Part shown: one piece after another, positions 1 to 64,000 of the stretch
Layout of the letters: the number at the start of each line of letters is the position of its first letter
Position numbering within the stretch: the stretch's first letter is position 1
Assembly (NCBI RefSeq): GCF_000159355.1
Contig: NZ_GG670120.1
Location: 352,209 to 416,208, forward strand
DNA from: Lactobacillus johnsonii ATCC 33200
GTDB taxonomy: Bacteria; Bacillota; Bacilli; Lactobacillales; Lactobacillaceae
Length of the DNA stretch: 64,000 nt
Direction: 5' to 3'
The notes under the pieces: model-generated
The model's database searches: none
The model's input: only the letters and a program-made list of their open reading frames with translations
Told to the model about the DNA's origin: nothing
Program-made: the position numbers and the translations under genes

Positions 1-548
1 AGAATTATTTGCAACTTTCAACTTATTTAATTGAACAAAATGCTGCTGATCAGGCGCTAGAACTGTTAGAAAAAGCTCGTGGCCTTGTTAAGCATCCTGA
101 AGATCTAACCTATAACATTGCTGTCTGCTACTACATGCAAGGAGATTTTGCCAAGTCGCTTACGTTGCTTAGCTCCATTGCAGATGATGAAGAGACAATG
201 TATCAAAAAGCTTTGATCTTTATGAAATTAGGGCAGTATCAAAAGGCACTAGCCTATGCCTTAACTTTAAAGAATCAGGATGAACGAACTTTAGAATTAA
301 TTGGTGATATTTGGCTTAGTTTGGGTGATTTAAAATCTGCAAATCAAACTTATAAGAAAGTTTCAGAAGACCAGAGAAATGCAAAAGTTAATTTTTTATT
401 GGGGTTAACTTTATTTGATACTGATCCTGATGAAGCAGAAAAATATTTTAAATTATCAAAAAATCAAGATCCCAAATATTTTGCTCAAGCACAAAAGCAA
501 TATAATGCGGTAGCAAAATTGATTAGAGGTAAAAATGGCAGAAACTAG
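1..548 (+). CDS. TPR-repeat protein, 3' part only (YrrB-like)
   Basis: The frame is already open at the window edge, so this is the C-terminal part of a longer protein; the TTG at 9 is not a convincing start. The visible ~180 residues are a string of tetratricopeptide-type helix pairs (for example around AVCYYMQGDFAKSLTLL and ALIFMKLGQYQKALAYAL), so it is probably a protein-protein interaction scaffold. It overlaps the RecD2 start by 14 bases. In Bacillus a TPR protein (YrrB) also precedes recD2, so this pairing is conserved. No enzymatic motif is visible and the exact role is unknown. Confidence 0.8.
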   Translation, partial: NYLQLSTYLIEQNAADQALELLEKARGLVKHPEDLTYNIAVCYYMQGDFAKSLTLLSSIADDEETMYQKALIFMKLGQYQKALAYALTLKNQDERTLELIGDIWLSLGDLKSANQTYKKVSEDQRNAKVNFLLGLTLFDTDPDEAEKYFKLSKNQDPKYFAQAQKQYNAVAKLIRGKNGRN

Positions 549-2910
549 TTTTACTGGACGAATAAATGGAATTGTTTTTGAAAACAATCAAGATCTTTTC
601 AAGATTATTGATGTAGATTTAATCAGTAAATTACCTGATTACGATCGTGATAATATCCGAGTAACTGGAAATTTTGGGGATATTCAAATTGGATCAACCT
701 ATAAATTTACCGGTAATATTGTTGTACACGAAAAATTTGGTAAACAATTTCGTATAAGTTCTTATGAACCAGTTTTGCCTCATGAACAGGGTAGTTTAGC
801 TAAATACCTTAGTTCTGATAAGTTTCCTGGAATTGGTAAGAGGGCTGCTGAAAAGATCATTGATAGTTTAGGAACAAATGCTTTAGATCTGATTAAGTCG
901 AATCCAACCGAAATTGACAATCTTGATTTAACTCAAAAGCAAAAAGATAGCTTATTATCTGGAATCAATCAAATGGATTCTTTTTCAGAGATTGTAATTA
1001 AGCTGGCTAGATATGGGATTAACAAAAAAGTAGCTGGTAATATTTATAAAGTATATCATGGTGATTCCTTGAAGAAATTGGAGGAAGACCCTTACCAAGC
1101 TCTGGGTGAAGTTCGTGGCTTTGGTTTTAAAACTGCGGATAATATGGGACAGCTACTAGGAATTGAACTAAATGATCCTAGGAGAGTTAGAGGAGCACTT
1201 CTAAGTATTTTACAGACTGCGCTTAATACCTTGGGAGATACTTATGTTGCACTTGATGAATTATTAACACAAGCTTATGATTTAGTTCAATCTACCTCTT
1301 ATGATGAGCTTGCTAATAGTGTTAATGAACTTCAAAGGCAAGGAAAAGTTGTTGTTTCAGGTGATAAGGCAGCTTTGCAGACAATTTTTCAAACTGAACT
1401 TGATATAGCAACTGAATTAAAACATGTAGTTAATAATCAAGTCGAAAAAGAAGAATTTGATGATAGCGATATTGAAAAAGCAATAAAACATGTCGAAGAA
1501 ACACTTGAAATTGAATATGATGATACTCAAAAAAATGCAATTAAAAACGCGCTAAATAATCCAATTTCGATTCTTACTGGTGGTCCTGGTACTGGTAAAA
1601 CGACAATTATCAATGGAATTTTAATGTGTTTAAAGGAACTTGCGGAAATTCCAAGTGCAGCTTTGTATAGCGATGATCCACCATTTTTACTTGCTGCACC
1701 AACGGGTCGAGCAGCCAAGCGAATGAGCGAGGTTACAGATATTTCAGCAAAAACCATTCACCGTTTATTAGGGTTAGGCATCGGTGAAAATGAAGCAACT
1801 GATGTAAACGAATTAAACGGTGAGATCTTAATTATTGATGAAATGTCGATGGTTGATATGTTTCTCTTTAAACAGCTTTTATCCGGTATTAATTCAACAA
1901 AGAGGATAGTTTTTGTTGGGGACAAAGACCAGCTTCCTTCAGTTGGAGCAGGGAATGTTTTTAGTGATTTGATAAGTTCAGGAGCCTTTCCCACGACACG
2001 ATTGCAAGTGATTCATAGACAGGGAGAAGACTCCTCGATTATTAAGTTGGCCCATGCAATTAATGATGAAGAAGCAGAAGAGACTATTTTTAATAAAACT
2101 AAAAACTATTCCTTTATTCCATGTCAACCAAGCTTGGTGGGGGATGCAATCGATCAAATCGTAAATTTGGCTATTAAACGTGGTTTCAAAAAGGATGATG
2201 TTCAAGTTCTGGGAGCAATGTACAACGGTCAAGGTGGAATTACTCACTTGAATGATATTTTGCAGGATGTGATGAATCCACTATCAGCAGAAACTAAAGT
2301 AATTGAAGCTCACAATGAAAGTTTTAGAATCGGGGACCGAATTCTACAATTACAAAATAATCCAGAAAAAGATATTTATAATGGTCAAATTGGTAAAATT
2401 ATTGGCCTTAATCCTGATGATAAAGCCAAAATATTAATTGCTGATTTTGATGGTCGTGAAATAGAATTTGGTATTAAAGACTTAAATGATATTACCCGTG
2501 CGTATGCCATTACCATCCATAAGTCCCAAGGATCAGAATTTCCGTTAGTAATTTTAAACCTTACGATGCAAAATTATATGATGTTGAGGCGGAATTTGTT
2601 ATATACCGCCATTACTCGTGCCGAAAAAAACCTAGTTATGGTAGGAGAAAAAAAGGCGTATATTATGGCATTGCGTACTCCAGGTAATGATCGTAAGACT
2701 GAGTTAGCAGCTAAAATTAGGCATGAGTTAGGTCTAAAAGAAGTTGAAAATACTTCAAATGTAAATGCGGAACAAGAAAAAACTAAAACTGAAGTTAAAG
2801 AAGAAAATGTTGAGCCAGAAGATTATGTTTTGACTCCTGAGCTAATTTATTCTGGACAGATTGATCCAATGATTGGAATGGAAGATATTAAATTAGAAGA
2901 AAAAAGATAG
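535..2910 (+). CDS. recD2: RecD2-type ATP-dependent DNA helicase
   Basis: A 791-residue SF1 helicase, the normal length for RecD2, which acts in DNA repair and replication-fork maintenance without RecBC. The N-terminal ~210 residues are the RecD2-specific extension with helix-hairpin-helix-like repeats. Walker A (GGPGTGKTT) lies near residue 348, Walker B (ILIIDEMSMVD) near 435, and the C-terminal UvrD-type motif (AITIHKSQGSEFP) near 660. The last ~60 residues are acidic and poorly conserved. It follows the TPR gene with a short overlap and is closed by a strong terminator, so the two form one unit. Confidence 0.95.
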   Translation: MAETSFTGRINGIVFENNQDLFKIIDVDLISKLPDYDRDNIRVTGNFGDIQIGSTYKFTGNIVVHEKFGKQFRISSYEPVLPHEQGSLAKYLSSDKFPGIGKRAAEKIIDSLGTNALDLIKSNPTEIDNLDLTQKQKDSLLSGINQMDSFSEIVIKLARYGINKKVAGNIYKVYHGDSLKKLEEDPYQALGEVRGFGFKTADNMGQLLGIELNDPRRVRGALLSILQTALNTLGDTYVALDELLTQAYDLVQSTSYDELANSVNELQRQGKVVVSGDKAALQTIFQTELDIATELKHVVNNQVEKEEFDDSDIEKAIKHVEETLEIEYDDTQKNAIKNALNNPISILTGGPGTGKTTIINGILMCLKELAEIPSAALYSDDPPFLLAAPTGRAAKRMSEVTDISAKTIHRLLGLGIGENEATDVNELNGEILIIDEMSMVDMFLFKQLLSGINSTKRIVFVGDKDQLPSVGAGNVFSDLISSGAFPTTRLQVIHRQGEDSSIIKLAHAINDEEAEETIFNKTKNYSFIPCQPSLVGDAIDQIVNLAIKRGFKKDDVQVLGAMYNGQGGITHLNDILQDVMNPLSAETKVIEAHNESFRIGDRILQLQNNPEKDIYNGQIGKIIGLNPDDKAKILIADFDGREIEFGIKDLNDITRAYAITIHKSQGSEFPLVILNLTMQNYMMLRRNLLYTAITRAEKNLVMVGEKKAYIMALRTPGNDRKTELAAKIRHELGLKEVENTSNVNAEQEKTKTEVKEENVEPEDYVLTPELIYSGQIDPMIGMEDIKLEEKR

Positions 2911-2912
2911 CA

Positions 2913-2945
2913 AAATAGCCAGCTCATTATGAGCTGGCTATTTGT
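2913..2945. terminator. Bidirectional intrinsic terminator between recD2 and the lipid kinase gene
   Basis: A perfect 14-bp stem (AAATAGCCAGCTCA with TGAGCTGGCTATTT) with a 3-base loop is flanked by A and T runs. It lies between two convergent genes and can serve both. Confidence 0.85.
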
Positions 2946-2975
2946 CGTTTATTGCAAAAAATCAAAATGATCCAC

Positions 2976-3884
2976 TTAAAATTTTAGATGAAACTTTCTT
3001 TTTGATAGTTCTTCTCCATCAAGTTGATCGTACTCAGGATCATCAGTTTTAACTTCAATTGCAGAGGATTCAAAATAATGAAATTGTTTACTTTTCATAT
3101 GTGATCCATTGATGAGTAACTTGGAAAATAGATAAATAAATTTTGCCAAATTTGGCTTTTCTACAATTGCAATATCTAATTGGTGATTATAAATGCTAGC
3201 AATCGGTAAGATTGGTACGCTGCCACCGAAGTAGGGATGGTTAGTAGTAGTAACTAAATAGGCGTGTTCATAGTAAGAGGTGTGACCATTAGTCGAAACT
3301 CTGACTTTAAAATTGTCTTGTCCCTTGAGTGCTTGAACAATATTAATTCCGTAAGTTAAGTTACCTATATTAATTTTATTAAATTTAGTTTTTAGTTTTG
3401 AGTGGTTCGTTTTATTAACTACATAAGCATCAAAATCAATTCCTAAATTGTTAACAAAGTATCTTGTCTCACCGTTAATTAGATCATGGTATTTTCCGCA
3501 ATCTACTTTAGTAATGATCGGATTATTCTTTAGATGTCTAATCAATTTTAGAGAATCTGTTTCAAGTTTAGCTGCTCTAGCAAAATCATTTCCAGTGCCT
3601 GCTGGGAAGTAGGCAAGAGGAGTATTAGGATGGTCTGAATTTTTAACACCGTTTAAAGCTTGGTTTAGAGAACCATCGCCACCAACTACAATAACATATT
3701 CAGTTCCGGAATTAATTTCATTGGCTACCTTGGTTGCAAGTGGAACCAATTGTCCCGGATAATTGGAGATATGAATGTCATAGTCCATTTTTTCATTTTT
3801 AAGTACAGTTTCAATTTTCTTGAGAGCTTTTTCGCCTCTGTTGCTCCCAGATTTTAGGTTTACAAGTAAATGAATCTTTGCCAT
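2976..3884 (-). CDS. Diacylglycerol kinase / YegS-family lipid kinase
   Basis: A soluble lipid kinase of the DAGK catalytic family. Such enzymes phosphorylate diacylglycerol left over from lipoteichoic acid synthesis, returning it to phospholipid metabolism at the membrane. The N-terminus carries the nucleotide motif GGDGSLNQALNG, followed by PAGTGNDFAR. The C-terminal half is the beta-sandwich domain of the family. I start it at the ATG at 3884 (MAKIHLLVN): a longer frame to 3920 would run into the terminator of the upstream RNase J1 gene. Length (302 aa) fits DgkB; the exact lipid substrate is not readable. Confidence 0.85.
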   Translation of the reverse strand: MAKIHLLVNLKSGSNRGEKALKKIETVLKNEKMDYDIHISNYPGQLVPLATKVANEINSGTEYVIVVGGDGSLNQALNGVKNSDHPNTPLAYFPAGTGNDFARAAKLETDSLKLIRHLKNNPIITKVDCGKYHDLINGETRYFVNNLGIDFDAYVVNKTNHSKLKTKFNKINIGNLTYGINIVQALKGQDNFKVRVSTNGHTSYYEHAYLVTTTNHPYFGGSVPILPIASIYNHQLDIAIVEKPNLAKFIYLFSKLLINGSHMKSKQFHYFESSAIEVKTDDPEYDQLDGEELSKRKFHLKF

Positions 3885-3902
3885 TATTTTGTGCCTAGGT
3901 AA

Positions 3903-3934
3903 TAAAAAAATAAGCCCCATTTGGGGCTTATTTT
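3903..3934 (-). terminator. Intrinsic terminator of the rpoY-rnjA unit
   Basis: The stem AAAATAAGCCCC / GGGGCTTATTTT with loop ATTT lies right at the end of the RNase J1 gene, followed (minus strand) by a T run. It separates rnjA from the downstream kinase gene. Confidence 0.85.
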
Positions 3935-5612
3935 ATTTCTTTTCAATTAGCATTGGCAAAATCATTGGTCTTCTTTCAGTCTTTGAATATAGGAAATCTT
4001 GAAGATTCTCAATAATTGCCTTTCTAATTTCATTTTCTTTCGGTTGTGGGTCTTTCGCCATTTCTGTCTTAAGAACATGGTAGACATGTTTCTGAGCTTG
4101 ACTAATCAATTCTGTTGATTCACGCATGTAGACAAAACCACGACTCAAAATGTCTGGCCCTGCAAGAACGCGTTGGTGCTTGTAGTCAACAGTTGCTACT
4201 ACTACTACAAGACCTTCTTCAGCTAAGATTTGACGGTCACGAACAACGATATTACCAACATCATCGCTACCAGAAGTATCAACAAAGACATCTGGTATAT
4301 TAATGTGACCAGCGATTCTAGAAGAATCTCTCGTCAAAGCAAGGACATCCCCATTTTTAAGAACAAAAGTATGATCTTTAGGCATACCAGTAGATTGAGC
4401 AGTTTCAGTATGAACTACTTGCATTCTATATTCACCATGAACTGGAATGAAGTATTCAGGTTTAGTTAACTCAATCATCATTTTTTGTTCTTCTTGGCCA
4501 GCATGTCCAGAAGTGTGGACATTGTGAATCTTGCCGTGAACAACATTCGCACCAGCTTCAGTTAACTTATTAATTAGGTGGTTAACGCTAGTAGTGTTAC
4601 CTGGAATTGGATTAGAAGAAAAGATGACGGTGTCGCCTGGTTGTAATGAAATCTGACGGTGAGTTCCATCTGCAATTCTTGAAAGAGCAGCAAGAGGTTC
4701 ACCTTGAGAACCAGTACATAAGATCATTGCCTTTTCTGGTGGAGTATGGTTAATTTCATTAGCATCAACTAAGGTTCCTTCAGGAATATCTAAGTAGCCA
4801 AGATCAATACCATTTTGAACCCCATTTTCCATTGAACGACCAAAGATAGCTACTTTTCTTCCGGTATCAACAGCGGCTTTGATCGCAGTTGATACACGGT
4901 AAAGATTAGAAGCAAAAGTGGCAAAAATAATTCTGCCTTTAATTCCAGTAATGATGTCGTGTAATGAATGAGCAACAAATCGTTCTGACTTTGTAAATGT
5001 AGGAACCTCTGCATTAGTGGAGTCAGATAAAAGGGCTAAGACGCCTTCTTTTCCAAGCTTAGCCATCTCTTGGAAATCAGGAGCTGGTTGATTCATAACT
5101 GGAGTTAAGTCAAATTTAAAGTCTCCAGTAAATAGAACGGCTCCTTCAGGAGTATGAACTGCAATTCCTAGAGTATCCGGAATTGAGTGAGTGGTTCTGA
5201 AGAAACTTACTGATAATTTATCGAATTTTAAAACAGTATCTTCATGTTCTTCATGAAGTTCACTAGAATTTAAAATTCCATGTTCATCAAGTTTTCCTCG
5301 AATTAAGGCTAAAGCAAATGGAGTAGCATAGACAGGAATTTCAGGAATTTTCTTTAAAAGGTAAGGAATTCCCCCGATGTGGTCTTCATGTCCGTGCGTA
5401 ACAACTAATGCTTTAATTTTTTTTCTATTCTTAGCTAAGTAGGAATAGTCTGAGATAACATAATTAATTCCCATCATATCGTCTTCAGGGAATTTGATAC
5501 CGCAGTCCATGATGATAATTTCATCTTGGTACTCAACGCAGTACATATTACGGCCGATTTCGCCTAGACCCCCTATAGCGTAAACGCCGACTTCGTTATT
5601 CTTTAATTTCAA
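3933..5612 (-). CDS. rnjA: Ribonuclease J1
   Basis: A 559-residue metallo-beta-lactamase/beta-CASP nuclease with 5'-3' exonuclease and endonuclease activity, central to mRNA decay and RNA maturation in Firmicutes. The complete zinc motif HGHEDH is at residues 73-78. The GDFKFD motif and the C-terminal beta-CASP/KH-like part are present. It follows rpoY after 5 bases, the arrangement found in Bacillus and most Lactobacillales. The second paralogue at 17285 has a degenerate metal motif, so this one is J1 and the other J2. Confidence 0.95.
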   Translation of the reverse strand: MKLKNNEVGVYAIGGLGEIGRNMYCVEYQDEIIIMDCGIKFPEDDMMGINYVISDYSYLAKNRKKIKALVVTHGHEDHIGGIPYLLKKIPEIPVYATPFALALIRGKLDEHGILNSSELHEEHEDTVLKFDKLSVSFFRTTHSIPDTLGIAVHTPEGAVLFTGDFKFDLTPVMNQPAPDFQEMAKLGKEGVLALLSDSTNAEVPTFTKSERFVAHSLHDIITGIKGRIIFATFASNLYRVSTAIKAAVDTGRKVAIFGRSMENGVQNGIDLGYLDIPEGTLVDANEINHTPPEKAMILCTGSQGEPLAALSRIADGTHRQISLQPGDTVIFSSNPIPGNTTSVNHLINKLTEAGANVVHGKIHNVHTSGHAGQEEQKMMIELTKPEYFIPVHGEYRMQVVHTETAQSTGMPKDHTFVLKNGDVLALTRDSSRIAGHINIPDVFVDTSGSDDVGNIVVRDRQILAEEGLVVVVATVDYKHQRVLAGPDILSRGFVYMRESTELISQAQKHVYHVLKTEMAKDPQPKENEIRKAIIENLQDFLYSKTERRPMILPMLIEKK

Positions 5613-5617
5613 GGTCG

Positions 5618-5845
5618 TTAGTTATCCTTAGAATCAAAAGTTGTCAGTTTGAAATCTGGACTTTGCTTTTCGTAAGCAAGGGAATTTCCAGTTAATTCTT
5701 GGATGAGTTCAATGTTGTAGGGGGTATTATCCTCAACCATAGTTCTTGCTGCAACTACATTATCTGCTTCTAAAAAAAGAGTCTTAGTAGTTTCTCTTCT
5801 TGGATTAACGATCTGGTCTTTTTGGTATAAAACTTTGTAGATCAT
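5618..5845 (-). CDS. rpoY: RNA polymerase epsilon subunit (RpoY)
   Basis: A 75-residue protein ([18 protein letters not shown]...) of the small DUF1447 family, recognised as the epsilon subunit bound to RNA polymerase in Firmicutes. It binds on the downstream face of the polymerase and is thought to affect stability or phage-protein resistance. The strong site AAGGAGA precedes the ATG. Its position directly upstream of RNase J1 is diagnostic for the family and supports the call beyond the short length. Confidence 0.92.
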
Positions 5846-5973
5846 TTCTTATAATCTCCTTATATTTAAAACGTTCAAAAAAACTTCTGCATAAACTTGC
5901 AGAAATTCATAGCTATTAAAATTCTATCATAAACTTGCTTTTAAGTATACCAATTTGCTTCATATATAGTATG

Positions 5974-6007
5974 GAAAAAGGCGATAGAACATCTTGCTCT
6001 AACGCCT
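5974..6007 (-). terminator. Intrinsic terminator of def
   Basis: On the minus strand AGGCGTTAGA pairs with TCTATCGCCT (one mismatch), followed by a short T run. It lies 24 bases past the def stop codon. Confidence 0.65.
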
Positions 6008-6030
6008 AATAGAAAATTAAAAGTTTAATT

Positions 6031-6585
6031 TTAAGAAATTACGATTGTATCTTCTGCTAATTCAAAAGGATTTTGCTTATTGATGCGATCATAGAATAAA
6101 TGACCATTTAAGTGATCAATTTCGTGGGAAGCAACGATTGCTGGATAGTCTTTTAAGCGAATAGTTTTTTCTTCACCATCTACTGTGTAGTAACGAATTT
6201 TTAATTTATCAGGACGAGGAACATATCCTTCAATGTCTTTGTCTACACTTAAACAGCCTTCTCCTTCAGCAAGACAAGTTCTTCTAACTGATTCAGAAAG
6301 AATTTTAGGATTAACAAAAACTTCCTTAAAGATGATTTCACCTTTGTCGTTTGGAACTAAAAGAGCAGCCATTTGAACACTTTCACCAACTTGTGGAGCA
6401 GCCAAACCAACACCGGCTCTTAATTGATGCTTTTCAGCAATCTTAGGATCTTGTGAGTTAATTAAGTATTGCATCATGTCGTCAGCTAATTTTTTGTATT
6501 CATCGGATAATGGAAAAGTTAAAGGCTTAGCAACTTGTCTTAAAACTGGATTGCCATCGCGCGTAATATCATGCATTAAAATCAA
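6031..6585 (-). CDS. def: Peptide deformylase
   Basis: Removes the formyl group from the N-terminal methionine of new proteins; essential metalloenzyme. All three family motifs are present: [10 protein letters not shown] (58-67), EGCLS with metal ligand C111, and HEIDH with ligands H154 and H158. At 184 residues it fits the Gram-positive type 2 enzymes with an insertion between motifs. The start is set to the TTG at 6585 because AGGAG stands 8 bases before it; the ATG three codons later would be 17 bases away. Single-gene unit divergent from typA. Confidence 0.95.
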
Positions 6586-6713
6586 AATTATATCTCCTTA
6601 ATTAAATAATTTGCTATAAACTATAATAACAATTGAAAGAAAAGACGGCAACGACCGAAGTTTTTGGTATAATATTTTTGTTAAAAATAAACAGTTCACA
6701 GCTTGTACTTCCG

Positions 6714-6742
6714 TTGACGACATTATATTTTTAGAGTAGAAT
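6714..6742 (+). promoter_or_regulatory. Candidate sigma70-type promoter of typA
   Basis: TTGACG and TAGAAT are separated by 17 bases. Initiation near 6749 would give a leader of about 107 nt before the typA start. No closer competing pair is seen. Confidence 0.5.
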
Positions 6743-6806
6743 TGTAAAACGAAACTATAGAGATATAAAGCTTCAATAACTGCATTATTATTTTTGTGTG
6801 AAAGGG

Positions 6807-6831
6807 CTGTGACTGGAGTCACAGTTTTTTT
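6807..6831 (+). terminator. Terminator-like hairpin in the typA leader (possible attenuator)
   Basis: CTGTGACT pairs perfectly with AGTCACAG around a 2-base loop and is followed at once by seven T. This has the form of an intrinsic terminator, yet it sits between the likely promoter and the typA ribosome site, 10 bases before GGGGAGG. It may attenuate typA or end a short leader RNA. Confidence 0.55.
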
Positions 6832-6855
6832 ATGAAGTTCGGGGAGGAATTTCTT

Positions 6856-8688
6856 TTGCAAAGAAGAGACGATATTAGAAATATTGCCATTATCGCACAC
6901 GTTGACCACGGTAAGACTACTTTGGTTAACCAATTGTTAAAACAATCAGATACATTGCCAGAGCACATGAATCTAGAAGATCGTGCTATGGACTCCAATG
7001 CTATTGAACGTGAACGTGGTATTACTATCTTATCTAAGAACACTGCTGTTAAGTACGGTGATACTACTATTAACATCTTGGATACACCAGGACACGCTGA
7101 CTTCGGTGGTGAAGTAGAACGTATCATGCACATGGTTGACGGATGTTTATTGCTTGTTGATGCTTACGAAGGTACTATGCCACAAACTCGTTTTGTGCTT
7201 AAGAAGGCTTTGGAAGCTGGCGTTAAGCCAATCGTAGTTATTAATAAGATTGACCGTCCAGGTGCTCGTCCAAAGGAAGTATTGGATGAAGTTCTTGAAT
7301 TATTCATCGAATTAGGTGCTAGTGATGAACAACTTGATTTCCCAGTTGTTTACGCATCTGCTTTAAACGGTACTTCTTCATACGAATCAGACCCAGCTAA
7401 GCAAGAAGAAACAATGGATCCTATTTTTGATACTATTGTTAAGAACATTCCTGCTCCAGTTGATAATTCTGATGAACCATTACAATTCCAAATCACTATG
7501 CTTGATTGGGATGACTACGTAGGTCGTATCGGTGTAGGACGTATTTACCGCGGAAAAGTTAAAGTTGGTGACAACATTACTGTTATGAAACGTGATGGTT
7601 CAACTCAAAACTTCCGTGTTACTAAATTATTTGGTTACTTCGGTTTGAAGCGTAACGAAATTCAAGAAGCAAAAGCCGGCGATATCATTGCTATTTCTGG
7701 TATTAATGATATTTATGTTGGTGAAACTATTGCTTCTGCTGACAAGCCTGAAGCATTACCACTTCTTAAGATTGACCCACCAACTCTTCAAATGGACTTT
7801 GTTGCAAACGATTCACCATTTGCTGGTCGTGAAGGTGATCAAGTTACACCTAAGAAACTTGAAGACCGTTTAATTCGTCAAACTCGTACTGATGTTTCTT
7901 TAAAGGTTGAACCAACTGACCAATTAAATGCCTGGACTGTTTCTGGTCGTGGTGAATTACACTTGTCAATTTTAGTTGAAGAACTTCGTCGTGAAGGATT
8001 CGAATTACAACTTTCACGTCCTAAAGTTATTTACCGTGAAGTTGATGGACAAATGTGTGAACCATTTGAAGCAGTTCAAGTAGATACTCCAGATGCTTAT
8101 GTGGGTTCTGTTATCGACTCTCTTTCACAAAGAAAAGGTGAAATGAAGAATATGGAATCTACTGGTAACGGTCAAACTAGACTTGAATTCTTAGTACCAT
8201 CACGTGGTTTGATTGGTTACAACAACGAATTCATGTCCCAAACTGCTGGTTACGGAATTATGAACCATACTTTTGATTCATACAAGCCTGTTGTTACGAA
8301 CTGGGAACCAGGTCGTCGTAACGGTGCCTTAGTTTCAATCAATCAAGGTCAATCAACAACTTACTCACTTCAATCAGTTGAACAACGTGGTGAATTATTC
8401 ATCGGTGCTGGTGTTGAAGTTTACGAAGGTATGATTGTTGGTCAATCATCACGTGAACGTGATATTGCTGTTAACGTAACTAAGGGTAAGAACTTAACTA
8501 ACACCCGTGCTGCAGGTAAAGACCACTCAGCTTCAATTAAGACTCCTAAGACTATGACTTTAGAAGAAGCTATTGAATTCTTGAACGATGATGAATACTG
8601 TGAAGTAACTCCAGAAAGTATTCGTTTACGTAAGAAGATCTTAAACACTAACGAAAGAAAAAAGGCAGATAAGAAACGTAACAAATAG
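6856..8688 (+). CDS. typA: Ribosome-binding GTPase TypA/BipA
   Basis: A translation-factor-type GTPase that binds 70S ribosomes and supports ribosome assembly and growth under stress or cold. The P-loop [10 protein letters not shown] stands at the N-terminus, followed by [11 protein letters not shown] and [13 protein letters not shown]-like domains and the family-specific C-terminal domain complete it. An ATG at 6832 is in frame, but GGGGAGG (6841) lies 8 bases before the TTG at 6856. This start gives 610 residues, the normal family size, and the usual N-terminus ([18 protein letters not shown]). Highly biased codons suggest strong expression. Confidence 0.95.
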
Positions 8689-8710
8689 TTTATTTCTTAT
8701 TTAATTTTTA

Positions 8711-8742
8711 AAAGTGGCTCAATTTATTGAGCTACTTTTTTT
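8711..8742 (+). terminator. Intrinsic terminator of typA
   Basis: AAAGTGGCTCAA and TTGAGCTACTTT form a stem (one G-U) around TTTA, followed by a long T run. Confidence 0.85.
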
Positions 8743-8802
8743 GTTATGCAGAGGTAGTGATATAATAAGAAAGATTATTTAACTAAAGGGGGCAGATATA
8801 TT

Positions 8803-9987
8803 GTGCGACAAAACCTAAGATACTTAGACTATAGCATCTTGATCCCATATCTTGTTTTGTCAACTATCGGGGTTATTATGGTATATTCAGCAAGCTCGGA
8901 CATTTTATTAGTAAATGGTTTTTCACCGAGTGTATACATGAAAAGACAGATTATATATTTCTTGGCAGCATTTATAGCCTTTGGAATTCCTTGTTTTGCT
9001 TTAAAACTAAGAGTATTCAAAAACAGAAAATTTGTTATGTCCTACTTAGGAATTTCATTTTTGATGTTAATGTTTTTAATCGTTCTAAAAATTGTTAGTC
9101 ATGGAAAAGCTGCTGTTAATGGTGCTGTTGGTTGGATTAATTTAGGATTTATTAATATTCAGCCAGTGGAAGTAGCTAAATTATCTCTAGTTCTTTATTT
9201 GGCTTTTGTCTTGTCAAGACGAGATGGGAAGTTTATTCCGGGACAAATCTGGCATAATTTATTTGGGCCAACTGTAATTTCATTTTTGATGATTGGTTTG
9301 GTAATTTTAGAGCCTGACTTTGGCGGTTCAGCAATTCTATTTATGATTGTTTTTGTCATGTATAGTGTCTCAGGAATCCCCACAAGATTAGCCGTTTATT
9401 GGTTAGTAGGATTACTGCTAGGAATTGTTTTATTGATGGCAATTTTATTGTTTTGGACCCCAGGATTCATCAAAGATTCCTATCAATTTCAGCGGTTGCT
9501 CGCTTTTGCCCATCCCTTTAAGCTAGAAAAAACAGGTGGTGCACAGTTGGTAAACTCCTATTATGCAATTCATAATGGTGGTTTGTTTGGTGTTGGATTA
9601 GGTAATAGTATGCAAAAGAGAGGCTACTTACCTGAACCATATACTGATTTCATTTTATCTATTACCGCTGAAGAGTTAGGAGTAATTGGCGCCATTGTGA
9701 TTATTACCTTATTATTCTTTTTAATGTGGCGCATTATGGAAGTAGGAATTCATGCCGATTCACAATTTAATGCTTTAGTTTGTTTCGGGGTTGTAACCAT
9801 GATTTTTACAGAAACGCTCTTTAATGTAGGGGCAGTTTTAGGATTATTGCCAATTACTGGGGTAACCTTACCATTTATTTCATATGGGGGATCATCAATG
9901 ATTGTACTAACTGTCGCTTTAGGTTTAGTCTTAAATATTTCAGCTGCTGAAAAGAAAGCATTAGTAGAAAGTAGGAGTGTACTTTGA
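8803..9987 (+). CDS. ftsW: FtsW/RodA-family lipid II flippase-like peptidoglycan polymerase
   Basis: A polytopic membrane protein (about 10 segments, 394 aa) of the SEDS family, which polymerises glycan strands during septation or elongation. The C-terminal signature LPITGVTLPFISYGGSS is intact. It starts at a GTG (8803), with AAGGGGGC 10-15 bases before it. The neighbours ylbG-rsmD-coaD follow with overlaps; this order with ftsW first is common in lactobacilli and favours FtsW over RodA. The choice between FtsW and RodA cannot be settled from sequence alone. Confidence 0.85.
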   Translation: MRQNLRYLDYSILIPYLVLSTIGVIMVYSASSDILLVNGFSPSVYMKRQIIYFLAAFIAFGIPCFALKLRVFKNRKFVMSYLGISFLMLMFLIVLKIVSHGKAAVNGAVGWINLGFINIQPVEVAKLSLVLYLAFVLSRRDGKFIPGQIWHNLFGPTVISFLMIGLVILEPDFGGSAILFMIVFVMYSVSGIPTRLAVYWLVGLLLGIVLLMAILLFWTPGFIKDSYQFQRLLAFAHPFKLEKTGGAQLVNSYYAIHNGGLFGVGLGNSMQKRGYLPEPYTDFILSITAEELGVIGAIVIITLLFFLMWRIMEVGIHADSQFNALVCFGVVTMIFTETLFNVGAVLGLLPITGVTLPFISYGGSSMIVLTVALGLVLNISAAEKKALVESRSVL

Positions 9988-10319
9988 GTTTGGTTTTTAA
10001 GGATGAGTCAAATGAAAAAATGATTCCCCGTACGCAGATAATTGTTTGGTTGAATCAAATTAGCGATCAGTATAAGTTGCGTAGATTTGGTAATATTATT
10101 TATTTTTCACGTAAAAATAAGTATGTGATTTTATATGTCAGTTCACAATACGCAGCTAAGACAATTGCAGAGCTCAGAAGCAAAAGTTATGTGCAGTCTG
10201 TGGAAACATCAAAAACTGATGAGCTCGATTTCTCTGCTGAACACGAGGAAAAAATGATGCGGGAACTAAAAGAAGAAGCTGAAAAATTACGAGAAGAAAA
10301 CGAGGATTTACGAGTTTGA
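9984..10319 (+). CDS. YlbG-family protein (DUF2129)
   Basis: A 111-residue protein of unknown function, found next to rsmD and coaD in most Firmicutes. The TTG start overlaps the ftsW stop (TTGA). The conserved core runs from about residue 20 (VWLNQISDQYKLRRFGNIIY) to 80. The last 30 residues are highly charged and likely form a coil (EEKMMRELKEEAEKLREENE). Translational coupling to both neighbours suggests the operon product is made with them. No catalytic motif is visible. Confidence 0.8.
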   Translation: MSLVFKDESNEKMIPRTQIIVWLNQISDQYKLRRFGNIIYFSRKNKYVILYVSSQYAAKTIAELRSKSYVQSVETSKTDELDFSAEHEEKMMRELKEEAEKLREENEDLRV

Positions 10320-10864
10320 GAATTATTGCAGGAAAATATGCTAAGCGTAATTTACATACATTGAAGAGTAATGCCACTCGACCAACTAGTGATAAGGTAA
10401 AAGGGTCTTTATTTAATTCTTTGGGGCAATTTTTTGATGGCGGCCAAGTACTCGATCTATATGCTGGCAGTGGTGCCTTAGGAATTGAAGCTGTTTCTCG
10501 GGGCTATGATGAGGCTGTTTTAGTAGATATTAGTGGTCAGGCATGCCAGGTTATCAAAAAAAATGTTGAACTCACCAAGGAAGAAGAAAGATTCAGAGTC
10601 TTAAAGTGTAGTGATAATCGCGCAATTAAAATTTTGCAGGATGAGGGTAAGAAATTTGATCTTGTTTTTCTTGACCCACCTTATGCTAAACAAAAAATTG
10701 TAAAGATTATGACGAAATTGCTTGAGAATAATCTATTAAATGAGAAGGCGCTTGTTGTAGCGGAGACAGATGAACATGATGAATTACCAGAGGTTTCTGG
10801 CTTTTCAATTATTAAGGATCATCAGTTAGGACGAACAAAGGTAAAGGTTTACGAAAGAGATTAA
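10316..10864 (+). CDS. rsmD: 16S rRNA (guanine(966)-N2)-methyltransferase
   Basis: An SAM-dependent methyltransferase acting on G966 of 16S rRNA in the 30S subunit. The SAM site is at DLYAGSGALGIEA and the catalytic NPPY-type motif is DPPY (VFLDPPYAK). The N-terminal MRIIAGKYAKRNL and TRPTSDKVKGSLFN are typical of RsmD. The TTG start overlaps the ylbG stop in a TTGA arrangement. At 182 residues it has full length. It is followed by coaD after one base, the standard pairing. Confidence 0.93.
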   Translation: MRIIAGKYAKRNLHTLKSNATRPTSDKVKGSLFNSLGQFFDGGQVLDLYAGSGALGIEAVSRGYDEAVLVDISGQACQVIKKNVELTKEEERFRVLKCSDNRAIKILQDEGKKFDLVFLDPPYAKQKIVKIMTKLLENNLLNEKALVVAETDEHDELPEVSGFSIIKDHQLGRTKVKVYERD

Positions 10865-10865
10865 A

Positions 10866-11366
10866 ATGACAAAGGCGATTTTTCCCGGAAGTTTTGACCC
10901 AATAACTAATGGACATGTTGAGGTTATTGAAGGTGCATCTCATATGTTTGAAAAATTGTATGTAGTAATTATGACCAATACTAGTAAAAAGTATCTTTTT
11001 AATGAAAAAGAACGTTTAGAATTGGCGAGAAAAGTTTTTGAAAACAACGAAAAAGTTGAAGTTATTGCTCGACCAGCCGAGTTAACCGTGGAAGTAGCAC
11101 ATGAACTTGGTGCAAGTGCAATTGTTCGTGGATTGCGAAATACAGCAGATTTTAACTACGAGCGTGATATAGCTGGAATCAACAAGACGTTAGATCCAGA
11201 TTTAAATACAGTTTTATTGTTTACTCGCCCAGAAGATAGTTTTATTTCTTCTAGTATGATTAAAGAAACTGTATTTTTTGGTGGGGATGTTTCAACCTTA
11301 GTTCCAAAACCAGTCGCAGCTGCATTGGAAGAAAAATTGAGGAATAGAAATAATGAAAAAAAATAG
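10866..11366 (+). CDS. coaD: Phosphopantetheine adenylyltransferase
   Basis: Catalyses the penultimate step of coenzyme A synthesis: 4'-phosphopantetheine + ATP to dephospho-CoA + PPi. The nucleotidyltransferase signature GSFDPITNGH is at residues 8-17, and the second motif ISSSMIKE near 127 matches the ISSTxxR/K form. The length of 166 aa is normal. The ATG follows the rsmD stop closely, and its own 3' end overlaps the start of the PDZ protease by 14 bases. Confidence 0.95.
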   Translation: MTKAIFPGSFDPITNGHVEVIEGASHMFEKLYVVIMTNTSKKYLFNEKERLELARKVFENNEKVEVIARPAELTVEVAHELGASAIVRGLRNTADFNYERDIAGINKTLDPDLNTVLLFTRPEDSFISSSMIKETVFFGGDVSTLVPKPVAAALEEKLRNRNNEKK

Positions 11367-12363
11367 AAAATTAAAGTTTTGGCTGCTAGGAATAGCAGCA
11401 TTTTTAATAGCAGTTGTATTTTGTCTGTGGCCAACGCAATATTATATTGAAGCTCCTGGTGAAGCTTTTCAGATTAGTAAATATGTAAAAAGTACTAGAA
11501 AGGCTAATCCTAATTTTTATTTAGTAACCGTAAGCGAACGACCGGCGGTAATGATTGATTATTTGACAAGTTTTTTGAGGCCAGCAGATAGTCGCTACTC
11601 AAAGGATGAATTAATGGGAACATCGACTAGTGCCGAATATAACCAAATGCAGCAGTATTACATGGAAACTAGTCAAAATAATGCTATTTACTATGCGGCT
11701 AAAAAGGCAAACGTTCCGCATCGTCAAGAGTTCTTAGGCGTTTACGTAATGGAAATAATGAGTAATTCAACTTTTAAGAATAAGTTGAAGGTAGGAGACG
11801 TATTAGTTAGCGTAAATGGTAAGAAATTCAATTCTAGTCAAGAATTAATTAAATATGTTTCTTCTTTAAAGAAGAGTAAGGTAAAGATTGAAGTTATTAG
11901 AGGAAAAAAACACTTAACTTTCTCTGGTGAAACGGTAAAACTTTCTGGAACTAACCGTTACGGAATCGGTATTCAACTTGTAGATCATACACGAGTAGTA
12001 ACAAAGCCTGCAGTAAAAATTGATGCGGAAGATATTGGTGGACCTTCAGCTGGATTAATGTTTACGCTCGAATGTTATCAATTATTTACCGGAAAAAATC
12101 TTAGTTCTAAAAAGATAGCAGGGACTGGGACGATTGATGATCAAGGAAAAGTAGGAATGATTGGCGGCGTTGATAAGAAAGTAATAGCAGCTAGTCAACA
12201 GGGAATGAAAGTCTTCTTTGCTCCAACTGATCAACCAGCGGGAGTTAAAAAGAGTGAAACGAACTATGCAGAAGCGGTAAAAACTGCTAAGAAAATTCAT
12301 ACTAAAATGAAGATTGTACCCGTAGCTCGATTTGAAGATGCACTAAATTATTTAGAAAAATAA
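11353..12363 (+). CDS. SepM/YlbL-like membrane-anchored PDZ-Lon (S16) protease
   Basis: An extracytoplasmic serine protease. One N-terminal membrane segment (about residues 7-26) is followed by a PDZ domain (about 110-200) and a Lon-type S16 domain. The Ser-Lys dyad is visible: S232 in GGPSAGLMF and K276 in GGVDKKVIAA. In streptococci the relative SepM trims the competence peptide CSP; in Bacillus the relative YlbL sits at the same locus after coaD. The substrate here is unknown. Competence genes comEA-comEC follow after a terminator. Confidence 0.85.
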   Translation: MKKNRKLKFWLLGIAAFLIAVVFCLWPTQYYIEAPGEAFQISKYVKSTRKANPNFYLVTVSERPAVMIDYLTSFLRPADSRYSKDELMGTSTSAEYNQMQQYYMETSQNNAIYYAAKKANVPHRQEFLGVYVMEIMSNSTFKNKLKVGDVLVSVNGKKFNSSQELIKYVSSLKKSKVKIEVIRGKKHLTFSGETVKLSGTNRYGIGIQLVDHTRVVTKPAVKIDAEDIGGPSAGLMFTLECYQLFTGKNLSSKKIAGTGTIDDQGKVGMIGGVDKKVIAASQQGMKVFFAPTDQPAGVKKSETNYAEAVKTAKKIHTKMKIVPVARFEDALNYLEK

Positions 12364-12366
12364 GAA

Positions 12367-12396
12367 AAAAGCAGCAAAAAAATTGCTGCTTTTTTT
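12367..12396 (+). terminator. Intrinsic terminator after the PDZ-Lon protease gene
   Basis: AAAGCAGCAA pairs with TTGCTGCTTT and is followed by a T run, before the comEA ribosome site. Confidence 0.85.
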
Positions 12397-12421
12397 CGTA
12401 ATAAATAATGAGGTGATAAAA

Positions 12422-13108
12422 ATGGATTTTGAAAAAATAAAAGGCTTCATCTTAGAAAAGAAAGGACTAGTAATTGGAATTATTGCGACGATTTTAATTG
12501 GTGGATATTTTATTCAAAAAAATAATCAGCCAGCAATTAATAACAGCCAAGTTTTAAGTGAAAATAATAAGAACCAATCAACAGATTTTTCTAAAAATAA
12601 AAGTAATAACACTCCTTCTGCTACTGGCGTTAATAGCCCATCTAAACAAAATACTGTAACTGTAGATATTGCTGGAGCTGTTAAACATAGTGGAGTTTAT
12701 ACCTTAAAAAATGGGGCACGCTTAAATGATTTATTAAAAGTATGTGGCGGCTTAACCGATAAGGCAGAGACAAGAGCAATAAATCGAGCAGCTCTTTTAA
12801 AAGATCAAGATCAAATTTATGTCCCCCACATTGGTGAAAAAATAGAGAATGTACCAGCAGTCGGAAATACAACAACTGCTAACTCATCTGCTTCAGATTC
12901 TGCTAGTTCAAATTCTGAGCAGGTCCATTTAAATTCTGCAACAGTTGAAGATTTACAGAAATTAAATGGAGTAGGTCAGAAGAAAGCAGAACAAATTATT
13001 GCGTATCGCGATCAAAATGGAGGTTTCAAACAAATTGAAGATTTAACTAAAGTGACAGGAATTGGTGAAAAGACTTTTGAAAAGCTTAAAGATCAATTGG
13101 CTCTCTAG
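12422..13108 (+). CDS. comEA: Competence DNA receptor ComEA
   Basis: Surface-anchored double-stranded DNA receptor of the natural transformation machinery. Membrane anchor at about residues 10-33, a Ser/Asn/Thr-rich linker, then a SLBB-like domain (VDIAGAVKHSGVYTLKNGARL) and a C-terminal helix-hairpin-helix DNA-binding domain (NSATVEDLQKLNGVGQKKA and a second copy). The start is the ATG at 12422, behind GAGGTGA; an upstream in-frame extension to 12383 lies in the terminator. The 3' end overlaps comEC. Intact form argues that transformation capacity may be kept, though other com genes are outside the window. Confidence 0.93.
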   Translation: MDFEKIKGFILEKKGLVIGIIATILIGGYFIQKNNQPAINNSQVLSENNKNQSTDFSKNKSNNTPSATGVNSPSKQNTVTVDIAGAVKHSGVYTLKNGARLNDLLKVCGGLTDKAETRAINRAALLKDQDQIYVPHIGEKIENVPAVGNTTTANSSASDSASSNSEQVHLNSATVEDLQKLNGVGQKKAEQIIAYRDQNGGFKQIEDLTKVTGIGEKTFEKLKDQLAL

Positions 13109-15347
13109 TTTTTATGCTCCCGGATTCTATTTATTACTTAGTTTGGGATGTATTTCAGTTACTTTTCTAATTTTGCAAGCTACTTCTTTTGCTCAAAGAG
13201 TTGTAGCTGTAATTTTTTTGCTTTTTTTCTGCTTCTTGCTCATTTATAAATTTCCTCAGTATCGACAATTACTGGTTTTGTTTTTAGGAATAATATCTCT
13301 TATAACTTTACTTAATCAGCAAACAAGTGAAACGAAAATTGGAAAACCAATTCAAATATATAGTGATCAGGTGAAGGTGAGTGACCAATTTTTCTATGGG
13401 GAGGGAAGAATTGGAAAGAATAAAGTTTTAATTAGTGGAAGCATAAACAAGTCACTTGAAAAAGAATTAAATCGCTTTGGGGGATGTTATTTAGTAAACT
13501 ACAAGGCAAAAGTAGAACAAATTATGCCAGCAACTAACCCAGGTGAATTTGACTACCAAAAGTATTATCGTAGTAAAAAAATAAGGGAAAGAGTGAAACT
13601 TGAAAGCTATGAGCTTTATCCTAAGAAAATTACTATTTTTGATTGGATTCATATTTTACGTAAGCGACTGATCGATTATTTTGAAAAAATGCCCCAGTTC
13701 ACAAGATTGTTTGCCAATGAAATGGTTCTAGCACAAAATCCTAGTCCGGAAAATAAGGTTTTACTCAATAGTTATCGTGACTTAGGGATTATCCATTTGT
13801 TAAGTATCTCTGGTCTGCACGTAAGTTTATATATTCTGGGAATTATGTGGCTTGGGACAATTATGAAAAGAACAGAAGAAGAGCTAACGATTTTCTGTGT
13901 TCTTTTTTTAATAATAGAAATCTTACTCTCTAATTTTCAGGCTGGTTTTGTGCGGGCGAGTTTAAGCTACTTTTGGAAAGTATTCTTTAAAAGAAAAAAG
14001 ATTATGATTAGTAGCGGAGATAAATTAGGAATAGTAGCGTTAACTCATCTTATATTTAATCCGCTATTATTTTTAAATAGTGGGGCGATTTTGAGTTATT
14101 TGTTAGTCTTTGGATTAGAAATAAGCAAGAATTTTAAAAAAATTAAACAAAATATAGTTCTTAATTTATTAATTACGCCAATTCTATTACATAATTTTTA
14201 TCGGATTAACTTTTTAACTATCATTTATAATTTCTTGATTGTTCCAATTTTTAATTTTATTCTTTTGCCTTTAACCTTTATTGTGATTTTTCTATTTTGG
14301 TGTTTACCAAATATTGTCAAAATAGGTGAACCAATTTTTAAAGTCATTGCAGACCTAACTAATTTTATTGCTGATAAGCAAGTCGGATTAATAACTTTTG
14401 GGCAAATAAATTGGTTTCAAACTATATTTTTATTAGCTGTGACTTTGTTTTTGATTATTATGCCTAAGAATAAAGTAAAGAAATTAAAATTAAGAGTAAT
14501 TTTGTTTGGGGCATATACTAGCTTTTTCTGTTTGATTCATTTTCCACTTAAGGGACAAGTTTCTTTTATTGACGTAGGACAGGGGGATAGCATTTTAATT
14601 ACGACGCCCTTAAATAGAAAAACATATTTAATAGATACGGGCGGAAAGCTAAATTTTGGTAAAAGAAAAAGTGAGCCGCAGTTAAATCGGATCACTATTC
14701 CATTTTTATATGCGCAGGGAATTGATCATCTTGATGGAGTCTTTTTAAGTCATCAAGATGCAGATCATATTGGTGATTTAAAGGCGTTGCTAGATCAAAT
14801 TCCAGTAAATCGGCTATATTTTGCTAAAGGTTTGACTGATAATCAGTCTTTTATGAAGAAAATAAGTAATCATTTAAATGATGTGCAACTGATGCCACTT
14901 CTTGCAGGCGATAAAGTTAGAGAGAGCGGGATCGACTTTGACGTGCTTTATCCTTTTAAAGCGGGCTTAGGTAAGAATGAAGATTCTTTATCTATAACTT
15001 TTAAGTTAGCAAATAGACGTTGGCTTTTTACTGGGGACTTGGGCCGAGAAGGAGAAAAAGAGATACAAAATCACTATAATTTCCAAGTTGATTACTTTAA
15101 ATTAGGACATCATGGTAGTAAAACTTCTAGCGATCCAGATTTTTTAAAGCAGTTGAATCCGCGGCTGGTCTTTATTTCTTCAGGACGCAATAATCGTTTT
15201 GGACATCCTCATCAAGAAACTTTAAAAACATTGAAAGACTTAGATATTCCATATTTAAATACGCAAGATAGTGGTACAATTACTTGGAATTACTCACCAT
15301 TTCAAGGTGATAAGATTACGACTTTTTATAAAGGAAATACAAAATGA
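13062..15347 (+). CDS. comEC: DNA internalisation channel ComEC
   Basis: Polytopic membrane protein that forms the channel for single-stranded DNA entry. The order is: N-terminal membrane segments, a soluble OB-like loop (about 100-190), the Competence domain with ISGLHVSLYILG (near 250), many membrane helices, and a C-terminal metallo-beta-lactamase domain (SHQDADHIGD near 564, GHHGSKTSS near 685). The frame opens inside comEA; the first start is a TTG at 13062, with alternative GTG 13065 and TTG 13077, none with an ideal ribosome site, so the exact N-terminus is uncertain. 761 residues, full length. Confidence 0.92.
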   Translation: MVKRLLKSLKINWLSSFYAPGFYLLLSLGCISVTFLILQATSFAQRVVAVIFLLFFCFLLIYKFPQYRQLLVLFLGIISLITLLNQQTSETKIGKPIQIYSDQVKVSDQFFYGEGRIGKNKVLISGSINKSLEKELNRFGGCYLVNYKAKVEQIMPATNPGEFDYQKYYRSKKIRERVKLESYELYPKKITIFDWIHILRKRLIDYFEKMPQFTRLFANEMVLAQNPSPENKVLLNSYRDLGIIHLLSISGLHVSLYILGIMWLGTIMKRTEEELTIFCVLFLIIEILLSNFQAGFVRASLSYFWKVFFKRKKIMISSGDKLGIVALTHLIFNPLLFLNSGAILSYLLVFGLEISKNFKKIKQNIVLNLLITPILLHNFYRINFLTIIYNFLIVPIFNFILLPLTFIVIFLFWCLPNIVKIGEPIFKVIADLTNFIADKQVGLITFGQINWFQTIFLLAVTLFLIIMPKNKVKKLKLRVILFGAYTSFFCLIHFPLKGQVSFIDVGQGDSILITTPLNRKTYLIDTGGKLNFGKRKSEPQLNRITIPFLYAQGIDHLDGVFLSHQDADHIGDLKALLDQIPVNRLYFAKGLTDNQSFMKKISNHLNDVQLMPLLAGDKVRESGIDFDVLYPFKAGLGKNEDSLSITFKLANRRWLFTGDLGREGEKEIQNHYNFQVDYFKLGHHGSKTSSDPDFLKQLNPRLVFISSGRNNRFGHPHQETLKTLKDLDIPYLNTQDSGTITWNYSPFQGDKITTFYKGNTK

Positions 15348-16333
15348 CATTAATCTCTCTTTTTAAACAGACTAATCCTAATAATGCTAATCTTTTGATT
15401 CAAGGACCTGATTCATTTTTTAATGATTATTTGGTTCGTAACTATCTCAATCAAAAATCTTTTTCTGAACTTGATCAAGTGATTGTAGACTGCCTTGAAG
15501 ATGGACTTGATGAATTGATGGCAACTTTAACAGAGTCTTCTTTATTTAGTAATCAGAAAATTGTTGTTGTTAAAAATCCTTTCTTTTTAATGGCTAAAGT
15601 ACCACAAAAGTTTAAAAAACAAGTTGAAAAATTAACTAAAATCATTGAACATTTAGGTGATTTAGAAGATATAGCTGTTTTTGTAGCTAATTATGAAAAA
15701 ATTGATCGTAGAAAAAAGATTAGTAAACTTTTGCTTGAACATGTTAATGTGATTGAAACTACTTTTAAGCCATATGAAGTAAGTGGAATAATTAAGGCTA
15801 TAAGTAAAGAAGAGGGATATCAAATTACTAATATGGCTCTTCAAATATTAATCCAAAGAAGTGACCAGGTTCTCGATGTTTCTTTAAGTAACTACGTAAA
15901 ATTAAAAAATATTGTTGGTGAAGATAAAAGAATCACTGAAACGCTAATTAATGAAAATATTGATCGTTCTCTTTCAGAAAATATTTTTGAAATATTAACA
16001 GCTGCTTTTGATGAAAAATATCAAGAGGCTACTCAACGTTTAGAGGATCATTTACGAGAAGGGGCAAGTGCGATTCAGCTACTAGCTATTTTTGAATCTC
16101 AACTTGAATTTTTGACTTGTGTTAAAGTTTTGCAGAATAGACGGTGGAGTAAAGATCAAATTACTAAAGAGTTAAAAGTGAATCCGTATCGAGTAAAATT
16201 AGCCCTTGAAAATAAAGTCTCATTAAGTAAATTAACAGTGTTGCTAAAACGGGCGATTGAACTTGATTTTGGCTACAAAAACGGAACTTATCATGGGGAT
16301 GAGTTCTTGAAGCTCTTTTTATTAAAAATTTAG
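15344..16333 (+). CDS. holA: DNA polymerase III delta subunit
   Basis: Clamp-loader wrench subunit that opens the beta sliding clamp. The 329 residues show the family organisation: an N-terminal AAA+-like domain without a working P-loop (LLIQGPDSFFNDYL...), a middle lid domain and a C-terminal helical collar (LLAIFESQLEFL, KDQITKELKVNPYRVKLA). It overlaps comEC by 4 bases, the usual comEC-holA pairing in Firmicutes, and is closed by a terminator shared with the convergent rpsT. Confidence 0.92.
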   Translation: MTLISLFKQTNPNNANLLIQGPDSFFNDYLVRNYLNQKSFSELDQVIVDCLEDGLDELMATLTESSLFSNQKIVVVKNPFFLMAKVPQKFKKQVEKLTKIIEHLGDLEDIAVFVANYEKIDRRKKISKLLLEHVNVIETTFKPYEVSGIIKAISKEEGYQITNMALQILIQRSDQVLDVSLSNYVKLKNIVGEDKRITETLINENIDRSLSENIFEILTAAFDEKYQEATQRLEDHLREGASAIQLLAIFESQLEFLTCVKVLQNRRWSKDQITKELKVNPYRVKLALENKVSLSKLTVLLKRAIELDFGYKNGTYHGDEFLKLFLLKI

Positions 16334-16340
16334 AAAACAA

Positions 16341-16369
16341 AAAAGCTCGGAGGAAAACTCCGAGCTTTT
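16341..16369. terminator. Bidirectional terminator between holA and rpsT
   Basis: AAAAGCTCGGAG / CTCCGAGCTTTT, perfect 12-bp stem with loop GAAAA, flanked by A and T runs between convergent genes. Confidence 0.9.
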
Positions 16370-16402
16370 ATTTTGCCTAATATCAGGTGTCAAGTAAATA
16401 AT

Positions 16403-16660
16403 TTACTTGTTAGCAGCCTTTTTAGATAAGCGTGATTTATCACGGTTAGCTTTGTTCTTAGAAATAAGACCTTTAGAAACAGCCTTATCTAAAGCACGTG
16501 CAGCTTTAACTTCTAAATCGAGGACATCTTTTGCGTCATTTTCAACAGCTTCGTTGAATTTTCTTACAGCAGTTCTCAATTTACTTAATTCAGCAGCGTT
16601 GCGCTTGTTAGCAGTAGCATTAGTCTTAACACGTTTAATTGCTGATTTAATTTGTGGCAT
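16403..16660 (-). CDS. rpsT: 30S ribosomal protein S20
   Basis: Small, basic, helical primary-binding protein of 16S rRNA. 85 residues from [13 protein letters not shown] to KKAANK, normal for lactobacilli. The start is the ATG at 16660 behind GAGGTGA; an upstream in-frame TTG would begin inside the ribosome site. It stands alone between holA and rpsO, on the opposite strand, as in many Lactobacillales. Confidence 0.95.
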
Positions 16661-16735
16661 CAAAATCACCTCGATAAAATAGATTTACTCGTTAATTATA
16701 CTTAATACAAGCCGTTGGTGCAAGGTAATTTGGAC

Positions 16736-16764
16736 TTGCTTTTTTAAAAACTTCCATGTAATAT
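16736..16764 (+). promoter_or_regulatory. Candidate promoter of rpsO
   Basis: TTGCTT and TAATAT are separated by exactly 17 bases, about 90 bases before the rpsO start. Confidence 0.5.
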
Positions 16765-16779
16765 TAATATCTGTTGGAA

Positions 16780-16825
16780 CCATTGACGCTGTTTTCCCGC
16801 CGCCGACGGTTAACGTTGTTAATGG
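16780..16825 (+). promoter_or_regulatory. Structured rpsO leader, possible S15 autoregulatory element
   Basis: CCATTGAC (16780-16787) can pair with GTTAATGG (16818-16825), 8 bp with one G-U, enclosing a GC-rich segment (CCCGCCGCCGACGG) that is unusual for this AT-rich genome. It ends 13 bases before the ribosome site. S15 represses its own mRNA through leader structures in several bacteria; identity with a known class is not established. Confidence 0.45.
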
Positions 16826-16854
16826 CAATTATTTAAAAGAGAGGTATTTTTCTA

Positions 16855-17124
16855 ATGGCTATTTCAAAAGAAAAGAAAGATGAATTAATCAAAGAATACG
16901 CACGTCACGATGGCGATACTGGTTCTCCAGAAGTTCAAATTGCACTTTTAACTAGTGACATCAACAACTTGAACGATCACTTAAAGGCTAACAAGCAAGA
17001 CCATCACTCATACGTTGGTTTGCTTAAGAAGATTGGTCACCGTCGTAACTTACTTCGTTACTTGAAGAACAAAGATATTCAACGTTACCGTGAATTAATC
17101 AACAAGTTAGGTTTACGTCGTTAA
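16855..17124 (+). CDS. rpsO: 30S ribosomal protein S15
   Basis: Primary-binding protein at the 16S rRNA central domain three-way junction. 89 residues with the usual sequence landmarks ([47 protein letters not shown]). The ribosome site AGAGAGG precedes the ATG. Strongly biased codons point to high expression. Monocistronic: a clear terminator follows and a structured leader precedes it. Confidence 0.97.
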
Positions 17125-17145
17125 TTCTAATAATTCCTAAACCTC

Positions 17146-17178
17146 AGCTACTCTTTATCTTAAAGAGTAGCTTTTTTG
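17146..17178 (+). terminator. Intrinsic terminator of rpsO
   Basis: AGCTACTCTTTA / TAAAGAGTAGCT, perfect 12-bp stem with a 3-base loop, then six T. Confidence 0.9.
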
Positions 17179-17284
17179 TTCCTTTCAAATTCATACTATT
17201 ATATGGTAAAATTAATTAGATTAACTTCGTTTTGATCATTAAGATCCATAAATAATTTAAGTAAATATAGAAAGAAGCAAAAAA

Positions 17285-19060
17285 ATGTCACAAAAGATTA
17301 AGATAATGATCTTGGGTGGCGCACGTGAAAATGGTAAAAACATGTACGCTGTTCAAGTAGAAGACGAAATTTTTATTATGGATGCGGGTTTGAAGTATCC
17401 TGATTCATCTTTATTAGGAATTGACGTTGTTATTCCTGACCTACAATTTTTCCAAGATTATGCCGATAAAATTGCCGGTATCTTTTTAACTCATGGTCAT
17501 GCTGACTCAATCGGTGCTCTTCCATATATTTTAAGAAATCACGATATTCCAGTTTTTGGTTCAAAATTAACTATTGAATTGGCTAAGATCGCTGTTCAAC
17601 GTGAAAATAGACGTCGTAAAAATGACTTGTTCCATGTTATTGATGCTGACACAGAAATTGAATTTAAAAATGCAAATGTCTCTTTCTTCAAGACTACGCA
17701 CTCAATCCCAGATTCTTTAGGAATTGATATTTCCACTAAAGAAGGAGAAATTGTCTACACTGGTGACTTTAAGTTTGATCCATCAGCTAAAAAGGGTTAT
17801 CGAACTGATTTTGTTCGTTTATCTGAAATTGCCCAAAAGGGCGTCCTCGCACTTCTTAGTGACTCCACTAATGCTGAAGCAAACTTCCCAAATGATCGTC
17901 AGACTAGTATTGAAAAATACATTTACAATATTTTTGAGAATTATGATGGTCGAATCATTGCTGCAGCAAAAGCATCAAATATCGTCCGTGTTCAAGAGAT
18001 TTTCCAAGCAGCGGCTGCCACTGGAAGACATGTTTTCTTGACAGGTAGAGATGCTGGTAAGATTGTCTATACAGCAATGAAATTAGGTTACTTAAACGTA
18101 CCTAAAGGATTACTTGTTCACAGTAAGGACTTAAAGAAGATTCCTGACAATGAATTAGTAATCTTAGAAACTGGTCGGATGGGTGAACCACTTAAATCCC
18201 TTCAAAAGATGGCAACTAACCGTCACCGGATGATTAAGATTAAGAAGGGGGATTTAGTTTTCATCGCTACCACTCCTTCACACTCAGTTGAAACTATGGT
18301 TGCCCAAACTAGTGATATGATTTATCGTGCTGGCGGAATAGTTAAAGAACTCGGTAGAGATAAGCATACAAGTGGACATGCCACTGGCCGTGACTTACAA
18401 ATGTTAATTGATACACTTAAGCCTAAGTTCTTAATTCCAGTTATTGGTGAATACCGTCTTCTTGAGATCCATAAAGATTTAGCCATTGAAGCAGGTATGA
18501 ATAAGAAGGATATTTTCCTACCACATAACGGGGATGCATATTCTTTAGAAAAGGGACGTTTCTATCGTACAGATGCTGTTCCTGGTGAAGATATCATGAT
18601 TGACGGTTCTGGTGTCGGTGATGTTGGAAACATCGTTTTAAGAGACCGGGAAGTTCTATCTGATGACGGTGTCTTCATTGCTGCAGCTACTATTGATAGA
18701 AAGAAAAAGAAGATCATCTCAGAACCACGTGTTTCAACTAGAGGATTTGTATACATTAAGGCTAACCATGCTTTGATGAATGGGGCTGCTGATGTAATTA
18801 AAGAGGCAGTAAACAATAACTTTGAACATAAGAAGTTTGATTGGACTGAATTAAAGCAAGATATTCGTAATGATGTTGAAAAATATCTTTACAAGCAAAC
18901 AGGTCGTCGTCCAGTTGTTTTACCAGTCGTAATGGAAGTTAACCAAAATAGACACCGTGCAATGGCTAGACGAAACAATCAAGAAAATAATTCTGAGAAA
19001 CGTCCAGTTAGAAAAAATCATCACAAAATAGATTTAGAACAAAAGAAGGCAAAAGCTTAA
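17285..19060 (+). CDS. rnjB: Ribonuclease J2
   Basis: Second beta-CASP ribonuclease, partner of RNase J1 in a heteromeric complex. The metal motif is degenerate, HGHADS at residues 70-75 instead of HGHxDH, the known signature of J2, which has weak catalytic activity and likely modulates J1. 591 residues; the C-terminal 35 residues are basic and low in complexity (MARRNNQENNSEKRPVRKNHHK). It overlaps the following TPR gene by one base. Ribosome site AGAAAG is only moderate. Confidence 0.93.
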   Translation: MSQKIKIMILGGARENGKNMYAVQVEDEIFIMDAGLKYPDSSLLGIDVVIPDLQFFQDYADKIAGIFLTHGHADSIGALPYILRNHDIPVFGSKLTIELAKIAVQRENRRRKNDLFHVIDADTEIEFKNANVSFFKTTHSIPDSLGIDISTKEGEIVYTGDFKFDPSAKKGYRTDFVRLSEIAQKGVLALLSDSTNAEANFPNDRQTSIEKYIYNIFENYDGRIIAAAKASNIVRVQEIFQAAAATGRHVFLTGRDAGKIVYTAMKLGYLNVPKGLLVHSKDLKKIPDNELVILETGRMGEPLKSLQKMATNRHRMIKIKKGDLVFIATTPSHSVETMVAQTSDMIYRAGGIVKELGRDKHTSGHATGRDLQMLIDTLKPKFLIPVIGEYRLLEIHKDLAIEAGMNKKDIFLPHNGDAYSLEKGRFYRTDAVPGEDIMIDGSGVGDVGNIVLRDREVLSDDGVFIAAATIDRKKKKIISEPRVSTRGFVYIKANHALMNGAADVIKEAVNNNFEHKKFDWTELKQDIRNDVEKYLYKQTGRRPVVLPVVMEVNQNRHRAMARRNNQENNSEKRPVRKNHHKIDLEQKKAKA

Positions 19061-19917
19061 TGTCACATGCAAGTCAAGATAACTTTCTTCTTTTAGCAAA
19101 AGAAGCTAAAAAGCACAATGATTTGCCGCAAGCTAAGCAATATTTACTAGAGGCTTTACGGTTAGGTCACGATTCAGATATTGTTTGTGAGTTATGTGAA
19201 ATATATTTAAGCCAAGAGAAGGGGGATCAGGCATATTCTTTGATTAAGGAAGAGCCTGACCTTTTTTCTAATCAAAGAGTATATAATACTTATCTTAAGA
19301 TTTTAGCTTTTCAGCATTATGCAATTGAAGCGGCTGAGCTGGAACACTTACTGCAAAAAAAGCTGCCAGTAAAAATTGAACCAGTTAGTCAAATTAAGCA
19401 GTTAGAAATAATGCGAAATTTTAAACAGCTTAAATATATTCAAGAAAAAGACTACTTACTGTTATATTGCTTAAGTACAGAAAACTTTACTAATTTGGCA
19501 AAAAGTATTTTAATAGATCCATCTCCTAATTTTGCTTTGCGTTTATCCCTATGTGAAGATTTAATAAAACTTGGATATAGCGAAAAAGTTCAAGTTTACA
19601 TTTTAGGAGAATTAAAAGACTTTATTCCTAAAGAAACGGACTTACTTGAAAAAAGTCTAATTTATCGTGAAGTTTGTGTTAGCTTAGCGGATTACTTTAG
19701 ACAGGATCCAAGCAAACTGCCAATAATGATTGGTGAGATGAATGTTTGTTTAGGGATGCTATATCCGCGTTTAAATGATTATATTAGAGATCCGGATCAA
19801 TTTGCTCATGATTTTAGAAATTATCTTGAGCAAAAGAAGGGCGGAGCTAATCAGAAACTTTTAAATAAAATATATGAATATTTGGCATATGAAAAAGCAA
19901 CAAATTCTGATTTTTAG
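19060..19917 (+). CDS. TPR-like protein of unknown function, downstream of RNase J2
   Basis: A 285-residue soluble protein with helical-repeat character: residues 1-75 resemble TPR units (LLLAKEAKKHNDLPQAKQYL). The rest is alpha-helical without recognisable motifs. The ATG overlaps the rnjB stop (TAATG), so it is translationally coupled to RNase J2. Similar proteins occur downstream of rnjB or upstream of tuf in lactobacilli. No function can be named from sequence; an accessory role near RNA metabolism is only suggested by context. Confidence 0.75.
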   Translation: MSHASQDNFLLLAKEAKKHNDLPQAKQYLLEALRLGHDSDIVCELCEIYLSQEKGDQAYSLIKEEPDLFSNQRVYNTYLKILAFQHYAIEAAELEHLLQKKLPVKIEPVSQIKQLEIMRNFKQLKYIQEKDYLLLYCLSTENFTNLAKSILIDPSPNFALRLSLCEDLIKLGYSEKVQVYILGELKDFIPKETDLLEKSLIYREVCVSLADYFRQDPSKLPIMIGEMNVCLGMLYPRLNDYIRDPDQFAHDFRNYLEQKKGGANQKLLNKIYEYLAYEKATNSDF

Positions 19918-19939
19918 TGCCGATATTGAGCAAAAAAGG

Positions 19940-19967
19940 TTTACATTTTCTGTGGATCTAGTATAAT
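19940..19967 (+). promoter_or_regulatory. Promoter of tuf
   Basis: TTTACA and TATAAT with a 16-base spacer, just past the end of the TPR gene. Such a near-consensus pair fits the high expression of EF-Tu. Confidence 0.65.
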
Positions 19968-19980
19968 CAATAAAGGATAT

Positions 19981-20017
19981 TTTCAAAGGGGTACGAGCTA
20001 GGCTTTTACCTTTGAAA
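19981..20017 (+). promoter_or_regulatory. Hairpin in the tuf leader
   Basis: TTTCAAAGG (19981-19989) is the exact complement of CCTTTGAAA (20009-20017), with a 19-base loop. It begins about 7 nt after the expected start point, so it would cap the 5' end of the tuf mRNA; a stabilising role is plausible. A second TATAAT lies at 20022 without a clear -35. Confidence 0.45.
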
Positions 20018-20094
20018 GTAGTATAATAATCAACAGAGAATTATCCGTTACTTACTCAACGGACTTCTTGCAAATTTACAGGAGGGTCATATTA

Positions 20095-21285
20095 ATGGCA
20101 GAAAAAGAACATTACGAAAGAACTAAGCCGCACGTTAACATTGGTACTATCGGCCACGTTGACCATGGTAAGACCACTTTAACTGCAGCTATTACTACAG
20201 TTTTGGCAGAAGACGGTTTGGCACAAGCTGAAGATTACTCACAAATCGATGCTGCTCCAGAAGAAAAGGAACGTGGTATTACTATTAATACCGCTCACGT
20301 AGAATACGAAACTAAGAATCGTCACTACGCTCACATGGATGCTCCAGGTCACGCTGACTACATCAAGAACATGATTACTGGTGCTGCACAAATGGATGGT
20401 GCTATCTTGGTTGTTGCTGCAACTGATGGTCCTATGCCACAAACTCGTGAACACATCTTACTTGCTCGTCAAGTTGGTGTTCAATACATCGTTGTATTCT
20501 TAAACAAGGTTGACTTAGTTGACGATCCAGAATTGATCGACTTAGTTGAAATGGAAGTACGTGACTTGTTATCAGAATACGATTACCCTGGTGACGATGT
20601 TCCTGTTATCCGTGGTTCAGCTTTGAAGGCACTTGAAGGTGACCCAGAACAACAAGACGTTATCAGAAAATTAATGGAAACTGTTGACGAATACATCCCA
20701 ACTCCAGAACGTGATACTGACAAGCCATTCTTAATGCCAGTTGAAGACGTATTTACTATCACTGGTCGTGGTACTGTTGCTTCTGGTCGTATCGACCGTG
20801 GTACTGTTAAGGTCGGCGATGAAGTTGAAATCGTTGGTTTAACTGACAAGATTGAAAAGTCAACTGTTACTGGTTTGGAAATGTTCCACAAGACTCTTGA
20901 CCTTGGTGAAGCCGGCGATAACGTTGGTGTATTGCTTCGTGGTATCGACCGTGATCAAGTTGAACGTGGTCAAGTTTTAGCTGCACCTGGTTCAATTCAA
21001 ACCCACAAGAACTTCAAGGGTCAAGTTTATATCTTGAACAAAGATGAAGGTGGTCGTCACACTCCATTCTTCTCAGATTACCGTCCACAATTCTACTTCC
21101 ACACTACTGACGTAACTGGTAAGATTGAATTGCCAGAAGGTACTGAAATGGTTATGCCTGGTGATAACGTTGAATTCACTGTTGAATTGATCAAGCCAGT
21201 TGCCATTGAAAAGGGTACTAAGTTTACTATCCGTGAAGGTGGTAAGACTGTTGGTGCTGGTCAAGTTACTGAAATCCTTGACTAA
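20095..21285 (+). CDS. tuf: Translation elongation factor Tu
   Basis: Delivers aminoacyl-tRNA to the ribosome as EF-Tu-GTP. G1 GHVDHGKT, the DAPGHADY motif and NKVDLVD are present; domains II and III follow. 396 residues. Start is the ATG at 20095 behind AGGAGGG; the in-frame upstream start at 20068 lies before the ribosome site. Here the gene stands alone, outside any str operon, as usual in lactobacilli. Codon use is extremely biased. Confidence 0.98.
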
Positions 21286-21300
21286 TTCCAAACTTTCTTA

Positions 21301-21332
21301 AAAAAGATGTATCTTAGGATACATCTTTTTTT
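21301..21332 (+). terminator. Intrinsic terminator of tuf
   Basis: AAAAAGATGTATC / GATACATCTTTTT, perfect 13-bp stem, loop TTAG, T run. Confidence 0.92.
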
Positions 21333-21443
21333 TATACAAAAATTAACAAATTTCTTTCTGGATTTGTGTTTTAGCAAGGTTTAGGGTAAGATAGTTAAGT
21401 GTGCAATAGCAAACCCAAATTTGACATCGGAGGTATTTAATTA

Positions 21444-22793
21444 ATGTCTGTAAAATGGGAAAAGACCGGTAAAACATCCGGTGAATTAACTTTTGAAATC
21501 TCACAAGAAGAAGTAAAAAAGGGCTTAGATCAAGCTTTCAAACGTGTTAAGAAGAACTTACGTGTACCTGGTTTCCGTAAAGGTCACGTTTCTCGTGTTA
21601 TTTTTGATCAATTTTACGGTGAAGAAGCTCTTTACGAAGATGCTTTAAACATCGTTTTACCAGAAGCTTACACTGCTGCTGTTAAAGAAGCTGGTATTGC
21701 CCCAGTTGGCCAACCACAAATTACTCCAGTTTCAATGGATAAGAACAAGGCTTGGGTAATGAAGGCTACTGTTTCTGTTAAGCCAGAAGTTAAGTTAGGT
21801 GACTACAAGGGTATTGAAGTTCCTAAGCAAAACACTCGCGTTTTAGTTAAGGACGTAGATGCAGAATTAAACAAGCGCCGTGAACAAAATGCTGAATTAG
21901 TATTGAAAGACGGTAAGGCTGCTAAAGGCGATACTGTTACTATCGACTACACTGGTACTATTGATGGTAAACCATTTGATGGTGGTAGTGCACAAAACTA
22001 CTCATTAGAATTAGGTTCTGGTACTTTCATTCCTGGTTTTGAAGATCAACTTATTGATCACAAAGCTGGCGATGATGTAGATGTTGTTGTAACCTTCCCA
22101 GAAGATTACGGTGCAAAAGACTTAGCTGGTAAAGAAGCACACTTTGCTACTAAGATTCATGAAGTGAAATCTAAAGAATTACCTAAGTTAGATGACGAGT
22201 TTGCTAAAGATGTTGATGATTCAGTAGAATCACTTGATGAATTAAAAGATAAGATCAAGAAAGACTTGAAGAAGCACAAGGAAGATGACGCAAAAGACGC
22301 TATCCAAGATGCTGCAATCAAGGGTGCAGTTGAAAATGCAACCATTGATGAAGTTCCTCAAGCAATGATCGACGAAGATGTTCAAAACCAATTGAACCAA
22401 TACTTAGGCAACATGCAACGTCAAGGTATTGACCCACAAACTTACTTCAAGTTAACTGGTACTACTGAAGCTCAATTGCGTGAACAATTAGCTAAGGGTG
22501 CTGCAGAACGTGTTAAGACTAACCTTGTTTTGGAAGCAATCGTTGCTAAAGAAAAACTTGACGCAACTGCTGATGAAATTAAGCAAGAAATCAAAGACTT
22601 AGCACACGACTACAACATGGAAGAAAAAGTTGTTCGTCGTAGCTTGAGTGATGATATGCTTAAGCATGATATTGCTATTAGAAAAGCTATTGATTTAGTA
22701 GCTGACAAGGCAAAGCAAGTTGCTAAGAAAGCTACTAAGAAATCAACTGCTAAGAAGTCAACCAAAGAAGACGACAAAAAGGCTGATAAATAA
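21444..22793 (+). CDS. tig: Trigger factor (ribosome-associated chaperone/PPIase)
   Basis: First chaperone met by nascent chains at the ribosome exit. N-terminal ribosome-binding domain with the signature [11 protein letters not shown] (residues about 42-52), central FKBP-type prolyl isomerase domain ([20 protein letters not shown], near 165), and a long helical C-terminal chaperone domain. 449 residues, with a Lys-rich tail ([19 protein letters not shown]). Followed by clpX with its own terminator between, the classical tig-clpX order of Firmicutes. Confidence 0.97.
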
Positions 22794-22812
22794 TAGTTGA
22801 TAACTAGTTTAA

Positions 22813-22845
22813 GAAAAGGGCGGCTATGACAGTCGCTTTTTTCTT
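22813..22845 (+). terminator. Intrinsic terminator of tig
   Basis: The core GCGGCT / AGTCGC (one G-U) is extended by AAAAGG against TTTTTT; 20 bases past the tig stop. Confidence 0.7.
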
Positions 22846-22937
22846 TACTATTAATTAATAAGACAATTTTCTTTACTCTGTTAAAGTGAACTGCTAAGCT
22901 TATTTTGACATAAAGTAAGTGAAAAGGAGGATGGCTG

Positions 22938-24203
22938 ATGGCTAACGAAATTACTGAGCAAGAAGAAGTAAAATGTTCTTTTTGCGGTAAACCACAGTCA
23001 CAAGTTAAAAAAATTGTGGCTGGAAATGGAGTCTACATTTGTAATGAATGTATCGATCTTTCTAAGAAAATTATTGATGATGAATTAAAAGCAGATTCCA
23101 TTAAAGAAACTAAAGATTTACCTAAGCCAATGGAAATTAAAAAGCAATTGGATGAGTACGTAATTGGTCAAGATCGTGCCAAGAAGGTGCTTTCCGTTGC
23201 TGTTTACAACCACTACAAACGTATCAGTCAAATGGATATTGATAGCACTGGAACTGAGTTGCAAAAATCAAATATTGCTTTGATTGGACCAACTGGTTCG
23301 GGTAAAACTTATTTAGCCCAAACTTTGGCTAAAATTTTGAATGTTCCATTTGCTATTGCGGACGCTACTACTTTGACTGAAGCCGGCTATGTTGGTGAAG
23401 ATGTAGAAAATATTTTGCTCAAATTGTTGCAAAATGCCGACTATGATATAGAGCGTGCCCAACGTGGAATCATCTACATTGACGAAATTGATAAGATTTC
23501 TAAAAAAGCAGAAAATGTTTCAATTACTCGTGATGTTTCCGGTGAAGGTGTACAACAGTCATTACTTAAGATCTTAGAAGGAACTATTGCTTCTGTTCCT
23601 CCTCAAGGCGGACGTAAACACCCGCAACAACAAATGATTAAGATTGATACTACTAATATCTTGTTCATTGTTGGTGGTGCTTTTGATGGTATTGAAAATA
23701 TCGTTAAAAACCGTCTTGGTAAGAAAACAATTGGTTTTGGCGCAGAAAATGGTCTTAACCAAGTAGATGTAGATGACTGGCAAAAGAATCTTACAACTGG
23801 AGATTTGGTTAAATTCGGTTTAATTCCTGAATTTATTGGACGTATTCCAATTATTGCTACTCTTGATAAGTTGAGTACTGAGGACTTAATTAGAATTTTA
23901 ACTGAACCAAAGAATGCTTTAGTAAAACAATACAAGAAATTATTGTCACTTGACGATGTGGACCTTGAATTTACTGATGGAGCCCTACAAGCTATTGCAG
24001 ATATGGCTATTAGTCGTCATATGGGTGCACGTGGTTTACGTTCTATTGTTGAAAATTCATTAATGAATGTAATGTACCGTACACCAAGTGATGATAACAT
24101 CCAAGAAGTCCAAATTACTAAGGATGTTATTACTAAGCATGCAGAGCCTAAGATTACCTATAAAGAGGATAAGGCTGAAAAGACGAGTGAGGCGACTAAA
24201 TAA
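22938..24203 (+). CDS. clpX: ATP-dependent Clp protease ATPase subunit ClpX
   Basis: AAA+ unfoldase that feeds substrates to ClpP. The N-terminal C4 zinc-binding domain has C13, C16, C35 and C38. Walker A is [12 protein letters not shown], Walker B is [10 protein letters not shown], and the IGF-type ClpP-docking loop is visible as TIGFGAENG. 421 residues. Ribosome site AAAGGAGG. The 3' end overlaps engB by one base, so the two are coupled. Confidence 0.97.
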
Positions 24204-24787
24204 TGAAAGTCGTAGATGCTGAATTTGTCATTAGTGCTGTTTCTGAAAAACAGTATCCGAAAGATGATTTACCAGAATTTGCCTTGGCTGGCCGTTCTAA
24301 TGTTGGTAAATCTAGTTTGATTAATACGATTGTTAATCGCCGTAAACTAGCCCGTACATCCCAACAACCAGGTAAGACTCAAACTCTTAATTTTTATAAG
24401 GTTAATAATGAGTTGTATTTGGTTGACGTACCAGGTTATGGCTATGCAAAAGTTTCTAAAAAGCAAAGAGCTGCTTTTGGTGAAATGATTCAAGATTATC
24501 TTGAAACGCGTGCCGATTTAAAGGGATTAATTCTTTTAGTTGATGCACGTCACAACCCAACTGCTGATGATATCAATATGTTTAATTATGCTCTCTATCT
24601 TGATATTCCAATCTTGGTGGTAGCAACGAAGATGGATAAGTTGAAAAAGATGGAAGCAAGTCAGATTAAGCAAAAAATCGGCAAGAGTTTGGATCTATCA
24701 CAAGAAAATGTATCTTTCTTACCATTCTCTAGTGTTTCTAAATTAAATGTAGATAAATTCTGGGATTGGGTCGAAGATAGGATGTAA
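24203..24787 (+). CDS. engB: Ribosome biogenesis GTPase EngB/YsxC
   Basis: Essential small GTPase of late 50S assembly. G1 GRSNVGKSSL, G3 DVPGYGYAKV and G4 TKMDKLKK are all intact; 194 residues, typical size. It is translationally coupled to clpX (TAATG overlap), the usual order in Firmicutes. A terminator-like hairpin is seen only about 110 bases further, after a separate structured stretch. Confidence 0.96.
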   Translation: MKVVDAEFVISAVSEKQYPKDDLPEFALAGRSNVGKSSLINTIVNRRKLARTSQQPGKTQTLNFYKVNNELYLVDVPGYGYAKVSKKQRAAFGEMIQDYLETRADLKGLILLVDARHNPTADDINMFNYALYLDIPILVVATKMDKLKKMEASQIKQKIGKSLDLSQENVSFLPFSSVSKLNVDKFWDWVEDRM

Positions 24788-24845
24788 TTTAAAAAAATTG
24801 TATAATTTGCTGATTAAATTCATCTATCTTTGATATAATTAAATA

Positions 24846-24937
24846 CGTTGAAAATATTGAACTAATAATGTTTCAACAACCTTTGAAAAAGAAGAATACC
24901 GGTTGGAGCTGACAAGCTCTAGTCGGTATTTTTTCTT
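24846..24937 (+). ncRNA. Candidate small RNA between engB and the phosphatase gene
   Basis: A TATAAT at 24834 precedes a compact structured stretch. GTTGAAA (24848-) pairs with TTTCAAC; then comes an A-rich linker and a strong composite stem (AATACCG / CGGTATT with inner GAGCT / AGCTC) ending in TTTTTT. It could simply be the engB 3' end with its terminator; the separate -10 and the first stem favour an independent RNA of about 90 nt. No -35 of quality is seen. Confidence 0.35.
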
Positions 24938-24999
24938 GCCTAAATAAATGTATTAGCTTTAGAATTAAAATATACACTTTAAAGAAATAAGGGAAAGAA

Positions 25000-25476
25000 A
25001 TGACTAAAAAAATTTTATTTATTTGTCATGGTAATATTTGTCGTTCGCCTATGGCTGAATTTATTACTAAAAAGATTGTTAAAGATCTAGGTAAAGAAAA
25101 AGAGTATGAAATTGCTTCAGCTGCTACAACCGAAGATGCAATTATTAGTGGGATTGGCCATGATATCGATGTGCGTTCTCAAAGAGTAATGAATGAGCAT
25201 GGAATTCCTTTTAACCATCGTCAAGCTAGAAAAATGGTTAAGAGCGACTATGAGAAATATGACTACATTATCGGGATGGATGAAGAAAACTTCTTTGATA
25301 TGAATCATATTTCAGCAGGAGACCCAGACAGAAAAGAATATAAACTTTTATCTTTTGCTGGCTCTATGATGGATGTTGATGATCCTTGGTATACTAGGGA
25401 CTTTGAAGGGGCTTATCAAGATATTTATCGAGGCTGTGAAGCTCTTATTAAGAAAATCGAGATGTCTGATAAGTAA
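25000..25476 (+). CDS. Low-molecular-weight protein tyrosine phosphatase
   Basis: A 158-residue cytoplasmic phosphatase. The P-loop CHGNICRS (residues 9-16) matches C-x5-R-S, and the general-acid motif is DPWYTRDF near the C-terminus. Enzymes of this family often act on tyrosine-phosphorylated regulators; a link to the EPS tyrosine kinase 6 kb away is possible, but the EPS operon has its own PHP phosphatase. The next membrane-protein gene starts on its last bases. Confidence 0.9.
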   Translation: MTKKILFICHGNICRSPMAEFITKKIVKDLGKEKEYEIASAATTEDAIISGIGHDIDVRSQRVMNEHGIPFNHRQARKMVKSDYEKYDYIIGMDEENFFDMNHISAGDPDRKEYKLLSFAGSMMDVDDPWYTRDFEGAYQDIYRGCEALIKKIEMSDK

Positions 25477-25991
25477 TGCAAGTTTTACCAATTTTCCTGG
25501 TTATTTTAGCAATAGTAGTATCAGGATATATTTTTACTTCTAAACATCGGCTTTATTTTCTGAAAGCAATTATTTTATTTTTAGTATTACTACTGCTTAG
25601 TACAGTTAACTTCTCAATTTTATTTGGAATTGCGGCACTATTTATTGATCGGGTTCATGATATGAAATTAGGAAATCTCTTCTTGCTTTTAGCAGCGTTA
25701 GTAATTCTATCAGGCTTACTATTATATGAGGGATTAAAGAGATTCAATAAACATTATCATATTTCCGAAATAACGTTAACGCTGATTGAATACTGTATTC
25801 AATGGTCATTAATTTATGTTACAGTTTATCAATCAATCTTCAATAACATTGCTAAGATCCATACAATTACTAAAATGATCAAAACAGTTCGTATCCTCAA
25901 TCCGGATTTACTGGTAGTAATTATTTTGCCATCATTTATTTCAATTTGGATTGCGGTTGTTTTATTGAAGAAATATCAACATGATTTATAA
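25476..25991 (+). CDS. Membrane protein of unknown function
   Basis: 171 residues with four to five hydrophobic segments (about 1-20, 29-60, 68-85, 110-130, 145-165) and short charged loops. The ATG overlaps the phosphatase stop codon, so the two are co-translated and may work together at the membrane. No family motif is recognised. Confidence 0.7.
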   Translation: MQVLPIFLVILAIVVSGYIFTSKHRLYFLKAIILFLVLLLLSTVNFSILFGIAALFIDRVHDMKLGNLFLLLAALVILSGLLLYEGLKRFNKHYHISEITLTLIEYCIQWSLIYVTVYQSIFNNIAKIHTITKMIKTVRILNPDLLVVIILPSFISIWIAVVLLKKYQHDL

Positions 25992-26022
25992 AAGATAGTC
26001 TTATAGTAAGATTATCTTTTTA
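25990..26022 (+). terminator. Intrinsic terminator after the membrane protein gene
   Basis: AAAAGATAGTCTTA / TAAGATTATCTTTT with one mismatch around a 3-base loop, then T-rich. Confidence 0.75.
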
Positions 26023-26110
26023 TTATGTTAAGACTAAATCTTTGTCATTATGACTTTAACTCATACAATAAAAAGTGAAAGCGGATTATATATGAAAGAA
26101 GGCTGTAATT

Positions 26111-26281
26111 ATGACAGTTCCAACATTTGATCGTGAAAAAGAAGCTATTATGAAAGACGTTCGTGAAATGATTCACCGTAATCGTGACAATGGCTTTATT
26201 TTAGAAAAATTACAAAATAAATACGGTAAAGACTTTTCTGATGATGATTTGAAGGCTTTAATTAAAGAAGCTACTAAATAA
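26111..26281 (+). CDS. Small acidic/basic helical protein, unknown function
   Basis: A 56-residue open frame from ATG 26111 (MTVPTFDREKEAIMKDVREM...) to TAA 26281. AGAAGG lies 10 bases upstream and the composition is ordinary for a cytoplasmic helical protein (alternating E/K/D, no hydrophobic segment). It precedes the broken FrnE-like gene by 18 bases and could share its message. I do not recognise the family. Confidence 0.6.
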   Translation: MTVPTFDREKEAIMKDVREMIHRNRDNGFILEKLQNKYGKDFSDDDLKALIKEATK

Positions 26282-26299
26282 CCGGAAAGTAGGCATACT

Positions 26300-26951
26300 A
26301 TGAGAATGAGTTTTTGGATGGATTATGCATCTCCATTTTGTTATATTGCTTTTCATAAGCTAACTGAGGCAGTTAAGGCAGTAGGAATTGATCAAAACAA
26401 GTTAGATTATAACTTTCGCGCTTTTCAAATTGATCCAACTGCTACTGAAAATCCAACGCAAACGCGGGGAGAGAAGTTGATGAAAAAAAGATGGTTTAAC
26501 CCAAAAGCAACTTCATGAAAGATTTCAAAATATTACTGAACAAGCTAGAGATGCTGGTTTAACAATTAATTATGCAAATACACTTCCAGTCAATACGATG
26601 AAGGCATTGCGTTTAACTAAATGGGCTAATGATACACAAAGTAATCAAAAGACGGCCAATTTAATTGACACAATCTTTAAAGCTTATTTTGTTGAAAATC
26701 AAAATATTACTGATAATGACGTCTTAGTAAAATTAGCAAAAGACCCTGGATTAGATGACTCATCTCCCAAAAAGATTCTTACGAGTGAAGAATATAAGGA
26801 CGTAGTTATCGAAGATGAAAATGACTTAGCCAATCGAAATGCGGATGCAGTACCATACTTTGAAATTGGTCATTATCATGACGAAGGTGTGCCTACTAAA
26901 GAAGCTCTAATTGACGCAATCAACAATTTAATATATCAGAAGGCAAACTAG
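26300..26951 (+). pseudogene. FrnE-like DsbA-family oxidoreductase, frameshifted
   Basis: Residues of a thioredoxin-fold protein (MRMSFWMDYASPFCYIAFHKL... then ...TVPYFEIG-type AVPYFEIGHYHDEGVPTKE) are split in two frames. The first part runs to 26518; the second is open from about 26489 on. The break is a run of seven A at 26483-26489: with six A the text reads on as MKKDGLTQKQLHERFQN, the expected FrnE sequence. The usual CxxC is replaced by SPFC. Either a real inactivation, a slippage-prone tract, or a sequencing error; all else is intact. Confidence 0.8.
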
Positions 26952-26980
26952 CCTCTATTACTAAATTTCTTCTATTCAAA

Positions 26981-27018
26981 GTGTAATTTCGACTAAAAAG
27001 TGAAATTACACCTTTTTT
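26981..27018 (+). terminator. Intrinsic terminator after the FrnE-like gene
   Basis: GTGTAATTTC / GAAATTACAC, perfect 10-bp stem, followed by C and TTTTTT. Confidence 0.85.
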
Positions 27019-27086
27019 ATTCAAGATTAAAAAGGTTCTAAAGTTGAAATTTAATGGTAGGATAAAAATGGAAGAAAAGGAGAAAT

Positions 27087-27620
27087 ATGAAGAAAATATT
27101 ATTAATGAGTGTGATTGCTCTCAGCTTAGTAGGAGCAAGCGGCTGTTCCAATAACTCTAATTCAACTAATAATAGTATCGCTAAGAGTTCAAAGACTACT
27201 CAGAAGAAGCACTGGGATAAGAAAAAAGATCAAAAACTAGCTAAAGAAATGGATAAGTACGGTAAAAAGAAGAGCCAAACCTATACCAAATATGATGGTA
27301 AAAACAAGCTTTCTACTTCAGCAAATCGTGTTTATCCAGATGCCTTTAAGAAAGATACTTTTAAGTTGAATGGTAAAAAGATAAGCATTGGCTGGAGTCC
27401 ACAAGGCGAACATCATTATGATTATGACGTCTTGGCTATCTATAATCATGACTTAACTAAAGATGGACAACATAAGACTTTTCTCTTTTGCTGGCACAAG
27501 CAAAAACCAATTGTTTTGGTAGATGAGTCTGGTAAGGGAAACGTTGTTAACTTACATGTCAGTCAAGACAGGTCATTAAATGGTAGCTTTTCAAACATTA
27601 TGTATGGTGAAAATATCTAG
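27087..27620 (+). CDS. Lipoprotein, DUF4767-like
   Basis: A 177-residue secreted lipoprotein: signal peptide MKKILLMSVIALSLVGASGC with the lipidated Cys at 20, then a Ser/Asn/Lys-rich linker. A globular part (from about residue 45: KKHWDKKKDQKLAKEMDKYG) resembles the DUF4767 lipoproteins common in lactobacilli. Function unknown, at the outer face of the membrane. It has its own ribosome site (AAAGGAG) and terminator, so it is probably monocistronic. Confidence 0.75.
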   Translation: MKKILLMSVIALSLVGASGCSNNSNSTNNSIAKSSKTTQKKHWDKKKDQKLAKEMDKYGKKKSQTYTKYDGKNKLSTSANRVYPDAFKKDTFKLNGKKISIGWSPQGEHHYDYDVLAIYNHDLTKDGQHKTFLFCWHKQKPIVLVDESGKGNVVNLHVSQDRSLNGSFSNIMYGENI

Positions 27621-27623
27621 CTT

Positions 27624-27650
27624 AAGGTCTGCTTCTTTGCAGGCTTTTTG
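27624..27650 (+). terminator. Intrinsic terminator after the lipoprotein gene
   Basis: AAGGTCTGC / GCAGGCTTT (one G-U) with loop TTCTTT, then T-rich. Confidence 0.7.
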
Positions 27651-27716
27651 TTTCTAAAAATAAATATCCGTATAATAGATGAAAAGTGAGATGATTGGAA
27701 TAGGTAGAGTATAAAA

Positions 27717-28985
27717 ATGTTAAGTAATAAAATGAAAGAACTGCTTGATAAGGTGTATGAAACACCAAATACAATGGACCTGGCAGTCATAGTACAGACA
27801 CCGGACTTTGAAGAAACTTTTATTAGTGATAATTTGCGCCGCTCTTATCAACCAGCACGAGCTAAGGGTCTTGTTTTTAGGTTAATTGGGACTTTCGTTC
27901 AAAGACTTGATCTAGATTATTATGAATTCATTGATGTATTAAAGGGCGATTTAGAAAGTGACTTATTTAATGTGCATGCTATGAGAAAGCTCAAGCGCCC
28001 TAGTCAAGAGATTACTGATGATAAGCTTAAGCAACTAGAAACCCGAGTAGAAGATATCATTGATTTAGCTGAAGACCTAGCTAGTGAAAAAGAGATTGGT
28101 GACTATGTCTTGGTTGTTAATTATACTGACCAGTTAGGGGATGTTTTCTTCCATGATACTAGCGATCAAAATATGTCGACTTATCATGATATTCAAGTGA
28201 TGCTCATGGAATATGCAAACCGCAATATTCTCAATCTATTAGCTCTAATAAAAGATTTAGAAAACAAGCGTCCTAGTGAAGCTAAATTACTCAATAAAGC
28301 TGCTTTTGAAGATCGAAATATTGATGGCTTCAATGTAGGAGACTTTTGGCAAATATATCGAGCTCCTTATCAGGGTGGCCAATTTGACTTAGAAAATCCT
28401 GAAGGCTATCGCTTTGAAAAAGAACTGATTAAATATAGTAGAAACTTGCAACACTTAGATTTGACGTACTTTCTTCTATTTGTGAGAACAGACCGCTATG
28501 TGTATGTATTAACCCCATCCTTTAAGACAGAAGATGATCTAGTAGAAGCCTTAGCTGGTTATTTAACTAGTCTAGAAGTGAATATGGACTTTACTGATGA
28601 AAAGTTTAAAGAAATTAGCGATATGATGCTTGAGAGAAAGTCTTATCTTGAGTTAGCTCATGGAAAGGATTCTGCGTATGCGATTGACTTACCAGTTAAA
28701 CGAGAGGTGACTGATGGTCAAGAAATTCGAAAAGAAATTAATGACATTTTCAGTGAGCTAGTAACTTATCAAAATATGGATACAGTGCGTGATTTTTACA
28801 TGTTTGCAAATATTAAAGACAATAATTTTACTGGTGGGATGATGAAAGACAATAATTTAACGAGTTACTTACTAAACTTCGTTGAATTATTAGCTTACCT
28901 TACTCATATGTATCCAAATCTAGCACCAAAGAAAATAATTGACTTAGTTGCAACTAAAGAAGACTTAAAAGGTAAGCGAAAATAG
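27717..28985 (+). CDS. Large acidic cytoplasmic protein of unknown function
   Basis: 422 residues, no signal peptide or membrane segment, rich in D/E/K and in long predicted helices. I recognise no catalytic motif or family. Features: an internal echo (TGGMMKDNNLTSY follows NIKDNNF), an acidic middle (residues 95-130), and a basic end (KEDLKGKRK). The start ATG at 27717 has no strong ribosome site. The gene stands alone between a lipoprotein and a relic, before the EPS operon. Confidence 0.65.
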   Translation: MLSNKMKELLDKVYETPNTMDLAVIVQTPDFEETFISDNLRRSYQPARAKGLVFRLIGTFVQRLDLDYYEFIDVLKGDLESDLFNVHAMRKLKRPSQEITDDKLKQLETRVEDIIDLAEDLASEKEIGDYVLVVNYTDQLGDVFFHDTSDQNMSTYHDIQVMLMEYANRNILNLLALIKDLENKRPSEAKLLNKAAFEDRNIDGFNVGDFWQIYRAPYQGGQFDLENPEGYRFEKELIKYSRNLQHLDLTYFLLFVRTDRYVYVLTPSFKTEDDLVEALAGYLTSLEVNMDFTDEKFKEISDMMLERKSYLELAHGKDSAYAIDLPVKREVTDGQEIRKEINDIFSELVTYQNMDTVRDFYMFANIKDNNFTGGMMKDNNLTSYLLNFVELLAYLTHMYPNLAPKKIIDLVATKEDLKGKRK

Positions 28986-29075
28986 TTGCTTTATACGGAT
29001 AAAGTTTCTATTGTAGAGGCGAGAGTGTAATAAGAGACAGAAGAGTTGAAAGATGAAAATTTCAATTTGAGGGGC

Positions 29076-29237
29076 GATTATGCATGTCCTTACTGCTACA
29101 TTGGTGAAACCAACTAACAAAAGGCAATTGAAGAGTTAGGTGTTCAAGATAAGATTGAATATGACTTGAATGCTTTTTAAATTGATTTAGATGCACCTAA
29201 GTCAACTAAGCAAACTAATGCAGTCCTTTCAATGTGA
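29076..29237 (+). pseudogene. Relic of a second FrnE/DsbA-family oxidoreductase
   Basis: In one frame the text reads DYACPYCYIGETN-stop-QKAIEELGVQDKIEYDLNAF-stop-IDLDAPKSTKQ. This is the N-terminal part of a FrnE-like protein including an intact CPYC active site, interrupted by two stops, with no start and no C-terminal part. It is clearly related in layout to the broken gene at 26300. The rest of 28986-29370 holds no gene. Confidence 0.7.
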
Positions 29238-29320
29238 AGGTGGTTAGAGCATGTTTTGATTCAATAAATGTGTTTTTTATGCTAATTGTGAATTTTCTAT
29301 GAGTTTTCATATATTTTTTG

Positions 29321-29326
29321 TATAAT
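29321..29326 (+). promoter_or_regulatory. Candidate -10 element of the EPS operon
   Basis: TATAAT preceded by a long T-rich stretch, 45 bases before the first EPS gene; no good -35 is seen. A small hairpin (CTTTTAGT GTT ACTAAAAAG) follows at 29330-29348 in the leader. Confidence 0.4.
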
Positions 29327-29370
29327 AACTTTTAGTGTTACTAAAAAGCAAAAAATAAAAGAGGAATAAA

Positions 29371-30375
29371 ATGGATCATAAGAATAGTGATAATGAATTA
29401 AGACATCGCTCACATCATCACCGGCATCATCGACGTAAAAAGTTTTGGCGTATCTTTTGGATTGTATTAGGTGTCTTCCTAGCAGTAGACATCATTGCGG
29501 TTATTATCGCTTGGCACAATATCCATGTTGCCACTAACAATATGTATAATCCGATGAGTAATGAAATTAGTGATCGGAAGGTTAGCGACAAACTGAAAGA
29601 TAAGAAGCCAATGAGCCTGCTTTTATTGGGAACAGATACAGGTGAATTTGGACGTTCTTACAAGGGGAGAACAGATACCATTATGATGATGGTTATCAAT
29701 CCTAAGACCAATAAGACAACAGTTGTCAGCTTGCCTCGAGATATGAAAGTTAACTTACCGGATTATCCAGACTATTCACCAGCTAAGATTAATGCAGCCT
29801 ATACTTATGGTGGTGTAGATGAAACTGTTAAAACGATCAAGAAGTACTTTAATGTTCCAACTGATTCTTATGTCATGGTAAACATGGGAGGGCTCGAGAA
29901 GGCAATTGATCAAGTTGGAGGAGTGACAGTTAAGTCGCCATTAACGTTTGATTATGAAGGCTATCACTTCACTAAGGGCGTAACTTATCACATGAATGGG
30001 AAGAAAGCTTTAGCATTCAGTAGAATGCGTTATGATGACCCAAAAGGAGATTATGGGCGTCAAGAGAGACAAAGACTTGTAATTATGGCATTATTAAAGA
30101 GTTCCATTTCTTACAAGACAGTCGTTAACCAAGCATTCTTGAATTCAATCTCTAAGCAAACTATGACTAACTTAACGTTTGATAATATGGTTGCGTTAGC
30201 TCAGAATTATCGTCATGCAACTGATAATATCACAAGTGATCACGCTCAAGGACAAGGCGATTGGGAGAATGGCGTTGCCTATGAGTCAGTTAGTCAAGCA
30301 GAATGTCAAAGAATTAGTAATAAGTTACGTGCTGCCTTAGGGCTTAAGCCGGAAACCTTAAAGACAGGAGAATAG
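29371..30375 (+). CDS. epsA: LytR-CpsA-Psr (LCP) family protein, first EPS gene
   Basis: LCP phosphotransferases attach undecaprenyl-linked polymers to peptidoglycan. The 334-residue protein has a His/Arg-rich cytoplasmic start (RHRSHHHRHHRRKKF), one membrane segment (about 28-48) and the extracellular LCP domain with landmarks LLLGTDTGEFGRSYKGRTDTIM, SLPRDMKVNLP and ALAFSRMRYDDPKGDYGRQERQR (the conserved Arg cluster that binds the pyrophosphate lipid). It leads the EPS operon, as in other lactobacilli, and may attach the polymer or influence its expression. Confidence 0.9.
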   Translation: MDHKNSDNELRHRSHHHRHHRRKKFWRIFWIVLGVFLAVDIIAVIIAWHNIHVATNNMYNPMSNEISDRKVSDKLKDKKPMSLLLLGTDTGEFGRSYKGRTDTIMMMVINPKTNKTTVVSLPRDMKVNLPDYPDYSPAKINAAYTYGGVDETVKTIKKYFNVPTDSYVMVNMGGLEKAIDQVGGVTVKSPLTFDYEGYHFTKGVTYHMNGKKALAFSRMRYDDPKGDYGRQERQRLVIMALLKSSISYKTVVNQAFLNSISKQTMTNLTFDNMVALAQNYRHATDNITSDHAQGQGDWENGVAYESVSQAECQRISNKLRAALGLKPETLKTGE

Positions 30376-30381
30376 GAAAAA

Positions 30382-31245
30382 GTGGAAAACAGTACAAAAA
30401 CTGAAAATACAATCGATTTACGTAGATTATGGATGCTTCTTCGAGCACATATTTGGGCAATTATCGCCTGGGCCGTTGGTTTAGGAGCAGTTGGATTTGT
30501 CTTAGCTGCTTTTGTCGTTGAGCCAAAGTATACTTCAACAACTCAGATTTTGGTTAACCAAAAAAGAAATACGACGGATGCTGGTCAAGCATTCAATGCT
30601 CAACAAGCTGATGTCCAGTTAATTAATACTTATAAGGATATTGTTACTAGTCCAGTTATTTTAAAAGATGCTTCTAAGTGGCTAAAAAATCCTACTGAAG
30701 TTGTAAAGCCAGCTAAAAAAGCTCAGTACAAGACTTTAGCTGATGGTACTAAAAAACTTGTTAGTCCAGCTGAACCAGCTGTTGTAAGAAGAGCGGGACG
30801 TGGCTACAACGTTAGTGCTAAAGAAATGCAAAAAGCAGTGTCAGTAAGTACACAACAACAATCTCAAGTATTTACAATTAGTGCTAAGAGTAATGATCCA
30901 GAAAAAGCGCAAGCAATTGCAAATGCGGTTGCTAAAACTTTTAAGAATAAAATTAAGAGCATTATGAATGTTAATAATGTAACAATTGTGTCACCAGCTG
31001 CTCGTGGTATTAAGACATTCCCTAAGACTACACTATTTACTCTCGCGGGTATTGTGCTTGGATTAATTATTAGCGTTGCTTTAATTGTCTTACGTGATTC
31101 ATTTAATACTACAGTCAGAGATGATGACTACTTGACGAAGGAATTAGGTTTAACCAATTTAGGTCATGTATCTCACTTCCACTTATCTAATGATTTTAGT
31201 ATCAATAAGAAGAACAATGATTCTGGTAAAAAGAAGCGTGTATAG
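30382..31245 (+). CDS. epsB: Chain-length regulator / BY-kinase activator (Wzz family)
   Basis: Membrane adaptor that controls EPS chain length and activates the next gene's tyrosine kinase. Two membrane segments bracket an extracellular domain: about 25-47 (AIIAWAVGLGAVGFVLAAF) and 215-240 (LFTLAGIVLGLIISVALIVL). The PKYTSTTQILVNQK motif follows the first segment. Starts at a GTG (30382), 6 bases after epsA. The short cytoplasmic C-terminal tail fits the split Gram-positive type that partners a separate kinase. Confidence 0.9.
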   Translation: MENSTKTENTIDLRRLWMLLRAHIWAIIAWAVGLGAVGFVLAAFVVEPKYTSTTQILVNQKRNTTDAGQAFNAQQADVQLINTYKDIVTSPVILKDASKWLKNPTEVVKPAKKAQYKTLADGTKKLVSPAEPAVVRRAGRGYNVSAKEMQKAVSVSTQQQSQVFTISAKSNDPEKAQAIANAVAKTFKNKIKSIMNVNNVTIVSPAARGIKTFPKTTLFTLAGIVLGLIISVALIVLRDSFNTTVRDDDYLTKELGLTNLGHVSHFHLSNDFSINKKNNDSGKKKRV

Positions 31246-31255
31246 GAGAGTATAA

Positions 31256-32011
31256 ATGGGATTGTTTAATAGACGTAGAAAACGTGGTACAGATGAAACC
31301 ATGCAATATGGTGCTAAGTTAATTACTGTAGCAAAACCGCAAAATCCAGTAAGTGAACAGTTTAGAACAGTGAAGACTAATATTGACTTTACTAGTGTTG
31401 ATCATCAAATCAAAGCTTTAGCTTTTACATCAGCTAATATTAGTGAAGGAAAGTCAACTGTAACAGTGAATGTGGCGGTTACAATGGCTCAAGCAGGTAA
31501 AAAAGTATTATTGATTGATGCCGATTTGCACAGACCAACATTACACCAAACATTCGACATTCCAAATCGAGTAGGATTGACTACAATTTTAACTTCACAT
31601 TCTAATGAAGTTGATATGGCAAATATTGTTAAAGAAGATATTATTCCTAATCTTTCAGTAATGCCTGCTGGTCCTATTCCACCTAATCCAGCTCAATTAT
31701 TGGGTTCTAATAGAATGCGTGCCTTTCTAAACATGGTTAAGGAACACTATGATTTGGTAATTTTGGATTTAGCGCCGGTCTTAGAAGTTTCAGATACCCA
31801 AATTTTAGCTGGTGAAATGGATGGAGTAGTTTTAGTTGTACGTCAAGGAGTTACGCAGAAGGCTGGAGTTGAGCGTGCTATTGAAATGCTTAACTTAACT
31901 AAGACACATGTTTTAGGGTATGTAATGAATGACGTGAAAACTGGTCCAGATGGCTATGGATACGGCTATGGCTATGGATACAGTCAAGAAAAAGATGGAG
32001 AAACGAAGTAA
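31256..32011 (+). CDS. epsC: EPS tyrosine-protein kinase (CpsD/CapB type BY-kinase)
   Basis: Cytoplasmic bacterial tyrosine kinase. Walker A is ANISEGKSTVTVN, Walker A' VLLIDADLHRPT, Walker B LVILDLAPV. The C-terminal tail has a run of alternating Gly-Tyr (DGYGYGYGYGYSQ), the autophosphorylation cluster. With epsB it forms the phospho-switch controlling EPS polymerisation, reversed by the PHP phosphatase encoded next. 251 residues, normal length. Confidence 0.93.
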   Translation: MGLFNRRRKRGTDETMQYGAKLITVAKPQNPVSEQFRTVKTNIDFTSVDHQIKALAFTSANISEGKSTVTVNVAVTMAQAGKKVLLIDADLHRPTLHQTFDIPNRVGLTTILTSHSNEVDMANIVKEDIIPNLSVMPAGPIPPNPAQLLGSNRMRAFLNMVKEHYDLVILDLAPVLEVSDTQILAGEMDGVVLVVRQGVTQKAGVERAIEMLNLTKTHVLGYVMNDVKTGPDGYGYGYGYGYSQEKDGETK

Positions 32012-32017
32012 TAAATA

Positions 32018-32788
32018 ATGGTATTAGTTGACATTCACGCACATATATTGCCAGGAATTGATGATGGTTCTCCTGATTTGGAATCTTCATTAGGTCTAGC
32101 AGAAGCTGCAGTAGCCGATGGAATTACTCATGCATTAATGACCCCACATACTTTAAATGGAAAATATTTAAATCATAAAGAGGATATCATTAAAGAGACA
32201 GCTAGTTTTCAAAAGGAATTAGAACAGCACAATATTCCTTTGACTGTCTTTCCAAGTCAAGAAGTTCGTCTAAATGGTAATTTACCGCAAGCTTTAGATG
32301 ATGATGATATCTTATTTTGTGATGAAGATGGCAGATATATGCTATTAGAATTTCCAAGTGAAGATGTACCAACTTATGCCAAAGATATGACTTTTAAATT
32401 GTTAGGACGGGGGATTACCCCAATCATTGTTCATCCAGAAAGGAATTCTGGTATCTTGGCTCATCCAGAAAAATTACAAGAGTTTATTGAGCAAGGCTGT
32501 TTAACGCAAATAACTGCTAGTTCGTATGTGGGAGTCTTTGGAAAAGAGATCGAAAAATTAGCTGATCAATTTGTAGAAGCGGGTCAAGTAGCCACTTTTG
32601 CTTCAGATGCACATACGTTGCCAAAACGTGAAAGTCGAATGCATGACGCTTATGAGAAGTTAGAAAAAACGCAAGGATTGGATGTTGCTAATAGCTTTAA
32701 GCAGAATGCACGAAACATTATTAATTCTGATAATGTTAATTTAAATTGGAAACCTTTAAAGAAAAAGAAACGGTTTTGGATATTTTAA
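32018..32788 (+). CDS. epsD: EPS tyrosine-protein phosphatase (CpsB type, PHP family)
   Basis: Mn-dependent phosphatase that removes phosphate from the kinase tail. The metal-binding motif DIHAHILPGIDDGS lies at the N-terminus; VHPERN and SDAHT are further ligand motifs. 256 residues. It follows epsC after 6 bases. With epsB and epsC it forms the regulatory triad of Wzy-dependent polymers. Confidence 0.92.
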   Translation: MVLVDIHAHILPGIDDGSPDLESSLGLAEAAVADGITHALMTPHTLNGKYLNHKEDIIKETASFQKELEQHNIPLTVFPSQEVRLNGNLPQALDDDDILFCDEDGRYMLLEFPSEDVPTYAKDMTFKLLGRGITPIIVHPERNSGILAHPEKLQEFIEQGCLTQITASSYVGVFGKEIEKLADQFVEAGQVATFASDAHTLPKRESRMHDAYEKLEKTQGLDVANSFKQNARNIINSDNVNLNWKPLKKKKRFWIF

Positions 32789-32815
32789 GTTTATTGTTGG
32801 GGGATAGAGTTTTAA

Positions 32816-33475
32816 ATGATGGCACAAGAGGTTAAAAGGGTAAAACTAGATCCGTCAAAAGTTAAGGGACGTGTAGGATACCGTGCTGTAAAACGTGGCT
32901 TTGATATTTTAGCTAGTGGATTGGCTCTGATATTATTGTCTCCATTATTTTTAGTTTTAATTGTCTTAATTAAAAAGGAAGATGGTGGACCAGCTTTCTA
33001 TTCACAAGAACGAATCGGTAAAAATGAGAAACCATTTAAAATGTGGAAGTTTCGTTCAATGATTGTGAATGCCGATAAAATGGTAAAACAGTTAGAAGAA
33101 CAAAATGAAATTGACGGGGCAATGTTTAAGATTAAAGATGATCCTCGTGTAACTAAAATTGGTCATGTAATTAGAAAATATAGTCTTGATGAATTACCTC
33201 AGCTTTGGAACGTGTTAAAAGGTGATATGTCTTTAGTAGGTCCACGTCCACCTCTACCAATGGAAGTGGCTGATTATACTGACTATGATAAATTGCGTTT
33301 AACTGTTACACCAGGTTGTACAGGACTTTGGCAGGTAACAAAACGTAATGATGCAGACTTTGATGAAATGGTAGAATTAGACCTTGAATATATCAATAAG
33401 AGTAGTTTGTGGTTTGATTTTAAGATTTTATTAAAGACTGTTGGTGTTGTTATTCATCCGAATAGTGCGTATTAA
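32816..33475 (+). CDS. epsE: Undecaprenyl-phosphate sugar phosphotransferase (priming enzyme)
   Basis: Starts each repeat unit by moving a sugar-1-phosphate from UDP-sugar to the lipid carrier. 219 residues with one membrane segment (about 30-50), then the PNPT catalytic core: SQERIGKNEKPFKMWKFRSM, KYSLDELPQLWNVLKGDMSLVGPRPP and TPGCTGLWQV. The short form without an N-terminal multi-span domain is typical of Gram-positive EpsE/CpsE-like enzymes. The sugar (Gal, Glc) cannot be read from sequence. Confidence 0.92.
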   Translation: MMAQEVKRVKLDPSKVKGRVGYRAVKRGFDILASGLALILLSPLFLVLIVLIKKEDGGPAFYSQERIGKNEKPFKMWKFRSMIVNADKMVKQLEEQNEIDGAMFKIKDDPRVTKIGHVIRKYSLDELPQLWNVLKGDMSLVGPRPPLPMEVADYTDYDKLRLTVTPGCTGLWQVTKRNDADFDEMVELDLEYINKSSLWFDFKILLKTVGVVIHPNSAY

Positions 33476-33493
33476 GGAGAGAAAGAAAAAAGT

Positions 33494-33943
33494 ATGAAAG
33501 TTTGTTTAGTTGGTTCTAGCGGTGGTCACTTAACTCATCTTTATATGTTAAAGCCATTTTGGCAAAATAAGGATAGATTCTGGGTTACTTTTGATAAAGA
33601 AGATGCAAGAAGTAAGCTGAAATCTGAAAAGATGTATGGATGTTACTATCCCACTAACCGTAATCTAAAAAACTTGATTCGTAATACTTTTTTAGCAATT
33701 AAAGTGCTCCGTAAAGAACGTCCTGATGTAATTATTTCTAGTGGGGCTGCAGTAGCAGTTCCATTTTTTTATATCGGAAAATTAATGGGTGCTAAGACTG
33801 TTTACATTGAAGTATTTGATCGCTATGATAAACCTACAATTACTGGTAAATTGGTATATCCAATAACAGATAAGTTTATCGTTGAATGGGAAGAAATGAA
33901 GAAAGTTTATCCTAAGGCAATTAATTTAGGAAGTATTTTTTAG
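33494..33943 (+). CDS. Alg14-like membrane subunit of a split glycosyltransferase
   Basis: 149 residues of the PssD/Cps14F type: the N-terminal half of a GT-B fold with one hydrophobic anchor, which recruits the catalytic partner (next gene) to the membrane. The N-terminus CLVGSSGGHLTHL is the family hallmark; VIISSGAAVAVPF and PITDKFIVEWEEM follow. In known pairs the two add a galactose as second sugar. Spacing to the next gene is 9 bases. Confidence 0.85.
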   Translation: MKVCLVGSSGGHLTHLYMLKPFWQNKDRFWVTFDKEDARSKLKSEKMYGCYYPTNRNLKNLIRNTFLAIKVLRKERPDVIISSGAAVAVPFFYIGKLMGAKTVYIEVFDRYDKPTITGKLVYPITDKFIVEWEEMKKVYPKAINLGSIF

Positions 33944-33952
33944 GGTGATAAG

Positions 33953-34453
33953 ATGATTTTTGTTACTGTAGGTACTCATGAGCAGCCTTTTAACCGTTTG
34001 GTGAAAAAAATAGATGATTTGGTTGCTGAAGGTACAATTAAGGAAAAAGTGGTTATTCAGACTGGTTTTAGTACATATAAACCAGTACATTGCGAAGGCC
34101 ACAAAATGATGTCTTTTGAAGAAATGCAAAATACTTTGAAAGATGCGCGTATTGTTATTACGCATGGTGGACCTTCAAGTTTTATTGAAGCATTACAATT
34201 TGGAAAAGTTCCAATTGTGGTTCCTAGACAAGAAAAATATCATGAGCATGTTAACAATCACCAAGTTGACTTCACCGAATTAATTGAAAAAAGAATGAAT
34301 AATATAATTCCTGTTTATGATGTAAATAAACTTGCTGAAACAATTAAAAACTATGATGAAATTGTCAAAACAAAAAATGTTGGCGAAAGTAGTAATAATA
34401 GGAAATTTAATCAAAGCTTGGAACATATTATTAATGAATTAGTGGGGAAGTAA
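33953..34453 (+). CDS. Alg13-like catalytic subunit of the split glycosyltransferase
   Basis: 166 residues of the PssE/Cps14G type, donor-binding half of the GT-B enzyme. FVTVGTHEQPFNRL at the N-terminus and ITHGGPSSFIEALQFGKVPIVVPR are the expected motifs. It acts with the preceding protein at the membrane. The next gene begins directly after the stop codon. Confidence 0.87.
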   Translation: MIFVTVGTHEQPFNRLVKKIDDLVAEGTIKEKVVIQTGFSTYKPVHCEGHKMMSFEEMQNTLKDARIVITHGGPSSFIEALQFGKVPIVVPRQEKYHEHVNNHQVDFTELIEKRMNNIIPVYDVNKLAETIKNYDEIVKTKNVGESSNNRKFNQSLEHIINELVGK

Positions 34454-35179
34454 ATGACTATACCAAAAGTAATACATTATTGTTGGTTTGGAAATAATCC
34501 AAAACCTAAAGTAATTCAAGATTGTATAGAATCTTGGAAAAAATATTGTCCCGATTACGAGATAAAAGAATGGAACGAATCAAATTATGATGTAAATAAA
34601 ACTAAGTATACTCAGTTAGCTTATAAAAGTAAAAAGTATGCTTTCTTAACCGATTATGTTCGTTTAGATGCCCTTTATAATGAGGGTGGTGTCTATATGG
34701 ATACCGATGTGAAATTGATTAAGTCAATTGATGATCTTGTTAAAAAGGGTAATTTCATGTCTTTTGAAAAAGTAGGTCGGGTTAATACAGGTGTGGGATT
34801 TGCTAGTGAAAAAGGCACATCTATCCTTAAAGAAAATTTAGATTATTATAATACACATACATTTGTGGATAAAAATAATAATTTTGATCCTGAAATTTGT
34901 GTAAAAATAACTACACAATTGTTGGAAAAACATGGACTAGATTATAAGCGTAATGAACAGCAAGAAGTAGAGAATTTTACTATTTACCCATCAGATTATT
35001 TCTCTCCTAAAAAAATGGGAACAGAAAAAATTACAATTACTTCAAATACTTACGGTATACATTTGTATGCTTCTAGTTGGTATAAAGGATCAAAATTGTC
35101 CAAAAAAATTAAGTATCATCTAATTCCGCTTAAAGAATTTGTGAAATATAAAATTTTGAAAAGAAAATTATATGAATAA
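34454..35179 (+). CDS. Glycosyltransferase with DXD motif (Gly_transf_sug type)
   Basis: 241 residues. IPKVIHYCWFGNNPKPK at the N-terminus and LDALYNEGGVYMDTDVK with the metal/nucleotide-binding DTD are typical of capsular sugar transferases of the GT32-like family. It adds one sugar to the repeat unit; donor unknown. It overlaps the next gene by 8 bases. From here the operon becomes more AT-rich and less conserved, as usual for strain-specific glycosyltransferases. Confidence 0.82.
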   Translation: MTIPKVIHYCWFGNNPKPKVIQDCIESWKKYCPDYEIKEWNESNYDVNKTKYTQLAYKSKKYAFLTDYVRLDALYNEGGVYMDTDVKLIKSIDDLVKKGNFMSFEKVGRVNTGVGFASEKGTSILKENLDYYNTHTFVDKNNNFDPEICVKITTQLLEKHGLDYKRNEQQEVENFTIYPSDYFSPKKMGTEKITITSNTYGIHLYASSWYKGSKLSKKIKYHLIPLKEFVKYKILKRKLYE

Positions 35180-36077
35180 GGTAGCATATAAAGAACAAAT
35201 ATCTATTATTACCCCTGTTTTTAATAGATTAAAAGAATTAACTAGACTATATAAATCGTTACGCACGCAAAATAATAATAATTTTATATGGATTATTGTA
35301 GATGATGGTTCTGAGAAAACTATTAATGAGATTGTAGATATTTGGAAAAAAGAATCAAAATTTAAGATTGATTTGATCGTCCAGTCTAATCAAGGAAAAA
35401 TGCATGCCTATAAAAATGCAATGAAACGTTTGAATACACCATGGTCGTTAGTCGTAGATAGTGATGATACTGTATCAGAAGAAATGATAGATATTTTATA
35501 TAAAACAATATTATCTATTAATTCTGATAATGATTGTGGTGTAGTTTTCCCAAGAAAATTAGGTGCTGATTCGAATGGAACATCTCTTTGGAAACAATTA
35601 CCAAATAAAGTTAATATTATAGATTTGAGATATCAATATAATATTCCCGAATCTACTATTTTTATAAAAACTAATGAATTAAAAAAGGCATTTAACTCCT
35701 TACAATTACCTGATGAAAAATTTATTAGTGAAGAAATACTTTACAATAAATTAATGGAACAAGGTAAATTTGTTGTAAGAGATGAACTATTTTATTTTGG
35801 TGATTATCAAGAGGATGGACTAACAAAACATCTTTTTGAATTATGGTTAAAAAATCCTAAAAGTACCATTATGTTGTTGAATTCAAGATATCGCGCAATG
35901 AATTCATTTCCTTGGAAAAAGCGATTGATAGGTCAATGGAAAACAAATATTAATTTAACTGCTTTTGCACTTGCAACTAACAGATCAATTAAAAGTGTTT
36001 CACCAGATTTAATAGAAAGTATTTTTTTATTTTTACCAGCGTTGGTTTTGAAGGAAAAGAGATTCAAAATTGAATAA
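35172..36077 (+). CDS. Family 2 glycosyltransferase
   Basis: GT-A fold enzyme of 301 residues. Landmarks: ISIITPVFNRLKEL, WIIVDDGSE, and VDSDDTVSEEM (DxD-type). Adds one sugar of the repeat unit at the cytoplasmic side; acceptor and donor unknown. Overlaps both neighbours by 8 bases, so translation is coupled. Confidence 0.85.
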   Translation: MNKVAYKEQISIITPVFNRLKELTRLYKSLRTQNNNNFIWIIVDDGSEKTINEIVDIWKKESKFKIDLIVQSNQGKMHAYKNAMKRLNTPWSLVVDSDDTVSEEMIDILYKTILSINSDNDCGVVFPRKLGADSNGTSLWKQLPNKVNIIDLRYQYNIPESTIFIKTNELKKAFNSLQLPDEKFISEEILYNKLMEQGKFVVRDELFYFGDYQEDGLTKHLFELWLKNPKSTIMLLNSRYRAMNSFPWKKRLIGQWKTNINLTAFALATNRSIKSVSPDLIESIFLFLPALVLKEKRFKIE

Positions 36078-37113
36078 CTATGAGATTAGTTTGATAATCC
36101 CAGTTCATAATTCATCTAACTTTGTTGATACAATCTACAATAATATTTCTTCGCAAATATACACAAATTTCGAAGTACTTATAATAGATGATCATTCGCG
36201 GGATAATACGAAAGAAGAATTAAAAGAGAAATTTAAAAATGCAAAATTTAAATATAGAATTTTATCGTCAAATGGTAATGGAGTTTCTGCAGCAAGAAAT
36301 ATGGGAATAGAAAAATCTCAAGGAAGATACGTTGCTTTTATAGATGATGATGATGAAATTGTTCCCGATTATTTAGAAATTTTGCATAATCATGTAGCTA
36401 ATGATAATATTCCGATTGCACTAGGTAATTATAGTGAAATTACACAAGATAAAGAAACACCTTTTAAATTTAAAAATGCTGGTATTTTTGATAATGAATG
36501 GGTTATAAATAAATTAATACCACAAACCATATTTCCGTTAGAAGGAGAACAATCTATTTGGTTACCGGTATGGCGTACCATAATCAAACGAGATATTATT
36601 ATAAGTAATAATATAAAATTTGATGAGAAGATATCACAAGCAGAAGATTTCTTATTTATGATTGAGCTTTTATTAAAAGCTGAACGTATATCAATAATTT
36701 CAGGGAAATCTATATATTTTTATAATAGAAGACAATCATCTGCTATGAATAAATATATTGAAAATGATATTGAAAAACAAAAATATTTCCATAAGCGATT
36801 TTATGAATTGTTAAATAAGAATGATCTATATAATTTATATAGAAAGCGTTATTTAAGTAATCGTGTAAAAATGTACTCTACGTTAATTTCTAATGCTACT
36901 CGTGCATCAAATAAAAAAGTTGGAATACAAGAAATTAAGAAAAGTAGAGAATTATTTTTAAAAGATGATTATGTAAATTCTACTTCACTGAAATCTCTCT
37001 ATAATTCTAAGTCCATTCAATTTGCTATCTATTTATTACGGCATAATAAAGTTGTTTTATTATATTCTATTTACAGACTTAAGGAAAAAAAGAGATTAAA
37101 TCAATTTAACTAA
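36070..37113 (+). CDS. Family 2 glycosyltransferase
   Basis: 347 residues, TTG start overlapping the previous gene by 8 bases. SLIIPVHNSSNFV, LIIDDHSRDNT and VAFIDDDDEIVPDY are the GT2 nucleotide- and metal-binding motifs; a conserved EDFLFMIELL stretch follows. The C-terminal third is helical and basic. Very AT-rich, consistent with horizontal exchange of EPS modules. Sugar specificity unknown. Confidence 0.85.
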   Translation: MNNYEISLIIPVHNSSNFVDTIYNNISSQIYTNFEVLIIDDHSRDNTKEELKEKFKNAKFKYRILSSNGNGVSAARNMGIEKSQGRYVAFIDDDDEIVPDYLEILHNHVANDNIPIALGNYSEITQDKETPFKFKNAGIFDNEWVINKLIPQTIFPLEGEQSIWLPVWRTIIKRDIIISNNIKFDEKISQAEDFLFMIELLLKAERISIISGKSIYFYNRRQSSAMNKYIENDIEKQKYFHKRFYELLNKNDLYNLYRKRYLSNRVKMYSTLISNATRASNKKVGIQEIKKSRELFLKDDYVNSTSLKSLYNSKSIQFAIYLLRHNKVVLLYSIYRLKEKKRLNQFN

Positions 37114-37135
37114 ATTAAATAGGAGAAGAAAAAGA

Positions 37136-38164
37136 GTGAATCCAGATATTACTGTTATAGTTCCAATTTATAATGTTGAAAAATATATTAGAAAGTGCTT
37201 AGACAGTCTGAAAAGACAGACATACAAGAACTTTGAAGTTTGGGCAATAGATGATGGCTCTCCTGATAATTCTAAAAAGATTGTTCAAGAATATGCTGAT
37301 AAAGATCCAAGATTTAAATCTATTTTAAAAGAAAATGGTGGCTATGGGTCAGTTTTAGAATATGGAATTAAGAATACAAAAACAAAATATTTTTTAGTTT
37401 GTGATCCTGATGATTGGCTAACAGATGATGCATTGGAAAAATTACATAATTTTGCAAAAAATAGTAATTTAGATGTAACTGTTGGTGATAAATATAATAT
37501 TTATTCAGAAGATAATAAAAAAGTATACATTCCTAGTTTTAAAAAAGAGTTAAATGTAAAACCACGTGTTGCATATGATACGGCTGAAAAAAAGGATAGA
37601 TTTATTTTTAGTGAAGTATCACCACATGCAAAATTATTTAAAACATCAATTGCAAAAAATATAGATTTTCCTCATAAGATTAGCTATACGGACACTATTT
37701 TGTATGTGTTGTCGATTGCTAATGCAAAGAGAGTAGGATATCTGGATGAAGCTCTTGCATACTACTTGATAGATCGTCCTGGTAATACTATGACAGCAAA
37801 GACTGAAGCTAAAATTAGGGATACCATTAAAATATGGCATTCCATTTATAATCAGTTGATAAATGGATTTGAGCTAAATCAAATTGAAACATATATATAT
37901 TTCTTATATTATGAAATGAAAATAATACTTATTACAGAATCTCAGCTACCTTCTATGAGTAAGTATCATACTGAGATTTTAAAAATTATGAGAATAATGC
38001 AAAGATATAATAAGATATTAGCTAAATATGTGAATAATAAGGTTGTTCCATATAATACAAATTCTATGACTGGACGCTTAATATTCAAAGGATTTATGAA
38101 TAAAGCAACATATAAATGGGTAGAGAGATTATATGTTAAATTAGAGAGGAAACGTGAAGCTTAA
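37136..38164 (+). CDS. Family 2 glycosyltransferase
   Basis: 342 residues, GTG start behind AGGAGAAG. TVIVPIYNVEKYI, WAIDDGSPDNS and VCDPDDWLTDDA are GT2 motifs; GGYGSVLEYGIKNTK lies in the donor site. It precedes the UDP-galactopyranose mutase gene and could be the galactofuranosyltransferase, but this is only suggested by adjacency. Confidence 0.85.
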   Translation: MNPDITVIVPIYNVEKYIRKCLDSLKRQTYKNFEVWAIDDGSPDNSKKIVQEYADKDPRFKSILKENGGYGSVLEYGIKNTKTKYFLVCDPDDWLTDDALEKLHNFAKNSNLDVTVGDKYNIYSEDNKKVYIPSFKKELNVKPRVAYDTAEKKDRFIFSEVSPHAKLFKTSIAKNIDFPHKISYTDTILYVLSIANAKRVGYLDEALAYYLIDRPGNTMTAKTEAKIRDTIKIWHSIYNQLINGFELNQIETYIYFLYYEMKIILITESQLPSMSKYHTEILKIMRIMQRYNKILAKYVNNKVVPYNTNSMTGRLIFKGFMNKATYKWVERLYVKLERKREA

Positions 38165-39272
38165 AATGACCAATTATTTAATTGTAGGATCAGGACTTTT
38201 CGGAGCAGTATTTGCTCATGAAGTAGCAAAACGAGGCAATAAAGTTACTGTAATTGAAAAAAGAAATCATTTAGCCGGCAATATTTATACTAAAGAAGTT
38301 GATGGAATTCAAGTTCATCAATATGGTGCACATATTTTTCATACATCAGACAAAAAAGTATGGGACTATGTACAACAATTTGCTGAATTTAATCGTTACA
38401 CTAATAGTCCTGTAGCGAATTACTATGGTAAAATGTACAATTTGCCATTTAATATGAATACATTTAGTGAAATGTGGGGAGTAAGAACTCCACAAGAAGC
38501 TATGGACAAGATTAATGAACAACGTCAAGAAATGGCAGGAAAAGATCCACAAAATCTTGAAGAACAAGCAATTTCTTTAATTGGACGTGATATTTACGAA
38601 AAACTGATTAAGGGATATACAGAAAAGCAATGGGGTAGAAAAGCTACAGAATTGCCAGCATTTATTATTAAAAGACTTCCAGTTCGTTTAACTTATGATA
38701 ACAATTACTTTAATGATGATTATCAAGGAATTCCTAAGGGTGGTTATACTCAAATAGTAGAAAAAATGCTTGATAATGAGAACATTGAAGTTAAGTTAAA
38801 TACTGATTTCTTTGATAAAAAGGATGAGTATTTAAAGAATTTTGATAAAATTGTCTACACAGGCATGATTGATAAGTTCTTTGATTATAAGTTAGGCGAA
38901 CTTGAATATCGTTCTCTTCGTTTTGAGACTGAAGAAAAAGATGTAGATAATTATCAAGGTAATGCAGTAATTAATTATACGGATGCAGAAACTCCATATA
39001 CACGTGTAATTGAGCACAAACATTTCGAATTTGGTAAAGGCGATAAGGGTAAGACTATCGTTACTCGTGAATATCCTGCTAATTGGAAACGTGGAGATGA
39101 GCCATACTATCCAGTTAATAATGAAAGAAACAATAATTTATATAAACAATACAAGGGTCTGGCTGAAAAACAAAATAAAGTAATTTTTGGCGGTAGATTA
39201 GGACAATACAAATACTATAATATGGATCAGGTAATTGCTGAGGCATTACGTATGAGTAACAGTGTAGAATAA
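38154..39272 (+). CDS. glf: UDP-galactopyranose mutase
   Basis: Flavoenzyme that interconverts UDP-Galp and UDP-Galf, so the polymer likely contains galactofuranose. The FAD motif is YLIVGSGLFGAVFAHE at the N-terminus; HQYGAHIFHT, EKQWGRKATELPA and FGGRLGQYKYYNMDQVI complete the family set. 372 residues. AGAGAGG lies 4 bases before the GTG at 38154; the ATG at 38166 is the alternative and would give the more usual N-terminus (MTNYLIVG). It overlaps the previous gene by 11 bases. Confidence 0.93.
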   Translation: MKLKMTNYLIVGSGLFGAVFAHEVAKRGNKVTVIEKRNHLAGNIYTKEVDGIQVHQYGAHIFHTSDKKVWDYVQQFAEFNRYTNSPVANYYGKMYNLPFNMNTFSEMWGVRTPQEAMDKINEQRQEMAGKDPQNLEEQAISLIGRDIYEKLIKGYTEKQWGRKATELPAFIIKRLPVRLTYDNNYFNDDYQGIPKGGYTQIVEKMLDNENIEVKLNTDFFDKKDEYLKNFDKIVYTGMIDKFFDYKLGELEYRSLRFETEEKDVDNYQGNAVINYTDAETPYTRVIEHKHFEFGKGDKGKTIVTREYPANWKRGDEPYYPVNNERNNNLYKQYKGLAEKQNKVIFGGRLGQYKYYNMDQVIAEALRMSNSVE

Positions 39273-40450
39273 TGAATATGGATTTAAAAAAGAAAGAATT
39301 AACAAATTTTTTTTGTATAGTTTATTTTATTTGGGGCTTATTTCAACAAATTCAAAATACTGTTAACATAAAATTTAAATTTGAAGAAAGTATAGGACAG
39401 ATTCTAAATGTTTTTCTTTTAGTAAGTATGTTTTTTTTACTATTATTAGTAATGAAAAATCAAAACTTTGAGGTTAGGATTTGGAATATTATATCTCTGA
39501 TTTTGTTTTTTGGGCTAATTATTTATTTAAGTAAAAATCAAAATTTCACTTTTATTGCTACGTATGCATTAATTTTGATGGCAGGAAATTTTTATTTTGA
39601 AGATATTTTAAAAACTTTCCTTATATTTACCGCCATTATACTGATTTCAACTATATTTTTGTTTAAACTGGGACGTATTCCAAATGCTATAGTCGTAGGT
39701 CAGTACCTTAGGGTAAGGTCAAGCCTAGGATTTGGATATTATACATATTCGGCACAGTTGTTATTTTATTTCACATTAGCATACTTAGTTTTTAGAAAAC
39801 AAAAAATTACGTATGTAGAGCTAATAATTTTAGAAGCCGCAAACTATTTTATTTACTATAGTACTAATACAAGAAACCCATATATTTTATCGACACTTTT
39901 TATTTTGTTTGTATTAGTAGATAAGATTTTTAAGTTTAAATTAGATATTTTAAGATTTAAATTGGTAAAATTTATTATATTATTTGCTTTTCCAATATGC
40001 TTTATTGTATTAAATGTTTTAATGTTCTGGATTCCTAAATCTTTATTTTATACTTTAAATGAGGCGTTATCGGGTCGATTGGCATTAAATATCTCAGGAC
40101 TACAAATGTGGGGAGTAAAACTACTTGGACAAAAAATTGATTTTGAAGCGATTAATGTAAATGGAATGGCTACTCAGTATTACAATTTTGTTGATAGTTC
40201 ATATTTTCAAACATTACTGGTAAGTGGATGTCTATTTTTTATCATAATTATGATATTGCTAATTTATATATGTAATAAATCTATAAAAGAGCATGAACAA
40301 TATTTAGGAATAGCTTTATTTTTAATTGCCATTCACTCTATGTTTGATCCCCAATTATTATTACCATGGTACTCCCCATTTTGTTTGTTATTAGGACAGT
40401 TTTTTGCTGTACACGATTCTTCAATATTTGAAAAAACAATACAAGAATAG
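39272..40450 (+). CDS. EPS repeat-unit polymerase (Wzy-like)
   Basis: 392 residues with about 11 membrane segments and no soluble domain; a longer extracellular loop is between about 265 and 310. This profile and its place directly before the flippase identify it as the likely Wzy polymerase, which joins repeat units on the outer face. Wzy proteins share little sequence, so the call rests on topology and context. Start ATG overlaps the glf stop. Confidence 0.75.
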   Translation: MNMDLKKKELTNFFCIVYFIWGLFQQIQNTVNIKFKFEESIGQILNVFLLVSMFFLLLLVMKNQNFEVRIWNIISLILFFGLIIYLSKNQNFTFIATYALILMAGNFYFEDILKTFLIFTAIILISTIFLFKLGRIPNAIVVGQYLRVRSSLGFGYYTYSAQLLFYFTLAYLVFRKQKITYVELIILEAANYFIYYSTNTRNPYILSTLFILFVLVDKIFKFKLDILRFKLVKFIILFAFPICFIVLNVLMFWIPKSLFYTLNEALSGRLALNISGLQMWGVKLLGQKIDFEAINVNGMATQYYNFVDSSYFQTLLVSGCLFFIIIMILLIYICNKSIKEHEQYLGIALFLIAIHSMFDPQLLLPWYSPFCLLLGQFFAVHDSSIFEKTIQE

Positions 40451-40459
40451 GTTGATAGA

Positions 40460-41887
40460 ATGAAAGTAATAAAAAACTATTTATATAATGTTGGGTATCA
40501 AGTATTGGCAATTATCGTTCCACTTATTACATCTGCCTATGTCAGTAGAGTTTTGCGGCCAGAGGGTGTAGGAGCGAATTCATTTACTAATTCTATAATC
40601 CAATATTTTATTCTATTTGCTAATATGGGTATTGGGTATTATGGAAATCGACAAATTGCGTATGTTCGTGAAAAGAAAAGTCAAATGACTAAGACCTTTT
40701 GGGAAATTCAAATTGTAAAAACAATCATGACTCTTTACGCATTCGTTGCATTTGAAATTTTTATGATTTTTTACAGTAAGCAACCCGAATATATGTGGGC
40801 TCAATCACTAAACTTAGTAGCAGTAGCTTTTGATATATCATGGTTTTATGAAGGCATTGAAGATTTTAAGGTAACTGTTTTAAAGAATTCATTGGTAAAA
40901 ATTTTATCAATGATTGCAATTTTTATGTTTATCAAAGGACCAAATGATGTCACTTTGTACATAATAGTTCTAGCTTTGTCAACGTTAATTGGAAATCTAA
41001 CTTTATGGCCTAACATTGTACGTGATTTAGATAGAATAAATATTAAACTCTTAAATCCGTGGCAACACTTTTTCCCTATGGCTGAATTGTTTATTCCTCA
41101 AATTGCAACTCAAGTATATGTCCAACTTAATAAAACTATGTTGGGAGTCATGATAAGTGAAACGTCTTCAGGATACTATCAGTATTCTGATAATTTAGTA
41201 AAGCTTATTCTTGCATTAGTAACTGCTACGGGAACAGTTATGTTACCCCATGTTGCTAATGCGGTTTCACATGGCAATATGAATAAAGTTAACAAAATGC
41301 TTTATAAGTCATTTGATTTTGTATCGGCTGTCTCTTATCCTATGATGTTTGGATTAGCAGCTATTTCATTAACTTTGGCAACGAAATATTACGGTCCTGG
41401 TTATGGTCCTGTGGGTCCTGCTATGATGATAGAATCAATTGTTATTTTAATAATTGCATGGAGTAATGTATTAGGAGTACAGTACTTGCTGCCTATGCAT
41501 AAGCAAAGAGCATTTACTATTTCTGTAACTCTAGGAGCGTTTATTAATTTGGCGTTAAATATTCCTCTTATTAAAATATGGGGATTAAATGGTGCTATGT
41601 GGTCTACAGTTTTATCCGAACTTGCTGTAACTCTATATCAACTATGGGCAGTTAAAGATATGTTGAGTATTAGAAGCTTGTTTTCAAGTACGTGGAAGTA
41701 CTTTTTATCTGGATTGTGTATGTTTATTGTAGTATTTTGGATGAATACGCATTTAAAAGATACATGGCTTATGTTAGGTGTAGAAGTTTTAATAGGAATA
41801 GTTGTGTATGCTGTATTTATAGTAGTTTTGAAAGCTAAAATCATTGATCAACTAAAAGATCTAGTAGGAAATAAGTTGAATAGATAA
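40460..41887 (+). CDS. EPS repeat-unit flippase (Wzx, MATE/MOP superfamily)
   Basis: 475 residues with 12-14 membrane helices. The N-terminus YNVGYQVLAIIVPLITSAYVSRVL is the hallmark of polysaccharide exporters of this superfamily, followed by LRPEGVGANSFTNSI. It moves lipid-linked repeat units across the membrane. Located between polymerase and acyltransferase genes in the EPS operon. Confidence 0.92.
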   Translation: MKVIKNYLYNVGYQVLAIIVPLITSAYVSRVLRPEGVGANSFTNSIIQYFILFANMGIGYYGNRQIAYVREKKSQMTKTFWEIQIVKTIMTLYAFVAFEIFMIFYSKQPEYMWAQSLNLVAVAFDISWFYEGIEDFKVTVLKNSLVKILSMIAIFMFIKGPNDVTLYIIVLALSTLIGNLTLWPNIVRDLDRINIKLLNPWQHFFPMAELFIPQIATQVYVQLNKTMLGVMISETSSGYYQYSDNLVKLILALVTATGTVMLPHVANAVSHGNMNKVNKMLYKSFDFVSAVSYPMMFGLAAISLTLATKYYGPGYGPVGPAMMIESIVILIIAWSNVLGVQYLLPMHKQRAFTISVTLGAFINLALNIPLIKIWGLNGAMWSTVLSELAVTLYQLWAVKDMLSIRSLFSSTWKYFLSGLCMFIVVFWMNTHLKDTWLMLGVEVLIGIVVYAVFIVVLKAKIIDQLKDLVGNKLNR

Positions 41888-41900
41888 GTGAGATCGTAAA

Positions 41901-42917
41901 TTGAGTAATAGAAAACATAGAAATTATGGTTTAGATTTAGTAAAAATCCTAGCATGTATTTTAGTATTGTGTCTTCATTCTTTAGTTCCAACAAGTCCAG
42001 TAGTTAAAAATAGTTTACTTAATTTAAGTGTTTATTATGCTGGGGCAATTGCAATTCCTATATTTTTTATGGCAAGCAGTTATTTTGTTTTAAATAAAAG
42101 AATGATGTCATATTCTTATGTTATGAGAAGAGTGGGAGAAATTCTTTTTATAATAATTGGCTGGGTATTAATATATAGTATAGTTCATTTATGTATAAAA
42201 CATAATTTTATTTTTCTTGAAGAACTGAAGGGGACTGCTTTTGTAGGAATTCCAAATCAGCATTTTTATCACTTTTGGTTCTTTTGGGCACTTATTATTA
42301 TGCTGTTGTTATCCCCATTATTATGGTATCTTTTGCAAAAAAGTTTTGTAGGATATTTAATTTTGACAAGTATAGTTACTTTGATTTGTATAGGTATTGA
42401 TATTTCGATGCATTTTGGCAACAGTTCTAATATTCGGAACATACCACAGATTTTTAGACTATATTTATATATTGAATACTATCTTTTAGGTGGCTTAATT
42501 GGAAATACTAATTTTGAGAAAATAAAAAATTTTTGCAAGCAACATTTTGTAATGACATGCATTGTAGCTAGTTTTTTATATGTTGGAGTGATCGCATATT
42601 CAATTTGGAATAGAAATATAATTCATTGGTTTTATGCTGAGGCAAATTATGGAAATGCTCTGATTATATTTACTTCAGTATTGATACTTATAATTTTTTC
42701 TATTTCTTCTCCACCTAATAAAAGTACAATTGAATTTATTATTCCTGCAACAATGGGAATATATATGCTTCATCCATTTTTTATTGGTAAATTAATGAAG
42801 ATTCATATTTTATATAATTATCCTATTTTTATGATTCCCGTTTTGTTCATTCTATGTTTGATAATTGTAGAAATTGCTCTACGTATTCCAATTATTAATC
42901 GTTTCTTTAAATTATAA
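41901..42917 (+). CDS. Acyltransferase family 3 membrane protein
   Basis: 338 residues, about 10 membrane segments, TTG start at 41901. The N-terminal RNYGLDLVKILACILVLCLHS and FWFFWALIIMLLLSPLLW are characteristic of acyltransferase_3 proteins, which O-acetylate extracellular sugars. It is the last gene of the EPS unit and is followed by a very strong terminator. Probably decorates the EPS; acetyl versus other acyl group is not readable. Confidence 0.87.
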   Translation: MSNRKHRNYGLDLVKILACILVLCLHSLVPTSPVVKNSLLNLSVYYAGAIAIPIFFMASSYFVLNKRMMSYSYVMRRVGEILFIIIGWVLIYSIVHLCIKHNFIFLEELKGTAFVGIPNQHFYHFWFFWALIIMLLLSPLLWYLLQKSFVGYLILTSIVTLICIGIDISMHFGNSSNIRNIPQIFRLYLYIEYYLLGGLIGNTNFEKIKNFCKQHFVMTCIVASFLYVGVIAYSIWNRNIIHWFYAEANYGNALIIFTSVLILIIFSISSPPNKSTIEFIIPATMGIYMLHPFFIGKLMKIHILYNYPIFMIPVLFILCLIIVEIALRIPIINRFFKL

Positions 42918-42928
42918 AAAATAAAAGC

Positions 42929-42967
42929 AAAAAAACACTGTGTAGTTAATCACTACACAGTGTTTTT
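42929..42967. terminator. Strong terminator at the end of the EPS operon
   Basis: AAAAACACTGTGTAGT / ACTACACAGTGTTTTT, perfect 16-bp stem with loop TAATC and T run on each side. It also insulates the EPS operon from the IS element that follows. Confidence 0.92.
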
Positions 42968-43003
42968 TCGAGGAGTTGGAAAGCTTATAAATTTAGTTAT
43001 TTT

Positions 43004-43026
43004 GTAAGCGTCAAATAACCGAGTGT
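43004..43026 (+). repeat. Left terminal inverted repeat of the IS66 element
   Basis: GTAAGCGTCAAATAACC plus six further bases; matches the right end in 21 of 23 positions. Confidence 0.85.
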
Positions 43027-43086
43027 CTCGATCCAACTTTCACTTTCAGCTATGATTAATTTATCAATTCAATGGGGGGGAATCAT

Positions 43087-43263
43087 ATGCTCGAAAAGCA
43101 ACAGCCAATTGTGGCACTCAATCATCCAATCATACCGAAGAAGACTCGGCCACTACGCAATAATCTCTTGCTCAGTTTGAAAAAGAACGATCTGGAACTG
43201 AACTTCTATAGCAGTTTAGATCCTGAAATAATGAATAAACTCTTAGAGAAAGTCTTATCATGA
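43087..43263 (+). CDS. IS66 TnpA-like accessory protein
   Basis: A 58-residue basic protein (MLEKQQPIVALNHPI...) at the position of tnpA in IS66 elements, shorter than typical TnpA. Five residues could be added upstream from 43072. The ribosome site GGGGGG lies 7-13 bases before the 43087 ATG. Its end overlaps tnpB by 4 bases. Function in IS66 transposition is not well defined; this element is defective anyway. Confidence 0.6.
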   Translation: MLEKQQPIVALNHPIIPKKTRPLRNNLLLSLKKNDLELNFYSSLDPEIMNKLLEKVLS

Positions 43264-43606
43264 TCAATCTTTATACACTGGGTCAGGTTTATATCGTTTG
43301 TGGCAAGACCGATCTGCGCAAAGGAATTGATGGACTAGCAACACTAGTCAAAGAACAGTTTGAACTGGATCCGTTCAGTGGAAAAGTCTTCCTCTTTTGT
43401 GGTGGACGCAAAGATCGTTTCAAGGCCCTTTATTGGACGGTCAAGGATTTTGGCTGCTCTATAAAAGATTTGAAAACGGGAAGATGAACTGGCCGCGAAA
43501 CCAAAATGAAGTTCAAGCTTTATCTTCTAAACAAGTCGACTGGCTGATGAAGGGCTTCGCAATTAGTCCAAAAATAAAGAACACGAAAGCACGCGAATTC
43601 TACTAA
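43260..43606 (+). pseudogene. IS66 TnpB, frameshifted
   Basis: The N-terminal part reads LGQVYIVCGKTDLRKGIDGLATLVK and FLFCGGRKDRFKALYW, the TnpB signature. Near 43438 one base is lost: restoring a G after TATTGG joins it to GQGFWLLYKRFENGKMNWPRNQ and AISPKI in the other frame, giving a full-length TnpB of about 115 residues. Confidence 0.85.
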
Positions 43607-43671
43607 CACTTGATATCGCGCGCTTTTTTGGCATAATTTTAACTAACAAAATTTAGGAGGAAGTTTGAATT

Positions 43672-45185
43672 ATGTCACAAGAAAATTTGGAAAAGATTAT
43701 TTCCCAACAGGCAACTACCATTCAAAACCTAACTGATGAGATCAAGCTTCTCCGTGAACAAGTAGCTTACTTAACGCAAAAGCATTACGGCAAGTCTTCA
43801 GAACAAATGTCCTTGAATGGCCAAACAAGTTTATTTGATGAGTCTGAAGCTCAAGATGACGGAGAGCGTCCCCGACGCCGCCATTCAGACTATTACTTAT
43901 AGAAGACAAGCTCACACGAGAAAAAGAGCCGACCTGTTAGCAGGCTTTCCTGCTGAGTAAGTTCATCATGAATTGGACGATAAGCACTGCCCTAATTGTC
44001 ATCATGAGTTGAAAGAAATTGGCGCTTATCCGATAAGACAGGAATTGCTTTTCATTCCCGCTCAGCTTAAGCGCTTGAATCACATCCAACATGCTTTCAA
44101 ATGCCAATACTGCAGTCAGAGAAGTCTTAGCGACAAGATCATTAAAGCCGCAGTACCTAAGGCACCATTGAATCACGGCCTAGGATCACCTTCGCTTATT
44201 GCCCATACTTTATATCAAAAGTATGAGTTGAAGATCCCAGATTATCGGCAAGAAAGCGACTGGAAAAAGATGGGGCTAGAAGTTTCTCGACAAATGTTAA
44301 ATCACTGGGGACTGAAGAGTAGCGAATATTACTTTAAGCCGTTATATGACGTGCTTAAACAAAAGCTGTTAAACCGACCAATCTTGCATGCCGATGAAAC
44401 CTATTACACCGTGCTGGAAAGTGAGACAATTAAAACCTATTATTGGGTCTTTCTTTCTGGCAAGCATGATCGCTATGGGATTACACTGTATCATCATGAT
44501 CCGCACCGCAGCGGCCAAGTAGCACTTGATTTTTTAGGCAACTATTCTGGCTATCTGCACTGCGATATGTGGCAGGCTTATGAACAGCTGCCTGAGGCAA
44601 CCTTGGTTGGCTGCTGGGCTCATGTTAGGAGAAAGTTTCATGAAGCTATGCCACAAAATGCTTCTGGCAAGTGCATTGCCAGGCAAGGGCTTAACTATTG
44701 CAATCGGATGTTCTGCTTGGAAAAAGCTTGGGAATCTTTAGATTGTCAAACACGTTATCAAGCTAGAAAAGAAGAACTCAGGCCATTAATGCAGGAGTTT
44801 TTTGAATGGTGCAGGAAAAATAAAGCAACTGTTTTTGCCTGGTTCTAAACTAGGCAAAGCCATTAATTATGCGCTCAAGCATCAAGAAACTTTTGAGCAT
44901 GTCTTGCTTAATGGCCGCTTAGAATTATCCAACAACAAGGCTGAACGAGCTGTTAAATCACTCGTGATAGGTCGCAAAAATTGGCTATTTTCACAAAGCT
45001 TTGCAGGGGCTACTGCTAGTGGCATCATTTTAAGTTTAATTGAAACTGCTAAAAGAAATGATCTTGATCCTGAAAAGTACTTAAATTACTTGCTTCAAAA
45101 ATTACCGAATGAAGAAATTTTAGATTCGGATGCTCTTGAAGCTTATTTGCCATGGCAAGCAAAAATTCAAAAAATGTGTAAATAG
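43672..45185 (+). pseudogene. IS66 transposase TnpC, broken by frameshifts and a stop
   Basis: Pieces in three frames reconstruct an IS66 DDE transposase: N-terminal coiled region (QQATTIQNLTDEIKLLREQ) to about 43885, then a frame change, an in-frame TAA near 43957, the main part from 43973 (zinc-like DDKHCPNCHHEL, first D in ILHADETYY, second D in LHCDMWQAYEQL), and a second frame change near 44815. The third catalytic residue E lies in LSNNKAERAVKSLVIGRKNW. All catalytic residues remain but no intact protein can be made. Confidence 0.88.
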
Positions 45186-45234
45186 AAGACATCGCAAGAA
45201 GACCGCCCTAGAACAACTAGGACGGTCTTTCAAT

Positions 45235-45257
45235 ATACTTGGTTATTTGACGCTTAC
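45235..45257 (-). repeat. Right terminal inverted repeat of the IS66 element
   Basis: ATACTTGGTTATTTGACGC TTAC, complement of the left end with two mismatches. Confidence 0.85.
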
Positions 45258-45286
45258 TATACTTTTTATGAACACTATATCTGTAC

Positions 45287-45315
45287 TTGATAAATTTATC
45301 TTTTATTTATATCAT
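45287..45315 (+). promoter_or_regulatory. Promoter of RT cassette A
   Basis: TTGATA - 17 bases - TATCAT. Cassette B has TTGATA - 17 bases - TATTAT at the same distance from the ncRNA, and homology between the cassettes begins at this point. Confidence 0.75.
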
Positions 45316-45321
45316 TATATA

Positions 45322-45675
45322 TGCGTTATGATGAAATTAGGCATAACGGAGAAGGATTGTTGTCAAGATCTCGGTCCAGAATTTATTAATAATATTAGTA
45401 ATAAATTCAGTTCCAAGATCGGCTACTAGAGAATATGTTTCTTGATCTAGGGTAATCCAGAAGACTCCCACAATTAATAGGAGAATTCGTGTTCTAGGAG
45501 AGAGATTCATATTGGGTCCTTTCGTCTTTATGGTAACATGAAGATACATGACATTACTGAGTAGTTATAATTCATCTCACTGTTTATTCTGTTATGAATT
45601 ATAAGTCTGATTTTTTGTACCCACTGGTTAGGAACGCTATTCTCCGTTGCCAGTGGGTATCGTCATTTATTGGGG
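45322..45675 (+). ncRNA. Structured ncRNA of RT cassette A
   Basis: About 350 nt between promoter and RT, homologous to 50998-51343. Stems seen: CGTTATG/CATAACG at the 5' end; GAATTTATTA/TAATAAATTC (10 bp); TTTCTT/GAGAGA; CTCC/GGAG (45465-45468 with 45480-45483); TTATAATTCAT/ATGAATTATAA (45565-45575 with 45594-45604); and TACCCACTGG/CCAGTGGGTA (45618-45659) just before the RT start. The CTCC/GGAG stem is CTTC/GAAG in copy B, a compensatory change. RTs that defend against phages commonly use such an adjacent RNA as template. Ends are estimated. Confidence 0.75.
45337..45549 (-). other. Conserved antisense open frame within ncRNA A (70 codons)
   Basis: On the strand opposite to the ncRNA a frame runs from ATG 45549 to a stop at 45337. 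The paralogous RNA at 51013-51216 has the homologous frame of 67 codons, differing by a 9-base (three-codon) indel and about 20 substitutions, with an identical core VFWITLDQET. The sense-strand frame is closed by a stop in copy B, so only the antisense frame is kept in both. No ribosome site or promoter is visible for direct expression; it may matter only in cDNA made by the RT. Confidence 0.45.
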
Positions 45676-45680
45676 TAATT

Positions 45681-46983
45681 ATGAATATTAATGAATGGTT
45701 TAAAGATCCGAAAGTATTAGAAAAGAGTAAAAGAGGATATGCTCATTTTGATCTTCGAACTGATTTAAGTAAATGTAGAAACTATATTACTAAGCCTGAA
45801 AATATCGCGCATCATGGTTTTTATCCATTTATAAAATATGATCTTAAATATCATAAATATAATAGGACGGAAGGAAGAAAAACAAAGAAGCGTACCATTT
45901 GTTATGCATCTCATATTGATAGTTGTATTTTTCAATATTATAGTTGCTTGATTAATGAAAAATATAATTCTCGTTTAAGACAAGACGATATTAATAAAGT
46001 TCCGATTGCCTACCGAACGAATTTACATACGGACACCATTGCCGAATTTAACAAGATGTATCAGTTTATGATTCAATACTCTTCTTCGTATATCATGATT
46101 GGCGATTTTACTAGCTTTTTTGATAGAATTAACCATCAATATTTAAAGAAGCAATTATGTGATTTATTGCAGGTAGATCGACTCAAGGCAGACTACTATG
46201 CAATTTTTAAGAGAGTTACCAACTATGACTATTGGGATTTAAAGGATATTTATCGTTTAAACAATCTTGATCTAAAAAAGAAAAAAGACAAAATTAAGCT
46301 AAATTCTAAGTTGAGAATTCTCTCTCAAAGTGATTATAAGAAATATCGCTCACATATTGAGCGTCATCAAGATAATAAAGGAATTCCGCAAGGATCATCG
46401 ATTAGTGGATGTCTAGCAAATGTTTATATGTTAGAAATTGACAAGATGATTAACGACTTCGTAGTATCGCATGGCGGTATATATAGAAGATATAGCGACG
46501 ATTTTATAATTATTTTGCCGATGGCTACGAGTTCGTTAGATGATATTGAAGTAATTATTAAGCGTTTTGAATCATTTAAGGGCCGGGGTATCTTGGAGCT
46601 GCAGCCAGAGAAAACGCAAGTCTATAAATTACAAAATCATGTTTACACCACGCCTGAATGAAAAGAATAAAACAATTAATTTTCTTGGTTTTACCTTTGA
46701 TGGAACTGCAATAGCAATTCGTGATAAAACGACGAGCAAGTATTATTATCGAATGGGACATAAGGCCAAAGGCGTTGCCCATCAACATTGGCGGGGTAAA
46801 GGTTACCAAGGTTCAGATAAGTTGTATCGTTTGTATTCTCCAAAGGGAAAGTACGGAAAGGGTAATTACTTTACGTATTTAAGTAGGACCCAGAAATCTT
46901 TTCCGAACCACTCAATTATGATTCGAGAAGATAGAATTATGACGAAGATTAGATTAATTTTGAAAAATAATAGGTGGGGATAG
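45681..46983 (+). pseudogene. Defence-type reverse transcriptase A, frameshifted
   Basis: Homologous throughout to the intact RT at 51348 (about four fifths identical). The catalytic core is intact: GDFTSFFDRI (motif A), GIPQGSSIS, and YSDDF (motif C). After residue about 322, a 21-base deletion between two CAT triplets plus loss of 2 more bases shifts the frame and ends the protein at 46661. The rest (NFLGFTFDG primer-grip-like motif and thumb region) continues in another frame to 46983. A truncated 327-residue product without thumb is unlikely to be active. Confidence 0.85.
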
Positions 46984-47078
46984 GAGCTGATGAAAGTTTC
47001 TTTTTATACCGATGGAAAGGGTAAGTGTATTTTGTGAGGGAGTCATATACAAGTAAGTTGAATTAGATTGAATATAGA

Positions 47079-47117
47079 AAAAAGAGCAAGCTTCTTTTGG
47101 GGCTTGCTCTTTTTTTC
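47079..47117 (+). terminator. Terminator after RT cassette A
   Basis: AAAAAGAGCAAGC / GCTTGCTCTTTTT, perfect 13-bp stem with T run. Confidence 0.88.
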
Positions 47118-47121
47118 TACG

Positions 47122-47265
47122 TTAAATATTCATCTCAGGTATTGTGATAAAGTAAGATGTTTCTTGCCATGAATCATATTCTTTTTGAGAAAATATTACA
47201 ATATTCTTATCATGGGGCTTGTTACTATTATAGTATGTATCATACTCGTTAATCTCATCAGCCAT
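47122..47265 (-). pseudogene. Relic of a YefM/Phd-family antitoxin
   Basis: A 47-codon frame from ATG 47265 to TAA 47122 ends in NIVIFSQKEYDSWQETSYF and ITIPEMNI, which match the end of YefM antitoxins (isxxEyxxxxETxYLLxxP). The normal N-terminal DNA-binding half is missing: an in-frame TAG stands just upstream. No toxin gene is next to it. So a toxin-antitoxin module once lay here. 47266-47435 otherwise holds nothing I recognise. Confidence 0.55.
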
Positions 47266-47435
47266 ATCTTTCAAATTCTAATAGTTAAAAGTAATAAACT
47301 GAGAACTTATTCATCCTTACACAAAATATTTTAGATTTTTAAACCACTAGCTTGGTAGATATAAAAGTTCTATAATTTGTTATTGATTATAACAAAAATA
47401 TGTTGTGTGGAGAAAATATGCGTTAAAGAGTAATA

Positions 47436-48593
47436 ATGGAACAATTAAGTCTTTTTTCAAAAGAAATAGAGAGAAAGCCGCGACCAGCAAATATCCCAGC
47501 GGTACCAAAAACTAAAGATACACAGGCTAGTTATTCGGTATGGGGATGGTTATTTCAAATTACGGCAGCCATAGTTTTAGGCTTAAAATATCGAAAAAAT
47601 ATGACTAAGATTAAGGTCGAAGGAAAAACAGAAGATATTGAATTATATTTTAGTGACAGAGATCCAATCTATGTTCAAGCAAAATCAACTGGAAAATCTA
47701 TCGAAGAGAATGATAATGCAACTGCTCATTGTACTGCAGCAATGAATACTTTAATTAACACAACTAACATACACAAAAATAAATATTCAGAACTAATTTA
47801 TATAAGTAATTATCTTAATCCATTGAAGTTATCTGAGGAAATATGGCGAGCAATGTGGAAGCCAGAAAAAACGGAATTATTTTTAGCTAGTTTTGAAGAA
47901 GACATACCTAAAGAAGGACAAGAATATTTATTAGAACGTATCAAAGCTGCACAAAAACAGTTAATGGATGGAAAATATTTATATACTACTACATATTTTT
48001 CATTGAAAAAGTTAAATGTGGCAACTTTAATATTCTCTAGAAAAAATAGTATTGGTCAAGAGGAAAATATCAAAGAATGTAGAACTTTGAATAATTTGAT
48101 CGATAAAATATTAGAAAGCGATCATACAGGAAAACTACGAGAAAGCATAGAAGCTGAATTATATCGTAGATATCACAATAACGCTACTAATTTTGAACTT
48201 ATGATAAAAAAGGAAGAGATATGTGGAATTTTTATTTATAAAATTATTCAAGAAGCACCTGAAACATACTTAGAAAAATACGTTCCTATCTTTAATCAAC
48301 GCGAAGTGAATACCTATGCAGACGATTTTATAGTAAAGCAATCACAAAATATAGATGTAATAAATAAAATATTATCTGATTTTTTGACTTTTGATGGACA
48401 AAAGTATCCAACTGAAGCTGAGAAAGAAGAGGCGTTTTTAGAACAAGAAAGTCGTGATAAAGAATTAGAAAATTACTTTCCACTTTCAGATAATGATGAA
48501 ATAAGAAAAGAGTGTCTAAAATATTTAACATACAAGATACTTTATAAACAACAAGTTATAACTCAAACAAAAAAGGAATTTAATATCCAATGA
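47436..48593 (+). CDS. Cap4/DUF4297-like nuclease, defence operon gene 1
   Basis: 385 residues. The N-terminal ~90 residues have the PD-(D/E)xK-like pattern of DUF4297/Cap4 dsDNA nucleases: SVWGWLFQITAAIVLGL, then VEGKTEDIEL (E62, D67) and PIYVQAKST (Q81-x-K83). The rest is helical and without known motifs, likely the sensor/complex part. The stop overlaps the ATPase start (ATGA). In Lamassu (LmuA) and ABC-three-component systems such a nuclease is the effector released by an SMC-like ATPase on invasion. Weak ribosome site, very AT-rich: signs of transfer. Confidence 0.7.
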   Translation: MEQLSLFSKEIERKPRPANIPAVPKTKDTQASYSVWGWLFQITAAIVLGLKYRKNMTKIKVEGKTEDIELYFSDRDPIYVQAKSTGKSIEENDNATAHCTAAMNTLINTTNIHKNKYSELIYISNYLNPLKLSEEIWRAMWKPEKTELFLASFEEDIPKEGQEYLLERIKAAQKQLMDGKYLYTTTYFSLKKLNVATLIFSRKNSIGQEENIKECRTLNNLIDKILESDHTGKLRESIEAELYRRYHNNATNFELMIKKEEICGIFIYKIIQEAPETYLEKYVPIFNQREVNTYADDFIVKQSQNIDVINKILSDFLTFDGQKYPTEAEKEEAFLEQESRDKELENYFPLSDNDEIRKECLKYLTYKILYKQQVITQTKKEFNIQ

Positions 48594-50095
48594 TTATAAA
48601 AGAAATGAAAATCCAGTCTTCGGAAGGAAAAAGAATATTTTCTTTTTCAACAAAAAATATTATTTTTAGTAAAAAAAATTCGGTTGGAAAAAGCACCTTG
48701 TTAAGAATATTGTTTTATGGATTGGGGTATCCAATACCGAGTACTTATAAAATGAAATTTAAAAAATTAAAAATATGGGTAACGTTTCAGCGAGATAATA
48801 ATTTATATCAAAGTTATCGGTATTCTGACTATTTAGAATTAAAAAAGAATGGAGAAATTTTTTATACAGATCCAATCTCTTCGAATTTATCTTCGTGGTA
48901 TTCTCTAATTTGGGGCATTGATTCGTTAACAGTTTTAGACAATCTATTGGGTGCAATATATTTGGAGCAGGATAAAGGATGGACTTTATTAAATCGTGGC
49001 AAAATAATTGGAAATATAAGCTTTAATATTCGAGATCTTTTAATAGGATTGTCTGAAAATAATTCTGAAATATTAAATATGATAAGCGAAAAGAATCGTT
49101 TAAAACAAATTAAAGAAGAGACAAAAGCAATATTAAAATTAAGTGAGTATACTAATTATTCAAACAAACCTGTAGAAGAGGATATAGAATTAAGCGATGA
49201 AGATTTAAATAAATATAAGAATTTAAAAATTCAAGAACGCTTTTTAAAAACACGCATCAACGAATTGAAAAGAACTATAAATAGAACAAATTCCTTGAAA
49301 AATTATATTTATAGTTTGAATCTTTTAATTAAAAACCCAATTGCTGATAAACCCCCAATAGTAGTAAATAAAAAAAATAATAATTTAATGCATTTTGACT
49401 CTACAACTGACTATCTAAAAACAGAATTAGTAAGTTTACAGCTAGATCTTAATGATATTCAAAAACAAAAAGTAGAATTAGATAGAAAATTGGATGAAGA
49501 TACGAATTCTTTATTTAGAACTGAAGATGTGGTTCAAAGCTCATTAAAAGCACTAAGTCATATAAAAATTAATAGAGAATTAATAGAAAAAAGACAAGAT
49601 AATTTAGATAAAGAAATAGATGATTTGAATAAAGAAATAGATGAAGAATTTAAAAAAAATAAAGAGATATTATCTGAAACTGAAGCGTGGATACGAAAGT
49701 TTGCAAAAATTCTGGGAATAGAAGATGTAATTAATTCTCATAGAGATTATTTATTTACTCACGATATAAAATCAATTAGTGGTACGCAATATTATAAAGT
49801 TGTTTTTTGCTTTAAGATGGCTTACATAAAGGTTATTGAAAATCATACTCAAACGTCTCTTCCTATCTTTTTAGATTCTCCAAGTGGTAGAGAAGTAACT
49901 AAAAGTAATATTGATAAAGTAATTAGAATTTTAAATGAATATTTCGAAAAAAATCAAATAATCATTGCTTCTATTTTTGATTATAATTTAAAAAATAAGA
50001 ACATAATTGAAATTAAAAATAAAATTTTTGAATCAAATAATGTAGATAGACCAGAAATAGAGTTACTAAAAGATTCAGACTTTAAGAATAAATAA
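48590..50095 (+). CDS. SMC/RecF-like ATPase, defence operon gene 2
   Basis: 501 residues. Walker A is SKKNSVGKST at 27-36, with Lys at the place of the first Gly. A long coiled coil (about 170-390) separates it from the Walker B-like strand LPIFLDSPSGREV (near 428) and the terminal D-loop/H-loop region. This is the layout of SMC-like sensors such as LmuB or ABC-3C ATPases, though shorter than most LmuB. It overlaps the nuclease by 4 bases. No third (middle) component is present, so the system is a two-gene type. Confidence 0.7.
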   Translation: MIIKEMKIQSSEGKRIFSFSTKNIIFSKKNSVGKSTLLRILFYGLGYPIPSTYKMKFKKLKIWVTFQRDNNLYQSYRYSDYLELKKNGEIFYTDPISSNLSSWYSLIWGIDSLTVLDNLLGAIYLEQDKGWTLLNRGKIIGNISFNIRDLLIGLSENNSEILNMISEKNRLKQIKEETKAILKLSEYTNYSNKPVEEDIELSDEDLNKYKNLKIQERFLKTRINELKRTINRTNSLKNYIYSLNLLIKNPIADKPPIVVNKKNNNLMHFDSTTDYLKTELVSLQLDLNDIQKQKVELDRKLDEDTNSLFRTEDVVQSSLKALSHIKINRELIEKRQDNLDKEIDDLNKEIDEEFKKNKEILSETEAWIRKFAKILGIEDVINSHRDYLFTHDIKSISGTQYYKVVFCFKMAYIKVIENHTQTSLPIFLDSPSGREVTKSNIDKVIRILNEYFEKNQIIIASIFDYNLKNKNIIEIKNKIFESNNVDRPEIELLKDSDFKNK

Positions 50096-50223
50096 TTGCT
50101 ATAGAGAATCACATGAATAATAATTAAAATATTTTTGATTATCTTAATTGGGATGATATCATAACTAAAAGTTTTGAATAGAGAATTCTTAGTGATGCAA
50201 AACGAATTGCATAAGATGCACCA

Positions 50224-50865
50224 ATGGTTTACTTATCAACTGACTACGTCTTTGATGGTCAAGGAACTACTCCTTGGGAACCTGACTTCAAGGGTTACAA
50301 GCCATTAAATGTTTATGGTGAAACTAAGCTTGGCGGAGAAGAAGCTGTTGCTAATACTTTAGACAAGTACTTCATCGTTCGTATTGCTTGGGTATTTGGT
50401 GTAAATGGTTCTAACTTTATTAAGACAATGCTTAAAGTTGGTTCAAACCATGATGAAGTTAAAGTTGTTAGCGACCAAGTAGGTACACCAACTTATACTT
50501 TTGATTTAGCTCGCTTATTGGTAGACATGATTGAAACTGATAAGTACGGCTACTACCATGCAACTAATGCGGAATTACCAGCAAGTGAAGGCAACCATGA
50601 CGAAAATGGTACTAAGACCGGCTATATTTCTTGGTACGATTTTACTAAAGAAATCTACCGTCAAGCAGGCTACAAGACTAAGGTAACTCCTGTAACTACT
50701 GAAGAATATGGTTTATCAAAGGCTGTTCGTCCATTTAACTCTCGCTTAGACAAGAGTAAGTTAGAAGAAAACGGCTTTAAGCCACTTCCAACTTGGCCGG
50801 ACGCTATTAGCCGATACTTAGACATTTTAAAGGACGACGGCTTCTTTGATGAGTTGGGTAAGTAA
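50224..50865 (+). pseudogene. rmlD: dTDP-4-dehydrorhamnose reductase, N-terminally truncated
   Basis: 213 residues align to the C-terminal three quarters of RmlD: VYLSTDYVFDGQG, the catalytic YGETK (Y-x3-K), and SRLDKSKLEENGF. The N-terminal Rossmann GxxGxxG part is missing. Upstream, a decayed in-frame segment (LSDAKRIA-stop-DAPMVYLSTDY) shows this is a damaged gene, not a short variant. Codons are strongly biased as in native housekeeping genes, unlike the defence genes before it. So the rhamnose operon of the EPS locus once lay here and was largely replaced. Confidence 0.85.
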
Positions 50866-50890
50866 GTTTTTAACTAAATAATACCGAATG

Positions 50891-50920
50891 AAAGGCTAAG
50901 CATTGTGCTTGGTCTTTTTT
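50891..50920 (+). terminator. Terminator after the rmlD remnant
   Basis: AAAGGCTAAGCA / TGCTTGGTCTTT pair over 12 positions using two G-U pairs, loop TTG, then T run. Confidence 0.7.
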
Positions 50921-50963
50921 GATGGAAAAAGGGAAAACTGTAATCTTAAACAGAAATACTTGC

Positions 50964-50992
50964 TTGATAAAATTATTTTTTATTTATATTAT
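50964..50992 (+). promoter_or_regulatory. Promoter of RT cassette B
   Basis: TTGATA - 17 bases - TATTAT, same geometry as in cassette A, about 6 nt before the first ncRNA stem. Confidence 0.78.
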
Positions 50993-50997
50993 ATAAT

Positions 50998-51343
50998 TGC
51001 GTTATGATGAAATTAGGCATAACGGAAAAGGATTGAAGTCAAGATCTTGGTCGAGAATTGATTAATAATAAATTCAATGCCAAGTTTGATGACTGAAGAA
51101 TGTGTTTCTTGATCTAAGGTAATCCAGAAGACTTCCACAATTAATAGAAGAACTTGTAATCTTGGAGAAAGACTCATAACAATTCCTTTCGTCTTTATAA
51201 TAACATGAAGATGCATGATATTACTGAGTAGTTGTAATTCATCTCAGTGTTTATCTGTCATGGATTATAAGATTTTTTACACAGTACCCACTGGTTAGGA
51301 ACGCTACTCTCCGTTGCCAGTGGGTATCGTCATTTATTGGGGT
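50998..51343 (+). ncRNA. Structured ncRNA of RT cassette B
   Basis: Homologue of the RNA at 45322. The first 27 nt (stem CGTTATG/CATAACG) and the terminal hairpin TACCCACTGG/CCAGTGGGTA (51285-51326) are unchanged, while the middle has diverged with structure kept: CTTC/GAAG (51132-51135 with 51147-51150) replaces CTCC/GGAG, and TTGTAATTCAT/ATGGATTATAA (51232-51242 with 51260-51270) keeps pairing through two G-U changes. The last hairpin ends 21 nt before the RT ATG. Likely template or cofactor of the RT. Confidence 0.78.
51013..51216 (-). other. Conserved antisense open frame within ncRNA B (67 codons)
   Basis: From ATG 51216 to a stop at 51013, homologous in phase and position to the frame antisense to ncRNA A. 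It is hydrophobic in the middle (QVLLLIVEVFWITLDQET). The sense strand is closed by a TGA shortly after the first hairpin. In DRT2 systems an RT copies the ncRNA into concatemers that carry an endless 'neo' frame; this frame is the obvious candidate here, but the repeat boundaries cannot be read from sequence. Confidence 0.45.
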
Positions 51344-51347
51344 AATT

Positions 51348-52673
51348 ATGAATATTAATGAATGGTTTGAAGACCCAAAAGTATTTGAAAAGAGTAAAAG
51401 AGAATATGCACATTTTGATCTTCGAACTGATTTAGCTAAATGCAAGAAATATATTACTAATTCTAAAAATATTGAGCGACATGGTTTTTATCCGTTTATA
51501 AAATATGATCTTGAATATCATAAATATAATAGGGCGGAAGGAAGAAAAACAAAGAAGCGTACCATTTGTTATGCATCTCATATTGATAGTTGTATTTTTC
51601 AATATTATAGTTTTTTAATTAATAAAAAATATAATGCACGTCTAAAACAAGATGGCATTTACGAAGTGCCAATAGCATATCGAACAGATCTACATACAGA
51701 TACTATTGCTGAATTTAGAAAAATGCATCAGTTCATGATTCAGCATCCTTCTTCTTATGTTATGATTGGCGATTTTACAAGCTTTTTTGACAAAATTGAC
51801 CATCAATATTTAAAAGAGCGCTTATGTGATTTATTACAAGTCGATAAGCTTAATTCCGATTATTATGCGATATTTAAACGAATTACCAAATATGATTATT
51901 GGGATTTAACAGATCTCTATCGATTAAATAATCTTAATCCAAAGAAGAGAAAAGATAAGATTAAGATAAATTCTAAAGTAAGAATTCTCTCTCAAAGTGA
52001 TTATAAGAAATATCGATCACACATTAGGCAACATCAAGACAATAAAGGAATTCCGCAAGGCTCATCAATTAGTGCATGTCTAGCAAATGTTTATATGTTA
52101 GAAATTGATCGGCTGATTAATGAATTTGTAGTTGCACGTGGCGGTATTTATAGAAAATACAGTGACGATTTTATAATTATCTTACCTATGGATACTAGTT
52201 CAACTGATGATATTGAAAAAATAATTCTAAAATTTGGAGCATTTAAAGATAAAGGTATTTTGGAATTACAACCAGAAAAGACGCAAGTTTATAAATTACA
52301 AGACCATTCAGTCGTGAATATCGGTCATCTTTTTACTCCGAGCTTGAATGAAAAGAACAAAACAATTAATTTTATTGGCTTTACTTTTGACGGTAATGCA
52401 ATAAAAATACGCGAAAAAACAACAAGTAAATATTATTATCGAATGCATCATAAAGCTAAAGGTGTCGCTCATCAATATTATCGTAATAAGTATTACAAGG
52501 GTGCAGATAAGTTATATCAACTGTATTCTCCAAATGGTCAGTATGGAAAAGGTAATTATTTTACTTATTTAAGTAGAGTTCAGAATGCTTTCCCCAACCA
52601 ATCTATTATGATTTCAGAGGATAGGATTATGACGAATATTAGGCTGACTTTGAAGAAAAATAGGTGGGGATAG
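51348..52673 (+). CDS. Defence-type reverse transcriptase B (UG/DRT2-like)
   Basis: 441 residues, single RT domain plus thumb, no maturase, endonuclease or nitrilase part. Motif A is GDFTSFFDKI (D142), the PQGSSIS motif is at 236-242, the catalytic YSDDF at 271-275, and NFIGFTFDG near 341. CYASHIDSCIFQYY precedes motif A, a feature of unknown-group (UG) RTs. Retron hallmarks (NAxxH, VTG) are absent. With a structured RNA upstream it fits a DRT; DRT2 is the best guess from length and layout, but class is unproven. Highly related copy at 45681. Confidence 0.78.
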   Translation: MNINEWFEDPKVFEKSKREYAHFDLRTDLAKCKKYITNSKNIERHGFYPFIKYDLEYHKYNRAEGRKTKKRTICYASHIDSCIFQYYSFLINKKYNARLKQDGIYEVPIAYRTDLHTDTIAEFRKMHQFMIQHPSSYVMIGDFTSFFDKIDHQYLKERLCDLLQVDKLNSDYYAIFKRITKYDYWDLTDLYRLNNLNPKKRKDKIKINSKVRILSQSDYKKYRSHIRQHQDNKGIPQGSSISACLANVYMLEIDRLINEFVVARGGIYRKYSDDFIIILPMDTSSTDDIEKIILKFGAFKDKGILELQPEKTQVYKLQDHSVVNIGHLFTPSLNEKNKTINFIGFTFDGNAIKIREKTTSKYYYRMHHKAKGVAHQYYRNKYYKGADKLYQLYSPNGQYGKGNYFTYLSRVQNAFPNQSIMISEDRIMTNIRLTLKKNRWG

Positions 52674-52848
52674 GAGTAGAGATGCATTCTCAAAGGCTAG
52701 AATTGATTTTGAGAATTTAAGGGGATCATTTGTAAAAAGAAAAGAAAATATGATATCGCTAATTATGGGGAGAAAAAACTTTCCATTGGGATGGCAAAAA
52801 TTTGGAATTAGTAATTAAGGTTTATTTGGCAGGTTAATATTTGTAGAT
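52674..52848. other. Non-coding stretch after RT B
   Basis: The first ~10 bases still match the end of cassette A (GGATAGGAG); after that the two sites differ. I see no gene, only short frames. Confidence 0.5.
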
Positions 52849-52885
52849 AAAAAGATAGTCCTTTTGTTCAGTGGACTATCTTTTT
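52849..52885 (+). terminator. Terminator after RT cassette B
   Basis: AAAAAGATAGTCC / GGACTATCTTTTT, perfect 13-bp stem, 11-base loop, T run. Confidence 0.85.
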
Positions 52886-53050
52886 AATATGGATAATTAT
52901 GAAGAAATATTAATGTGCTTAGTTAGGATTTTATGACTTCCTTAGCTGTGGGAGGGTAGACTAAAAAACAAAATAATAAGAATAAATGTGCCTATTAACT
53001 TGTTTTTAAAAGAGGTAAAATGATTCTGAATAGTACTTGGAGTGAAAAGA

Positions 53051-53968
53051 ATGCTTTATAAACAAATTGAACAGAATAAACGAAATACTTGGATTATTTT
53101 AGGTCTATACACCTTGTTGATACTAATAATAAGTATTTTTCTTGGGATGCTTTTTACAGTTTATATTGGAGGGTTATTCTTTGTTATAGGTTTGATTTAC
53201 ATTGCACACGTCTACTTTGATGCAACTCGCCATCTTATGAAAGTAACAAATGCTGTTGAAATCACTAAAGAAACAGAGCCCCAAATTTATGAATTAGTTG
53301 AAGAACTCTGTTTAGCCGGTGGGTTGCCAGTTCCAAAATTATATATTACTCCTGATCAGGCGCCAAATGCGTTTGCTACCGGACGCGATCCACAACATGC
53401 AAGTTTAGCTTTAACGCAAGGACTATTGAATATGATGAATAAAAAGGAAGTTCAAGGTGTCATTGGCCATGAACTTTCTCATATTCGAAACTATGATACT
53501 CGTATTACAGTTTTAGCCAGTGCGCTAACTAGTTTAATTACAATGACTGGTATAGGAATCGTTGTATTTGGATGGGGTGTATTAACTAGTGAGAGTAAAG
53601 GTTTGTTAGGTCTTCTCATCAAATTTTTTGCCTTATTTTTGATTATTGTAGGTGGAATTATTTCTATTATTGGAATTCCTATAGCAAAGTTGCTATTTTT
53701 ACTAGTATCACGTCAGAGAGAATATTTAGCGGATATTGGTTCAGTTGATTTGACACGTGAACCAAGCGGCTTAATTTCTGCTCTGTCTAAACTTGAAAAG
53801 CTAGAAGAAGGAGAGAGTATTCCACAAATTGGATCACAAGATTTAGCCCTACAACATTTGTATTTTAATTTTCCGAGTGCTCATAATTGGATTAACCGCC
53901 TTTTCTCCGATCATCCACCTTTGGATAAAAGAATTGAACGCCTAGAAAATAGTAATCGGATAAAATAA
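53051..53968 (+). CDS. htpX: Membrane zinc protease HtpX
   Basis: M48 metalloprotease in membrane quality control. Two N-terminal membrane segments (about 16-55), the catalytic HEXXH as IGHELSHIRN, two further membrane segments, and the third ligand in REYLADI. 305 residues from the ATG at 53051, which has GGAG 8 bases before it; a GTG at 53042 overlaps that site. It marks the return to conserved genes after the accessory island. Confidence 0.93.
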   Translation: MLYKQIEQNKRNTWIILGLYTLLILIISIFLGMLFTVYIGGLFFVIGLIYIAHVYFDATRHLMKVTNAVEITKETEPQIYELVEELCLAGGLPVPKLYITPDQAPNAFATGRDPQHASLALTQGLLNMMNKKEVQGVIGHELSHIRNYDTRITVLASALTSLITMTGIGIVVFGWGVLTSESKGLLGLLIKFFALFLIIVGGIISIIGIPIAKLLFLLVSRQREYLADIGSVDLTREPSGLISALSKLEKLEEGESIPQIGSQDLALQHLYFNFPSAHNWINRLFSDHPPLDKRIERLENSNRIK

Positions 53969-53977
53969 GATAAGCAC

Positions 53978-54011
53978 GACCAAATATCATGAGATGGTAT
54001 TTGGTCTTTTT
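53978..54011 (+). terminator. Intrinsic terminator of htpX
   Basis: GACCAAATA / TATTTGGTC, perfect 9-bp stem, followed by TTTTT. Confidence 0.85.
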
Positions 54012-54117
54012 GTTGGGTTAAGCTGTAGGTTAAGCACTCTATTTTTTGTTGATAGAAACTAATGGAAAATGATATTATTTGAATTAGGGAATGGCATTAT
54101 ATCAGAGATCTTTTAGT

Positions 54118-54259
54118 GTATTCTCCACGTAAGTGGAGCTGCTTCTGATGCCCCCCAAGTATGAAGATTTCGCAGTGCCTTGGTGTTCTCCATGTTTGTG
54201 GAGGTAATCCCATGAAAAGTGGTGTTGGCAAAATTACTAACTCGTATTCTCCAGTAAAT
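54118..54259 (+). CRISPR. Degenerate remnant of a type I-E CRISPR array (two repeats and a partial third)
   Basis: Three copies begin with GTATTCTCC or GTGTTCTCC at 54118, 54183 and 54244. The first two show the 28-base form with the inner palindrome CTCCACGTAAGTGGAG or CTCCATGTTTGTGGAG; the third breaks off after about 10 bases. The step between second and third is 61 (28 + 33), the unit of type I-E arrays in lactobacilli; the first step is 65, with a C6 run in that spacer. No cas genes are present, so it is a relic. Confidence 0.7.
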
Positions 54260-54504
54260 AAAAAATGCCACATCATTCAAAACATACTATATCTATACAA
54301 TCCTACGTTAATCAGTTGAATGACTTGATAGCTCATATTAGTTGATTTATATAAAAAATATCAAGAGAGAAAAAATATGACACCATCAATTGACTAAAGG
54401 CCAATAGGATTTGCTACAATAAATGAAGGGACAAGTGAACGTAGTTTATTAGAAAGAAGAACAATGGCACTATGCTAAAAAAGTGATTCACGAGTCTACT
54501 ATGA
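54260..54504. other. Non-coding stretch with gene debris
   Basis: No intact gene. A frame from ATG 54377 (MTPSID-stop) reads on as RPIGFATINEGTSERSLLERR before another stop, which looks like a decayed gene I cannot identify. Confidence 0.4.
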
Positions 54505-54572
54505 AAGTAAGAGATAGTTAGGTGAACGCGCATAGAGGTCAGATAGGTGTGGGTGCGAGCCCCATCTTGCTT
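54505..54572 (+). other. tRNA-like element or tRNA fragment
   Basis: AAGTAAG (54505-54511) can pair with CTTGCTT (54566-54572), and directly before the latter stands a T-arm-like hairpin: GTGGG - TGCGAGC - CCCAT, with a 7-base loop containing CGA. Acceptor and T-arm geometry thus match a tRNA, but no proper D- or anticodon arm is seen in the 37 bases between, and the T-loop lacks the second T. Possibly a decayed tRNA or an integration scar. Confidence 0.25.
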
Positions 54573-54581
54573 GTCTTAAAG

Positions 54582-54612
54582 AAAACGATACTCAAACGAG
54601 TGTCGTTTTTAT
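54582..54612 (+). terminator. Intrinsic terminator after the tRNA-like element
   Basis: AAAACGATACTC / GAGTGTCGTTTT (one G-U), loop AAAC, then T-rich. It shows that this stretch is or was transcribed. Confidence 0.75.
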
Positions 54613-54839
54613 TTTTTGTTTTTTTCTCAAGGATAGGACTTAAATATTTAATAAAGATAATTCAAATCATCATCCCTAAATACATTAACTCTACTTGTTA
54701 TGAAATAAAGCATTGATAAGGTATTTCTATTTGTTATACGGCTGTAAAATCATCACGTAAAGCAGGTTTAAAGCCTACTCTCATAACAGGCTAATCCGTA
54801 ATTTGAAAACTAAATTCGTTATATAATCTGTATAATTTT

Positions 54840-55587
54840 TTAGGAGTATTAGGTTTAGTACTTCTGGAATTAGGAACAAGTGCTTGCTCTAGTCAAACAA
54901 ACAATAGTAGCAGCAAACAAATACTAGTAAGTCAAAGAAGTCTGTCGAAAAGACAGATGAAAGCAGTAGTTAGAGTACAAAACGCTCTAAAAAAGATTTA
55001 AGTACAGCGGCTGACAATCAAGCTAATAATAGTAACAGTAACGAAGGTAAAGCTTATGGCGGAAATTTCCAAGATAGTAAGGGATATATCGCTATCAATA
55101 ATGTAACCAACGTCACTGTTAAGAGTTCTAATGACGATGGCTACTATGCTCTAGTGCAAGGAACTTTCACTAATAATGCTAAAGAAAGCGTTGATCCAAC
55201 ATCTTACTTTAGTAACCACTTAAAAGTAATGGAGAAAGGTGGCAAAGCTACTCATGATCTTGTTTTGGTCACTACAGACATTGAAAATGAATTAACACCT
55301 TGGGGAAACCAGATTAAGGAAGGTCGTAAGAAGGTTGGCCTAATATGACCGGTAATTTTGTTATAGTATATAAATTAGATCCTGCAAATGGAGCTAAAAC
55401 TAATGCAACCCATTATGTATTCGATCCTTACGATTCTAAATTTGGTAAATCATTAACTGTAAAAGTTTATGAGTCTAAGACCATTAAGAAATCTAGCGAT
55501 AGTGCAAATAGCAATTCACATTCTGACGAAAGTACAGACATAAATTCAAGTGCCGATACAAGCAGTGATGCTGATACAGATGACTAA
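54840..55587 (+). pseudogene. DUF5067-like lipoprotein, broken
   Basis: A lipoprotein signal end (VLLELGTSACSS) opens the sequence but has no start codon. A frame change near 54905 and a TAG near 54970 follow, then the globular part YGGNFQDSKGYIAINNVTNVTVKSS...GYYALVQGTFTN, and a further one-base loss near 55343 before MTGNFVIVYKLD and the Ser/Asp-rich tail. The globular part resembles DUF5067 of lactobacillar lipoproteins. At least three lesions make it non-functional. Confidence 0.75.
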
Positions 55588-55596
55588 TTAAATATT

Positions 55597-55641
55597 AAAA
55601 AACTGAGAACTATGAGGGTATTCATAATTCTCAGTTTTTTT
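55597..55641. terminator. Bidirectional terminator
   Basis: AAAAACTGAGAA-C-TATGA against TCATA-A-TTCTCAGTTTTT, a long stem with one mismatch, between convergent genes. Confidence 0.85.
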
Positions 55642-55652
55642 ATTAAGTAGCA

Positions 55653-56498
55653 TTATTGTCCAATTAGTTGCTGGAAATCGCTAACTAGTTTTTGAAAAGT
55701 TGCATTTAAATTCTGCATAAATTCGTTTTGATTATTTTTCATTTGATCTAATAATGAATCGGCCTGATTTGGATTTTGTTTGATTTGGTCGATAGTAGAG
55801 CCCAATTGATCAATTTGATTTTGTAAGGCTTGATTATTAGCAGCATTATTTTTCAATTGTTCATTTTCCGTTTTGATTTGGTTTAATTGGTTTTGTAATT
55901 CTTCTTTATTTTGATCCTGCTTATAGGTATTGATAGCACTTTGCAACTCTTTATTTTGTTGCATTAATTGCTTGTTTTGTTCAGACAGATTATCTAATTT
56001 ACTGTTAGTATTATTGAGGGCATTACTTTGAGCTTGCTCATTTTGAACCGTATCATTATGAGCCTGACAAGCTGAAATACCAAAGATGATGGCAATTAAT
56101 AAAACAAGCACTCCAAGAACAATATATACTATCTTTTTCTTGCCTTTCTTTTTAGGACTAGCAGCTTTATTAGGAGAAGAAGTATATTGTGCTGTTTTTA
56201 CTGGAGCTGGTTGAGGAGTAGGGGAAGAATCAACCATATTATTTTTATCTGTTACCCAGGCTTGAATTTTTTTGGTCCCATATTCGTTATTAGTGCCAAT
56301 CGCTGTAATAATTACAGGATATACTCCTGCTTCAGACCGGTTAACGGCCTTTTTATTTATACTAAGATTATCATTTGAAATAAGATGGCCATTTTCTGTA
56401 ACTGTAAGTTCCAATTGAGAGATTATTTCTTGATTGGTCAAATTCTGATTAAGAGGCCAGGTAATTGAGTCTACTCTGGTATTGATTTGTAATGTCAT
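55653..56498 (-). CDS. Membrane-anchored coiled-coil protein of unknown function
   Basis: 281 residues. The N-terminal ~90 residues form a beta-rich domain (TWPLNQNLTNQEIISQLELTV), reminiscent of bacterial Ig-like folds, followed by a Pro-rich linker, a Lys cluster (KKKGKKK, near 118), one membrane helix (IVYIVLGVLVLLIAIIFGISA) and a long Gln/Asn-rich coiled coil (155-280). There is no signal peptide, so by the positive-inside rule the N-domain may be cytoplasmic and the coil outside. I do not recognise a family. Confidence 0.7.
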   Translation of the reverse strand: MTLQINTRVDSITWPLNQNLTNQEIISQLELTVTENGHLISNDNLSINKKAVNRSEAGVYPVIITAIGTNNEYGTKKIQAWVTDKNNMVDSSPTPQPAPVKTAQYTSSPNKAASPKKKGKKKIVYIVLGVLVLLIAIIFGISACQAHNDTVQNEQAQSNALNNTNSKLDNLSEQNKQLMQQNKELQSAINTYKQDQNKEELQNQLNQIKTENEQLKNNAANNQALQNQIDQLGSTIDQIKQNPNQADSLLDQMKNNQNEFMQNLNATFQKLVSDFQQLIGQ

Positions 56499-56649
56499 AT
56501 CTAAATTCCTTTGAAAAACTTTAGTCTATTTAATTCGATTATACTAATAAAATTTACTTAGAGAAATTAATTAACAGCAGTAAAATAAAACTTAAACAAT
56601 TATAAACTATATAAATAATATAATTAAAATTATGTAAAATGGAGAAGAA

Positions 56650-57090
56650 ATGAAAAGATCAGAAAATGTGACTTTAACTAATATGTGTATGATAAAAGAT
56701 AAAGATAAAATTTTAGTTCTAAATAGAACTGATCCAGTTTGGCCTGGTTTAACTTTTCCAGGCGGCCACGTCGAATCTCATGAAGCTTTTCATGATTCAG
56801 TGGTTAGAGAAATAAAAGAGGAGACGGGATTAGAAATTAAGGATCCGCGTTTAGTTGGAGTAAAGCAATTTTTTGACCATAATGATGAACGCTATCTTGT
56901 CTTTTTCTATATGGCTACTAAGTTTACTGGTATGTTAAAAGCTTCTGATGAAGGAGATTTAACTTGGATGACAAAGAAAGAAATAGAAAAATCAAAATTA
57001 GCATATAACTTTGATCATGATTTACCAATCTTTTTCGATGAAAAGTTAAGTGAACATATCTTAGATGGAGATAGAGATCAAACTTATTAA
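56650..57090 (+). CDS. NUDIX hydrolase (MutT/8-oxo-dGTPase-like)
   Basis: 146 residues. The Nudix box is complete: GGHVESHEAFHDSVVREIKEETGLEI fits G-x5-E-x7-R-E-U-x-E-E-x-G-U (positions about 40-63). Such enzymes hydrolyse nucleoside diphosphates linked to another moiety; the form with LTNMCMIKDKDKILVLNR resembles 8-oxo-dGTP diphosphatases of Firmicutes, but substrate is not decidable. Ribosome site GGAGAAG. Terminator shared with the next convergent gene. Confidence 0.88.
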   Translation: MKRSENVTLTNMCMIKDKDKILVLNRTDPVWPGLTFPGGHVESHEAFHDSVVREIKEETGLEIKDPRLVGVKQFFDHNDERYLVFFYMATKFTGMLKASDEGDLTWMTKKEIEKSKLAYNFDHDLPIFFDEKLSEHILDGDRDQTY

Positions 57091-57117
57091 AAAAGACATT
57101 CGATTGAATGTCTTTTT
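57089..57117. terminator. Bidirectional terminator between NUDIX and lipoprotein genes
   Basis: AAAAAAGACATTC / GAATGTCTTTTTT, perfect 13-bp stem, loop GATT. Confidence 0.9.
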
Positions 57118-57119
57118 TA

Positions 57120-57779
57120 TTAGTCTTGAGTATTTTCAGTTGAACTAGTTGATTCAGATTCATTATTTTGACTAGCTGGCGTTTCTGTTTCCTTACTTGA
57201 ACTTGAAGAAGACTCAGATGAAGCAGTAGAAGATGATGAAGTGTTTGAATTCTCAGAGTTTGAACTACGTGTAGCAGAAGTTTGAGTAGTTGCATTTGCA
57301 TTACTGTTAGTAGTCCAGCTGTTATCAAAGTAATAGTTAGGTTGAGGATTATAATAACTATAATTGCGACGTGGAACAGTATAGAAAGAGGTACCAAAGT
57401 TAGATTTTGGTAGGGTACTGCTTGCTTTATGTTCATTACGTTGAATAGGTGTAGAAATACTTGATGAACTAGAACTTTGGCTTTCAGAACTAGATTGCTT
57501 TTCTTTATTTTGGAGACTATCTAGTTGATCATCCATCTTAATGTCTTCATCTTTTTTCTGCTCAGTCTTGTCTGATTTTTCTTTTTTATCGTCTTTATTT
57601 TTAGGTTTCTCTTTTTCAACTTTTTTATGAGATTGCCTATGAGAAGACTGAATAATGGCATAGTCTGCTGCAGAAGATTTATGTTTTGGCTCAACCAAGT
57701 TGTTACGACAACCTGTAAGTAATAAGAGACTACAACTTAAAGCACCAACGATTAACTTTTTCAAATTAATTTTCTCCAT
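57120..57779 (-). CDS. Ser/Lys-rich low-complexity lipoprotein
   Basis: 219 residues: lipoprotein signal ending in SCSLLLLTGC (Cys 24), then a highly charged, Lys/Glu-rich part (55-90), a Tyr/Asn-rich patch (RRNYSYYNPQPNYYFDN, about 138-154) and a long Ser/Thr/Glu tail. Only the Tyr/Asn patch looks like it could be a small domain. Probably a cell-surface stalk; function unknown. Low complexity also makes its length likely to vary between strains. Confidence 0.75.
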   Translation of the reverse strand: MEKINLKKLIVGALSCSLLLLTGCRNNLVEPKHKSSAADYAIIQSSHRQSHKKVEKEKPKNKDDKKEKSDKTEQKKDEDIKMDDQLDSLQNKEKQSSSESQSSSSSSISTPIQRNEHKASSTLPKSNFGTSFYTVPRRNYSYYNPQPNYYFDNSWTTNSNANATTQTSATRSSNSENSNTSSSSTASSESSSSSSKETETPASQNNESESTSSTENTQD

Positions 57780-57984
57780 TTAAAACTTCTTTTTATTATA
57801 ACCAAAATTATTAATATAAAACAGTAAAATTAAGTATTGATAAGAAGGGATTTGAAAATTAATATATTATTTTTCAAGTTTGGGAGTTTAAAGAACATAT
57901 TTTTTCTAGAAAAGATATAATAGATATGTAGTGAATTAATTTGTTAAATTTATTTTTAGATAAAGATGTTAGGGGTCAGTTTCT

Positions 57985-58386
57985 ATGGATGATCTTGAAG
58001 ACGTTTTAATGAAATCTTTTAGAGAAGATAATGGCATTAGTTCGGCATTTTCAATTGAACCGGTTGATGATAATGAATATCGTGTTTCAACTAATGTGGT
58101 TGATGGCTTGAACGATACTATTCACTTTTATTTAGTTGTTTATCCTAACGGAACCTATGCCTTGAATGATCGCGTATTTACGGCACAAATGATTGATGAT
58201 AATATCGGGGGTTTCGCAAGTATTGCCAGTGATGTGGCACGTTTAGCTAGTGAATTTGGTGTATTATTAGATGACCGCGGAGAACTAACACGTGACTATA
58301 TTAAAGCTAGCGATCTTAGAAATGAAGTAAACAACTTTACTCAATTATTAAATCGTGTAGTTGAATTTGCCCAAATTCATAGATAA
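57985..58386 (+). CDS. Small acidic protein of unknown function
   Basis: 133 residues, acidic, cytoplasmic. Pattern FYLVVYPNGTYALNDRVFTAQMID followed by a long helical half. Its general layout (beta hairpins with YxLxD, then helices) resembles the next gene's product, which belongs to DUF1828, so the two may be distant relatives acting together. A TATAAT is seen at 57917. No ribosome site better than GGGGTCAG. Confidence 0.65.
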   Translation: MDDLEDVLMKSFREDNGISSAFSIEPVDDNEYRVSTNVVDGLNDTIHFYLVVYPNGTYALNDRVFTAQMIDDNIGGFASIASDVARLASEFGVLLDDRGELTRDYIKASDLRNEVNNFTQLLNRVVEFAQIHR

Positions 58387-58400
58387 TTTAATTACAAGAG

Positions 58401-58430
58401 AAGAAGCTGAAAGCAGAAGCTTCTTTTTTT
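58401..58430 (+). terminator. Intrinsic terminator between the two small genes
   Basis: AAGAAGCT / AGCTTCTT with a 9-base loop, followed by T run. Confidence 0.75.
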
Positions 58431-58474
58431 TGGCCTAATTAAGTTATAATTTGAATAAAAACAAGGAGAGAACT

Positions 58475-58855
58475 ATGAAAGATTCTGAAATAGAGTTAAT
58501 TGGGCAAAATGCCATGAATTGGTTAAAAGAAAATATTCATTTTATAAAAGCCGGTTCAGATATTGAGGTAGCAACACCCTTAATTGGTGCATATGGGGAC
58601 TTAGTATATTGCTGGATTGAAAAAGAAGATGATTACTACCGCATTACTGATGATGGGGGAACTTTATTTAAGCTTGATCCTGGTCAAGAAAATATGGATT
58701 TACTTGAAGAAGCAATGGATATTGTAATTGGAGCTGGTTTTGAATTTGATGAAGAGACTTTAGAAATTTACCAAGTGGTAGATCAAGATTATATCCCAGC
58801 TACACTTAACGATCTAACTCAATTACAGGTTGCTTTGACTTATTTAGCCAGCTGA
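58475..58855 (+). CDS. DUF1828-like protein
   Basis: 126 residues from the ATG at 58475, behind AAGGAGAG; an in-frame TTG at 58451 lies upstream of this site and is unlikely. DLVYCWIEKEDDYYRITDDGGTLFKL matches the DUF1828 core (gDxixxyl..d.yrltDdG.tl..L). These small proteins often stand near mobile or defence genes and their role is unknown. It follows the previous small gene but behind a terminator. Confidence 0.7.
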   Translation: MKDSEIELIGQNAMNWLKENIHFIKAGSDIEVATPLIGAYGDLVYCWIEKEDDYYRITDDGGTLFKLDPGQENMDLLEEAMDIVIGAGFEFDEETLEIYQVVDQDYIPATLNDLTQLQVALTYLAS

Positions 58856-59014
58856 TAACTTTCCCATCATAATTAAGTTTTTAAGCATATGTTTTTTGTT
58901 TTTAAAATGCCTATGATATAAATAATTGTAAAAGCGCTAATAACGTGTATTTCTTAAAATATTACAAAGAATGTAAAAAATATCTTAATTTGTAACATTT
59001 TTGTAAAATTACGG

Positions 59015-59064
59015 TATAATAAAAATAAATAAAACAGCAAGCTTAAGTATAGCTTACCTTGCTG
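59015..59064 (+). promoter_or_regulatory. -10 element and leader hairpin of the surface-protein gene
   Basis: TATAAT at 59015-59020. The leader carries CAGCAAG (59035-59041) paired with CTTGCTG (59058-59064), with an inner TAAG/CTTA, directly touching the ribosome site GAGGAG. It may stabilise the message or limit ribosome access. Confidence 0.5.
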
Positions 59065-59077
59065 AGGAGCGTGAATT

Positions 59078-59929
59078 ATGATGAGAAAAGTTAATAAGAG
59101 AAGTATCATTACAAGTTTGGGTGCAGCCGCAATGTTAGCATCTTTGAGTGTAGGTGGAACTGCTTTTGCAGCAAGTACTACAAGTACTGATAGTAGTACC
59201 GCAACTACTGATCAAGCCAAGAATTATCAAACCCAACTTGAAGAACATAAGAATTTACAAGCTTATACTAATCCATTAACTGTCCAAGCTTTAACTACTA
59301 CTAAGGGTGTTTTACCTGATGCAACAAGTGGTATTTCTAATTGGAGTCAGGTTCCAGCTGGAACAGTAGCTGCTTGGGATAATAAGCCTGAAGTTAATAA
59401 GGCCGGAACTAGTTACGGAACAGTTTATGTTACTTTCCCAGATGGATCTAGATCAAGATTAGCAGTTTACGTAACAGTTAAAGATGGTGCAGCTAGTCAA
59501 AGTAGTGAGAATACAAACACTACTTCTTCAGATAAAAGCTCTTCAGCTGCGGTAGCATCAAAGTCAACTGCTAAGAACTCACAAGTAGAAGGTGAAGCTA
59601 AGACTTCTGCCAAAGACACTGATAATGATACTGAAAAGACAACTACTGTAGATAAAGCTGATAAAGATCAAGCAGCAAAATCCAGTTCTAAAGTTAACAA
59701 AGATGTAGTTGTGAAGGATTTAGGATCAACTACTATTACTGAAAAAAATGTTAGTATTGTAAGTAACTCAAAGGATAAGGACAAGAGTTCAAATCCAATT
59801 TCTGTTGCTACTCGCTTACCAGAAACTGTAGCTAAGGCTACGAATCCATTTGTAATAATTTGCGGTGCATTAATTGCAGCCGTAAGTGGTGCAGTAATTT
59901 GGAGTAAGAAATTAAAGAAGAGAAATTAA
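59078..59929 (+). CDS. Secreted surface protein with Rib/YPDG-like domain and sortase-like tail
   Basis: 283 residues. Signal peptide to about AFAAS (residue 32). Residues 60-130 (VQALTTTKGVLPDATSGISN... WDNKPEVNKAGTSYG, VYVTFPDGSRSRLAVYVTV) form one Rib/YPDG-type domain as in lactobacillar adhesins. Then comes a Ser/Thr/Lys/Asp stalk and the tail LPETVAKATNP - membrane helix - KKLKKRN. The tail has the full layout of a sortase signal, but the expected G of LPxTG is V. Function: cell-wall surface protein, perhaps a shortened Rib-type adhesin. Confidence 0.75.
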   Translation: MMRKVNKRSIITSLGAAAMLASLSVGGTAFAASTTSTDSSTATTDQAKNYQTQLEEHKNLQAYTNPLTVQALTTTKGVLPDATSGISNWSQVPAGTVAAWDNKPEVNKAGTSYGTVYVTFPDGSRSRLAVYVTVKDGAASQSSENTNTTSSDKSSSAAVASKSTAKNSQVEGEAKTSAKDTDNDTEKTTTVDKADKDQAAKSSSKVNKDVVVKDLGSTTITEKNVSIVSNSKDKDKSSNPISVATRLPETVAKATNPFVIICGALIAAVSGAVIWSKKLKKRN

Positions 59930-59939
59930 TAGATAATAA

Positions 59940-59971
59940 AAGAGGTCGAAACTAATTGTTTCGACCTCTTA
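59940..59971. terminator. Bidirectional terminator
   Basis: AAGAGGTCGAAAC / GTTTCGACCTCTT, perfect 13-bp stem with loop TAATT. Confidence 0.9.
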
Positions 59972-59973
59972 TT

Positions 59974-60102
59974 TTATTTATCTTTATTTTTGTCCTTATC
60001 TTTGCTATTTTGAGCTTTTTTCTTTTTAGGATCATCTGGCAAGATAGCAAATTTATCAAGCATTTTTTCTAATTGATTATTTTTTTCAAAAGTTAAACCC
60101 AT
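59974..60102 (-). CDS. SPJ_0845-like small protein
   Basis: A 42-residue frame (MGLTFEKNNQLEKMLDKFA... ending in a Lys/Asp/Asn tail), start ATG 60102 behind AAAGGAG. The MGLTFxxxxxLEKxxDxFA opening resembles the SPJ_0845 family of tiny Lactobacillales proteins of unknown function. Stop codon lies next to the shared terminator. Single gene between the surface protein and the permease. Confidence 0.65.
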   Translation of the reverse strand: MGLTFEKNNQLEKMLDKFAILPDDPKKKKAQNSKDKDKNKDK

Positions 60103-60160
60103 ATCTATCTTTAGCTCCTTTAAATTAAGATAAGTGAATTATACCCTATAATTTTAACTA

Positions 60161-60199
60161 AAAAAAGTAAGCTACATCTTATAAGCAGCTCACTTTTTT
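60161..60199. terminator. Terminator of the permease gene
   Basis: AAAAAAGT-A-AGCT pairs with AGCT-C-ACTTTTTT around a 13-base loop; it touches the permease stop codon. Confidence 0.7.
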
Positions 60200-61550
60200 A
60201 GTTTTTACGTCTTAATTTAGCTAAAAAGTCTTCATGTTCTTTTTCTAACTTTTCATCCTTATCAATAAAGAAATAGCAGGCAGCGGCAATCACTGCAACT
60301 ACAGCCCCTAAGAGTAGGGTCTTAGGAGTAAAGTTAGTAACCATATAACAAGAAATAATCAAAGCAATAATTGGAATAGTGTATTTTCCAGGTAGTAAAA
60401 AACCGTGTGTTGGATATTCATTACTATGCTTAAATTTAATGACTGCTAAAATTGATGGCACATATTGAACAAAGGATGCTAAAACTGTACATGAGACAAG
60501 AAATAGGTAACTTTGAGTAGCTAAGGCTCCTGAAAGAACAGCAGTAAAAATAATACCAACCCAAGGAGCATCATGTTTATTTTTCTTACCAATCCATTTC
60601 GGAAGCATCCCATGTTCGGTAGCAAGGGATGCAATAAGTGAAGGAGTATTAAATGAAGCACTAAAAGCAACTCCAAAGATTGAAATTAACATTCCGACAA
60701 TCATAAAAGCAAAACCCCATTGGCCAACACCAGTCTTTAGGGCACTTGCTAATGGATTAGAATAACTTCCTAGTTTTTGCCCACTTAAACCAATTGCAAC
60801 TAAAAGCATCAAGCAATCTAGAATTGTTACACTAGTCATTACTGCAATTAAAACCCGTGGAATATTCTTTTCTGGATTATTCATTTGCTTTGCTGCAATT
60901 GGAATAAAGGAAAAGCCAGTAAATAAGTAAAAAATTGGTGTGAAGGCATCCCCAAAATGTTTAAAGAATGGTCCAACACCGGTTAAAGCTGCATGTGGAA
61001 TTACCGGAGTAAAGTGAGCTTTCTTAATAAAGAAGGCCCCCACAATAATGAAGACGAGTAATGTAATAATCTTAGCTGCAGCTGAAATGTTATTAACAAT
61101 TTTTACCCAAGATCTACCAAAGAAATTAATAATTGAAAACAGTAAGATTAAGAAGATAACTCCACTAATGTAGACTGCATTATTTTTAAAAATAGGTAAA
61201 AAACTCTTTAAGATGGTTAATAAAGCAACAACTTCAGCAGAAAGAGTTGTACATCCTAAAAACCAAGTAAAAATACCTAGTTCATAACCCGAAAAACGCC
61301 CAAAAGCATTATATGAATAAAGCCAAGCGGCTCCGGATTGTGTGAAACGGCTGGATAAGTCAGCATAGCATAAAGCAATCATGCTGACAGTGACAGCAGT
61401 ACAGAGAAGAACAAGAATAGCTGTTAGATTCATGTAACGATAAATTACAGAAGGTAGCAGGAATGTCCCTGATCCAATGACTGCATTAATACCTAAGAAA
61501 TAGATAGATATAAAGGAAAGTTTCTTAGGTACGGAACTTTTATTAGTCAT
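60198..61550 (-). CDS. APC-superfamily amino acid permease
   Basis: 450 residues, 12 membrane helices. The first helix region KLSFISIYFLGINAVIGSGTFLLP carries the conserved GSGTF-type unwound substrate site of APC transporters, and GFSFIPIAAKQMNNPEKNIPR the usual loop after helix 6. The charged end (EKLEKEHEDFLAKLRRKN) is cytoplasmic. Likely a secondary amino acid importer or exchanger; substrate unknown. Confidence 0.9.
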   Translation of the reverse strand: MTNKSSVPKKLSFISIYFLGINAVIGSGTFLLPSVIYRYMNLTAILVLLCTAVTVSMIALCYADLSSRFTQSGAAWLYSYNAFGRFSGYELGIFTWFLGCTTLSAEVVALLTILKSFLPIFKNNAVYISGVIFLILLFSIINFFGRSWVKIVNNISAAAKIITLLVFIIVGAFFIKKAHFTPVIPHAALTGVGPFFKHFGDAFTPIFYLFTGFSFIPIAAKQMNNPEKNIPRVLIAVMTSVTILDCLMLLVAIGLSGQKLGSYSNPLASALKTGVGQWGFAFMIVGMLISIFGVAFSASFNTPSLIASLATEHGMLPKWIGKKNKHDAPWVGIIFTAVLSGALATQSYLFLVSCTVLASFVQYVPSILAVIKFKHSNEYPTHGFLLPGKYTIPIIALIISCYMVTNFTPKTLLLGAVVAVIAAACYFFIDKDEKLEKEHEDFLAKLRRKN

Positions 61551-61815
61551 ATTTTTACCTCTCTATCTAATAATGTTCTCCTTTACCTATTATAGTGCTT
61601 TCGAATAGTAAATCTATACGAAATATTCAAAAAAGATAATAAAATTGATCTTAAGTAGTTGACTTATTAATGATAAGCAATACTATGAAATTGTAAGTGA
61701 AGATAGCTAGGTAAGGAGAAAATCATGACTGAGATTATTCAAATTTGTACTGTAGTCAAATAACTATGTAGAACTTTTCATTAAAATTATTGATTTTGTG
61801 ATGCGAGGAAAATAA

Positions 61816-62118
61816 ATTGGTGAATGGAATAAGAATATTTTAGTTTCTTACTTAACCACTTATAGAGCAGCGGCTGATAAAATTACAGAAAGTGATTTAG
61901 ATTACACTATTATTAGACCAGCTTGGTTAACTAATAAAGATGAAGTAAGTTATGAAAAGACTGTTGGTGCTCAAACTCCATTTAAGGGAACCGAAGTGTC
62001 TCGCTTGAGTGTAGCAGACTATATAGTTAATATAATTGAAAATACAGCAGAGGATCTTAAGAGCAATGTTGGTTTAGATAAGCCTGGAACTGACGGTGAT
62101 AAGCCAGCCTGGTATTAA
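61816..62118 (+). pseudogene. 3' remnant of an NmrA-like SDR oxidoreductase
   Basis: One hundred codons in frame read IGEWNKNILVSYLTTYRAAADKI...LDYTIIRPAWLTNKDEVSYE... and end in KPGTDGDKPAWY, the C-terminal half of NAD(P)-binding SDR proteins common in lactobacilli. There is no start: a TAA stands directly upstream, and the Rossmann N-terminus is gone. Upstream, a possible promoter (TTGACT, 61658) and ATG 61724 behind AAGGAG lead only to a 12-codon frame, likely the original start. Confidence 0.75.
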
Positions 62119-62131
62119 ATTTAATAATAAG

Positions 62132-62162
62132 AAAAAAGAACGGTTTTTAAACCGTTCTTTTT
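62132..62162. terminator. Bidirectional terminator overlapping the end of the recombinase-like gene
   Basis: AAAAAAGAACGGTTT / AAACCGTTCTTTTT, with a 2-base loop. The stop codon of the minus-strand gene lies in the stem, so its last codons encode half of the terminator. Confidence 0.85.
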
Positions 62163-62944
62163 GGTGTAAAGGGAGCAAATTTAAGCTTATCTAGTTGATT
62201 GCGATAATAAGTTAAACTCTTACGATTACAATGTAGGATTTCCATTAATTTCAAGTCAGAGAGGCTAGGGTCATTTACTTTATAGTAAATGTAAGAAAGG
62301 CGAAGTTTTCCTGGAGTAAGATCAAAATTTAAAATATCCTTGTCTGGAGCAATTTTTCTAGTTAAAGAGGTTAAGGCAGAGATTTGTTTACCGGTCTTTG
62401 TTTGGAAAATAAGAGGATTCTCTTCAGTATTAGTCAGGAGAATAGAGCGATAACTTGAATTGTTAATACTTGAAATATTAGCCTTACTTAAATTAAGAAA
62501 TTGTTTTGGGTCAAAGCCGTTAGCAATCAAAATTAAAACTTTTTTACAATCAAGACTAATTTCAGGCCAAGTTATAATTTCATCAATCTGATCAATCCAG
62601 TCAATGCAAATATGAGGGGTTCGATCAAAAGTATAGCCATGTAAATCGGTAAAAAGATAATTTTTAACTAATTGGTGGTCATAGAGAAAAGAAAAATATT
62701 TTTTTAAATGGGTAACATACTTATTAATCGTACTAATTGTTTTATTTTGATCTTGCTCTAAGTGGTCAATAAAGGCGCGGATATCTTGAGCAGAAACATT
62801 ACTAACTTTAGGTTCTGAATTTGAATTTTGTAAAAAATAGTTCCAAAAATAATAGATCGATTGATTAATTGAAGTAATTGTTCGCGGCGCAAGATTTTGA
62901 CTACTGCACCATTGATTAAAATTTTTTTCGTAGGGAAATAACAT
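62147..62944 (-). CDS. Tyrosine-recombinase-fold protein without most catalytic residues (XerD-like)
   Basis: 265 residues. N-terminal SAM-like core-binding domain (NLAPRTITSINQSIYYFWNYFLQ ... TINKYVTHLKKYFSFL) and a C-terminal recombinase-like domain. Catalytic positions are altered: GxRxxELL is GFDPKQFLNL (R lost), HxLRHT is GKLRLSY (first and second His lost, one Arg kept), while a Tyr remains in SLTYYRNQ. Thus probably unable to recombine DNA. Streptococci have a comparable XerD-like protein. Role unknown, perhaps DNA binding. Confidence 0.75.
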   Translation of the reverse strand: MLFPYEKNFNQWCSSQNLAPRTITSINQSIYYFWNYFLQNSNSEPKVSNVSAQDIRAFIDHLEQDQNKTISTINKYVTHLKKYFSFLYDHQLVKNYLFTDLHGYTFDRTPHICIDWIDQIDEIITWPEISLDCKKVLILIANGFDPKQFLNLSKANISSINNSSYRSILLTNTEENPLIFQTKTGKQISALTSLTRKIAPDKDILNFDLTPGKLRLSYIYYKVNDPSLSDLKLMEILHCNRKSLTYYRNQLDKLKFAPFTPKRTV

Positions 62945-63002
62945 TTTTATACCTCATTAACAAAAATGTAATTGTTACTTTAACATATACTTGATTATAA
63001 CA

Positions 63003-63035
63003 AAAAAAGTTGGCGAACTTCCAGTCCGCCAACCA
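63003..63035 (-). terminator. Intrinsic terminator of the DedA gene
   Basis: GTTGGCG / CGCCAAC, followed on the minus strand by seven T. Confidence 0.8.
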
Positions 63036-63050
63036 GTCTACAGCAAAATT

Positions 63051-63662
63051 TTACTTCTTAATTCGAGATTTGTACCATTTAATTCCAAAGTAAATAAATA
63101 GAATTAGTAAAAGGACAATAATTACGATTGTGTAATCATCAAAGATTCTAACTACGACTTGCCAATTCTTTCCCATATAGTGTCCTAAACCAACTAATAC
63201 ACTATTCCAAACTAAACTGCCTAAAGTAGTCAAGACTAGAAATTTAGTCCAGCCGACATGGGCAATACCTGCGGGAATTGAGATTAAACTTCTAACAACA
63301 GGGATGCAACGTCCATAAAAAATGGCGCCAATTCCATGTTTGTCGAACCAATCAATGGCTTTTTGAGCATCATCTTTTTTAAATCCTAAAAGTTTAAATA
63401 ACTTAGTTTCAAGTAATTTTTCAAGTCGTGGCAGTGTTAGATTACGACTTATTGAAAATAAAATAATCGCACCAATAATTGATCCTAAAGTTGAAGCTAG
63501 GATAACTCCGATTAGAGTTAATTTAGTTCCACTAACTAGGAATCCTCCAAGGGTCAAAATCACCTCTGAAGGAATAGGTGGAAAAATATTTTCAACGGCA
63601 ATTAAAAGAATAATGGCAAGATAGCCGAAATTTTCGATAAAGTGTGTTAACCAAATTGTCAT
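63051..63662 (-). CDS. DedA-family membrane protein
   Basis: 203 residues with about five membrane segments. ENIFPPIPSEVILTLGGFL (re-entrant loop motif) and FYGRCIPVVRSLISIPAGIAHV with the conserved Arg are signatures of DedA/VTT proteins. Some members flip undecaprenyl phosphate or phosphatidylethanolamine and protect the proton gradient; which lipid is unknown here. It follows the nucleoside hydrolase gene after 9 bases and could be cotranscribed. Confidence 0.9.
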   Translation of the reverse strand: MTIWLTHFIENFGYLAIILLIAVENIFPPIPSEVILTLGGFLVSGTKLTLIGVILASTLGSIIGAIILFSISRNLTLPRLEKLLETKLFKLLGFKKDDAQKAIDWFDKHGIGAIFYGRCIPVVRSLISIPAGIAHVGWTKFLVLTTLGSLVWNSVLVGLGHYMGKNWQVVVRIFDDYTIVIIVLLLILFIYFGIKWYKSRIKK

Positions 63663-63671
63663 TTATATAAT

Positions 63672-64000
63672 TTATTGTCTTTCTAAAATTTTATCTACTT
63701 TCTTAAAGAATAAATCTTTATCTGCTTTTGTTACTTCAGTAATTTCTTTTCCATTAAGGTCGATAAACATGCGACCACTTGCTAACCCTGATGTAATAAC
63801 ATTTGCTTTTACCTGACGTGTCTCAACAAGTTCAGGGTAGAGAGCTGACATAGTGGTTAAAACGTCCCACAAATATAGCTCTGCATTTGGAACAGAAATA
63901 ATTAAGCTGTATCCTAAACCAACTAAGTCAATAGCTGGATACTTTCTTAAACTAGCCCAGTGCTGACGAAGTTCATCAGTTAAGGGAAGTTCTTCAGTAC
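63672..64000 (-). CDS. Nucleoside hydrolase, C-terminal part (runs off the window)
   Basis: About 109 codons of the 3' end are visible and stay open to the window edge. AIDLVGLGYSLIISVPNAELYLWDVLTTMSALYPELV resembles the end of inosine-uridine-preferring nucleoside hydrolases, where a W-D in this place belongs to the active-site helix; the last part is ITSGLASGRMFIDLNGKEI. Such enzymes release the base from ribonucleosides for salvage. The N-terminal DTDxxxDD motif is outside, so the call is tentative. Confidence 0.6.
   Translation of the reverse strand, partial: TEELPLTDELRQHWASLRKYPAIDLVGLGYSLIISVPNAELYLWDVLTTMSALYPELVETRQVKANVITSGLASGRMFIDLNGKEITEVTKADKDLFFKKVDKILERQ

Follow-up and report, generated by a model that had tools for sequence, protein, structure and literature searches.

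A Lactobacillus DRT2 cassette with a predicted permuted neo gene opposite its noncoding RNA

In the DRT2 system of Klebsiella pneumoniae (KpnDRT2; PDB 9c0i), a single reverse transcriptase (RT) gene lies downstream of a structured noncoding RNA (ncRNA). The chain of events reported for DRT2 runs from binding of the ncRNA and its repeated copying through a second strand and a rebuilt promoter to the protein Neo and growth arrest (PMC11100668, PMC12039810). The repeated unit is given as 120 nt in Klebsiella and 111 to 129 nt in close relatives, the -35 and -10 boxes are rebuilt at a 17-bp spacing, and Neo leans to hydrophobic codons (PMC12039810). For divergent DRT2 clades, Neo is reported to be hard to annotate, and other mechanisms are suspected (PMC11100668). 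A further system of the anti-phage type that combines an RT with an ncRNA, DRT9 (UG28), is reported to make poly-dA (PMC12483538).

We analyzed a 64,000-nt stretch of the Lactobacillus johnsonii ATCC 33200 genome (the window), which holds two cassettes of this kind, A and B. A sequence-only reading had described cassette B as a TTGATA-17-TATTAT promoter, an RNA-like stretch and an intact 441-aa RT with YSDD and no maturase hallmark, and had taken it for a DRT system, DRT2-like or of an undescribed subtype. These parts are indeed present, and the system can be named more precisely:

50964..50992, + strand: promoter of the ncRNA and RT, TTGATA-17-TATTAT (from the sequence; predicted promoter)
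50999..51024, + strand: 5′ hairpin of the ncRNA (CGTTATG/CATAACG), counterpart of the 5′ handle or SL1 (sequence, fold and start of the RT-6 covariance model match)
51348..52673, + strand: intact DRT2 RT, 441 aa, YSDD (open reading frame [ORF], PADLOC, Pfam, match to 9c0i, tree)

The promoter boxes TTGATA (50964-50969) and TATTAT (50987-50992) are 17 nt apart, and TTGATA with a T/A-rich -10 recurs upstream of cassette A and of three relatives, L004, L005 and L006. The ncRNA (50999-51347) folds at -90.2 kcal/mol (z = -3.19), and none of 100 shuffled sequences was equally stable; by alignment, the region is homologous across relatives. The YSDD active site occupies residues 271-274 of the RT. 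At E values up to 0.001, Pfam finds RVT_1 as the sole domain, with neither a maturase domain nor an extra effector domain.

Three comparisons place the RT. PADLOC gives 414 bits for Drt2 (E = 2.1e-124), and the best listed non-Drt2 model reaches 57.6 bits; the likeness to DRT9 in layout thus ends at the enzyme, which scores 57.5 bits with the DRT9 model. When a profile of six homologues was compared with PDB, three Drt2-like chains matched at 2.8e-78 to 6.9e-76, with the solved Klebsiella Drt2, 9c0i, at 2.8e-78 and the first non-Drt2 chain at 4.6e-12. In a maximum-likelihood tree of 41 rows, in which DRT2 is represented by loci other than the Klebsiella one, the cassette B RT nests in a 16-row DRT2 clade (support 95/99) that includes three loci annotated drt2 (L051, L053 and L054). 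Within this clade it sits in a seven-row subclade (95/100) of six Bacilli and one faecal phage scaffold. The root of the tree is not trustworthy, because three outgroup rows have long branches. The tree, a check that the sequence-only reading had proposed, puts the RT inside the DRT2 clade, and these comparisons assign the cassette B enzyme to DRT2 (UG2).

Close cassettes occur in Lactobacillus taiwanensis (L004, RT identity 93%) and in two uncultured records (L005, 90%; L006, 82% in the best segment). Other Lactobacillus cassettes have RT identities of 85% (L008, with a broken RT), 76% (L091) and 56% (L092), and remoter ones 41% (L049) and 38% (L042). A survey of the genus found a match in 6 of 75 genomes, with the window's own genome counted. 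The contig of L006, which carries a Lactobacillus-like DRT2, is filed under a metagenome-assembled genome of Candidatus Avigastranaerophilus and is probably misbinned.

Opposite the ncRNA lies an open frame that the sequence-only reading missed, as it did cassette A and the Rfam match in the ncRNA of A. On the reverse strand of the ncRNA in A, B, L004, L005 and L006, one frame is open from before an extended -10 to the 5′ hairpin, and the same frame is open in L091, L092, L061, L049, L042 and L008. In cassette B it holds the following elements:

51026..51208, - strand: candidate neo template, or proto-gene, of 183 nt (61 codons) at a 17-bp junction spacer (a multiple of three in length, with an open circular frame; either end may be off by several nt)
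51037..51042, - strand: -35 box of the permuted neo promoter, TTGACT, which is TTGACA in relatives (sequence and relatives)
51197..51205, - strand: extended -10 of the permuted neo promoter, TGTTATTAT (sequence and strict motif test)
51175..51189, - strand: neo Shine-Dalgarno AAAGGA (51184-51189) and start codon ATG (51175-51177) (sequence)

Across these loci the frame has a ribosome site (AAAGGA or similar) and an ATG, which is preceded by an extended -10 of the form TGnTAnnAT. TTGACA stands towards the end of the frame; in B it reads TTGACT, and in L061 it is damaged. The TTGACT of cassette B is one mismatch, which we counted against the neo reading. The two promoter boxes stand in the wrong order, with the -35 at the far end of the frame and the -10 at its start. 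Joining the unit head to tail at a 17-bp spacer rebuilds both the promoter and an endless frame, with a unit of 183 nt in B and 192 nt in A. The predicted Neo repeats of six loci are hydrophobic, with GRAVY values of 0.51 to 0.92 and a best 19-residue window of 1.49 to 1.83. By eye, the extended -10 falls within a possible RNA hairpin (51193-51210). TAATGT was also considered as the upstream -10 and was dropped, since L005 reads TAGTGT.

Unit length was first measured from -10 and -35 sites set manually. We then used a strict test, which looked for TGnTAnnAT and TTGAC[AT] within 500 nt and at an allowed distance in ten loci: A, B, L004, L005, L006, L008, L091, L092, L042 and L049. Exactly one out-of-order pair was found on the reverse strand in 10/10 loci, the close cassettes among them not being independent, with motifs that, like the extended -10 rule of the scans described below, were chosen after seeing the sequences of this clade. 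At the 17-bp spacing the unit is 192 nt in A, L004, L005, L006, L008 and L091, 183 nt in B, 180 nt in L092, 165 nt in L042 and 141 nt in L049; in all ten it is divisible by 3 and has one open circular frame. The sense strand gave 0/10, the sole pair there (L049) being neither divisible by 3 nor open. L007/L036 and L090 have the same match identity as L004 and L005; they were taken as identical cassettes and left out of the strict test. L061 was also left out: it nearly duplicates the L049 system, its RT is truncated, and its -35 had been set by hand. That damaged -35 reads TCAACA, as expected after selection is lost. Four further loci (L043, L044, L062 and L063) and the plasmid loci entered the scans only.

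When units were dinucleotide-shuffled 2,000 times each, the frame was still open in 32 shuffles for A (1.6%), 108 for B (5.4%), 56 for L091 (2.8%), 40 for L092 (2.0%), 450 for L049 (22.5%) and 164 for L042 (8.2%). The product over four lineages (A, L092, L049 and L042), with the near clade counted as one lineage at A's rate, is about 6e-6. The scans required the 17-bp spacer, a unit divisible by three and a ribosome site with a start. With the start site included, candidates appeared in 12 of 16 loci, and shuffles gave 0 to 1.0% per locus (300 each); L053, L054, L055 and L056 gave none. In the annotated drt2 control L051 the unit is 111 nt long, which matches a length given for close relatives of the Klebsiella system (PMC12039810). 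Four members of the DRT2 clade, L053, L054, L055 and L062, two of them annotated drt2, have no scan candidate, a further point against the neo reading. A wider scan found candidates in 13/39 loci on the reverse strand versus 1/39 on the sense strand, with as little upstream sequence as 167 nt for L024 and 85 nt for L052.

Taken with the Klebsiella precedent, these data make it very probable that cassette B is an anti-phage system of DRT2 type, from a Bacilli lineage, that works by gene synthesis. As in KpnDRT2, it has a single RT gene, a structured ncRNA upstream, a 5′ hairpin and a 3′ scaffold, and, as predictions here, a template with a permuted promoter at 17-bp spacing, an endless frame and a hydrophobic Neo. 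Unlike in KpnDRT2, the unit is 183 or 192 nt rather than 120 nt (111 to 129 nt in Klebsiella relatives), the -10 is the extended TGnTAnnAT, and there are no paired ACA motifs. Judged by unit length and the missing ACA motifs, the DRT2 of cassette B is outside the Klebsiella-type subclade. By analogy, one promoter would drive both the ncRNA and the RT mRNA, and the RT would grip the ncRNA through the 5′ hairpin and the 3′ scaffold. On phage infection, the RT would copy the template of about 183 nt repeatedly, with a jump from the 5′ end of the template to its 3′ end after each round, and the repeated cDNA would be turned double-stranded. Each junction would place the -35 box 17 bp before the extended -10, so that host RNA polymerase could make a stop-free mRNA. 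Ribosomes would initiate at the ATG behind AAAGGA and produce Neo. This protein would be a hydrophobic chain of 61-aa repeats and may arrest the cell before phage release, its toxicity and the defense being projected from Klebsiella.

Cassette A lies about 5.7 kb upstream of cassette B, at 45323-46983:

45323..45680, + strand: cassette A ncRNA, intact (Rfam RT-6 match at 45322-45400; fold)
45350..45541, - strand: 192-nt candidate template for neo in cassette A, with 64 codons (ATG at 45508-45510, -35 at 45361-45366, extended -10 at 45530-45538)
45681..46983, + strand: cassette A DRT2 RT, split into two ORF pieces by a 23-nt deletion that shifts the frame (ORFs, alignment)

Its RT is 76 to 81% identical to that of B, the loss of 23 nt having cut it in two; its ncRNA folds better than all 100 shuffled sequences (z = -3.46). 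By alignment, cassette A is a diverged duplicate whose RT is lost and whose template is kept. Compared with L004, A is 98 to 99% identical in the ncRNA and 78 to 89% in RT segments, and the same comparison gives 83 to 90% and 91 to 97% for B, which suggests that templates and RTs have recombined. The neo template might then be an exchangeable cassette: the RT of B would serve two diverged ncRNAs, two Neo proteins would be made on infection, and templates would pass from one system to another independently of the RTs. We offer this as a speculative idea that is probably wrong.

As the sequence-only reading had it, the setting is a Lactobacillus EPS region: ORFs at 29-43 kb, which precede the cassettes, read by eye as an EPS cluster. 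Between both cassettes, at 47436-50095, two genes match the PADLOC candidate defense system PDC-M46A/B (2.3e-59 and 1.9e-138). An rmlD remnant without its first third follows at 50224-50865, where the match begins only at position 96 of the 287-position profile; Pfam also identifies an adjoining IS66 transposase. In a comparison with possible empty sites, the M48 peptidase loci L096-L098 were without rmlD in the flanks compared.

Decay does occur among these DRT2 cassettes, since the RTs of A and L008 are broken, and cassette B could likewise be a silent remnant, its RT ORF intact and the system no longer active. We consider this very improbable, given that B retains the intact ORF, YSDD, the promoter, the ncRNA fold and the open neo frame.

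A very improbable reading takes the frame opposite the ncRNA for a plain small antisense gene, such as a toxin restrained by the ncRNA, with no concatenation. The frame has what such a gene would use: a ribosome site, an ATG and a linear stop, with linear ORFs of 38 to 62 aa in 10/10 loci, and 54 to 57 aa in A and B, where the stop lies in the 5′ hairpin. An extended -10 can also work without a -35. However, the -35 is conserved at the far end of the frame and not upstream, where the best candidate in linear order has 2 to 4 mismatches and is not usable in any of the ten loci. The leader before the neo ATG is stop-free in frame in 10/10 loci, and the 17-bp join is in frame in 10/10; an antisense gene needs neither. 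For the leader and linear-order results, the ATG was picked to share the frame of the -35, which builds the agreement of their frames into the test. The neighboring RT, moreover, is a DRT2.

Gene synthesis is also to be weighed against the RT making cDNA that defends as DNA or through some other product, with the open frame a by-product of constraints from the -35, the -10 and the RNA. Alignment of A with B shows a sole indel inside the template, of 9 nt, or three codons in frame, and in the six closest loci this remains the template's only indel. The dN/dS of the neo frame is 0.07 to 0.45 among A, L004, L005 and L006, 0.49 to 0.84 in pairs with B or L091 (L008 aside) and 0.49 to 2.29 in pairs with L008, whose RT is decayed; these values are weak support for the frame, because counts are small and RNA structure also constrains sites. 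Other DRTs do act through DNA products, as reported for DRT9 (PMC12483538), and the dN/dS is not very low, but open frames of 47 to 64 codons recur in diverged units where shuffles stay open in 1.6 to 22.5%, and the template carries that single 9-nt indel against 1- and 2-nt gaps in the 3′ scaffold. Action through the DNA or another product is very improbable, the least likely of the three alternatives.

Downstream of the template lies the scaffold:

51215..51333, + strand: ncRNA 3′ scaffold, with a candidate pseudoknot (51215-51219/51329-51333), a stem (51232-51242/51260-51270) and a tower hairpin (51284-51327) (folding and comparison)

A five-pair helix, ATGAC/GTCAT, joins the stretch after the template with the one after the tower in A, L004, L005, L006, L008 and L091. 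It is compensated in L092 (AATTGG/CCAATT), the one set of compensatory changes behind this candidate pseudoknot. In B the sequence is ATGAT, with one G-U pair, and a different helix scores higher; in L049 and L042 the pairing is not above cross-pairing. Another pseudoknot, ACTGAG/CTCAGT within the stem loop, was rejected for mismatches in A, L004 and L005 (by eye). In Klebsiella, the reported pseudoknot pairs 155-159 with 250-254 (PMC12596737) and the template ends at 148 (PMC12039810), so that the pseudoknot starts seven nt past the template end. Carried over to B, this spacing would put the template end at 51208.

No single short direct repeat joining both template ends fits all of the 13 loci compared, a set that did not include L005. 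AGA/AGA at 17 bp occurs in A, L006 and L008 only; AAG/AAG is shared by A, B, L004 and L006, but puts the conserved -10 at a spacing of 14 bp. L091 agrees with neither of the two. In L042, L092 and L049 the ends carry AUU(G)/AUU(G), at 17 bp. No paired ACA motifs are among the end matches of A and B. When the template is split so as to end at 51208, its two ends both read AGA in A, L006 and L008, and L091 does not conform; the same split gives AAA and AGA in B and L004, which by eye could pair through a T-G wobble. Since every 17-bp split keeps the frame, the Neo reading stands, bar a residue or two at the junction.

The 5′ hairpin and the -35 side of the template are matched by the 75-position model of Rfam RT-6 (RF03027), which spans only about 80 nt of the RNA of about 350 nt. 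The neo -35 region is the complement of GGAUUGUUGUCAA, one of the model's conserved blocks. A (55.6 bits against a gathering score of 46.7), L004, L005 and L006 score above the gathering score; L008 and B fall below it, B on its own with 38.9 bits. A genome search with RT-6 at E values up to 0.001 gave matches in 5/397 genomes of the host's family and 4/398 of its class, the three weakest (L039, L040 and L050) scoring 26 to 28 bits. The literature collection searched listed nothing on RT-6 or on a Lactobacillus DRT2 neo.

Searches of viral contigs gave little. A protein-pattern scan matched four stretches, none of them a relative; a DNA-pattern scan gave four loci, all without an RT; and an alignment search returned three remote RTs and no useful relative. 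No close DNA copies of the cassette were found in plasmids. A separate set of 22 Lactobacillaceae loci (L009-L030) has longer RTs of 488 to 558 aa, apart from L010 with 452 aa. PADLOC ranks Drt2 first for the four tested (L009, L010, L011 and L020), and in the tree all except L010 fall outside the DRT2 clade. A neo candidate was seen in just two of the 22, L010 and L017. These RTs are possibly an undescribed RT group.

Gene synthesis by way of neo, as described in Klebsiella, seems to reach distantly related systems, a Gram-positive lineage among them. Cassette B belongs to a DRT2 lineage away from Klebsiella in which, as far as sequence comparison goes, the neo logic is kept and the parts are changed: a mostly Bacilli clade would keep it with longer units, an extended -10 and no ACA pair. 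A simple rule, a permuted -35 and -10 at 17 bp with a unit divisible by three, can find such hidden genes without alignment. Through the predicted neo template, the Rfam RT-6 RNA gains a possible function, and what drives the jump becomes testable by comparison.
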